DNA of 36,009 nt from NCBI GenBank assembly GCA_905182125.1, contig CAJJAV010000029.1:1-36009 (forward strand), given 5' to 3'. Of the stretch, positions 1 through 36,009 are shown piece after piece. The notes beneath the pieces are model-generated. The model was given only the letters and a program-made list of their open reading frames with translations, did not search any database and was not told where the DNA came from. The DNA comes from an uncultured Candidatus Poseidoniales archaeon. Lineage in GTDB: Archaea > Thermoplasmatota > Poseidoniia > Poseidoniales > Poseidoniaceae. Every line of letters starts with the position of its first letter. Position 1 is the stretch's first letter. Both the position numbers and the translations under genes were made by a program.

Positions 1-943
1 CTTTCATTGGCTTCCCCAATGTCATGGCCATTGCTTCAGTTACTTTTGCAGCATCATTGTAGTGTGCTGTAGCTAGAACGATTGCATCGGCCATGGTTTT
101 TGGGTCGGATGACTTGAAGATGCCAGATCCAACGAAGATTCCATCCATTCCGAGGCGCATCATGTGTGATGCGTCTGCTGGTGTTGCGATGCCACCGGCG
201 GAGAAGGTCACGACTGGAAGGCGCCCCATTTCTCTGACATCATTGAGAATTGCTTGAATTTCGTTTTCCATCACGCCATCGATGGCTCCGAACGGTGTCA
301 TTGGGTAGGAACCGGGAAGTTCTGATGTGTTGCCAAGGACCTTGAATCGGTCCATGATCATGTGAGTTGTTGCTAGGATGCCTTTTTCGTCAAGGTCCTG
401 TACTTGTCGGATTTCTTGATCGATCAGTCGGGCGTGGGTGACTGCAGCAACCAGGTTCCCAGTCCCTGCTTCACCCTTGGTGCGAATCATTGAGGCGCCT
501 TCATAGATACGTCGAACGGCTTCACCAAGACCTGTAGCCCCGCAAACAAACGGAATTTCGTAATCTTTTTTGTTGATGTGGAAAAATGGGTCTGCGGGTG
601 TGAGGACTTCAGATTCATCAACCATGTCGACGCCCATGGATTCGAGAATTCGAGCTTCCCCTTCATGCCCAATTCGTGCTTTCGCCATCACGGGTATTGA
701 TGTGCAATCAAGGATGCCTTGGATCATATCGGGATGGCTCATTCGAGCAACACCGCCATCTCGACGAATGTCTGCAGGCACCCTTTCCAAGGCCATCACT
801 GCAACCGCTCCAGAGTCTTCAGCAATCGCTGCTTGAGCTGGGTCGACAACGTCCATGATGACGCCGCCTTGCTGCATCCGAGCAAAGCCTCTCTTGAGTA
901 AATCGCTTCCGTTCCGAAGTTGAGTGAAGTCGGTGTGAACCAT
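1..943 (-). CDS. pdxS: Pyridoxal 5'-phosphate synthase lyase subunit PdxS (3' end outside window)
   Basis: This is the synthase subunit of the ribose-5-phosphate-dependent PLP pathway, which condenses ribose 5-phosphate, glyceraldehyde 3-phosphate and ammonia supplied by the glutaminase PdxT. The 314 visible codons cover nearly the whole family length; only the C-terminal tail is cut off by the window start. Seen in the translation: GGVIMDVV with the catalytic Asp at residue 31, VMAKARIGH with the first catalytic Lys at 88, [12 protein letters not shown] with the second at 156, and a phosphate-binding FVGSGIF near the end. The ATG at 943 is the first start after an in-frame stop about 18 nt upstream. 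It lies 81 nt downstream of the ferredoxin gene in the same direction. No pdxT is visible, so it is presumably elsewhere. Confidence 0.95.
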
Positions 944-1024
944 GTGAATCAACCCGCCCTGTCATCTGTCCTTCATGAACATTGGTTCGCCTCCACAGGC
1001 GAGAAGTGAATGGGAATTGGTGGA

Positions 1025-1300
1025 TCAATCTGCGAGCACGGGTGAATCGCCTTCAGCGATTTCAGCATCCACTGACTCGTCAGCATTGCGGTCAATCCAT
1101 GATTCTTCTTCTTCAGGAACATCTGTGTCTGCAAAAATTGCATCAACTGGGCATTCTGGGATGCATGCGCCGCAATCGATGCATTCATCCGGGTCAATGA
1201 CGAGGTAAGTGTCGGCTTCCCTGAAGGCTTCTACAGGGCATACGACAACGCACTCCTGGTACTTGTGGTCGACGCATCCTGAGGTGACAACGTGGGTCAT
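1025..1300 (-). CDS. fdxA: 7Fe (3Fe-4S/4Fe-4S) ferredoxin, FdxA type
   Basis: A 91-residue low-potential electron carrier, expected to be cytoplasmic. The cysteine spacing matches FdxA-type seven-iron ferredoxins: C9, C17, C21, then C40, C43, C46 and C50 followed by Pro (CIDCGACIPECP). In the known family C9, C17 and C50 hold the 3Fe-4S cluster and C21, C40, C43 and C46 the 4Fe-4S cluster. The C-terminal third is acidic and rich in Asp and Glu, as is usual. It sits between the arylsulfotransferase-like gene (78 nt upstream) and pdxS, all on the minus strand, so co-transcription is possible. Its redox partner cannot be told from the context. Confidence 0.93.
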   Translation of the reverse strand: MTHVVTSGCVDHKYQECVVVCPVEAFREADTYLVIDPDECIDCGACIPECPVDAIFADTDVPEEEESWIDRNADESVDAEIAEGDSPVLAD

Positions 1301-1378
1301 GAGGTATTCTCCATGTCAGGGGATACAACGGGCCTACATGAAGGCTTTGAACGATGCACCGTCGCTCATGTGCATTTT

Positions 1379-4024
1379 TCATTGATGGGCATCGATCCAT
1401 TGCTGGCCATAATAGGCCCATTGCTCCATGGTCCATCCCTCTGGTAATCCACTTGCTGGCAGCGGGGGGGTGGTCGGCGTCACAGGACTTGGCGGGGCAG
1501 CAAGAGGCGTTGGCTCTGGCAATTGAATCATGGGGGCGGGGGTGCCGAACGAAGATGTGAAATCTTTTGCTCCACCTTCAACCAAATGGTCTTCAGGAGT
1601 TGCTTCCTGTTCTGGTTTTCTTATCATTTGAAACAGCAGATACAGCACAATCCAAACACCGAAAAAGATCATCAAAACCCCAGCGTATCCAGTTGAATTC
1701 ATTGCTGCCCCCTCGGTCGAGATTGTCGGCGCCTGAGTTTCGTTTACATCGCTTTCCTTGGATTGGTTCAGCATATTTGCCGTGTCATTGGAGGGCCAAT
1801 GGGTGGTCTTGATTTCGATGCACCTGTCGGTATCAGAATTGTTTTGACTTGACTGAAGTTGACTTCCATCTGCTGCTTTCAATTCAATTTGAACACAGTA
1901 TGTTCCAGGGCTGTTGCTTAACGGCAATTCAAATGACTGATTGAAATCACGTTGGTCTTGCAGCATGCCAAGTTCACCACCAGATACCTTGGTGAGGTTG
2001 GTCCCATTGCCGGCGGCTACGCGATGAAGAATTTCATATTCAATGGTAAATGTCTGCTCAATGTTGATGGATTGAGCTTCGAGTGTGATGTTGAGGTGGC
2101 CTGGTTGGCCTCTTCGGGTGTGGACGGAATAATCAGGGGCGGGAATGACTTCAACAAACGTGTCACAGCCGTCGGGAATGCCATCTTGGTCCTCATCCAC
2201 TTGGTCATCATAACCTTCACACGCATCCAAGGCATCACTGATCAGGTCTCCATCGGAGTCGATGAGTTCATCGCAACCATCAGGCGTTCCATCTTGGTCC
2301 ACATCAACTGAATCGTCAAAGCCTATGCATGCATCCATGCTGTCGGCAATTCCATCATTGTCGCTGTCCACCATCGAGTCACAACCATCGGGGACACCGT
2401 CCACATCAACGTCGACGGTGTCGTCATACCCAGGGCACACATCAGTCGGGTCGGGGACGCCATCTTGATCGGTGTCATCGATGCATCCATCACCATCACG
2501 GTCCCAAGGCAGGGCGTCCGTTTCAGGGCAAGCATCGTTCCATGGTTCGATGTAATCTCCAGCGGTCAGAGTTTTGGATTCAAACGCTGGATGATCCATT
2601 GCCACACGTCGAGCCCGAAAAACAGGGTTGCCCTTGGTGTTGACTTGATTGCCGTCAGGGATTTCCTCACCCTGCACGACAAGACCGTCTTTGGAAACTG
2701 GGTTGATGTAGGTCCAAACCACTTCCCCATCGAGTGAGACTTCGTAGATGGTGCCTTGATTTCCATGCGTCACCAAGGTGTTTCCATTGGGCAATCGTTC
2801 GGCTCCAGAAATGGAACCTGAATACATCTCAGCACCTTTGTCCCAAGACCAAGAAGGGAGCGTGGGCAGGTACTGGTTTGATTCATCCATGGCATAGATG
2901 CCACCAACGATGCTGGGTGTGATCACATCGACTGAGGAATAGGTGCCGGCTCGGTTCACACCGTTGTTGAAAACAATGAGGCTTCCACTGCCTTCTCGGT
3001 CGGCTTCAATCCATTGGACATCATGCTGTCCGAACAGTTGCTGTTCTTGGCCAGTCCCTGCATCATACGCTTCTGGATTGCCCCAACGGTAAAGAAAATC
3101 GCCGCCCTTTCCTGAGGCACCACCAGTGTGGGCTGCTGCCTGCTCAGTTGTAGTGCTGTGGTCGATAATATAGATTTCATTCATGTTCTTACATGACAGT
3201 GCGATTTGATCCAATTGTGCGTTGTAATCGATGCCATTGCAGTGCATCCAGTCTGCTTTCCCTGCCTGTGCTCCCGCTGCATCGATGAAGTTGAGGTCGA
3301 GTAACTCAGGGTGTTCTGCTACGATTCCAAAGTTGTCTTTGCTGGCATCGTAATCCTGAATCAAATGATCCCATGCATGCCAACTCCACACGACGTCACC
3401 GCCGGTTGTTCCGTTGGGCTGAATTTCGACGATCTTGTCTGGCCACACACCGTTGCTACCGCCGGGTGCATCAGAGGCAATCGCTGGGTTTCGACCGGCT
3501 TGTTGCGCTTCAGCATCGGTTTTGTCTTCCCATGCGATCATCAGAATGTTTCCGTTTGGAAGCGGTTCGATGTCGTGGTGGGAAATGTACGTTGATGAAG
3601 AGTACTCGTAGGACCACATCAAGCTGCCATTCCAGGCAATGCGTTCGACCTTTCCGCCGGTACCACCGCCGCTGAAATCACCGACAGCAGTCTGAGCAAT
3701 GTTTGCGGTTCGTAACAGGGAGCCATCGTCCATGAGGTAGGCGGAGAGGGCTGGTCGATGGCCACCGGGTGAAGTCCAACTATGCACTTCTCGACCATCG
3801 CTGTCAATTAGGTAAGCAGTGTTTGTTGGCATGGGGGAAAATAAGGTGTAGCCAGCGCTGATGTTGTCGTTGCATTGAATCAAGCCAACCGTCCAATTGG
3901 TTTGTCTGTCAGCGTTGCAGACTGGCTCTTCCACCGTTCGGCCGTTCAGATCAACCGCTTGTGCGTGGAGCAATGACACCGTCATTAACAAAGCCAAAAG
4001 AAGGGCTTTGATCGCTTTGGCCAT
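1379..4024 (-). CDS. Membrane-anchored arylsulfotransferase-like protein with TSP3 calcium repeats
   Basis: An 881-residue extracellular protein. It starts with a signal peptide (MAKAIKALLLALLMTVSLL, cleaved near HAQA). Residues about 40-490 carry repeated beta-propeller-like segments typical of the arylsulfotransferase (ASST) family: HHDIEPLPNGNILMIAWE near 147, HDVQWIEADREGSGS near 333 and NGNTLVTHGNQGTIYEV near 413. Residues about 505-625 hold three thrombospondin type 3 calcium-binding repeats rich in DxDxDG. A Thr/Asn-rich stretch leads to one membrane helix at about 779-801, followed by a Pro-rich cytoplasmic segment and the terminal motif GWTMEQWAYYGQQWIDAHQ. Family members move sulfate between phenolic compounds, but I cannot confirm activity or substrate here. 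The gene lies 46 nt downstream of the PF01877-like gene. Confidence 0.82.
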   Translation of the reverse strand: MAKAIKALLLALLMTVSLLHAQAVDLNGRTVEEPVCNADRQTNWTVGLIQCNDNISAGYTLFSPMPTNTAYLIDSDGREVHSWTSPGGHRPALSAYLMDDGSLLRTANIAQTAVGDFSGGGTGGKVERIAWNGSLMWSYEYSSSTYISHHDIEPLPNGNILMIAWEDKTDAEAQQAGRNPAIASDAPGGSNGVWPDKIVEIQPNGTTGGDVVWSWHAWDHLIQDYDASKDNFGIVAEHPELLDLNFIDAAGAQAGKADWMHCNGIDYNAQLDQIALSCKNMNEIYIIDHSTTTEQAAAHTGGASGKGGDFLYRWGNPEAYDAGTGQEQQLFGQHDVQWIEADREGSGSLIVFNNGVNRAGTYSSVDVITPSIVGGIYAMDESNQYLPTLPSWSWDKGAEMYSGSISGAERLPNGNTLVTHGNQGTIYEVSLDGEVVWTYINPVSKDGLVVQGEEIPDGNQVNTKGNPVFRARRVAMDHPAFESKTLTAGDYIEPWNDACPETDALPWDRDGDGCIDDTDQDGVPDPTDVCPGYDDTVDVDVDGVPDGCDSMVDSDNDGIADSMDACIGFDDSVDVDQDGTPDGCDELIDSDGDLISDALDACEGYDDQVDEDQDGIPDGCDTFVEVIPAPDYSVHTRRGQPGHLNITLEAQSINIEQTFTIEYEILHRVAAGNGTNLTKVSGGELGMLQDQRDFNQSFELPLSNSPGTYCVQIELKAADGSQLQSSQNNSDTDRCIEIKTTHWPSNDTANMLNQSKESDVNETQAPTISTEGAAMNSTGYAGVLMIFFGVWIVLYLLFQMIRKPEQEATPEDHLVEGGAKDFTSSFGTPAPMIQLPEPTPLAAPPSPVTPTTPPLPASGLPEGWTMEQWAYYGQQWIDAHQ
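2162..2485 (-). repeat. Three 108-bp tandem units encoding thrombospondin type 3 repeats
   Basis: Three in-frame units of 108 bp (2162-2269, 2270-2377, 2378-2485) lie inside the arylsulfotransferase-like gene. Each encodes a 36-residue Asp-rich unit ending in the DGxPDGC or DGIPDGC pattern. The units have diverged at DNA level but keep exact length, as expected for a folded calcium-binding stalk between the catalytic domain and the membrane anchor. Confidence 0.85.
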
Positions 4025-4070
4025 GGGGCGAGGTCGCTTGCAATCTCATATCAATGCCACGATGGGTCGT

Positions 4071-4520
4071 TCAATTTCCATCTTGGTCTGCAAGGGCCAT
4101 TGCGGCTTCGATGGTCAACCGGGCTTCACTCAAACCCTCTTGACCGGGGAACACTTGTATCTTTGTGTGGCCTTTGACGGTGGGTCCTTGATCGGACGTT
4201 GACAAGCGAACTTGCCCGTTCATGAGGGCGTTGAAATCAAGTCGCATGTGGAGTGTATGTGATTCATCGAGGCGATCCTCGACCTGTTCCATCAATGTTT
4301 GCAGGTTCTCATGGCCGAGTCGGGCAAAGCACTGAAGGGCTGGTTTTTTTCGTGTTGTTTTGGCTTCCACCATGTGGATTTCGGAGCCGTGATAGGAGGT
4401 TGTTCGTTCGATTTCAACGGCTTCAGTGTCGTCCATGAGCCACGCCAAGGCATCAGCCACGACGGTTTCATCGGCCAGACCACTTGCTGTGGCGCGCCAT
4501 GTGATGTGGTGGAGGCTCAT
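4071..4520 (-). CDS. RNA-binding protein of the archaeal PF01877 (DUF54) family
   Basis: A 149-residue protein resembling the archaeal RNA-binding family often described as exosome-associated. The order of features fits that family: an N-terminal strand with His residues (LHHITWRATA), an ER-T-SYHGSEIHMVEA segment near residues 38-53, a helix rich in Glu and Arg, the LHMRLDFNALMNGQVRLS segment in which the family has LRLDKQ, then KIQVFPGQ near the end. The ATG at 4520 begins the match. It is the first gene of the minus-strand group running through the arylsulfotransferase-like gene, and is divergent from eS1. Its role in the cell is inferred only from the family. Confidence 0.75.
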   Translation of the reverse strand: MSLHHITWRATASGLADETVVADALAWLMDDTEAVEIERTTSYHGSEIHMVEAKTTRKKPALQCFARLGHENLQTLMEQVEDRLDESHTLHMRLDFNALMNGQVRLSTSDQGPTVKGHTKIQVFPGQEGLSEARLTIEAAMALADQDGN

Positions 4521-4795
4521 GGCTTGTCGAAGCAGCGCTGGCTCAAGAGGTTAGTGTTTGCGACCAGTGGTGAACCGCCACTTCAATCTTAGACCTTTTA
4601 CATGCAAGCGTGGGGTGACGGGTCATAGGCCAATGCTTCACTTCTTGGTTGAATAGCAGTCGAACAGCGGAACAGTTGTCGATTCGGTCATACATTTGCG
4701 CCTTGTCGGAGGGGGTTCTTGAAATAGGGGAGGTGAGTCGCAGGCTTGCAAGTGGGGTAGCCCCCGCAATACACACGCAACCAGAGTTGATTCCA
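4521..4795. promoter_or_regulatory. Divergent intergenic region between the PF01877-like gene and eS1
   Basis: This 275-nt gap separates two divergent genes and must hold both promoters. I see no convincing gene in it. A possible TATA-like element for the minus-strand group reads TGTAAAAGG on the minus strand near 4596-4604, about 80 nt from the start codon. No clear Shine-Dalgarno precedes the eS1 start. Position of either promoter is a guess. Confidence 0.3.
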
Positions 4796-5764
4796 ATGGC
4801 AAAGAAAGTAAGTGCAAAGGCACGTTCAGCAGCACGAAAGCAGCGAGACAAGTGGAAGTTGAAGCGTTGGTACACGATTCGTGCACCACGCAATCCATGG
4901 GAGTTCAAGAAAATTGGAGAAACAATTGGCGAGTCCGATGAGCATATCATGGACCGCGTGTACGAAATGACGCAACAAGAATTCAATGGTGATTTCACCA
5001 AGATGCACGTGATTCTCCGATTCCGTGTCACTGAATGTGTCGGACAAGACGCATTGACCACATTCATTGGTCACCACCACCAAACCGATCACATTCGCCG
5101 ACAAATCCGCCGTTACCGTGGAAAGGTCGATGACGTTGTGGACGTTGTTTCAACCGACGGTTACCTGGTTCGATTGAAGCCACTCATCATCACTCAGAAG
5201 CGTGTTCAAACAACGATCAAGCAAGCAATGCGGGCCAAGGCTCGTGAGCTTATCGTCGCGTTTGCAGCCAAGTCGACCTATGCCAAGATTCAAACACAAA
5301 TCTTGGACGGTACAATGGAAGAAGAAATCCGCAAGGCTGTCAAGCCAATCTACCCAGTCAAGAGCGTGGCTATTCGAAAGAGCCAACTCTTGCAAGAGGG
5401 TGTCGTCAACGAAAAGGGCAAGACCCTCGACGAAATCCACTCCGAAGAAGCCCGATCTGATGCTGAAATCAAGGCAAAGAAAGCCGCAGCATTGGCCTCT
5501 GCTATGGAAGATGAAGAAGAAGAAGTCGCTGACGCTCCTTCCATCATCGATGCAGCCGAAGCCATGGAGCCAGCGTCTGAAAAGGCAACTCCAGCAGAGG
5601 AAGCACCAGCTGAAGCCGCTGAACCTGTTGCCGAAAAAGCAGCACCAGCAGCAGACGTCGACCACAGCAGCATGACCGTTGCTGAGTTGAAAGAACTTCT
5701 CAAGGCCGCAGGAAAGCCTGTCTCTGGAAAGAAGGCAGACTTGATTGCTCGTCTTAACGAGTGA
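4796..5764 (+). CDS. rps3ae: 30S ribosomal protein eS1 (S3Ae) with C-terminal SAP domain
   Basis: A 322-residue small-subunit protein. Residues about 10-215 match the archaeal/eukaryotic S3Ae fold, with a basic N-terminus (KARSAARKQRDKWKLKRWY), the GRVYE-like segment MDRVYEMTQ, and FRVTECVGQDALTTFIGHH. The usual archaeal protein ends soon after this. Here a charged segment is followed by an Ala/Glu/Pro-rich linker (about 235-290) and then a 32-residue SAP-like helix-turn-helix (MTVAELKELLKAAGKP, then SGKKADLIARL) at 291-322. SAP domains usually bind nucleic acid. The start at 4796 (MAKKVSAKA) fits the family; the reading frame continues upstream to 4649 but that part is not conserved-looking. 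The phosphorylase gene follows 98 nt downstream. Confidence 0.93.
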   Translation: MAKKVSAKARSAARKQRDKWKLKRWYTIRAPRNPWEFKKIGETIGESDEHIMDRVYEMTQQEFNGDFTKMHVILRFRVTECVGQDALTTFIGHHHQTDHIRRQIRRYRGKVDDVVDVVSTDGYLVRLKPLIITQKRVQTTIKQAMRAKARELIVAFAAKSTYAKIQTQILDGTMEEEIRKAVKPIYPVKSVAIRKSQLLQEGVVNEKGKTLDEIHSEEARSDAEIKAKKAAALASAMEDEEEEVADAPSIIDAAEAMEPASEKATPAEEAPAEAAEPVAEKAAPAADVDHSSMTVAELKELLKAAGKPVSGKKADLIARLNE

Positions 5765-5862
5765 AACCAACGAACCTAGGTCCGCCAATAGCATCAGCGA
5801 AAGCTATGTCTCTTCGGTCGAACCGCCACAGGTTTGACATGCAAGGGTGGCGTGGAACAAAC

Positions 5863-6651
5863 ATGGAACGACTCGGCGTGATTGGCGGCACAGGCCTGAT
5901 TGAGATGGCTCTCGATGAGGAATTGAAGGCTCATGGACTGCTGCTGATTCAGCGCGATGAAGTGATTGTTGAGACCCCATACGGCGACGTACCCATGACA
6001 TGCATGGAACTTCAATTTGGCACCATTCGAAAAGCAGTCGTCTTTCTTCAGCGCCACCACAACGGCGAGGCACCAAGCCGACCTCCGCATCAAATCGATC
6101 ACCGTGCGAACATGAAAGCGTTGTTTGATGCTGGCTGTGAAGCCATCATGGCGGTGTGTTCTGTTGGTGCCATAGCCAGCGACTTCCCCCCCGGAAAGGT
6201 TGGCTTGGCCAACCAATACATCGACTTTACCGGTCAAGCGAGCACGTTTCATGACGATGAAGCGGTTTTCACATCAGTCACAGACCCTTTTGATTCCACC
6301 ATCAATTCTGAATTAGAAACGGTGCTCCGTGCAGCACAAGCACTCGATGCCGATGAACGAATGATGTACACTTACTGGTTAGCCCAAGGGCCTCATTTTG
6401 AAACGAAAGCAGAAATTGATGCCATCGACAGCCTCGGTGGGCACATGGTAGGCATGACAATGCCACGAGAAGTCAAATTGGCTCGGGAACTCGACCTCCC
6501 CTATTCAGCCGTCTGCATCTCTTCGAATTGGGCTGCGGGGCGAGAACCTGGCAATTCAAATCAGGACCTCGATCACCACAGTGTCTCAGCTGAAGCGAAC
6601 AAGAGGCTTGCGCCAGTTTGGGCCTGCATGGTCCACTTGCTCACCTCGTGA
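5863..6651 (+). CDS. 5'-methylthioadenosine / purine nucleoside phosphorylase (MTAP family)
   Basis: A 262-residue cytoplasmic enzyme that would split a purine (thio)nucleoside with phosphate, in methionine salvage or purine salvage. Seen: the N-terminal phosphate loop LGVIGGTGL, the family segment with QRHHNGEAPSRPPHQIDHRA near residues 61-80 followed by an AVCSVGAI segment, and MTMPREVKLARELDLPY near 200-216 that contacts the nucleoside in the family. The start was set at ATG 5863 because the alignable sequence begins MERLGVIGG; the frame is open upstream from a GTG at 5761. MTA, MTI (6-oxo) and guanosine/inosine specificity cannot be separated by eye. A MazG-like gene follows after 40 nt. 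Confidence 0.9.
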   Translation: MERLGVIGGTGLIEMALDEELKAHGLLLIQRDEVIVETPYGDVPMTCMELQFGTIRKAVVFLQRHHNGEAPSRPPHQIDHRANMKALFDAGCEAIMAVCSVGAIASDFPPGKVGLANQYIDFTGQASTFHDDEAVFTSVTDPFDSTINSELETVLRAAQALDADERMMYTYWLAQGPHFETKAEIDAIDSLGGHMVGMTMPREVKLARELDLPYSAVCISSNWAAGREPGNSNQDLDHHSVSAEANKRLAPVWACMVHLLTS

Positions 6652-6691
6652 GCATCGAAGGCATTATTCTGCTTCGCTGGCACGCATCAGC

Positions 6692-7063
6692 ATGGAAGGA
6701 AAGACCGTTGACCAGTGGATGGGCTTTGAGGCTGAAAGCGAATGGGATGCAATGATGAAGAAGGTCGCTGCATTTCATCACAAGCATGATTTCGAAGCAA
6801 ATAACGGGCATGACATGGGCTATAGAATCGCCCTCACCGTGGAAGAGCTCGGAGAATTTGCAGCGGCTGTAACCAAGGGGAAACCGCTTGCTGACTGCGC
6901 CGAGGAAATGGCCGACATCTTGCTGCTCTTGATGGGTCACTCGATTGCCATGGAAGTGGATTTAAAGGCTGCTTTCGAGAAAAAGTATGCTACAATTATG
7001 CAACGCCCATCTCGGCAAGGGCGGCTCGGGTTACGGGTCACAGAGTACACCTCGGATGAATGA
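6692..7063 (+). CDS. MazG-like nucleotide pyrophosphohydrolase
   Basis: A 123-residue all-alpha NTP pyrophosphatase of the MazG/dUTPase-like superfamily, probably hydrolysing non-canonical or surplus (d)NTPs. The metal-binding pattern is visible: EELGEF (ExxE) at about residues 51-56, then EEMADILLLL (ExxD) some 20 residues later, and a Lys/Tyr-containing helix (FEKKYATIMQRP). The start was placed at ATG 6692; the frame is open back to 6581 but would overlap the phosphorylase. The neighbour on the other side, DHFR, is convergent with only 1 nt between the genes. The proximity to nucleotide-metabolism genes fits a housecleaning role. Confidence 0.82.
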   Translation: MEGKTVDQWMGFEAESEWDAMMKKVAAFHHKHDFEANNGHDMGYRIALTVEELGEFAAAVTKGKPLADCAEEMADILLLLMGHSIAMEVDLKAAFEKKYATIMQRPSRQGRLGLRVTEYTSDE

Positions 7064-7064
7064 T

Positions 7065-7538
7065 TCACCGTATCCAATGTTGGAAAGTCATGGCGTGTTC
7101 ATCCCTCGGGCCAGAGGGAATGTGCCGTTCTCCAATGAGGTGAAAACCTTCACCTTCCATGTTTGGCGCAAACGTATCGGCTCCTTCGACCACGGTGTGA
7201 ATGATGGTTTTGTGAACTTCTTTTGTGTGTTCAAGGAACAAAGCATAGATCTCACCTCCTCCAATGATCATAATTTCTTCATCCTCGCCGAGGGCCAAGA
7301 TTGCTGAATGGTCGAGCACCTCAACATCATCTCGTGGTGTCCTCGACATCACAATGTTTCTACGTCCCGGTAAGGCTTTGGGCAAACTGTCCCAGGTTTT
7401 CCTTCCCATGACAATTGTTTTCGACATTGTGACTTGCTTGAAGTGCAACAAGTCACTCGACTGACGCCAAGGCAAATCCCCATCCTTACCAATCGCGCCT
7501 ACGGTGTCGCATGCAAAGACCATCGTGAACATATGCAT
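7065..7538 (-). CDS. folA: Dihydrofolate reductase
   Basis: A 157-residue NADPH-dependent reductase that regenerates tetrahydrofolate after thymidylate synthesis. Diagnostic segments: FACDTVGAIGKDGDLPWRQS (active-site loop with the Trp and the proton-relay Asp region), IVMGRKTWDSLPKALPGRRN (NADPH-binding), and IMIIGGGEIYALFL (Gly-Gly turn). It is the last gene of a minus-strand operon and starts 3 nt after thyA, so the two enzymes of the thymidylate cycle are co-expressed. Three Met codons near the N-terminus make the exact start uncertain (residues 1, 3 or 6). Confidence 0.95.
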   Translation of the reverse strand: MHMFTMVFACDTVGAIGKDGDLPWRQSSDLLHFKQVTMSKTIVMGRKTWDSLPKALPGRRNIVMSRTPRDDVEVLDHSAILALGEDEEIMIIGGGEIYALFLEHTKEVHKTIIHTVVEGADTFAPNMEGEGFHLIGERHIPSGPRDEHAMTFQHWIR

Positions 7539-7541
7539 CCC

Positions 7542-8396
7542 TCAAACGGCGATTGGTGCGGAGATGTGGGGGTGATGGTCGTAGCCCTCGATCTCAATGT
7601 CTTCGAAAGTAAAATCGTCAATGTTGGTGATCGCAGGGTTGAGGATCAACTGGGGAAGTTCCATTGGTTCACGACTGATTTGCAGTGTCGCTTGTTCGAG
7701 GTGATTGTTGTAGAGGTGGGCGTCTCCGAGCGTGTGGACAAAGGTGCCAGCCTTCAAACCGCAGACCTGTGCCATCATGTGGGTGAGCAAAGCGTATGAC
7801 GCAATGTTGAATGGAACGCCAAGAAACACATCAGCGCTTCGTTGATACAACTGACAGTTGAGCTTCCCATGAGCGACATGAAACTGGAAAAATGCATGGC
7901 ATGGCATCAGCGCCATCTCATCGAGTTCACCAACATTCCAAGCCGAAACGATAATTCGTCGGCTGTTTGGGTTTGTTTTGATCATCTCAATCGCTTGTTC
8001 GATTTGATCGATGATGCGTCCATCTTTTGATTCCCAGCGGCGCCATTGTTTGCCATAGACGGGACCAAGATCTCCGTTTTCATCAGCCCAATCGTTCCAA
8101 ATCCGAACGCCGTTTTCTTGGAGGTAAGACACGTTTGTGTCGCCCTTGAGGAACCACAAAAGTTCGTGCACAATCGAACGCAGGTGGAGTTTTTTGGTCG
8201 TGACCATGGGGAAGCCTTTGGAAAGATCAAAACGCATTTGGTGGCCGAACACAGAAAGTGTGCCTGTGCCTGTTCGGTCGCCTTTTGTTTCACCCTCATC
8301 GAGGATTCTTTGAATCAGTTCATGGTAGACATGCATGGACTCACCAAATCTCGGTTGGAGCGGAGGCTCTTGAGGGTTCTTGACGCCCTTGCTCAT
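7542..8396 (-). CDS. thyA: Thymidylate synthase ThyA (folate-dependent)
   Basis: A 284-residue enzyme that methylates dUMP to dTMP with methylene-THF. It carries the ThyA signature around the catalytic Cys ([13 protein letters not shown]), the folate/dUMP motif [19 protein letters not shown], the [19 protein letters not shown] segment and a C-terminal [10 protein letters not shown] end needed for closure of the active site. The first 20 residues ([12 protein letters not shown]) look like an extension; an internal Met at residue 21 (MHVYHELIQ) is an equally good start by homology. Its start overlaps the preceding gene by 4 nt (8393-8396), and DHFR follows directly. Confidence 0.97.
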
Positions 8397-9112
8397 ACGG
8401 CCAGAAACAAATCATCCTGTGGGCATTGAGGTGCCTCGAGGTATAGCAGGACATGTGAACGTTCAATTTCGTTGAGAAAGGTCGCTAAAAGTGGACGAAT
8501 TTCACCCATTTCCCAATTCCTGCACACGTACCAACGCCGACCCATTTCTGCCAGAATGGCGATGGCATTCATGTGCTGGCCTGCCTGATAGCATTCCATC
8601 GAATAGGCGATGGTGCGATGATCCAATTCATCGAGGATGATTCCTCTTTCTTGGCACGATTCTGGCAATTCAAGTTGCGCCAGTGCCTTGTCGCTCAAGG
8701 TGTCCGGTGTGTGTTGCAGTGGCCATCCTACTTCTCCGAGCAACACCAAACTCACCATGGAATCAGTTGAAGGTGTCAAGACTTCGGAGTGATTGCGTAA
8801 CACACAAACCTCTTTTTGTCGCATCATCATCTTCAAATGCGGATCGCCACCAAGAATTCTCGCTTTCATCGATTCAAAAATATTGACGATAATGCCAGGT
8901 GGTCCATCTTTTGAGGCAAGGAATGGGAGGTGTGAGCCTTGTTGTATTTCCCAAATATTTGATTTGCTGACGAGATCCAATAAGAGGTCGAGTCCGCGTA
9001 ATTCAGCATCCACTTGTTGCTGACAGGCGCCATCTAAAACCATGAACTTCCCAAGAGGTGTAACGATAGGTTTCACCCAAGGATAATGACTGACCTTGTA
9101 TAAACAATGCAC
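8393..9112 (-). CDS. Protein of unknown function in the PlsC-ThyA-DHFR operon
   Basis: A 239-residue protein I do not recognise. It has no signal peptide or clear membrane segment and looks soluble. The middle holds a hydrophobic stretch ([14 protein letters not shown]), and the C-terminal half is helical with a few Cys and Trp residues ([16 protein letters not shown]). The start is a GTG at 9112, immediately after the plsC stop codon, and its end overlaps thyA by 4 nt, so translational coupling with both is likely. An internal Met at residue 24 is an alternative start. The gene order links it to lipid or thymidylate metabolism only by position. Confidence 0.7.
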
Positions 9113-9898
9113 TCAAGGTGCACCGAGGACAGTTAAACTCTGCATCAGTTGGTCGGTAAATTTACGATAGAGTTTGGCGAGGGCCGCTCGAATCTCATGA
9201 TCATCTTGGGTGGCCAAGTGATCGAGGTCAGCAGGCTTCATAGCGCCGCCTTCTGGATGGCCGAGCCATTCCAACCAGGTCACACTCTTTCCGACATTCA
9301 TGGTGATTCGGCGCCACAAACGTGGCCATTTGTGGACCTGAGGCTCCATGACATCTCGTGTGCCTAAGAGGGCCATTGGTACGACGTTGGCGTTCGGAAA
9401 GGAGGCTGCTAGACGGGCTACGCCGGTTTTGCCAGGGAGTAAAAATGGTGCTTCAACTCGTTTCGAACGTGTGCCTTCGGGAAAGATGCCTAGCGTGGAA
9501 CCGGCGGCGAGAACGTCTGCTGCATTGGAAAGTGCCTGATCTCCACCTTCATCGCGTTTGGTTTCAATTTGGCCAGTGGCCCGCATCAAGGTGCGCAGCG
9601 CTGCGTTTCTGAAGTGACCATCTTTGGCTAAGTAGCGAACAGGGCGACGAGCAGAAGCGATCACCATGATAGGGTCGACGTGGGACAAGTGGTTTGCTGC
9701 AAGGATCACCGGCCCCTTGGTTGGCATGTAGTGTATGCCTCGGATTCTTGTGTTGACAAGTGGCCTCATCAACGGTGAGAATACCCAACGTAAGAAGGCA
9801 TAACTGGGCGTTGGTGGCATGCGGATCCCGGTGGTTGGAATGCGCCAATGTTGGTCGAGTTTGGACCAAGCAGAAAACAAGGCTTGGGTGTGCTCCAT
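9113..9898 (-). CDS. plsC: 1-acyl-sn-glycerol-3-phosphate acyltransferase-like protein (PlsC family)
   Basis: A 261-residue acyltransferase with the family blocks in order: NHLSHVDPIMV (the HxxxxD catalytic motif) at about residues 69-79, RYLAKDGHF, FPEGTRSK (block III) near 139-146, and a later VVPMALLGTRD segment. Bacterial PlsC adds the second acyl chain in ester phospholipids, which archaea with ether lipids do not normally need. The substrate here is therefore open; related genes are known in Marine Group II and other archaea. It is the first gene of the minus-strand operon running into thyA and folA. The divergent anchored-protein gene starts 129 nt away. Confidence 0.9.
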   Translation of the reverse strand: MEHTQALFSAWSKLDQHWRIPTTGIRMPPTPSYAFLRWVFSPLMRPLVNTRIRGIHYMPTKGPVILAANHLSHVDPIMVIASARRPVRYLAKDGHFRNAALRTLMRATGQIETKRDEGGDQALSNAADVLAAGSTLGIFPEGTRSKRVEAPFLLPGKTGVARLAASFPNANVVPMALLGTRDVMEPQVHKWPRLWRRITMNVGKSVTWLEWLGHPEGGAMKPADLDHLATQDDHEIRAALAKLYRKFTDQLMQSLTVLGAP

Positions 9899-10027
9899 GA
9901 GCCTTCGGCCACCTTTTCCGATTTATGGCTTACCGAACATGAACGGCTCAGGCCCGAGTTTTCAGACCTTCACCACAGGTGCGGGGTTTGGGCGAAGAAT
10001 CAAAGCACTCCCCATCGAGGGTTTCTC

Positions 10028-11296
10028 ATGAGCGACGGGGTTGGCAGAGGCCTCCACCGAATCTTGACGGTGACAGTGCTCGCGTGCTTGTTCAGCGTTT
10101 CTTGGAGTCCTGCAGCTCTTGCCGATGCTGCTTGGCAGCAAGACGGATGGCTCACCACAACTTTGGCCCAGGACCGGCTGGATTTGGGTGATGAATTTGG
10201 TTGCTATGCTGTGCCAGGGCTCTCTTGGCAAAACGATCCGGGCGCCGTGGCGACTGAGTGCAGAACTTACATCGAAGACAGGTTGCATGCCAGCTCTTGG
10301 GGCACTTCCCCGATTTCGACTTATGTTCCTTCAGGGCTCACGATGTCACAACACACTACTGTAGCCAATCAGGGCTTCGTTGTTCACGGTGACAATACGG
10401 ACTTGAGCGTCTCTGCTTGGCACAATGCCAGCGATGTTCCGACCGATAAATGGGATTGGTACAACCTTGGTCGCCGAGGTGGCTCGCTTGAACAAGTGAT
10501 TGGTTCGGTCGAAGAGGTGCAAACCGCCGTTGAAGAAGGTGGTCTTGTTAATCTGTATTGGATCGGGCGTGTGAACGACGCTACCATTCGCCACGATCGA
10601 GACATCAGTGCTTACTTGGCAGATGTACCAAATGTATGGTTGACTACTTGGGGGCAAGCTTGGTCGTATTGGACCGTGAATGATTGCTATGAGTTCACTC
10701 ACGAACGTCGAACTGAAGGCAATCAAACCGTGTTAACGTTCGAGTCACTGATCACTGCTCAATGCAGTGCAATGAATCCAGAGGCTTGGAACGTGCCCAT
10801 CACTTGGATGATCGATGTGAACGGAGCGGATGTCGTTCAAGTGGAGGGTCGTGATGGTTCGTTGGAAAACATCAGCGGCGTTCGCAAGAGTCAACAGGGT
10901 TATTCACAAGTCCAGGGTGAATTCTTGCACCTCTCCATCGTAAACGGCCATCCAGTCGACATTCGTTTCAATGGAACTGAGCCTCACGACATCATCGGCC
11001 GAACTTCATTCTTCAACAACCATTCGACGGCAGTGACCATCGCCGCTCATGAAACCCATGATTTGTTCAAATGGTCAAAGCGGTTTGTGGACGATGAACA
11101 CCTTGTCTTTACTTGGCTTGTTGAGCCACGTGAAGAACTTGGAGAGTCTGGCTGGTTGCGCTATGTTGCTGCTGGTGTCGCCATTGCCACCATTGTGGGT
11201 ATGTTGTTGGTGCTCAAAAAAGAGGGACTCGGCCCGCTTGCTCCCAAGGTGGAGCGAACGGCGAGGGAACCTGAGCAAAACGCCACCTCTGACTGA
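10028..11296 (+). CDS. Secreted, C-terminally anchored protein of unknown function
   Basis: A 422-residue protein I do not recognise. It has an N-terminal signal peptide (about residues 10-33, ending SPAALADA), a long extracellular part rich in Trp, Tyr, Asn and Asp, and one C-terminal membrane helix (WLRYVAAGVAIATIVGMLLV, about 376-395) followed by a short charged tail. Several N-x-S/T sites are present. The start was set at ATG 10028 because it begins the signal peptide; the frame is open upstream to 9848 inside the divergent plsC. TrpRS follows 59 nt downstream in the same direction. Confidence 0.8.
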   Translation: MSDGVGRGLHRILTVTVLACLFSVSWSPAALADAAWQQDGWLTTTLAQDRLDLGDEFGCYAVPGLSWQNDPGAVATECRTYIEDRLHASSWGTSPISTYVPSGLTMSQHTTVANQGFVVHGDNTDLSVSAWHNASDVPTDKWDWYNLGRRGGSLEQVIGSVEEVQTAVEEGGLVNLYWIGRVNDATIRHDRDISAYLADVPNVWLTTWGQAWSYWTVNDCYEFTHERRTEGNQTVLTFESLITAQCSAMNPEAWNVPITWMIDVNGADVVQVEGRDGSLENISGVRKSQQGYSQVQGEFLHLSIVNGHPVDIRFNGTEPHDIIGRTSFFNNHSTAVTIAAHETHDLFKWSKRFVDDEHLVFTWLVEPREELGESGWLRYVAAGVAIATIVGMLLVLKKEGLGPLAPKVERTAREPEQNATSD

Positions 11297-11355
11297 CACG
11301 GGGCGAAGCCTTGATGCAAGGAGGGCGTGAGCCAGCATCATACGAAGTGGTAACG

Positions 11356-12741
11356 ATGGCTGGTGACGATGTTGTTATTGATCCCTGGGGCAGCGCTCAG
11401 TCAACGGATTACGATCGTATCATCGAGCAATTTGGTCTTTCGTCTATGGACGGTATGACCCTGGAAAATCCTTCACGTCTCCACCGCCGTGGAATTGTCT
11501 TTGCCCACCGAGATTTAGATCAAGTTCTCGAGGCAAAGCGAAGAGGTGACGGTTTTGGTGTTCTCACTGGATTAATGCCAAGCGGACAAATGCATATGGG
11601 CCATTCCATGGTCATCGATCAGGTGAAGTGGTTCCAAGAACAAGGCGGCGACGTGACCATCGCAGTCGCTGATTTGGAAAGTCAGGCAACGCGTGGTGTT
11701 TCGCTTGAGAAAGGCCGAAAGATTGCTTTGGAAGAATATGTTGCGAATTACGCTGCACTTGGTCTTGACGTTGAAAAAACAAATGTCTACTTCCAATCTT
11801 CTCGTCCAATCGTTCAACGGCTTGGGTTCCAACTTGGTAAGCGAACAAACCTCAATGAATTCGAAGCGATTTACGGATTCGGTGGCGAGACAAACCTTGC
11901 TCATGTTCAGGCACCTATGGTTCAAGTAGGTGACATCTTACATCCCCAGACAGAAGAATATGGCGGCCTTCGCCCAATCGTCGTTCCAGTAGGTGTAGAC
12001 CAGGACCCCCACCTCCGCTTAACCCGCGGTCTTGCTGCAAAAACAAATTGGTTCAATGTGAACGATGGCAAGCATGCTGGTGTGACCATCACACTTTCTG
12101 TTCATGAAGAGAACGCTTCTGTCCTCGGGCAAATGCCAAACGGCCGATTGGACAAGGAAAAGCTGAACCAAGTGTTCAACGGTATCGTTGCGAGTCTGGT
12201 TGAACTTGGGTATTCTGACATCCAGTCCAACCCTAAGCAAGGGACTGTCAATGTGCCGAGCGCTACCAAGCGCGATAAGACCATGATTCGCATGAAACTG
12301 TTGCAGTATGAACGTTCACTTGGCGGCATGGGGATGTTGGCTCCATCTTCAACCTACCATCACTTTGCCGTTGGGATGACGGGCGAGAAAATGAGCAGCA
12401 GTAAGCCCAAAACAACCCTGTTTTTGCGGGATGATTTACCAACGGTTGAGAAGAAGATTAACCGTGCTTTCTCAGGTGGACAAACCACCATCGAAGAACA
12501 TCGACGTTTGGGTGGAGATCCAGACATTGACGTTGCCTACCAGTACATGATGTACTTCTTCGAAGAGGATGACGGCTATCTAGCGGAATTGAATTCCGAT
12601 TACCGGGCTGGAAAGATCCTCGCAGGTGAAATGAAACAATTGTGCATTGATCGAGCAGTGGATTGGCTTGGCCAACTTCATGAAATGCGTGACCAAACGG
12701 CCCATCTTGTTGAGGACTTTCTGGCAGCCGATGCGAAATAA
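11356..12741 (+). CDS. trpS: Tryptophanyl-tRNA synthetase with a large insertion before KMSSS
   Basis: A 461-residue class I synthetase that charges tRNA-Trp. Seen: DPWGSAQSTDYDRIIEQFG at the N-terminus (archaeal/eukaryotic TrpRS type), the HIGH-like motif MHMGHSMVIDQ, VPVGVDQDPHLRLTRGLA near residue 216, PSSTYHHF and the signature KMSSSKPKTT near residue 345. Between RLTRGLAAK and PSSTYHHF there are about 100 residues, where most archaeal enzymes have a short loop. The start was chosen at ATG 11356 (MAGDDVVIDPWG); an upstream start at 11311 is possible. The gene meets ZPR1 tail to tail with no spacer. Confidence 0.94.
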   Translation: MAGDDVVIDPWGSAQSTDYDRIIEQFGLSSMDGMTLENPSRLHRRGIVFAHRDLDQVLEAKRRGDGFGVLTGLMPSGQMHMGHSMVIDQVKWFQEQGGDVTIAVADLESQATRGVSLEKGRKIALEEYVANYAALGLDVEKTNVYFQSSRPIVQRLGFQLGKRTNLNEFEAIYGFGGETNLAHVQAPMVQVGDILHPQTEEYGGLRPIVVPVGVDQDPHLRLTRGLAAKTNWFNVNDGKHAGVTITLSVHEENASVLGQMPNGRLDKEKLNQVFNGIVASLVELGYSDIQSNPKQGTVNVPSATKRDKTMIRMKLLQYERSLGGMGMLAPSSTYHHFAVGMTGEKMSSSKPKTTLFLRDDLPTVEKKINRAFSGGQTTIEEHRRLGGDPDIDVAYQYMMYFFEEDDGYLAELNSDYRAGKILAGEMKQLCIDRAVDWLGQLHEMRDQTAHLVEDFLAADAK

Positions 12742-13395
12742 TCACTGCTCGTCGTCAGGTGAAAAGACGGCTGGGTCAGGTCCGACAGGTAAGGCAACCA
12801 ATTCTTCTTCACTGAGGTCCCGATGGGTTGCATCATCGTGCATGATCATTGAATGGCCATGTGGGTCGAGCAATTCCAATGTCAACGGTGTTCCATGCTC
12901 CTGATGAGTTTCTTGGAAGCGGTCGAGCATTCCCTTCAAGGTGGAAACTGAACCAAGAGCCTCGGTGAGTGCTGTTTGGTCGATTGGTTCGGCGGATTGG
13001 AGTGAGGTGACTTCCGATTCAATGTCGCGTAGCACCATATTGACGATGTCTTTGAACCGTTTGAACACACCTTCCACATTGCTGACATAGCCTGTTGCAT
13101 TGCTTCCCGGTGCCACTTCCAAATCCAGTTCGTGAATTTTTATGGTGCACGAAGATGAACGAATGACACGGGCGGACAACAGTTCCGGCGAATTCACAAC
13201 GATGCTCCAAGCGCCGGCCTTTTTCCCTTCGGCAGGAATGAAATCGGTTTGCCGCCAACCGCATGCATGGCACATGACAGTGACTTGCGTGTGTTCACCA
13301 AAGTAGGGGATTTCATCGACGTTGGCAATCATAAAGACTTGACCAGACTCATGGCAAATCGGGCATGGGATGTTGACTGGTTGTTCTTCCATCAA
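12742..13395 (-). CDS. ZPR1-type zinc-finger protein
   Basis: A 217-residue protein with one ZPR1 module. The zinc finger is formed by IPCPICHESG at about residues 9-18 and MCHACGWRQTDFIP at about 41-54, followed by the family's beta-rich segment with ELDLEVAPGSNATGYVSNVE and a helical tail. Eukaryotic ZPR1 has two such modules and acts as a chaperone for elongation factor eEF1A; archaea have one, and their function is less studied. Its start overlaps the SepF-like gene by 4 nt (13392-13395), so the two are translated from one message. The C-terminal 35 residues are acidic. Confidence 0.88.
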   Translation of the reverse strand: MMEEQPVNIPCPICHESGQVFMIANVDEIPYFGEHTQVTVMCHACGWRQTDFIPAEGKKAGAWSIVVNSPELLSARVIRSSSCTIKIHELDLEVAPGSNATGYVSNVEGVFKRFKDIVNMVLRDIESEVTSLQSAEPIDQTALTEALGSVSTLKGMLDRFQETHQEHGTPLTLELLDPHGHSMIMHDDATHRDLSEEELVALPVGPDPAVFSPDDEQ

Positions 13396-14009
13396 TGTCC
13401 GACCTCTGTAAAATCACCTGGTTCGACAGCAAAAGCTTCCATTTCGACACCGTTCACGCCACGGCAACCAGCAGGGAGGAGCATCAACCGTGTGGAGGTC
13501 ATCTGAAGGATTTGACCACCTAGATCGCCGCCAATGAACTCATTGAGTTGGCCCAGTGCTGCGTTGAACTCAACGGGTCGCTTCATCAACCGCTTCATTT
13601 CGACAATGACTGCATGCCCGTCTGCAACCCAGTTGAGCAAGGTTGTACAACCGGTGAGGTCGCTCAGGACGGCCCTGTGAAGGACAAGACCACCGTCTTC
13701 ATTCGGGATTGGTGGGTTCGGGTAGAGTTTTCCAAGATCGTGGAACAGAGCGCTGGAGGTGACTGGAACCGATGCCTTCTGTGCATGCATGCTCGGCATG
13801 TCAAACGAGCGAAGTGGTGCTTCCTCTTCCACCGTTGGTGCTGCATCTTCGCCTTGACGGATGATTTCCTCCGCTTCAGTGAGCGCATCAAGGTCCGGCA
13901 TCGATGGAACCGTCGGTTCATTTGCCTGATTCGAATCTTCATCCGGTTGGGTGAAGGCATCGAGCGAGGCTTGTGCCTCATCGCGGTCTCTAGCCTTGCG
14001 TCGCCGCAT
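13392..14009 (-). CDS. sepF: SepF-like cell division protein
   Basis: A 205-residue protein with a charged, apparently disordered N-terminal half (residues 1-100, rich in Asp, Glu and Pro) and a C-terminal domain at about 105-190 that reads like SepF: LHRAVLSDLTGCTTLL, then the turn ADGHAVIVEMKRL, a helix, and FIGGDLGGQILQMTSTRLML with PAGC after it. In archaea SepF anchors FtsZ to the membrane. The usual N-terminal amphipathic membrane-targeting helix is not obvious here; the start MRRRKARDRDEA is strongly basic. Co-transcribed with ZPR1 and divergent from the proteasome gene. The call rests on pattern recognition of a diverged domain. Confidence 0.7.
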   Translation of the reverse strand: MRRRKARDRDEAQASLDAFTQPDEDSNQANEPTVPSMPDLDALTEAEEIIRQGEDAAPTVEEEAPLRSFDMPSMHAQKASVPVTSSALFHDLGKLYPNPPIPNEDGGLVLHRAVLSDLTGCTTLLNWVADGHAVIVEMKRLMKRPVEFNAALGQLNEFIGGDLGGQILQMTSTRLMLLPAGCRGVNGVEMEAFAVEPGDFTEVGH

Positions 14010-14075
14010 AGCACGCTGTCAAGTCGTTCACCCCAAGAACACTCGCATGCTCTGAAGGTTGACCATTCCTTTTGA

Positions 14076-14093
14076 GATGCTGCTTGTAGCATC
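14076..14093. promoter_or_regulatory. Short inverted repeat in the SepF/proteasome divergent spacer
   Basis: A perfect 6-bp inverted repeat, GATGCT and AGCATC around a 6-nt loop, lies roughly midway between the divergent starts at 14009 and 14182. It could be an operator half-site pair or chance. No TATA box was convincing in this 172-nt spacer. Confidence 0.2.
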
Positions 14094-14181
14094 GGGAGTG
14101 TTCGGCGGGTTGATAAGGGGCCGTCAATAACACAGGCTTGCGCCTCAACCTTCAAGAGGTGTCGTCGTAGAGAAAGGATTG

Positions 14182-14808
14182 ATGATGATGGAGAACCAAC
14201 CACCTGTAATGAAAACTGGAACAAGCACAATCGGGATCACCTTCAATGGAGGCGTTGTCGTTGGTGCAGACCATCGAGCTACCATGGGCCACTTTATCGC
14301 CAACAAGAGCGTGCAAAAGTTGTTCAAGATTGGTGATAACCTCGCACTGACCACAGCAGGACTTGTTGGTCACGCACAATCACTCTCTCGCACACTTGCT
14401 GCTGAAGTTTCGTTGTTCCAACTGCGCCGTCAACAACCTATGACGGTCAAAGGCGCAGCTACACTCACCGCAAACATCCTCTCTGGACGACCTCACTGGG
14501 TTCAACTGCTCATCGTCGGTGTCGATGCTGAAGGTGGTCACGTGTACTCAATCGACTCCGCTGGTGGATCGATTCCTGACTCCTACTGCGCCACTGGTTC
14601 AGGATCTCCTTACATGTATGGTGTCCTCGAAGACGGCTTCAGTGAAGGTATGTCTCGAACCGATGCATTGAAACTGGCAGCGCGCTCCCTTTACGCATCG
14701 GGGCAGCGTGATGCCGCCTCCGGCAACGGCATGGATTTGGCTGTCATTACAGCCAAAGAAGGCTACGTCGCCCTTACTCAAAGCGAAGTCGACAAGCTCC
14801 TGGCTTGA
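14182..14808 (+). CDS. psmB: Proteasome beta subunit
   Basis: About 208 residues. The propeptide is very short: cleavage at MKTG/TSTIGI exposes the catalytic N-terminal Thr. The next family features follow: VVVGADHRATMGHFIANK containing the Asp and Lys needed for catalysis (Asp17- and Lys33-like), LTTAGLVGHAQSL, IDSAGGSIPDSYCATGSG and the conserved SxxD-like region ASGQRDAASGNGMDL. Three tandem ATG codons at 14182, 14185 and 14188 follow a purine-rich AGAAAGGA (14171-14178), so the start is ambiguous by up to two codons. No alpha subunit lies in the window. FttA begins about 95 nt downstream in the same direction. Confidence 0.95.
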   Translation: MMMENQPPVMKTGTSTIGITFNGGVVVGADHRATMGHFIANKSVQKLFKIGDNLALTTAGLVGHAQSLSRTLAAEVSLFQLRRQQPMTVKGAATLTANILSGRPHWVQLLIVGVDAEGGHVYSIDSAGGSIPDSYCATGSGSPYMYGVLEDGFSEGMSRTDALKLAARSLYASGQRDAASGNGMDLAVITAKEGYVALTQSEVDKLLA

Positions 14809-14903
14809 AACTTCACCTCCCATTCCCGCAGCTCAACGCTGCAACCCCATACCAGGGGACTGTGCACATTTCATTGTGCGAGCACGGGGAAACGGTGAAC
14901 AAT

Positions 14904-16808
14904 ATGCGCCTTACGTTTAAAGAACTGAAAGATCAAATAACGAAAATCGTCCCTAAGGATGTCCCCTACACGGTTGAACTCGAAGCAGGGAACATTGCCA
15001 TAGTGACACCTGTCCCCAACAAGTTTGGTGGCGGCGATGGACTGATTGGAAAAATAGCAAAGCGCGTCAAGCGAAAAATCGTACTTCGACCTGATGTCTC
15101 AATCATGAAGAGTGAAGAAGACGCTAAGAAACTGATTGCTGAAATCCTGCCAGCCGAAGCCGAAATCACAAACATCTACTTCGACTCATGTTACCGAGAA
15201 CTCATCATTCAATGTCAGAATCCTGGTGAAGCCGTGGGTCGCAGAGGGGCCAACTTGAACGCTCTTCGAGACCAAACAGGCTGGCTCGTCAAAGTCGAAC
15301 GAACATCCCCCCTCATCTCCAAAACCGTGCATGACATCCGTGGTTACAGGCAAGCTCACGCCGTTGAGCGACGCAAGTTGCTGAAGGATTTCGGGCTGAA
15401 CATTCACCGGCCACAACGTCCAGGCTCAACTTGGGCTCGAGTGACCGCTCTCGGATCGTACCGGGAAGTCGGACGCGCATGTCACTTTGTGACAACCAAT
15501 GAATCCCGTGTGATGATCGACGTTGGCGTGAACATCGCTTCAGACACCGATCCAATGCCATACTTCACCGCACCAGAGGCACTGCCTTTGGAGAAATTGG
15601 ACGCTGTGGTACTCACGCACGCTCACCTTGACCACGCCGGTATGTTGCCTGTCCTGTTCAAGTACGGTTACCGAGGGCCTGTCTACTGCACACCTCCTAC
15701 CCGAGATTTGATGCTCCTCTTGCAAACCGATTACCTCAAAGTCGGTGGGTCTGAAGGAAAGCGAGCACCATACGATATGGAAGACATCCGTACCTGTATG
15801 AAGCACGTTGTTGACGTTGATTGGAATGAAACAACCGACATCACTCCGGACATCAAACTCACCTTTTCGAACGCAGGCCACATTCTAGGTTCTTCTGCAG
15901 TTCACCTTCAAATCGGTGATGGGAAGCACAACATCGTGTTCAGCGGCGATCAGAAGTACGAGAAATCGTGGCTCTTTGATGCAGCAAACACTCGATTCCC
16001 ACGGGTTGAAACCCTGGTCATTGAATCGACGTACGGCGCTTCTGGTGACTATCAGCCGTCGCGACAAGAAGCAAATCAAGAACTCCATGACATCATTTCT
16101 CGTACAATTGCGAGGGGCGGAAAGGTGATTTGTCCGGTGTTCGCAGTTGGTCGAAGTCAAGAAGTGATGATTGCCATCGATGAGTTGTTCCGCTCGGGAC
16201 AGGTCAAACCGGTTCCAGTCTGGCTTGATGGTATGATTCAGGAAGCAACTGCGATCCATGCTTCGCACCCAGACTACCTGACCAGCAGCTTGAGGAAGTC
16301 GTTGTTGAAGGATGATGGAGAAAACCCATTCACCAGTGAGTGGTTCCGCCCGGTGAAGGGAAGGGAACTCCGTGAAAGCATCATCATGGACAACTCACCA
16401 TGCATCGTTCTAGCAACTTCTGGAATGCTCAACGGTGGGCCAGTGATGGAATACTTCCGACATTGGGCGCATGAAGATCGTAATTCACTCTGTTTCGTTG
16501 GTTACCAGGCAGAAGGAACCCTTGGTCGCCGTCTTCAGAAAGGATTTGGCGAAGTACCAATGATCATCGATGGAAAGACTGAGATTGTCAAAATTGGCTG
16601 TGAAATGGTCACTATCGACGGCTTTTCGGGCCACTCAGACCGACGACAACTTTTGGATTTTGTCGATCAGTTGAAACCAACGCCAAAGAACATCATTTGC
16701 CATCACGGTGATTATCACAAGTGCAACGAGTTAGGTCACACCTTGCGAGAGCGTTACAAGTGCAGAACCTATGCACCAAAGAACCTCGAAACTATACGTT
16801 TGCTCTGA
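14904..16808 (+). CDS. fttA: KH-domain beta-CASP ribonuclease aCPSF1 / FttA
   Basis: A 634-residue metallo-beta-lactamase RNase, the archaeal counterpart of CPSF73 that cleaves nascent RNA and terminates transcription. N-terminal KH-like domains span residues 1-150 (GEAVGRRGANLNALRDQTGW). The nuclease follows: LTHAHLDHAGMLP near 236-248, GHILGSSAVHL, VFSGDQKYEKSWLF, ESTYGASGD, the beta-CASP part with CPVFAVGRSQEVM, then GFSGHSDRRQL near 575 and CHHGDYHKC near 600. All metal ligands I looked for are present. Length and order match aCPSF1, so the start at ATG 14904 is preferred over the open frame reaching 14805. The gene ends 0 nt from the convergent small membrane protein. Confidence 0.96.
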   Translation: MRLTFKELKDQITKIVPKDVPYTVELEAGNIAIVTPVPNKFGGGDGLIGKIAKRVKRKIVLRPDVSIMKSEEDAKKLIAEILPAEAEITNIYFDSCYRELIIQCQNPGEAVGRRGANLNALRDQTGWLVKVERTSPLISKTVHDIRGYRQAHAVERRKLLKDFGLNIHRPQRPGSTWARVTALGSYREVGRACHFVTTNESRVMIDVGVNIASDTDPMPYFTAPEALPLEKLDAVVLTHAHLDHAGMLPVLFKYGYRGPVYCTPPTRDLMLLLQTDYLKVGGSEGKRAPYDMEDIRTCMKHVVDVDWNETTDITPDIKLTFSNAGHILGSSAVHLQIGDGKHNIVFSGDQKYEKSWLFDAANTRFPRVETLVIESTYGASGDYQPSRQEANQELHDIISRTIARGGKVICPVFAVGRSQEVMIAIDELFRSGQVKPVPVWLDGMIQEATAIHASHPDYLTSSLRKSLLKDDGENPFTSEWFRPVKGRELRESIIMDNSPCIVLATSGMLNGGPVMEYFRHWAHEDRNSLCFVGYQAEGTLGRRLQKGFGEVPMIIDGKTEIVKIGCEMVTIDGFSGHSDRRQLLDFVDQLKPTPKNIICHHGDYHKCNELGHTLRERYKCRTYAPKNLETIRLL

Positions 16809-17117
16809 TCACATCAACGGTGCATCGAACCCTGCTTCAAGTGGGTCTGGAAGATGCTGTTCATCGCTCAGATTGCCATTTGGATGTTGGGCTGGGCCTT
16901 TTCCTATAGAATTTTGAGCACGGATAAGCGTTGACCCCGAAGAGGGTTTTTTGGCCTTGCCATTGAACATGAACCAGATCAACATCACCAACGTCAATGT
17001 GCTTGCCAGCAACAGGAGTGTGAGGGTTGTTCCTCCCTGCAACACACTGCTGATTGCAGCAACAAGCACCGCACCTATGGCGCTCGCCGCCAACAGCACC
17101 CGGGAATTCATCGCCAT
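16809..17117 (-). CDS. Small membrane protein of unknown function
   Basis: A 102-residue protein with two adjacent membrane helices (about VLLAASAIGAVLVAAISSVL and TLTLLLLASTLTLVMLIWFM) and a hydrophilic tail rich in Pro, Asn and Gly. I do not recognise a family. The start was placed at ATG 17117, preceded by GGAAACAC on the minus strand; the frame is open to an ATG at 17171, but that would add a His/Gln/Arg-rich leader and overlap the divergent gene at 17170. It is tail to tail with FttA. Confidence 0.6.
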   Translation of the reverse strand: MAMNSRVLLAASAIGAVLVAAISSVLQGGTTLTLLLLASTLTLVMLIWFMFNGKAKKPSSGSTLIRAQNSIGKGPAQHPNGNLSDEQHLPDPLEAGFDAPLM

Positions 17118-17169
17118 GTGTTTCCGATGACCATGGTGTTCATGAACCCGTTGCGTCTGTCTCTGTAAC

Positions 17170-17829
17170 ATGTACTCGAATGATGCAGGTCGAACAAGTT
17201 CCGTCGCATGCCCCGGATGGCTGATGACTGCCGTTGCCCCATGGGGAGAAAATGCAGAAGATGCTTATGACCAAGGTCTGGTTGAATTAGGCTTGGGTGA
17301 CACACGCCTCATCGAGATGAAAGGAGCGATGCTTCCTCTTGGTTTTGGGGCGACTGCTCCTCAATCTCTGCCAATGGGTTCGCTCGTCGAATGCCATCTT
17401 GCCACAGCGTATGCTTGGAACGGCTCGACTGCCTGTGCAGGCGTTGCTTGGGCTGCATGCCAGACCCCAGAAGGGGATGAATGCGCCATCGTTGCAACCA
17501 TCTCGACCGACTTGGATTACGAAGAGACTTCACTTTTGTTGCGAAGAAACCTACAGCGCCGATTGGCAAGTCGAGATCTGGAGGTCAAAACCTTCGATGT
17601 GGCTGTCGATGAGGTCACCGCAGCAAACGATCACCATGGAGTCGCAATGGCGGCTCTGATTCTGCCAAACTCGCTTTCCTTGGGAGCGAGGACTGGGACG
17701 GGCAAGGTCCGTGGCGGTCTCACACGTCGAGCTGTCGAACAACCACCAAAGCGCGTGGATGTAAAGGCCCCCGCCGCACCAGCACTCCGCCCAGGTTCCA
17801 AAAAGCAGAACACAGACTTCTCCCTTTGA
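17170..17829 (+). CDS. Pyruvoyl-dependent arginine decarboxylase homologue lacking the Ser-Ser cleavage site
   Basis: A 219-residue protein. Residues about 20-170 align by eye to archaeal PvlArgDC: the N-terminal segment DAYDQGLVELGLGDTRLIEM, then LPMGSLVECHLATAYA, CAGVAWAACQTPEG and a closing VDEVTAANDHHGVAMAALIL. In active enzymes the segment after LVRV reads Ser-Ser, the site that self-cleaves to give the pyruvoyl cofactor. Here the matching residues are Lys51-Gly52, and the conserved active-site Glu of the M. jannaschii enzyme corresponds to Thr110. The protein is therefore unlikely to form a pyruvoyl group. About 45 basic, Pro/Ala-rich residues are added at the C-terminus. The family call is firm by eye, the loss of activity is an inference. 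Confidence 0.8.
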   Translation: MYSNDAGRTSSVACPGWLMTAVAPWGENAEDAYDQGLVELGLGDTRLIEMKGAMLPLGFGATAPQSLPMGSLVECHLATAYAWNGSTACAGVAWAACQTPEGDECAIVATISTDLDYEETSLLLRRNLQRRLASRDLEVKTFDVAVDEVTAANDHHGVAMAALILPNSLSLGARTGTGKVRGGLTRRAVEQPPKRVDVKAPAAPALRPGSKKQNTDFSL

Positions 17830-17866
17830 AAGGAGTCTTGAAAGACCCTCGGCCCAGACGCATTCC

Positions 17867-18307
17867 ATGACCAATGCGGGCTACAACGTCATCCGTTGCC
17901 CCGCTTGCTCAACATGTCACGGTCGCAAGGGTTCCGCACTGTCTTGCCCGCATTGTGGACAAAATCTCAAAGAAAATGGTATCCTCGTTATGAGCGTCAC
18001 CTCGGCTGAAGATCTCCGCAGAGAAGTCACCCTTGCAAACACGCCCCCGGAACTTCGGGACATGCTTCGTTCACGCATACTGCGAAAGGAACCCTTATCC
18101 GACTTCAATCAAGAAACTCCGTCTCGAATCATTGGTCGTTGGGTGCAAGAGTCATGTGAAGATGACGGCTCGATAACAGTGCATTCAATTCAGCAGACCC
18201 TCAATAGAAATCACTCAGATTTGGATGCGAACGAGGTTATCGAACAAGCTGAAGTTCAGGGAATGCTCTTGCGATTGGATGTGGGCCGGTGGATGCTCCT
18301 TGAGTGA
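17867..18307 (+). CDS. Zinc-ribbon protein resembling archaeal DUF5817
   Basis: A 146-residue protein. An N-terminal zinc ribbon is formed by C11-P-A-C14 and C27-P-H-C30, with an extra Cys at 17. A helical segment follows (SAEDLRREVTLANTPPELRD) that resembles the region after the ribbon in haloarchaeal DUF5817 proteins, in which the ribbon is followed by a stretch rich in charged residues. The C-terminal 70 residues look like a small helical, possibly winged-helix domain (IIGRWVQESCEDDGSITVHS). DNA or RNA binding is plausible but not shown. It starts 37 nt after the decarboxylase homologue and ends 35 nt before tRNA-Pro. Confidence 0.65.
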   Translation: MTNAGYNVIRCPACSTCHGRKGSALSCPHCGQNLKENGILVMSVTSAEDLRREVTLANTPPELRDMLRSRILRKEPLSDFNQETPSRIIGRWVQESCEDDGSITVHSIQQTLNRNHSDLDANEVIEQAEVQGMLLRLDVGRWMLLE

Positions 18308-18342
18308 ACTTCATAGGTAGGACCTCGTGGGACGGAATGCAA

Positions 18343-18420
18343 GGGCGATTGGGTTAGCTTGGCCTATACTCGGGCGTTTGGGACGCTTGGACCCAGGTTC
18401 AAATCCTGGATCGCCCACCA
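18343..18420 (+). tRNA. tRNA-Pro (anticodon UGG), CCA encoded
   Basis: A 78-nt cloverleaf. The acceptor strands GGGCGAT and ATCGCCC pair fully, followed by discriminator A and an encoded CCA. The anticodon stem GGGCG/CGCTT (two G-T pairs) closes the loop TTTGGGA, giving anticodon TGG. The T arm reads CCAGG-TTCAAAT-CCTGG. No intron is needed. It lies between the zinc-ribbon gene and the convergent parvulin gene. I see no clear TATA box upstream, so it may be read through from the preceding gene. Confidence 0.93.
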
Positions 18421-18434
18421 GCATTGATGTGAAT

Positions 18435-18764
18435 TCATTCAGGAAGAATGATTTCGTGGACCCACAAAATGTGGTATCCAAACTGGGTTTTAATGAATGA
18501 CTGCGGGACTGTTTCAGGTTCCATTGCCCAAACAGCGTCTTCGAAATCTTGTACCATTTGTCCTTCGACAAATTCACCTAAATCTCCTTTCTTGCTGGCG
18601 CTTGAACAGTTGGAGTGTTTCTTTGCCAGTTTCTTAAACACCTTGAGGGGTTTTTTTGCTGACTGAATCTCGTCCAACAAGTTTCTTGCGTCCGGTTTCC
18701 CAGCGACCAAGATGTGGCGCACATGCGCTTTTCTTGGTTTACGTCGTTTGTCGTGCCTTCGCAT
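18435..18764 (-). CDS. Parvulin-type peptidyl-prolyl cis-trans isomerase
   Basis: A 109-residue single-domain parvulin without a signal peptide. It starts with a basic tail (MRRHDKRRKPRK) and then shows the family pattern: VRHILVAGKPDARNLLDEI, FKKLAKKHSNCSSASKKGDL, GEFVEGQMVQDFEDAVWAM and QFGYHILWVHEI with the conserved His-Ile near the end. Such proteins speed proline isomerisation in folding; the short cytoplasmic form is common in archaea. Its first 26 nt overlap the end of the glycosyltransferase gene on the same strand. Confidence 0.9.
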   Translation of the reverse strand: MRRHDKRRKPRKAHVRHILVAGKPDARNLLDEIQSAKKPLKVFKKLAKKHSNCSSASKKGDLGEFVEGQMVQDFEDAVWAMEPETVPQSFIKTQFGYHILWVHEIILPE

Positions 18765-19692
18765 TCAACTTCAACTCCTGAACCGTACTGGTGGCTGCCC
18801 TATCAAAAAAGTGTGCTACTGCCCACGCCGCCATCATCAACACCACGGGAGGGCACCCCCTTCCGGTCATCTCACGTTCGAAATCTGTGCTGATCCCAGG
18901 AATCACAGCAATCCAACCAATCACATATGCAATGAGCGCAAAAAGCGTATGCGGGGTGATGTTTTTGCTGAACACCCATGAAAGGTTTCGTCGGTGATGT
19001 TCGATGGCCATCATTGGTCCAACAGAACAAAAAAACCTCAACGGGCGAATGCCTGATTTTTCTTGTCCATAGATCGACTGTACGGGGACTTCGTTGATCC
19101 TCCAGCCAAATTTAGCCAACTGGATGAGCCAATAATTTGGGTATCCATACCCTTTCCAGGAGTTTTGCCATGGCCATTGCGAGAGCACTTCGGACGAAGT
19201 GGCTGTGTAGCCACATTGGGGATCTGTGATGCTTTGACCACTGGCTAGGGTCGTTGCAACAGCTAAGACTTTACTTGCCATTCGCCTCAGCAGCGGCATC
19301 TTTCCAACACCTTGACTGTGATTGAATCGATCCCCTTTGACATGGTCGCTTTGTCCCTTGATGATCGGAGCAATCAACCGTGGCAGGTCATCGGGGTTCA
19401 TCTGACCATCTCCCGCCATGACGACACTGATGAATTTGCCCTCAAAGTGGTCCAAGAGGGCTTGATGTCCTGCATCAATGGCCGCCCCGACACCGTCCCC
19501 ATCAAGCTGAACTAGAATCAGTTTGGCTGCGTGGTTGGCCTTTTCAATCTCAGTGGTTGTGGCATCTGTCGAACCATCATTGACCACAACGATGCAATCG
19601 ACACTTGCTGGTATTGTTTCGATGACATGTCGTATGAATTTGGCTTCATTGCGTGCTGGAACCACAACACCAATGCACCAGCCACCTTCCAT
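18739..19692 (-). CDS. Family 2 glycosyltransferase (dolichyl-phosphate mannosyltransferase-like)
   Basis: A 317-residue membrane-bound GT-A glycosyltransferase. Seen: VVVPARNEAKFIRHVIETIP at the N-terminus, VVNDGSTDATT (nucleotide-sugar binding) near residues 37-47, VVMAGDGQMNPDDL carrying the D-x-D-like metal site near 91-103, and a DPQCGYTA segment. Two C-terminal membrane helices (HTLFALIAYVIGWIAVIPG and PPVVLMMAAWAVAHFF) would anchor it. It likely transfers a sugar to a polyprenyl phosphate, feeding surface glycosylation. The start was set at ATG 19692 because the fold begins there. The open frame continues upstream to 19986, so a longer protein cannot be excluded. The 3' end overlaps the parvulin start by 26 nt. 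Confidence 0.85.
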   Translation of the reverse strand: MEGGWCIGVVVPARNEAKFIRHVIETIPASVDCIVVVNDGSTDATTTEIEKANHAAKLILVQLDGDGVGAAIDAGHQALLDHFEGKFISVVMAGDGQMNPDDLPRLIAPIIKGQSDHVKGDRFNHSQGVGKMPLLRRMASKVLAVATTLASGQSITDPQCGYTATSSEVLSQWPWQNSWKGYGYPNYWLIQLAKFGWRINEVPVQSIYGQEKSGIRPLRFFCSVGPMMAIEHHRRNLSWVFSKNITPHTLFALIAYVIGWIAVIPGISTDFEREMTGRGCPPVVLMMAAWAVAHFFDRAATSTVQELKLNAKARQTT

Positions 19693-19825
19693 GTGAATGC
19701 CAATCCACCTTGCCTCAAATACATGCGTGTTCGGATTGCGTGTCGACCCTTCATGGATAACAACCGACCAATATGGCATTCGATGTTTGAGAGGTTTGAT
19801 AGGTGGATGGCACAGCATGTAGCCT

Positions 19826-20659
19826 GTGGCACCCGTTCCTTTGCGCATTGTCCTCATCGGTGGTGACATCGAGTTACGTGTTGTTTCCCTGATTGTACGT
19901 GCACGGGAGGTTGCCGACGATGTTGTGCTTCTTGACCTTGGTTCGAATGATACAACCGTTGAATTGGCTGAGGAGGTGGGGTGCACAACGCTTCATTTTA
20001 CCCCCCAGCTGAATGCGATCGAACTCGCAAAGTTCCTGCAAAAAAGCAACCTCGATGAAGCAAAAACAACGTTATTGATTCATGTGACATCCGCATGGAA
20101 GTTGCAAGACATATCGCTTTCAATCAATCGAGCACGTGAACTTTGGGACATTCACATGGCCTATGAGTTAGAGGATGAGGAAGACACCCAAATCACTGAC
20201 CGTATTCTTTCAGAACTCACCCTTCGCCACATGGTGGTCACCAAGGCTGGCATGAATGCAATGGCAGACCTTGCGCCGACGGATTCTCAGGAGGCCCTCA
20301 ATGAAGTTCTGCGTGTGCGCATTGTCCGTGCCTCATTCAATGTCAATATACAGCAACGTGAATCGCTTGCCACTGCCTCTAAATTTGCTCAACTGTTTTA
20401 TTGGATGTTGGAAACCAAGCACCCACTTTTGTTGTTCGGAATACCTGGTGTGGTCCTGTTTATCTTGGGATACAGGCTTTCTGGAAACATTGTTGGAGCA
20501 CTGGAAGAGATCAACTCAACTTCCATCGGCGTGACTCTGGCAACAATTGCTATGACGCTTATCGGTCTGTTCAGCATCATGGTGGCCCTCATCCTGTACA
20601 TCATGGGCAAACAGGTAGAACAAATACAGTCTCAATACGATTGGCCATCTCGAAATTGA
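19826..20659 (+). CDS. Degenerate family 2 glycosyltransferase-like membrane protein
   Basis: A 277-residue protein. The first 60 residues follow the GT2 Rossmann-like start (VVLLDLGSNDTTVELAEEVG, like the family's DDGSxDxT), and the end has the paired membrane helices and KHPLLLFGIPGVVLFILGY segment typical of polyprenyl-phosphate glycosyltransferases. The strand that should carry the D-x-D metal site reads LLIHVTSAWKLQD, with no acidic residue at the expected places, and no QxxRW-like motif is seen. It may be a catalytically dead partner or regulator. The start is GTG 19826, chosen because the fold starts there. It overlaps the HAD gene by 1 nt and is divergent from the intact glycosyltransferase. 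Confidence 0.65.
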   Translation: MAPVPLRIVLIGGDIELRVVSLIVRAREVADDVVLLDLGSNDTTVELAEEVGCTTLHFTPQLNAIELAKFLQKSNLDEAKTTLLIHVTSAWKLQDISLSINRARELWDIHMAYELEDEEDTQITDRILSELTLRHMVVTKAGMNAMADLAPTDSQEALNEVLRVRIVRASFNVNIQQRESLATASKFAQLFYWMLETKHPLLLFGIPGVVLFILGYRLSGNIVGALEEINSTSIGVTLATIAMTLIGLFSIMVALILYIMGKQVEQIQSQYDWPSRN

Positions 20660-21471
20660 TGGTATATTCTTTGATAACAGGTGATTCTTTGACTACACTG
20701 CCGCCCCCCCGTTTGGTTTGCCTTGATATGGACCGAGTTTTGGTCGACCACTTGTCCACATGGCAATTCGTCTATGACCGCCTTGGCATCTCCAATGATG
20801 AATCGTTTGAATTGTACAATCAAGGTCTTCTTGATGAGTGGGACTGGATTAAACTTGATCTGGCGCTGATTAAGGAAAGTCGCGCAGATGGTCCACTGGT
20901 GACCGATGGAGAACTTCGTGGTTTGATGGAAGGTATGCCAATGATGCCCTATTGGAAGGAATTAATCGGTCATCTACTGGACCGAGGATTCCACGTGGCC
21001 ATCGTGAGTGGAGGCCTCCAACAAACAGCCCGAGATATTGCTGCACAATTTCCAAGTGATCAAGGTTGGAAGCGCCGTTGGGGTGGTATTGACCGCTTTA
21101 CTGCGCAACGGTTCGCCGATGGCTTGGACACGAAACTTCATGTGTTCACAAATGGGTGGTTGCAAGGAAAGCAACTTGCAAATGGGGATTATGAAATCGC
21201 TGATTTCGGTCGCTATCAAGTGCAAATGGATGGAAAAGGTTCGGTTGTAAAAATGCTCCAACGCCGTCTCGGTGTCAGCAAAGAAAACACTGCTTCAGTC
21301 GGTGATTCTGCAGGCGACATCAGCATGTTCAACGAATCAGGATTACCAATTTGCTTCAACCCCTGGGACGATCGACCAAAGGCGCATGCCCTTCATACCG
21401 TCGAAGAAAAGCACCTCAAGCATGTCGAAAAAATCATTTTCGAGCACTTCAACCTCGCTCCAACACCTTGA
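20659..21471 (+). CDS. HAD-superfamily phosphatase, phosphoserine phosphatase-like
   Basis: A 270-residue HAD hydrolase. Motif I is LVCLDMDRVLVD (residues 19-30, nucleophile Asp23 and acid Asp25), with Arg where the family usually has Gly. Motif II is AIVSGGLQQTA, motif III the Lys in KGSVVKML, and motif IV VGDSAGDISMF. The C1-type cap between motifs I and II is helical, as in phosphoserine phosphatase, but the substrate is not clear. The ATG at 20659 overlaps the stop of the preceding gene by 1 nt (TGATG), so the two are coupled. A Zn-ribbon miniprotein follows. Confidence 0.85.
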   Translation: MVYSLITGDSLTTLPPPRLVCLDMDRVLVDHLSTWQFVYDRLGISNDESFELYNQGLLDEWDWIKLDLALIKESRADGPLVTDGELRGLMEGMPMMPYWKELIGHLLDRGFHVAIVSGGLQQTARDIAAQFPSDQGWKRRWGGIDRFTAQRFADGLDTKLHVFTNGWLQGKQLANGDYEIADFGRYQVQMDGKGSVVKMLQRRLGVSKENTASVGDSAGDISMFNESGLPICFNPWDDRPKAHALHTVEEKHLKHVEKIIFEHFNLAPTP

Positions 21472-21496
21472 TGAAGTTCTAGATGTATGCATATTC

Positions 21497-21604
21497 ATGC
21501 TCGGAGATGACATGTTCACCTCAATCTGCCCAAGTTGTGGTTTTCTTCTTGGATCTTTCATTCCTGGAATGCCTTGCCCCGAGTGTGGCGAGCCACTGCT
21601 TTAA
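21497..21604 (+). CDS. Zinc-ribbon miniprotein
   Basis: A 35-residue open frame with two CPxCG knuckles, ICPSCGFLL and PCPECGEPLL, 13 residues apart, the pattern of a free-standing zinc ribbon. Small ribbons like this are common in archaea but their partners are mostly unknown. The start may instead be the Met at 21512. It begins 25 nt after the HAD gene and its stop overlaps the convergent dehydrogenase-like gene by 4 nt. The precise cysteine spacing is the only support. Confidence 0.55.
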   Translation: MLGDDMFTSICPSCGFLLGSFIPGMPCPECGEPLL

Positions 21605-22644
21605 TCGAAATGAAATGCCACGCCTTCCCTTTGCATGTAATCCATGATGTGTTGCATTGCTTCAGCAGACAACCCTTCTGGTGGATGAACGCCAGGAGCA
21701 AGGCCACACCCTTGTTCAGGGCCTCGTTCGATGAACAACAGAGCGCAAGCAGCCGTGACAAGTCCAGTGGTTCTGGCCATTGAACCATCACCGTTCAATC
21801 CAGTGTCTTGGACAATTGTGGTGCGAGTGCCAGCATCATTGGATGCTTGAACTTCAAGCCAAGTGAATTCCTTCCGTTCCGAATCAAAGGTCCAAGCAGC
21901 AAGCAACTCTTCTTCCTCCATATGACGGCCTTCATCGACCCATCGATCGATGTGTCCGGGCCACCGAACGGTGTATTCCTTCATCGTCCGGCAGGGGATG
22001 GTGTCAAGCACACTGCGCAATCCATCCGTCAGGAATGCCTCCATGGTGCCAAAACCAGCGACTTCAATGTCATGGCGTTCACTCAAAGCAGGAACTTCGA
22101 CGGTCTCCCCATCGATTCGAACTCGCGCAGGTCGAGTGTATTCTTCAATGACATCAGAAGGGGAGAAAGGGGCCATATAGGACCATTCATCATCCATCTC
22201 GCAAGGATTTCCACCGACTTTAATGGAAATATCGTCAAGTGGCCCAAGGGCATTGTAAGCTTGCTTGACGAGCATGTTGGATATTCCAGGGGCAATGCCG
22301 ACGTCCCAGAGAAGGACTGCATTGTTTGCTTCTGCAATTGCTTGATGTCGATGAGGATCTTCAGCCGTGAAAGCGAGGTCGACTACGTTGTGCCCGTTCT
22401 CAAGCAGCAATGGTCGCACGAAATCGCCAATTCTTCCTGGAAGCATGTTCACCACGGTTTGGTTTGGAGACAAATCCGCGATATGTTCTGTAGCATCACC
22501 CTCTCGAGCCTCGATGTTTGGATGGTTGTGAAACGCTTCAGGGATGGTCAAATCAATCACAGTGACATGATGTCCGGCTTGTATGAGGCGTTCGATCACG
22601 AACCGACCAACGAGCCCGCAACCAAGGGCGATAACAGATCCCAT
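21601..22644 (-). CDS. Saccharopine dehydrogenase-family NAD(P)-binding protein
   Basis: A 347-residue protein with an N-terminal Rossmann fold, SVIALGCGLVGRFVIERL, then HHVTVIDL, and a segment VVNMLPGRIGDFVRPLLLEN typical of the saccharopine/lysine dehydrogenase superfamily. The later GIAPGISNMLVKQAYNALGP is also a hallmark of that group. Related enzymes act on lysine, saccharopine or carboxynorspermidine; the true substrate cannot be judged from sequence alone. It lies 9 nt downstream of asnS in the same direction, suggesting one transcript. Its 3' end overlaps the convergent miniprotein gene by 4 nt. Confidence 0.88.
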   Translation of the reverse strand: MGSVIALGCGLVGRFVIERLIQAGHHVTVIDLTIPEAFHNHPNIEAREGDATEHIADLSPNQTVVNMLPGRIGDFVRPLLLENGHNVVDLAFTAEDPHRHQAIAEANNAVLLWDVGIAPGISNMLVKQAYNALGPLDDISIKVGGNPCEMDDEWSYMAPFSPSDVIEEYTRPARVRIDGETVEVPALSERHDIEVAGFGTMEAFLTDGLRSVLDTIPCRTMKEYTVRWPGHIDRWVDEGRHMEEEELLAAWTFDSERKEFTWLEVQASNDAGTRTTIVQDTGLNGDGSMARTTGLVTAACALLFIERGPEQGCGLAPGVHPPEGLSAEAMQHIMDYMQREGVAFHFD

Positions 22645-22653
22645 TTGGCCACC

Positions 22654-23985
22654 TCAGGGGGTGACTCGCCTGGAGTCTCGGGGGAATGGAATGACTTCGC
22701 GAATGTGGTCTGCACCTGTTAACCAAGAGCAAACCCGATCAACGCCCATGCCGAATCCACCGTGGGGAACGCCACCGTAGGAACGGGTGTCGATGTAGAA
22801 CTGGTATGCTTCGTGAGGTGTTCCCTCTTCATCCAAACGCTTGAGGATCTCCTCTTCTGACCACGTTCGTTCGCCTCCGCCTATGATTTCACCATAGCCT
22901 TCGGGGGCCAGCAAATCGTGGCATAAGACGTATTTTTCATCCTCTGGGTCCATTCGGTGATAGAAGGGTTTGGCTATCTTTGGGTAGTGGGTCAAGAAGT
23001 GGGGGACATCGAAGTCCTGAGTGAGGACCTTTTCTTTTGAGTAATCAAGATCTTGACCCCATTCGACATCGACACCCATACCTTGCAATGTTTCGACAGC
23101 TTCGTCATAGCGCATGCGAGGGTAAGGGCTGTCTGCGTAACGGGCCACAAGATCGAGGTCACGTCCGAGGGATTCCAATTCAGGTGTGCGCTCATCGAGG
23201 AGGGTTGCTGCGATTTTTCGGACAACACCTTCACCGTGCGTCATGATTTCTTGGTTGCTGGCCCATGCGACTTCCATCTCAGCGTGCCAGAATTCAGTCA
23301 AGTGTCGGCGAGTGCGTGATTTCTCAGCCCGGAAGGAAGGGGCAATGGTGTACAACCGTTCAAGTGCCGGCATGGCTGCTTCTGCATAGAGTTGCCAAGA
23401 TTGAGTGAGGTAGGCTGTGCGTCCAAAGTATGGAACTTCGAACAGGGTTGAGCCACCTTCAACAGCGCCTGCGACGAAGTTCGGGGCTTGGTATTCAATA
23501 AAGTCGAGGTTACGGAAGTATCCGTGAATTGCGCCAAACACACTGCTTCGAAGTTTGAGCATGGTCGTCATCCGCGAGGTCCTTAGGTAGAGGTGGCGGT
23601 TGTCCAAGAGGAATTCAGTTTCACCACCATCGGCGGCTGCCATGGCTGATTCGGTGATGGGGAATGGGCGTTCTGGGTTGACCGACCCAACGATCTCGAC
23701 GCTCGATACGACCAGTTCATGGCCGCCTTCGGATCGTTCGTCTACGTTGACCGTACCCGTGATGATGATGCTCGATTCGATCAAGGCGCCCTTGACCGAT
23801 TCAAACGCTTCATCGCCAAGCACATCTCGCTTTGCAACGCATTGTATGGTACCGGTTGAATCTCGGAGAACGACGAATCGGATTTTGTTTGAGCCTCGCG
23901 TTCGCTTGACCCATCCTTTCAATTCCACGACCTGGTCGTCGTACATTCCAGATTGCACATCACCAATCCAAATCGTCTTCACCAT
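22654..23985 (-). CDS. asnS: Asparaginyl-tRNA synthetase (archaeal type)
   Basis: A 443-residue class IIb synthetase. The OB-fold anticodon domain spans roughly residues 1-110 (VVELKGWVKRTRGSNKIRFV). The catalytic core carries LTQSWQLYAEAAMPALERLY and FRAEKSRTRRHLTEFWHAEM (motif 2), and the C-terminal GGGERTWSEEE, GGVPHGGFGMGVDR and IREVIPFPRD (motif 3). SWQLYAE and the TRRHLTEFW form argue for AsnRS over AspRS. The start was set at ATG 23985, which has AGGTG just upstream on the minus strand, giving MVKTIWIGD; ATG 24012 is also in frame. Presence of AsnRS means Asn-tRNA can be charged directly. Confidence 0.93.
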   Translation of the reverse strand: MVKTIWIGDVQSGMYDDQVVELKGWVKRTRGSNKIRFVVLRDSTGTIQCVAKRDVLGDEAFESVKGALIESSIIITGTVNVDERSEGGHELVVSSVEIVGSVNPERPFPITESAMAAADGGETEFLLDNRHLYLRTSRMTTMLKLRSSVFGAIHGYFRNLDFIEYQAPNFVAGAVEGGSTLFEVPYFGRTAYLTQSWQLYAEAAMPALERLYTIAPSFRAEKSRTRRHLTEFWHAEMEVAWASNQEIMTHGEGVVRKIAATLLDERTPELESLGRDLDLVARYADSPYPRMRYDEAVETLQGMGVDVEWGQDLDYSKEKVLTQDFDVPHFLTHYPKIAKPFYHRMDPEDEKYVLCHDLLAPEGYGEIIGGGERTWSEEEILKRLDEEGTPHEAYQFYIDTRSYGGVPHGGFGMGVDRVCSWLTGADHIREVIPFPRDSRRVTP

Positions 23986-24124
23986 CTTCGCACCTGTTCT
24001 CGGGTAGGCCATTGTCTAATTCAATGTCACCCTGCACCGGTGAGGTGGTTCGGGTTGTGAAACCGCTGTTCGAAGAGGTCATACAGGGACAAGCCTCAAA
24101 CCACTTGCAAGGCTAAACTACGTT

Positions 24125-25033
24125 GTGTCACGGGTCGCAGTCTATGCAATTGGCGGCAACGCCCTTGCTTCGCCAACAGGAACAACTGACGGAGAAAGTG
24201 AACGCATTCTCGCCCATGTGATGTCTGATGTGGTCGATCTGTTGGAAGCGGGTTGGGGTGTTGTCCTCACGCACGGCAATGGTCCACAAGTTGGTCATCT
24301 CATGGCACTTGATACTGAAATGACCAACTCAATGGATGCATGGGTTGCAGCAACTCAAGGGATGATTGGCCACGGTCTGGCTTTGAACCTCGATTCGATT
24401 CTTTCCCGCCGCCAGCGTCCTGAGCGTACAGCAACCATTGTCACTCGTGTTTTGGTGGATGCAGATGATCCCGGTTTCCTTTATCCTACAAAGCCAGTTG
24501 GCCCCGTCCTTTCAGCGAAGGTCGTGATGGAGGCCGATTGGAACATTGCTGAAACAAGCATTGGACCACGTCGGGTTGTTGCGAGCCCTTTGCCGATGGA
24601 AGTCATCGATTTACCAGTGATTCAGAAAATGGTCGACCTCCACGCAGTCGTCATTTGTGGTGGTGGCGGTGGTATCCCTGTTGTCCGGAAAGGCAATCAT
24701 TTCACCGGCGTTCCTGCCGTCATCGACAAAGACAGATTGTCCGCTCTCCTTGCGATTAAACTGGAAGCAGAAGTGCTGATCATTTCGACTGCTATCGATG
24801 CAGTTCGGACAGGCTTTGGCACCGATGAAGAACGCAGCCACGCCAGACTGAGCTTGGATGAATGTGAGGCTTTTCTTGAGGCTGGGGAGTTTCCACCTGG
24901 CTCCATGGGTCCGAAAATAGGGAGCCTCATGGAAGCGGCCCTTCATCGGCCAGGTCTCCAAGCGATTCTCTGCCAGCCTGGGGATGCATTGGATGCCCTT
25001 CGAGGGAATGCAGGAACAACAATTGTCGTATGA
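24125..25033 (+). CDS. arcC: Carbamate kinase
   Basis: A 302-residue amino-acid-kinase-fold enzyme that interconverts carbamoyl phosphate plus ADP with ATP plus carbamate. Seen: VYAIGGNALASP at the N-terminus, VVLTHGNGPQVGHL, the VVICGGGGGIPVV loop, PAVIDKDRLSALLA, and SMGPKIGSLMEAAL. All fit ArcC/CpkA. The start codon is GTG at 24125; no in-frame ATG precedes the fold. It is divergent from asnS, with a 139-nt gap to the asnS start. No arginine deiminase or transcarbamylase is seen in the window, so whether it makes ATP or supplies carbamoyl phosphate is not clear. Confidence 0.93.
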   Translation: MSRVAVYAIGGNALASPTGTTDGESERILAHVMSDVVDLLEAGWGVVLTHGNGPQVGHLMALDTEMTNSMDAWVAATQGMIGHGLALNLDSILSRRQRPERTATIVTRVLVDADDPGFLYPTKPVGPVLSAKVVMEADWNIAETSIGPRRVVASPLPMEVIDLPVIQKMVDLHAVVICGGGGGIPVVRKGNHFTGVPAVIDKDRLSALLAIKLEAEVLIISTAIDAVRTGFGTDEERSHARLSLDECEAFLEAGEFPPGSMGPKIGSLMEAALHRPGLQAILCQPGDALDALRGNAGTTIVV

Positions 25034-25069
25034 TGTGTGCTTGAGCGCATGTTCATGTACTAGGGCGAT

Positions 25070-25537
25070 ATGGCAATTTTGATGACCAACGACAACATCC
25101 TACCCGAGATTGAAGCCTCTGCCCATTGTGACGGACCATGCGGTGTCTATGACCCTGCAAGCGCCCGTATCGCTGGTGAAGCAGTTCAATCGATGACGAA
25201 GAAAATGCTTGCTTTGGACTACCCCAAGGTGTTCAGTTCCGAGTCAATGGCAGCCTACCTCAACACCATGAGCCGCTATGCAGCTATCAAGGATGAAGAA
25301 GCGCAAAAGTGCAAGCATGAATTGCTCGTTCTCTGGACTGATTTCTTCAAGCCTCAGCACCTCGATGCACATCCCGAACTTCACACAACATTCTGGCAAG
25401 CTGCCAAACTTTGCAGCGCCTGCAAGGTTGAGGTTTCCGCTATGCATGCCCAAGAACTCATGGATGCTATCGAAGCAATCCACACCATGTTCTGGGCAAT
25501 CAAGGGTCGAGAAGTCCCTTGGATCCGAGCCAGTTGA
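25070..25537 (+). CDS. sodN: Nickel superoxide dismutase precursor
   Basis: A 155-residue precursor. After an 18-residue leader (MAILMTNDNILPEIEASA) comes the nickel hook HCDGPCGVYDP; in mature NiSOD the His1 amine and imidazole together with Cys2 and Cys6 bind the metal. The remaining 130 residues are helical (four-helix bundle), with the KVFSSE and LHTTFWQAAKLCSACK regions. The enzyme destroys superoxide. An AGGG at 25062-25065 precedes the ATG at 25070. The maturation protease sodX follows 9 nt after the stop. Position 4 of the hook is Gly rather than the Leu of the Streptomyces enzyme. Confidence 0.95.
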   Translation: MAILMTNDNILPEIEASAHCDGPCGVYDPASARIAGEAVQSMTKKMLALDYPKVFSSESMAAYLNTMSRYAAIKDEEAQKCKHELLVLWTDFFKPQHLDAHPELHTTFWQAAKLCSACKVEVSAMHAQELMDAIEAIHTMFWAIKGREVPWIRAS

Positions 25538-25546
25538 GGACCCCTC

Positions 25547-25849
25547 ATGGCACGTTTCATTGCTGTTGTTTCTGGCGACAGCATGTGGCCAACTTACAGC
25601 GAAGGCGATCGCTTGCTCTGTGCTGAACTGCTTGAATCTGCGGTCAGTGTTGGTTCAGTTGTCGTGTTCAAGCATCCATTCAAAACATCGCTCCACCTTG
25701 TGAAGCGGGTTACTTCCATCGAGGGTGCTAAACTCTTTGTCGAAGGGGACAATACCGATCCAACCTCTTCCGAAGATTCTCATAACTTTGGGAAAATCCC
25801 AACGTCGAGTGTTCTCGGCATCGTGATTGACAAACCAAATGATGTTTGA
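25547..25849 (+). CDS. sodX: NiSOD maturation protease SodX (S26 family)
   Basis: A 100-residue signal-peptidase-I-like protease without a membrane segment, expected in the cytoplasm. The Ser-Lys dyad is visible as Ser12 in GDSMWPT and Lys53 in LVKRV; the later FVEGDNTDPTSSEDSHNFG box matches family members. It should remove the NiSOD leader in front of the nickel hook, as in other NiSOD operons. It lies 9 nt downstream of sodN and ends 1 nt from the tRNA-Lys gene on the other strand. The pairing of the two genes supports both identifications. Confidence 0.93.
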   Translation: MARFIAVVSGDSMWPTYSEGDRLLCAELLESAVSVGSVVVFKHPFKTSLHLVKRVTSIEGAKLFVEGDNTDPTSSEDSHNFGKIPTSSVLGIVIDKPNDV

Positions 25850-25850
25850 G

Positions 25851-25927
25851 TGGCGGGCCTGACGGGGTTCGAACCCGCGACCGATGGATTAAGAGTCCAT
25901 CGCTCTACCTGACTAAGCTACAAGCCC
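25851..25927 (-). tRNA. tRNA-Lys (anticodon CUU), CCA encoded
   Basis: A 77-nt cloverleaf on the minus strand. The acceptor GGGCTTG pairs with CAGGCCC (one G-T pair), with discriminator G and encoded CCA. The anticodon stem GATGGA/TCCATC closes loop CTCTTAA, giving anticodon CTT. The D arm TAGCTTAGTCAGGTAGAGC and the T arm CGCGGGTTCGAACCCCG are standard. It is convergent with sodX. A TATA-like box lies about 26 nt upstream. Confidence 0.96.
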
Positions 25928-25947
25928 ACCCCGCCGTCCGTCCGCCC

Positions 25948-25956
25948 GTATTTAAT
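25948..25956 (-). promoter_or_regulatory. TATA box of tRNA-Lys
   Basis: The minus strand reads ATTAAATAC, an archaeal TATA-like box whose centre is about 26 nt upstream of the tRNA-Lys 5' end, the expected distance for TBP-directed initiation near the mature end. The spacer to the tRNA is G/C-rich. Confidence 0.55.
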
Positions 25957-25983
25957 GATTGACGGACATCGTCCCGTGGCGCA

Positions 25984-26688
25984 TCAGTTCAATCGTCCAC
26001 GAGGATTGATGATTGTTTCAACGCCCATGGAGCCGGCCAAAACGACTGCGTCGCACATACCATTGAACAAACCAACTTGAACCACACCTGCGATGTTCAG
26101 GATGGCAGCTTCCATTGCGACAGGATCTGTGATGTTGGGTCCCATGTGCGCATCTGCAATCATGTTTCCATTATCGGTCACGACGGCATTGTCACCGGCC
26201 ATTCGACAGTTAACTCGACAATCAAGGAGGCGGCCGAGAGCGCGAATGGTTGCTTCGTATTCGAAAGGGGTAACTTCGATTGGAAGGGGGAATGCGCCAA
26301 GAGCAGCAACCCGCTTACGATCGTCAGCAACGACAACCATTGCCGCAGATTCTTGAGCCACAACCTTCTCTCGTAGCAACGCCGCTCCGCCTCCTTTGAT
26401 CAGTTGGAATTGAGGGTCGTATTCATCTGCGCCATCAATGACGATGTCCAGTCCATCAATCGACGACAATTCAACCAAAGGTATGCCAACTTGTATCGCC
26501 AGTTTTTCGGTGGCTAATGAGGTCGGTACACCAACGATTTCAAGCCCCTCTTCGGCCATACGCCGACCGAGTTCCACAACGGTGTGTTTCACAGTTGATC
26601 CTGTTCCAAGACCCACCTTCATGCCAGTTTTCACGAATGCACATGCCGCTATACCTGCCTCTTTCTTGAGGGCTTCCACATCGCTCAT
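25984..26688 (-). CDS. rpiA: Ribose-5-phosphate isomerase A
   Basis: A 234-residue enzyme that interconverts ribulose 5-phosphate and ribose 5-phosphate. The family markers are in place: KVGLGTGSTVKHTV near residues 24-37, DIVIDGADEYDPQFQLIKGG in the middle, followed by AALLREKVVA (catalytic Glu/Lys region), and a C-terminal GLFNGMCDAVVLAG segment. Length is standard. It supplies ribose 5-phosphate, also a substrate of the PdxS encoded at the other end of the window. Divergent from the giant surface-protein gene, with a 133-nt gap to that gene's start. Confidence 0.95.
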   Translation of the reverse strand: MSDVEALKKEAGIAACAFVKTGMKVGLGTGSTVKHTVVELGRRMAEEGLEIVGVPTSLATEKLAIQVGIPLVELSSIDGLDIVIDGADEYDPQFQLIKGGGAALLREKVVAQESAAMVVVADDRKRVAALGAFPLPIEVTPFEYEATIRALGRLLDCRVNCRMAGDNAVVTDNGNMIADAHMGPNITDPVAMEAAILNIAGVVQVGLFNGMCDAVVLAGSMGVETIINPRGRLN

Positions 26689-26821
26689 GACACGCTTTCA
26701 CAGCGGAAAGCCCTTGAGGCTTTGCCCATCGATGTTGGCGTGAACGTTCCAAAATCCCATTTCGATGTTTTGGAATATTTGGCCGAAGTCTTTTCACCTG
26801 CCGAGGAGCGTAGGTCGTCCT

Positions 26822-28603
26822 ATGGGCACTGGTGGGGCAGCGGGTTTTCGCTCATTCGTTGTTGTTGTCCTGTTTCTCATGTCCACACTTTTGCAAGGTT
26901 ACACCCCTGCTGAACCAAGAGAATTCGACGATGGTACATCACAGCAACACGCCGTCACTTTAGGACAAGCAGAGAGCATAACCATCGGTTCATTTCCCGA
27001 TGGAGCAAGCACCAAAATCGAATTCGAGGTGCCTGACGGTCAAGCTATCCAAGGCATTGATGTCGAAGTTGAACCCATGAGGCTTCCATCCTCTTTGGCT
27101 TCGTCGTGGACGGATTCCAGCGATTTTTCAACCGGGGCTGTGTATGACGGCATGGACGTCAACGGAACATCGCTCACCATTCTTCCACAGGGCTGGGAGT
27201 ATGATTTTGAAACAGCCTCACACGGATGGACGCTCGGTTCAACAGGCTGGCTCTGGGGCTTCGATACTGGCCTCGGGCAAACAGGCGGAGTCAGCAGCGG
27301 TGTCTCAGCGATTTACACTTACAACGGAAATTATCCAAACTCCATGAGTTCAACCACATGGGCGACCTCACCTGTCATGGATTGCTCTTCCTGCTCTGGC
27401 AATTGGGAATTGGAATTCCAGAAGCGCCTCGGCGTTGAGAGTTCCTCCTTTGATCACGCCTATGTCTCTGTGAAGGGAGCGAATGGAAATTGGGTGAGTG
27501 TCTACTCCAATTCGGGTACCGTCAACGACGGCTCGATGACCACTCAGACTATTTCCATCACGAATTATGTAGCAAACAATCCAAACTTCCAAGTTCGCTT
27601 TGGCCTAGGGACAACGGACGGCTCCGTGACCTACACAGGCTGGAACGTCGACGACGTGTCCGTTTTACCAACCAACACCGGGGTTTCATCCGGTGAGGGT
27701 AATTGGACATCCTCGGCGTTTGGACCGAGTCTTTTGGGCCAAGGCGAAAACAAAGCCTTTGGGTACCTTCACATGGACGCTTTAATTCCTGGTAACGCAG
27801 TGCTTGAATGGCGTCTCCTTGATGCGTCGACCAATCAGCCTGTGGATGGTTTTGAACACATGACTGGGCGAAGCATCGATCTTGGGATGGTCGATTGGCA
27901 TGCTCACCCCCTTGTCCGTTTGGATGTCCATATGGAGAGCGGCTCAATGGGCGTTCCTAGCATCCATGGGTTCCACTTTGACGGGGCACTGTTCGAAGAC
28001 TTCCATCAAGATCCAACAAACCAAGGTTGGCAGCTGCAAGGTGCCTCATGGACGGCGGGTCAAATATCAGGCACCGGTGATCTGGTCTCGCCTTCCTATC
28101 ATGTCCGAAGCGGTTTTGCAGGTGTGATTTCTAACAGTTTGTTGTCAGGTTCAGCAGCCACCCTCGAAGCATCTGTTGACGGTGGTGTTACATGGCAAAA
28201 TCTGCAGCCAGGGGTGCAACTTTGGTTCGATGCACCAATGTACACCGCTCAGTTCAGGGTGATTTCAACTGGTGGGTCATGGACCCTCAGCACCTTTGAT
28301 GTGGAAATGATTCGCACCAGCGTCGTTGATGGTCTTCGATTCGATGTCGGACTTGACGGTGTGAATGACTGGTCGATGATGTTGCCAGAAGTGGGGCAGA
28401 CTGGGCATTCAGGACCGTTTCCTCGACGGCGAAATGCTGGCATACGCAAGGACCTCAACTGCACGTCGGCCGCTGCGACCTTCGACTTCGCGTTGCCGCT
28501 CGCGGGCGTGGAGGCCTTTGAGTTTGGCAATCGCTTCGCCTGCCTCCCCATCCTCAGTCCGTCCGCAAAGGCATGGCCGTGTCGATCGCAGGTCAAGAGG
28601 TGA
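26822..28603 (+). pseudogene. 5' segment of the giant surface protein
   Basis: A 593-codon open frame forming the N-terminal third of the broken gene. The start at ATG 26822 gives a signal peptide (FRSFVVVVLFLMSTLLQGY), and the mature part begins with acidic sequence. Residues about 120-290 contain a jelly-roll-like unit, WEYDFETASHGWTLGSTGW, with paired Cys in VMDCSSCSGNWELEFQKR and VRFGLGTTDGSVTYTGWNVD. More beta-rich sequence follows (GFHFDGALFEDF). From about residue 525 (near 28400) the protein turns into Arg/Pro-rich nonsense, so the real frame has been left there. Annotated alone, this would look like a complete 593-residue protein, which I think is misleading. Confidence 0.7.
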
Positions 28604-29984
28604 TCTTAAGCAAAACCCTCCCTGAACGTGCAAGATCTGACCCTGATCTCACCCTCACTCCTTACGGAAGTGACCTCGCTCAACGCAGCGCTTGTCTCAG
28701 GCCATCTGCTTCACACGGGATCCCAAGGGGCTTGCCCTCTGGCCGATCTGTACAACTTTCTATAGGCTCTGCTGGTTCGAGTGCTGACCGTGTTGGTTGG
28801 TGGGTTTATTCGCACCTTATGACGCATCCTTGAGCATGGACTTTCACCTCCACTGATCCTCTTGTCATCGCCCTCAACAGCCAGCTTGCACTCCAGCAGC
28901 CGCCGTCGGATGGCGCTCAAAACAATCATGCCTCCCCGTCCGCATGGCTTCAACGGGCGCACGTTCACTCTCACACTTGCTCAACGTGATCACCACGCAG
29001 ACCTCGGTGGATCCCAGTCTCGATGCAAGTCACCAACGTCAGCGATACTTTTGTCCCCTCAACCGATTGGATTGAGGTGAGCAGCACCTTTGATTTCTCA
29101 ACACTCGCGCGGTGTCACCGATGCCGCGTCCCATGTCAAAACCAACGGCTGGTCTGTGGCGTTGCACCTCCAAGGCATGGTCCGCTCTTCTCAGACCGCA
29201 TTTGCCCCTTCGTCTTCCCTCCCAGCCACGGGTGACTTGGGTTGTTCACTGCTCAAGGAACTGCACCTCATGGTGTGGTCCGACAACGGTGCGTCTCGGG
29301 TCGAAAACAACCGTGCTTGGCAGCGGGGCGCTCCTGCAGATCGACCACCGGTTCAAGTTCACAGAGCAATGGGACGATGAACCATCGCTTGACGGTCTCA
29401 GTCAACCTCATTGCGCCAACTGGGCCCATGATTCCAGTCACGTATGAACTTACGGCCTCGGATTCGCACAGGGCGTCGAGAACGATGTGGAACTGTCCTC
29501 ATTGGCGCTCTGTGAACTCCGCTACGGCAGTCGCTTCGGAACTGGCCACATCCATTCCTCCACCCCGGCGATGCGGTGACCATCGAAGCCCAACTCGGGT
29601 TCGAAGGCATCGAAAACACACCATCCCCACGAACCGGAAGCGTCGATGTATGCCTCTTTGTCGATGACCTGCAAAAACAATGCACGTCCGTATTCACACG
29701 GCATGGCAGCCTTCCATGGAGCGTACCAACAAAAAAGAAAACGTCGAACTGAGAATCCAACTCCATTGCAAGGGCAAAGCGTATCATACGCCACCAAACA
29801 ACGCGACCTTCCTTTGACACCGTCGCTCCAGAATTGCTCGGAATGAACATCAAACATTCGACCACCTCGAAGCGGCGCCGACAACAGAGCTGAACTTCCT
29901 CATCGCCGACCGCCCCGTCCTCCCCTCCAAGCCAATGTCCACATTTGGCACTCTTGGACGGATGATGCCAACCTCGACGGGGTT
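28604..29984 (+). pseudogene. Middle segment of the giant surface protein, densely frameshifted
   Basis: No frame stays open for long here, but all three plus frames take turns in giving sensible protein. Examples in order: SMQVTNVSDTFVPSTDWIEV, GWSVALHLQGMVRSSQTAFA, LLKELHLMVWSDNG, ALLQIDHRFKFTEQWDDEPS, LTVSVNLIAPTGPMIPVTYE, GVENDVELSSLALCELRYGS, PGDAVTIEAQLGFEGIENTP, VDVCLFVDDLQKQCTSVFT, FDTVAPELLGMNIKH and ANVHIWHSWTDDANLDGVMD. Each runs straight into the next with a shift of one base. The part at 28600-29020 is the least readable. No separate gene is supported in this stretch on either strand. Confidence 0.7.
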
Positions 29985-30719
29985 ATGGATGCGGGTGAAA
30001 TTTCGATTTACGAACTGGAGATCCCGAACAATCGCACCAGCGTACAAGGTCACTACACCTATCCTTTCGATTCCTCCGCCTATCAGTCAGGTTCCATCCT
30101 CCGCGGATGGCTGGATGTAGCGGATGCTGCAGGCAACGCAATGCTTGCTTCGGGCAGCTTTGAAACCCCGCTGTTCAACGTCCTCATTGACAACGACGGT
30201 GCGCCCCAGTTGGGCTCCACTCCCCCTTCCTGGCACCTTGCAGGCGATGCATGGCTGCATCCAGGGGAAGGCAACCACCTCAGCGTTCCTGTGTGGGACA
30301 TGAACGGTGTCTCCGATCTTGAAGTCATTCAAATTGACTTGGCGAGCAACCACAACACTCCGGTGCAAATAACCTGGAATTCAACAACCAATCAATGCCT
30401 AACCAACGAGGTCTTCATTGCGATTGATTCTTGTGAATTGGAACCCGTGAATGGCGATGATGTGTTCTCAAGTGAGGGCCTATTCCACGTCAACTTCTCG
30501 CTGCAATGGGGCTTTAATCCCGACGTCAGTTTGGTCCGTACCCCCTCGGTGTTGGTTCATGACAAGTCCGACAATCCAACATCGCCTCCCTTTCTTCCCT
30601 TGACTGGCGCTTCTCCGGAGAGTTTGAAATCCCTCGTAGCAGCATGTCGTTCACTGTTGGCGATGGAGCACTCACTGGACTTGGGACTTGGATCCAACCT
30701 CGCTCTGATGTGGGCGTGA
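29985..30719 (+). pseudogene. Segment of the giant surface protein (frame 3)
   Basis: The frame reads sensibly from about 29931 to 30595: GVMDAGEISIYELEIPNNRT, then SSAYQSGSILRGWLDVADAA, VLIDNDGAPQLGSTPPSWHL and a pair of Cys in NQCLTNEVFIAIDSCEL. These look like Ig-like or cadherin-like beta domains of an extracellular stalk. After about 30595 the frame continues to a stop at 30719 only as out-of-frame sequence, and the true reading passes to another frame (DWRFSGEFEIPRSS). There is no ribosome-binding site or plausible independent start. Confidence 0.65.
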
Positions 30720-31204
30720 TGGGGGATTTAGTCTGGTACCGTTCCCAAATGGCAGTCATGCAATCTGTGGATCTGATGTTGGACCTTGGCGGTATTGAAG
30801 CCGCCGTGGAATCTGTGAATGGCTCGTTCACAGGGGTTGTCATTTCCCCTCTTGCACCTGGTACCTATGGGCTCACAAGCGCTCTTGATGACCCCCCGAA
30901 TGGTGCGATAGATCGAACAGATTCCGCACCTTTTGCGTTCTTCATCGTCGATAATCAAGCCCCAAGCATCGTGGGGGTCGCCTCACCTAGCGTCAATTCA
31001 ATCATTGAGGAATCGGCTTGGTCCTCATTGAAGTTCGAAATCCTCGTTGATGAAGAGGACCGATTAAGTGAAGATAAACTCACATTGAATTGGGCGGTCC
31101 ATCAAGAAGGTCTTGGACTCGCAAGGCTCTGCAATGTATATTGCACTCAATGTGGTTGGTGGACGGGCCTATGGCTCGATGATCCCGACCGAAGCGATTT
31201 TTGA
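30644..31204 (+). pseudogene. Segment of the giant surface protein (frame 2)
   Basis: Sensible protein runs from about 30600 to 31112: MSFTVGDGALTGLGTWIQPR, GDLVWYRSQMAVMQSVDLML, VVISPLAPGTYGLTSALDDP, FIVDNQAPSIVGVASPSVNS and FEILVDEEDRLSEDKLTLNW. The pattern VDNQAPSIVG is like the linker between Ig-like repeats in surface proteins. The tail after 31113 (LCNVYCTQCGWW) is out of frame; the real reading continues as SQGSAMYIALNVVGGRAYGS one frame away. Confidence 0.65.
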
Positions 31205-31932
31205 CCTTGAAGACCAACTCACCACCTCCATGCGTACCCAAGCCCTTGAATTGCGCATTTGGGTCACCGGCTCGGATGTTGCAGGCCATCCAATGGTGCC
31301 AGTGTTCAATGACATTGATGCGCCTTTGTCGGTCTGGACGCTTGAACAGCGAGTTGCAGATTACACCTTTACCAATCCTACGATGAAACCATCAAAGGAC
31401 ATCGCTGAAGGAGATGTCCTCCGCCTTGGCGTGACCATTGAAAACAATGGCCTTGCCAACGGAACGGCGCAGATGTTTGTCGAACGCGTTGAAAGCAACG
31501 GAGCTCGAACTCGAATCGATGCACGTGAAGTTGAAATTCCTGCAGGTGGGCAATTCGACTACAGCAAAGAGTGGATGCCTGACCGCTCAGGAACGATGTG
31601 GATTGAATACCACATCATTGCAGGTCCCTCGGCCCAAACAAGCACTGTCTTTGTTGATGAACCTCGAACAGAAGGCGTGCTCGGCAGTGTCGCTGCCGTC
31701 AACCCAATGCTCCTTGTCGATCATCATCTTCTTGCTCAGCGTGTCGCTTGTGGCCGTGCTTTTGTTCGGTTTGCAATCGCCTCAACCAAAGGGCATGGTA
31801 CACTACCTCATGAAAAACTATCAAGCTCCTGGGTTGACGATTCAGCAGAATCAATCCACAACCCCACCTGAATCCGGCCCCTATGGTGCTCAACAGGCCT
31901 CTTCATCACCTGGTGAGAATCCCTACAAGTGA
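31113..31932 (+). pseudogene. 3' segment of the giant surface protein with membrane anchor
   Basis: From 31113 the frame gives SQGSAMYIALNVVGGRAYGS through a CARDB-like domain (EGDVLRLGVTIENNGLANGT) to AAVNPMLLV at about 31718. A single extra base near 31719 then moves the reading by one. In the next frame the membrane helix IIIFLLSVSLVAVLLFGLQS continues, followed by a tail ending SSPGENPYK and a stop at 31930-31932. A C-terminal anchor with a short cytoplasmic tail also ends other surface proteins in this window. The RNase P RNA begins about 50 nt later. Confidence 0.68.
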
Positions 31933-31982
31933 TCTTCATTCCACAGCGAAGGGTTTGAAACCTCGATGCCAAAGGACCTGTT

Positions 31983-32285
31983 GGAGGGAGTAGGAGGATC
32001 GCTGACAGAGTTCGACTCTGAGGAAAGTCCCCTCTCCACAGTGCAGACGGCTTACAGAAGTAAGAGAACAGAAATGGTCAGGTCAATGCAGCAGAAACGA
32101 ACGATGCAAGGTGTGTACAATGACGTTGAAAGACAGAGATTGCCTTGTTGTCGATGAGACGAGCAACCCCGTTGGAGCAAGTCCAAACAGTCCCGCTGAC
32201 GCGGCACGCCGAGGGACAGGTAGGATGCTAAGTTGAATGCGGTCACCGAAAGGTAACAGAAAGGGGCTTACTCCCTACTCCCTCC
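31983..32285 (+). ncRNA. rnpB: RNase P RNA, archaeal type A
   Basis: The terminal helix P1 is perfect: GGAGGGAGTAGG at 31983-31994 pairs with CCTACTCCCTCC at 32274-32285. Between them lie the universal core blocks: GAGGAAAGTCC in the first conserved region near 32020-32030, and the ACAGAAAGGGGCTTA block near 32256-32270, which together form P4. Length is about 303 nt. The RNA removes tRNA leaders with its protein partners. It seems undamaged although both flanking protein genes are full of frameshifts. Any reading frame inside it is incidental. Confidence 0.93.
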
Positions 32286-32543
32286 ACCCTTTTGGTAACC
32301 CGTCCAATCTTGGGGAAACGCTAGCGTTCAACACGGACCACTACGAACCCATGTGAACGAAATTATTGTGGATAAGGGCTTGAGGATAACCCCTCGTACT
32401 CATAAGTAAACCATTTATTCACTCTCGTGAGAAGTATTAATGAGATAGGAACACCAATGTTCGCTTATTTTGATTGTTGTTGTCTTGCGACCAATTTTTT
32501 ATTATTGAGAATAGTTTATGTCCGTTGTAAGATAGCGAAGTAC

Positions 32544-33146
32544 ATGCGTGCGCGTGTAATTACTGCTTGTCTTCTCCTGCTGACCGTTTCCTTAGCTGGA
32601 TGTATTTCAGATTCAACCGTCGAAGAAATTTCCGACCCAATTGAAGAAATTTCCGACGCAATTGACGAGGTTACAGAAGCAGTGGAAGTTTTGGGTTGCA
32701 TGGATCAGACAGCATTGAATTATGACGTGGATGCTACAAATGATTCCAAATTATGCCTTTCTATGGAACAACTCATTCAAGCAGAAGATGTATTCTGGAA
32801 CTCATGGAGTAAAGACGCTATTGACAATTTAACCGAGCCAGTTGGCTATCGCTTAATGGTCGATGAAAGCATCACATGGGGAGATGGTGGAGAGAACATT
32901 ACCAATCACAGTATGGCGGTGCAAGAGGTATTCGCTTCAGATTATTACAATCAAGAAATTGAATACCGTGGATGCCTCAATCCAAACACGAGGGCGACGA
33001 ACTCGGATAATTCAACAAAGACAGAGTGTGCAGATTGGGATTGTAAGCAGTGGTGCCAGTGTGCCACCGGCCCTGGTGGAGAACCAGTACTGGAGGCGAG
33101 GTATCGAGTGAATCGTCCTGCATTATTCAAGTCAGACCGTCTTTGA
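32544..33146 (+). pseudogene. 5' segment of the surface lipoprotein
   Basis: A 200-codon open frame from the lipoprotein start. It carries the lipobox, the acidic EEISDPIEEISDAIDE stretch and the GCMDQTALNY module, followed by a helical region with QEVFASDYYNQEIEYRGCLN and a Cys-rich patch (WDCKQWCQC). The last 12 residues are out of frame. The true reading passes briefly through frame 2 (TGGEVSSESS) to frame 1 (HYSSQTVFDNAVQVENFNDG). Confidence 0.65.
32622..32663 (+). repeat. Tandem duplication of a 21-bp unit
   Basis: Two adjacent 21-bp units (32622-32642 and 32643-32663) differ at one base. In frame they encode EEISDPI and EEISDAI, just after the lipidated Cys, so the duplication lengthens an acidic linker. 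A third, partial copy may follow (DEVTEAV). Confidence 0.8.
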
Positions 33147-33198
33147 CAACGCCGTTCAAGTCGAGAATTTCAATGATGGTGAATGGGACAATTATTCG

Positions 33199-34164
33199 AT
33201 GGAAACAGCATCAACTTATGATGAATTTAGGGGCAATCTTGAACACGGCCCAGGAATCAGGAGTTCCAACAACACTTATGTTCATCTCGACGGCAGCATC
33301 TCAAGTGAATCATCGGCTCGTTCGGAAAACGGGACAATCGACCATCACGAATCTTTCAAGCGTAAGCATGTCTTTCTCGCCATGGGCTTCCCGACCTTGG
33401 ATCAAGTAGAGTTTGACGATGTAATTTCTCGCATCATAGAAACATCTCTTGAAGGAGATAATTCTCAACAAATTCACTACTTGGGCAAAAACAACACCAC
33501 GGACACCCATGTTGAAATCATGGGTGAAATGACCGAAGATGGATTTAAGATCACAGAGTACGCCAACAACAGGAGCAGCAATGTTTCGCCTGGATCGGTT
33601 GCGACTGGTTCGAACGTTTACTATAATTCAATGGCCAACAACAATCGATCTGGGACAGAGAGATGCTCCATAGATTGTTCAGTGCGTGCTTCCTTTAACA
33701 TAATCTTGCTTGAATCCGTAGGTTCGGAATTGCGTTTTGGAGAATTTGAATTTACAGAGCCTGCGAACAGTCGAGGAGGTAACGCCTCAACTTCATGCAG
33801 CGATACGATGAGACCGTGTTTGGCCATCCCCTTCTACTTCGAAACCATCCCACCTGTTGTACAAGTGGACGCTGAGAACACAACTTCTCGAAGTGAAGAT
33901 CCCAAGGGATTGAATGCTTTGGAAGTCGAAGTTTTCATTGCAGGCCCAAGTGGACCGTATGGTATGGAGGGAAGTTTGGATGATTACTTCCTCGTGCTTT
34001 CGAATTGCACCATCGATAATTTGACTGCGTACGGCAGTGATTCGGCCGCCGCATCTCACAAGAAGCTTCTGCTCGCTCTGGCAACGGTACACAAACCATG
34101 GACCGATCCGGTGTTGAAAAATCGATGTTTGGAAGCGACGGAAACATCTGTTCTTCTGAGGTGA
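33199..34164 (+). pseudogene. Main segment of the surface lipoprotein
   Basis: A 321-codon open frame, which in sense begins upstream at about 33122 (HYSSQTVFDNAVQVENFNDG). It is rich in Asn, Ser and Thr with many N-x-S/T sites, as in glycosylated archaeal surface proteins: ESSARSENGTIDHHES, MTEDGFKITEYANNRSSNVS, SGTERCSIDCSVRASFNIIL and PFYFETIPPVVQVDAEN. The sense reading leaves this frame near 34150. No independent start site is evident; the ATG at 33199 is probably internal. Confidence 0.6.
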
Positions 34165-34663
34165 AGGTAAGCCTCCTGGACATTGCCGGTGTCCTCTTGT
34201 ACCTCTAGGGCCTGAAGGTGGAGGGCAACGTGGAGAGGGGGACAACTCTTCGGATTTCGATAGTTTTGCTGGATTGTAACATTCATTGATTCAGATTCAA
34301 GTGGAACGCTATCAGAAGGCGACAGGTTCGAATTTGGCGAGAACTTCACCGAATTATGTGATGGTCTGGACGATGACTGCGATGGATTCAATGTGCTGCG
34401 GTTGTATTCTAAAGTGCTGAAAGGTACAGCGATGAAAACATCGACGTGACAGATACAACCCGGGCAGCGGTCCACGACACTGCCATGAGCAGCATCCGCG
34501 GCATCCGTGCCGTTGCTGCGGATGACAGTATTCCATCTTAGACTCAGTCCGAACTGCTATGGACCACAACACCACCAGGTCGAATCGACACACATGAACC
34601 AATAACGGTCGAATGTTAGAGTATTTGAGAAATGATTCGCCCCACACAGGGGGCCCCTCGTAG

Positions 34664-34822
34664 GCCCAGTACAACATCGAGGGTAGACTCAAACACGAGT
34701 ATAGGGGGTCCGTAGCCGTATACGTGTACAACCGTACCGACAAGACATACATCGCACACGGGGCTATCGCAAGGGCTTACAGTCCGTCATCGTTCGTAGT
34801 TACGGATGCTTCACTGCTCTAA
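34664..34822 (+). other. Short open frame of unlike codon use beside the lipoprotein gene
   Basis: Directly after a TAG at 34661 the plus strand stays open for 52 codons and reads AQYNIEGRLKHEYRGSVAVY, then VYNRTDKTYIAHGAIARAYS, to a TAA at 34820-34822. The sequence looks protein-like, but has no ATG start and uses GTA, AGG, ACA and TAC more than the flanking genes. It overlaps the end of the convergent RND gene by 12 nt. It may be the tail of a foreign or decayed gene. The rest of 34542-34810 shows nothing I can name. Confidence 0.25.
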
Positions 34823-36009
34823 CACCGCATCAAGCGGTTTCATTGAGATTGGTGATGCTAAAGCGATTCCATCTCCGTAATCCCTCCAGTCATCCTCACC
34901 ACGTAATTTGCTGCGTATGGTGTGTTCGAGGGTGATGATCGCTGGGAGCATGAAAGCACTGGTGATGAAGGCGAAGAAAATTAACATGCACATGATCATA
35001 AAGAAGTTCTCCAACCCAGGGAAGGCTGCTAAAAAGCCGGCAGCAATACCTGAAATCGTTGTGATTGTCGTTTCAAAAATAGTTTGACCTGTTTCTTCAA
35101 TCGCATTGGCGATGCCTGTTGGCGTCTCACCTTCTTCTTGGATCCTGTGCATCACGTGGATCGAATCATCAACCCCTATTCCAAAGACAATCGTTCCAAT
35201 CATCGCGGTAAAGATGTTGACATTGACGTCTCCACTTTTCATCAACAAAGGTTGCCACAGGATCACCACAGCCACCGGTATCATGGTGTAAATTCCCAAG
35301 CGAGGCGATCGGAATACGATGGCCAAAACCAAGGTGAGGAGCAAGAGCGTTACGATCGTGGTTAGGGTTTGTGTGTCATGGATCCCGTCGTTGATGTCAA
35401 GCGATACGGGGAGGCCTCCAGTGAGCAGCGAAGTGCTTGTTTTGGCGACATCTGGTTCTTCCGAGAGTAGGCCGTCAATCTCGTTGCGCAATTCCCCTGC
35501 AACATTGAGGTTCATGTATGGCTGGGTGACATAGACGATGGCTTTCGTCCCTTCTTCATTCAACAGCATCGAACGCACTTCTTCACTCAAGGTATCAAAG
35601 ACCGCATTCACCATGTCCTTTCGAAGGCCTTTGCGACCGTCTGGGCCCGTTAATTCGAGACCTAGCCAGACGTTGCATTCGATTGGGTCATTGCTTTCCC
35701 AACACGGGTCGTGAAGCAAATCCCAGAGGCTGCCTTCGTAGAGTGTGACCCCATCTGTCAAGGTGATCGTAGCGGGGATTGTTCTTAGGAAGGTGATGAT
35801 GCTGGTGGTGTTGGTCTCATCGACGTTATCAATTTGCAATTCTAAAGCATCGATGGCATCCAACACCGGTAAGTCACGGATGTTATCCGTGTTGTTTGCT
35901 TGTGCTTCGGCTGTCCGTTCTTCTGCATTAAAAATGAACAACGAGGTTTGTCCACCGCTAAATTCTCGGGAGTATTTGGCTAAGGAGTTGAGTGAATCGA
36001 TTCCGTCAG
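34811..36009 (-). CDS. RND/MMPL-superfamily membrane transporter (N-terminus outside window)
   Basis: The last 399 codons of a predicted exporter of the RND superfamily; the frame is open to the window edge, so it starts beyond 36009. The visible part begins in a periplasmic-type extracellular domain (SLNSLAKYSREFSGGQTSLF), followed by five or six membrane helices: LTTIVTLLLLTLVLAIVF, LGIYTMIPVAVVILWQPLLM, FTAMIGTIVFGIGVDDSIHV, TTISGIAAGFLAAFPG and MIMCMLIFFAFITSAFMLPA. GIGVDDSIHVMHR is the family's proton-relay region in helix 4. Archaeal members have been proposed to move lipids or isoprenoids, but no substrate can be named. It is convergent with the broken lipoprotein gene. Confidence 0.88.
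   Translation of the reverse strand, partial: DGIDSLNSLAKYSREFSGGQTSLFIFNAEERTAEAQANNTDNIRDLPVLDAIDALELQIDNVDETNTTSIITFLRTIPATITLTDGVTLYEGSLWDLLHDPCWESNDPIECNVWLGLELTGPDGRKGLRKDMVNAVFDTLSEEVRSMLLNEEGTKAIVYVTQPYMNLNVAGELRNEIDGLLSEEPDVAKTSTSLLTGGLPVSLDINDGIHDTQTLTTIVTLLLLTLVLAIVFRSPRLGIYTMIPVAVVILWQPLLMKSGDVNVNIFTAMIGTIVFGIGVDDSIHVMHRIQEEGETPTGIANAIEETGQTIFETTITTISGIAAGFLAAFPGLENFFMIMCMLIFFAFITSAFMLPAIITLEHTIRSKLRGEDDWRDYGDGIALASPISMKPLDAVLEQ

Follow-up and report, generated by a model that had tools for sequence, protein, structure and literature searches.

The locus studied here raises the question of what a protein of the pyruvoyl-dependent arginine decarboxylase (PvlArgDC) family is retained for once the residues that would make it an enzyme have been lost. 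The gene lies in a stretch of 36,009 nucleotides, referred to throughout as the window, which is contig 29 of an archaeal genome (1.85 Mb, 82% complete); proteins of this genome share up to 99% identity with those of its named relatives, Candidatus Poseidoniaceae of Marine Group II. Comparisons were made over several samples, namely 59 genomes for a query with the protein, 243 and 389 for the PvlArgDC profile PF01862, and 292 genomes of the phylum for a profile of the pseudoenzyme itself. Three families recur in them: f1, corresponding to the Poseidoniaceae, and f2, its sister family (both as judged from named records), and f3, which belongs to the same class as the Poseidoniales and to another order. 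The gene and the positions on which the argument turns are as follows.

17170..17829, + strand: PvlArgDC-like pseudoenzyme of 219 aa, ATG to TGA (Pfam, profile-profile comparison, Foldseek)
17269..17271, + strand: Asp34, equivalent to Asp35 of M. jannaschii PvlArgDC (Asp in 106 of 106 orthologue ORFs)
17305..17307, + strand: Arg46, at the Asn47 position (R 105, X 1 of 106)
17320..17328, + strand: Lys51-Gly52-Ala53, replacing the Ser52-Ser53 self-cleavage pair (one residue longer in the profile alignment; Gly-Ala invariant in 106 of 106)
17497..17499, + strand: Thr110, at the Glu109 position (T 75, K 19, S 12 of 106)

The homology to PvlArgDC that the preliminary description had claimed over about 150 residues is borne out by significant matches. 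The protein reaches the gathering score of PF01862, if narrowly (24.9 bits against a cut-off of 22.7; E 2.1e-5), with residues 29-165 covering positions 17-160 of the 161 in the profile, and a profile of the pseudoenzymes matches that of seven canonical Thermoplasmatota PvlArgDCs with a probability of 98.4 (E 9.4e-15). A phmmer search against PDB sequences gives a weak best match for the window protein (1n2m, E 0.043), and an NCBIfam scan gives none, the equivalog TIGR00286 included. This equivalog does match the orthologue at locus L031 (4.6e-10, 39.4 bits), below its cut-off of 106.95; two canonical type A proteins also miss it narrowly (97.1 and 101.4 bits), and its cut-off alone is thus a weak test for the enzyme. 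The AF2 model of the window protein, computed from a shallow alignment of 26 rows that are 73-99% identical to the query, has a mean pLDDT of 69.8, good values over most of the core, block values of 57-75 for residues 41-70 around the site and values below 50 for residues 170-219. Foldseek retrieves 12 PDB chains with it at E<=0.001, each of them M. jannaschii PvlArgDC (the best with 4.8e-12, an rmsd of 2.1 and a TMt of 0.87), and the predicted core thus has the PvlArgDC fold. By descent, the window protein is a member of the PvlArgDC family, but of the catalytic features tested it has only the pocket acid, and a Pfam-based label of 'arginine decarboxylase' would be wrong for it.

The self-cleavage site had been described as reading Lys-Gly in place of Ser-Ser. 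This holds for an ungapped alignment, where Lys51-Gly52 stands at Ser52-Ser53; in the profile alignments the pseudoenzyme is one residue longer, with Lys51 on Ser52, Ala53 on Ser53 and Gly52 as the extra residue, so that the site reads Lys-(Gly)-Ala. In either alignment, residues 51-53 of the window protein include no Ser, Thr or Cys. Neither is Lys-Gly what orthologues conserve, since position 51 is variable (K 52, Q 39, E 9, H 5, R 1 of 106 ORFs) and it is Gly52 and Ala53 that are each found in 106 of 106. These counts stem from 146 matches, reduced to 106 ORFs by removing identical ORFs and those with more than 5 X, and some of the 106 are near-copies. The Thr reported at the catalytic Glu position is present as described in the window and shares that position with Lys and Ser among orthologues. 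Canonical control rows carry Asn47, Ser52 and Ser53 in 67/67 cases and Glu109 in 66/67 (the exception, L056, has Ala in a poor stretch), and all 15 type A canonical proteins listed have the Asn, the Ser-Ser pair and the Glu. The loss is common to 106/106 orthologue ORFs, drawn from family f1 and four f2 genera, and we concur with the earlier view that, judging from these sequences, a pyruvoyl group cannot form by the known route. The acidic residue at pocket position 35, which in M. jannaschii PvlArgDC is presumably the site for the substrate guanidinium, is nonetheless present as Asp in every orthologue ORF.

A protein query of 59 relatives recovered the pseudoenzyme in 40, comprising 34 of 35 genomes of genus g1 (the source genome included; the one genome without a match is 57% complete) and 6 of the 24 genomes of f2, and no internal stop was seen in the 44 matches listed. 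With the pseudoenzyme profile, run on the 292 genomes of the phylum, it was found in f1 genera g1 and g11-g17 and in f2 genera g5, g7, g9 and g22, and it is also present at four loci of f1 genera g18-g20. The pseudoenzyme was not found at nine f2 loci of other genera, picked for the zinc-ribbon gene that follows the pseudoenzyme gene elsewhere: at eight the slot beside the zinc-ribbon gene is too small, and at the other (L180) this slot coincides with the end of the contig. At L190, a gap of 1.66 kb carries another gene, and nothing occupies the pseudoenzyme slot, which lies between the zinc-ribbon gene and the membrane-protein gene. The f2 matches in L172 and L173 proved to be chance matches to aquaporin-like proteins, and an apparent internal deletion in a closed MG-II chromosome (L107/L249) is a run of N. 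Among 102 distinct core sequences, 76 pairs with dS of 0.15-1.2 give a median core dN/dS of 0.021 (range 0 to 0.26), which argues that the gene is not decaying; on these codon comparisons, the pseudoenzyme is under strong purifying selection.

Constraint of this strength is enzyme-like, and a first alternative is that the old fold houses a new enzyme, with some other chemistry taking place around, for instance, the invariant Cys75-His76, Asp34 and Arg46. The conservation of C75, H76, D34, R135, D136, D147 and E148 in 106/106 orthologue ORFs, and of R46 in 105/106, would fit such a reading. However, inspection by eye recognised no known site among these residues, Cys75 has its counterpart in a canonical-enzyme cysteine and may therefore be structural, and the conserved neighbours of the gene are not obvious metabolic enzymes. 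We thus regard a new enzyme as unlikely. The neighbours in question are the following.

14179..14808, + strand: proteasome beta subunit, conserved neighbour (Pfam; loci comparison)
14805..16808, + strand: aCPSF1/FttA (KH, metallo-beta-lactamase and beta-CASP domains), conserved neighbour (Pfam; loci comparison)
16809..17171, - strand: divergent small membrane protein, conserved neighbour (ORF list; loci comparison)
17867..18307, + strand: downstream zinc-ribbon protein of 146 aa, its C-terminal half tentatively winged-helix-like (profile-level homologue of the protein encoded directly after type A PvlArgDC)

The arrangement of proteasome beta, aCPSF1, membrane protein, pseudoenzyme and zinc-ribbon genes occurs in both f1 and f2; at L188, aCPSF1 was not found in the stretch covered. 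If both ORF starts are right, the CATG at 17169-17172 contains the start codon of the pseudoenzyme as well as that of the divergently encoded membrane protein. In both families, the C-terminus of the membrane protein (16809-17171 on the - strand here; L031:6622-6918) follows a similar pattern, PDPL..GFD[AS]PLM, which at L190 reads PDPIEDGFDIPVL. Beside the proteasome beta gene, a protein encoded at 13392-14009 on the - strand, with no Pfam match above cut-off, resembles by eye what we take to be a divergent SepF cell-division anchor.

It is the zinc-ribbon gene that speaks to descent. A homologue follows PvlArgDC directly at 13 of the 15 type A loci listed (11 of 13 without the two that seed the profile; there are at least 15 such loci in the samples of 292 and 389 genomes, some closely related) and at none of 52 type B or f3 loci. 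Two genomes are represented twice in the latter set, through L174 and L175, and at L048 and L055 the sequence stops before a downstream gene could be seen. The two zinc-ribbon families, that of the pseudoenzyme and that of the type A neighbours (aligned from 12 of 13 proteins, without L169), match over their full length with a probability of 97.7 (E 2.4e-12). Position 35 divides the canonical enzymes in the same way, with Asp in the pseudoenzymes and in type A (15/15) and Glu in f3 (22/22) and type B (30/30). A tree was built from 50 rows, of which 20 are pseudoenzymes, 13 (of 15) type A proteins, 10 (of 30) type B proteins, 6 (of 20) f3 proteins and one the M. jannaschii enzyme. It unites the pseudoenzymes in a single clade (100/100), which falls with type A across a split (94/89) from type B, f3 and M. 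jannaschii, a placement made soft by the long pseudoenzyme branch (7.18 changes per column). The gene pair, the zinc-ribbon match, Asp35 and the tree together indicate that the pseudoenzyme most likely continues the ancestral enzyme, as opposed to deriving from an additional copy. Family f3 (L037-L056) carries an intact type B PvlArgDC, with no zinc-ribbon neighbour found, and the class hence holds two kinds of PvlArgDC ancestry.

The zinc-ribbon protein of the window belongs to no Pfam family above cut-off, although DUF5817 matches two of the type A neighbour proteins with 33.7 and 27.5 bits (cut-off 31). A Foldseek search with its model returned nothing at E<=0.001, the best match standing at 0.042, with CRP/FNR-type regulators making up most of the list and an MCM8 winged helix at 0.088. 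All 18 f2 genomes of the 59-genome query that lack the pseudoenzyme have the zinc-ribbon gene. The zinc-ribbon protein therefore does not need the pseudoenzyme and, since its gene outlives the latter in some genera, the pseudoenzyme would be the accessory partner, if both work together at all.

The second feature that sets the pseudoenzyme apart is its C-terminus. Type A canonical enzymes end a few residues past the last strand, whereas the pseudoenzymes have 33-62 residues after the AALILP segment, and two parts can be told apart in the window protein.

17668..17814, + strand: linker, mostly predicted to be disordered (pLDDT <50 from residue 170) and absent from the aligned canonical proteins (alignment, AF2)
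17815..17826, + strand: C-terminal tip Asp-Phe-Ser-Leu (104 of the 105 closed orthologue ORFs end in [DN]Fx[LFIM], the remaining one in DFSFQF)

A search for the tip motif at protein ends genome-wide gave no clear enrichment over a reversed control (6 against 5 in the source genome, 10 against 9 in G060 and 22 against 14 in G043), and a genome-wide family of DFSL tips was rejected for these three genomes. Thirty of the 38 matches were read at their loci; of the six in the source genome, only the pseudoenzyme and one membrane protein lie on ORFs longer than 100 aa. A membrane-protein-like ORF of about 500 aa, present in all three genomes (L247:1-1515, L234, L242), has a long charged tail that ends in [DN]FSDF[ST]F, much as the pseudoenzyme does; its start looks lipoprotein-like by eye, and two of these proteins were scanned without a Pfam match.

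The tail had been proposed to bind RNA through its basic residues, and a protein that binds RNA or another nucleic acid in this manner, possibly with aCPSF1 or the zinc-ribbon protein, would be in suitable company, both being encoded nearby. The net charge of 94 f1-side tails has a median of +6 and reaches +8, which agrees with the proposal. Nevertheless, charge is not conserved: it starts at 0 on the f1 side, where locus L189 is an instance, and lies between 0 and +3 in nine f2 tails, while the hydrophobic tip is kept. The lack of conservation of the basic charge argues against RNA binding through the tail, and we deem nucleic-acid binding improbable.

A further suggestion was that the protein might be a regulatory partner of an active enzyme, in the manner of a prozyme. 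Such a role needs an intact partner, and none came to light: the source genome, at 82% completeness, has no PF01862 match at E<=0.001 (a threshold that the pseudoenzyme itself misses), and in the f1 and f2 genomes sampled the PF01862 matches listed are pseudoenzymes or weak matches read as chance. Among the latter are those in G117, G168 (on an ORF of 389 aa) and G192 (on an ORF of 3930 aa), which score 15.9, 15.9 and 18.5 bits and have no phmmer match. Intact f3 copies score 128.7-196.6 bits in the same six-frame search, and PF01862 matches occur in 244 of 389 genomes of the phylum; the pseudoenzymes lie near the threshold, so that many of them are missed by such searches. With no intact PvlArgDC found, a prozyme-like role is not supported.

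Agmatine is termed an essential archaeal metabolite, required for the agmatidine of tRNA-Ile, in a passage of PMC5178350, and the agmatine user TiaS is encoded in 14 of 16 genomes tested, the source genome included. The SpeD family is present in 14/14 f1 and f2 genomes tested and in 0/2 of f3 (0/5 in a second test, with one genome shared), while spermidine synthase (PF01564) and PF02784 are found in 0/16 genomes each. A strict reciprocity of SpeD and PvlArgDC was rejected, because SpeD also occurs in 4/7 other Thermoplasmatota with a canonical PvlArgDC. In the source genome, SpeD, which the NCBI model TIGR03330 would label an adenosylmethionine decarboxylase (83.6 bits, cut-off 75.65), is encoded on contig 16 between an arginase/agmatinase-family gene (159.9 bits to the agmatinase model TIGR01230, cut-off 174.3) and a deoxyhypusine-synthase-family gene, for which the best NCBIfam match is a homospermidine biosynthesis model (129.2 bits, cut-off 450). 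This row (L193:4909-7325) is likely the speB-speDA-speY cluster described in the main text of PMC10407285 for Marine Group II and a Poseidoniales archaeon. According to the same text, both SpeD homologues assayed are arginine decarboxylases, with kcat/Km of 64 and 180 M-1 s-1, and they did not restore spermidine synthesis. By analogy with these relatives, likened here by description, and given the missing PF01564, SpeD of the source genome may be read as an arginine decarboxylase, and agmatine in the Poseidoniales is probably made by this SpeD-family enzyme, SpeDA, as the published assays on relatives support.

The low efficiency of these two Marine Group II enzymes (main text of PMC10407285) invites the idea that the pseudoenzyme is a prozyme-like activator of SpeDA, the two proteins belonging by ancestry to one pathway. 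We find this highly improbable, given that f2 genomes without the pseudoenzyme retain SpeD (G035, G037, G046, G058), that both genes lie on different contigs in the source genome, and that the purified SpeDA proteins were, by the same account, already active. A decaying relic without function, which the loss of catalytic residues and the absence of the gene from its slot in several f2 genera might evoke, is barely credible against the low dN/dS, the lack of internal stops in the 44 matches listed and a supposed deletion at L107 that is only a run of N.

Built on homology, catalytic loss, purifying selection, a retained gene pair and an added tail, with no intact copy found, all of which can be read from the sequences themselves, the explanation that we favour, and hold to be probably correct, is that of a fixed pseudoenzyme, descended vertically from a type A-like PvlArgDC, that would act as a regulator or adaptor after SpeDA took over the making of agmatine. 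The ancestral PvlArgDC would have been encoded directly before the zinc-ribbon gene, as in other Thermoplasmatota. In the Poseidoniales ancestor, agmatine synthesis would have passed to SpeDA, and the old protein would then have lost Asn47, Ser52-Ser53 and Glu109, in this presumed order of events, while keeping its fold and the acidic pocket residue and acquiring a flexible arm at the C-terminus, the tip of which is conserved as [DN]F-x-hydrophobic. It may still assemble as the PvlArgDC trimer, with tails that would dock on a partner through the tip and a pocket, with Asp34 kept and Arg46 added, that would be occupied by a ligand resembling arginine or else by Arg46 itself; the output might run through the zinc-ribbon protein or through another receptor of the tail. 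Our best guess at the function is hence a non-catalytic scaffold or a ligand-binding or ligand-responsive adaptor. A more specific version, which we advance only as a tentative and rather doubtful one, has a whole order of marine archaea convert its arginine decarboxylase into a trimeric non-enzyme hub. In it, the dead pocket would serve as a sensor for arginine or agmatine, unless Arg46 plugs it, and three flexible DFSL-type arms would recruit partners, possibly including a receptor shared with the [DN]FSDF[ST]F membrane protein. The observation in the preliminary description accordingly stands, together with that part of its interpretation that concerns homology and the pyruvoyl group; the prozyme and the RNA-binding tail are not supported.

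In a widespread group of marine archaea, the standard enzyme for agmatine has seemingly given way to one of another family, and the original protein persists under strong selection without being an enzyme. This would be a clear-cut example from nature of an enzyme that is replaced and then retained as a pseudoenzyme, and it offers a handle on the role of the PvlArgDC/zinc-ribbon gene pair. Should the hub reading be true, we know of no earlier regulatory pseudoenzyme with the PvlArgDC fold. A literature search covering few subscription journals returned no report of a PvlArgDC pseudoenzyme, and the main text of PMC10407285 contains no occurrence of 'PvlArgDC', 'pyruvoyl-dependent arginine' or 'pseudoenzyme'.

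Set against its own family (PF01862, TIGR00286; M. jannaschii 1n2m/1mt1), the pseudoenzyme shares the predicted fold, the Pfam profile, the pocket Asp35 and the LPMG segment, as well as the zinc-ribbon gene that lies directly downstream in its type A relatives, and differs in lacking Ser-Ser, Asn47 and Glu109, in the one extra residue at the site and in the disordered tail with its conserved tip. The plan of core, linker and tip has an analogue in bacterial SSB, where an oligomeric core carries a flexible linker and a conserved terminal docking peptide that contains Phe; this is likeness and not homology, and for the pseudoenzyme both the oligomer and a receptor of the tip are putative. Closer in kind are the trypanosomatid AdoMetDC prozyme and ADL, likewise uncleaved and catalytically dead members of a pyruvoyl enzyme family. 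The AdoMetDC prozyme belongs to a fold family other than that of PvlArgDC, and it accompanies an active paralogue, whereas none was found for the pseudoenzyme. SpeDA of Marine Group II, as the main text of PMC10407285 presents it, makes the very product of the pseudoenzyme's ancestor, yet it is a catalytically competent protein of another family (PF02675), encoded in the speB-speDA-speY cluster. Lastly, the degraded SpeD domain that is proposed in that text to have been fused to SpeD at the origin of the eukaryotic class 2 AdoMetDC is also a dead pyruvoyl-enzyme domain that has been kept, although that domain is of the SpeD family and is fused to its active partner.
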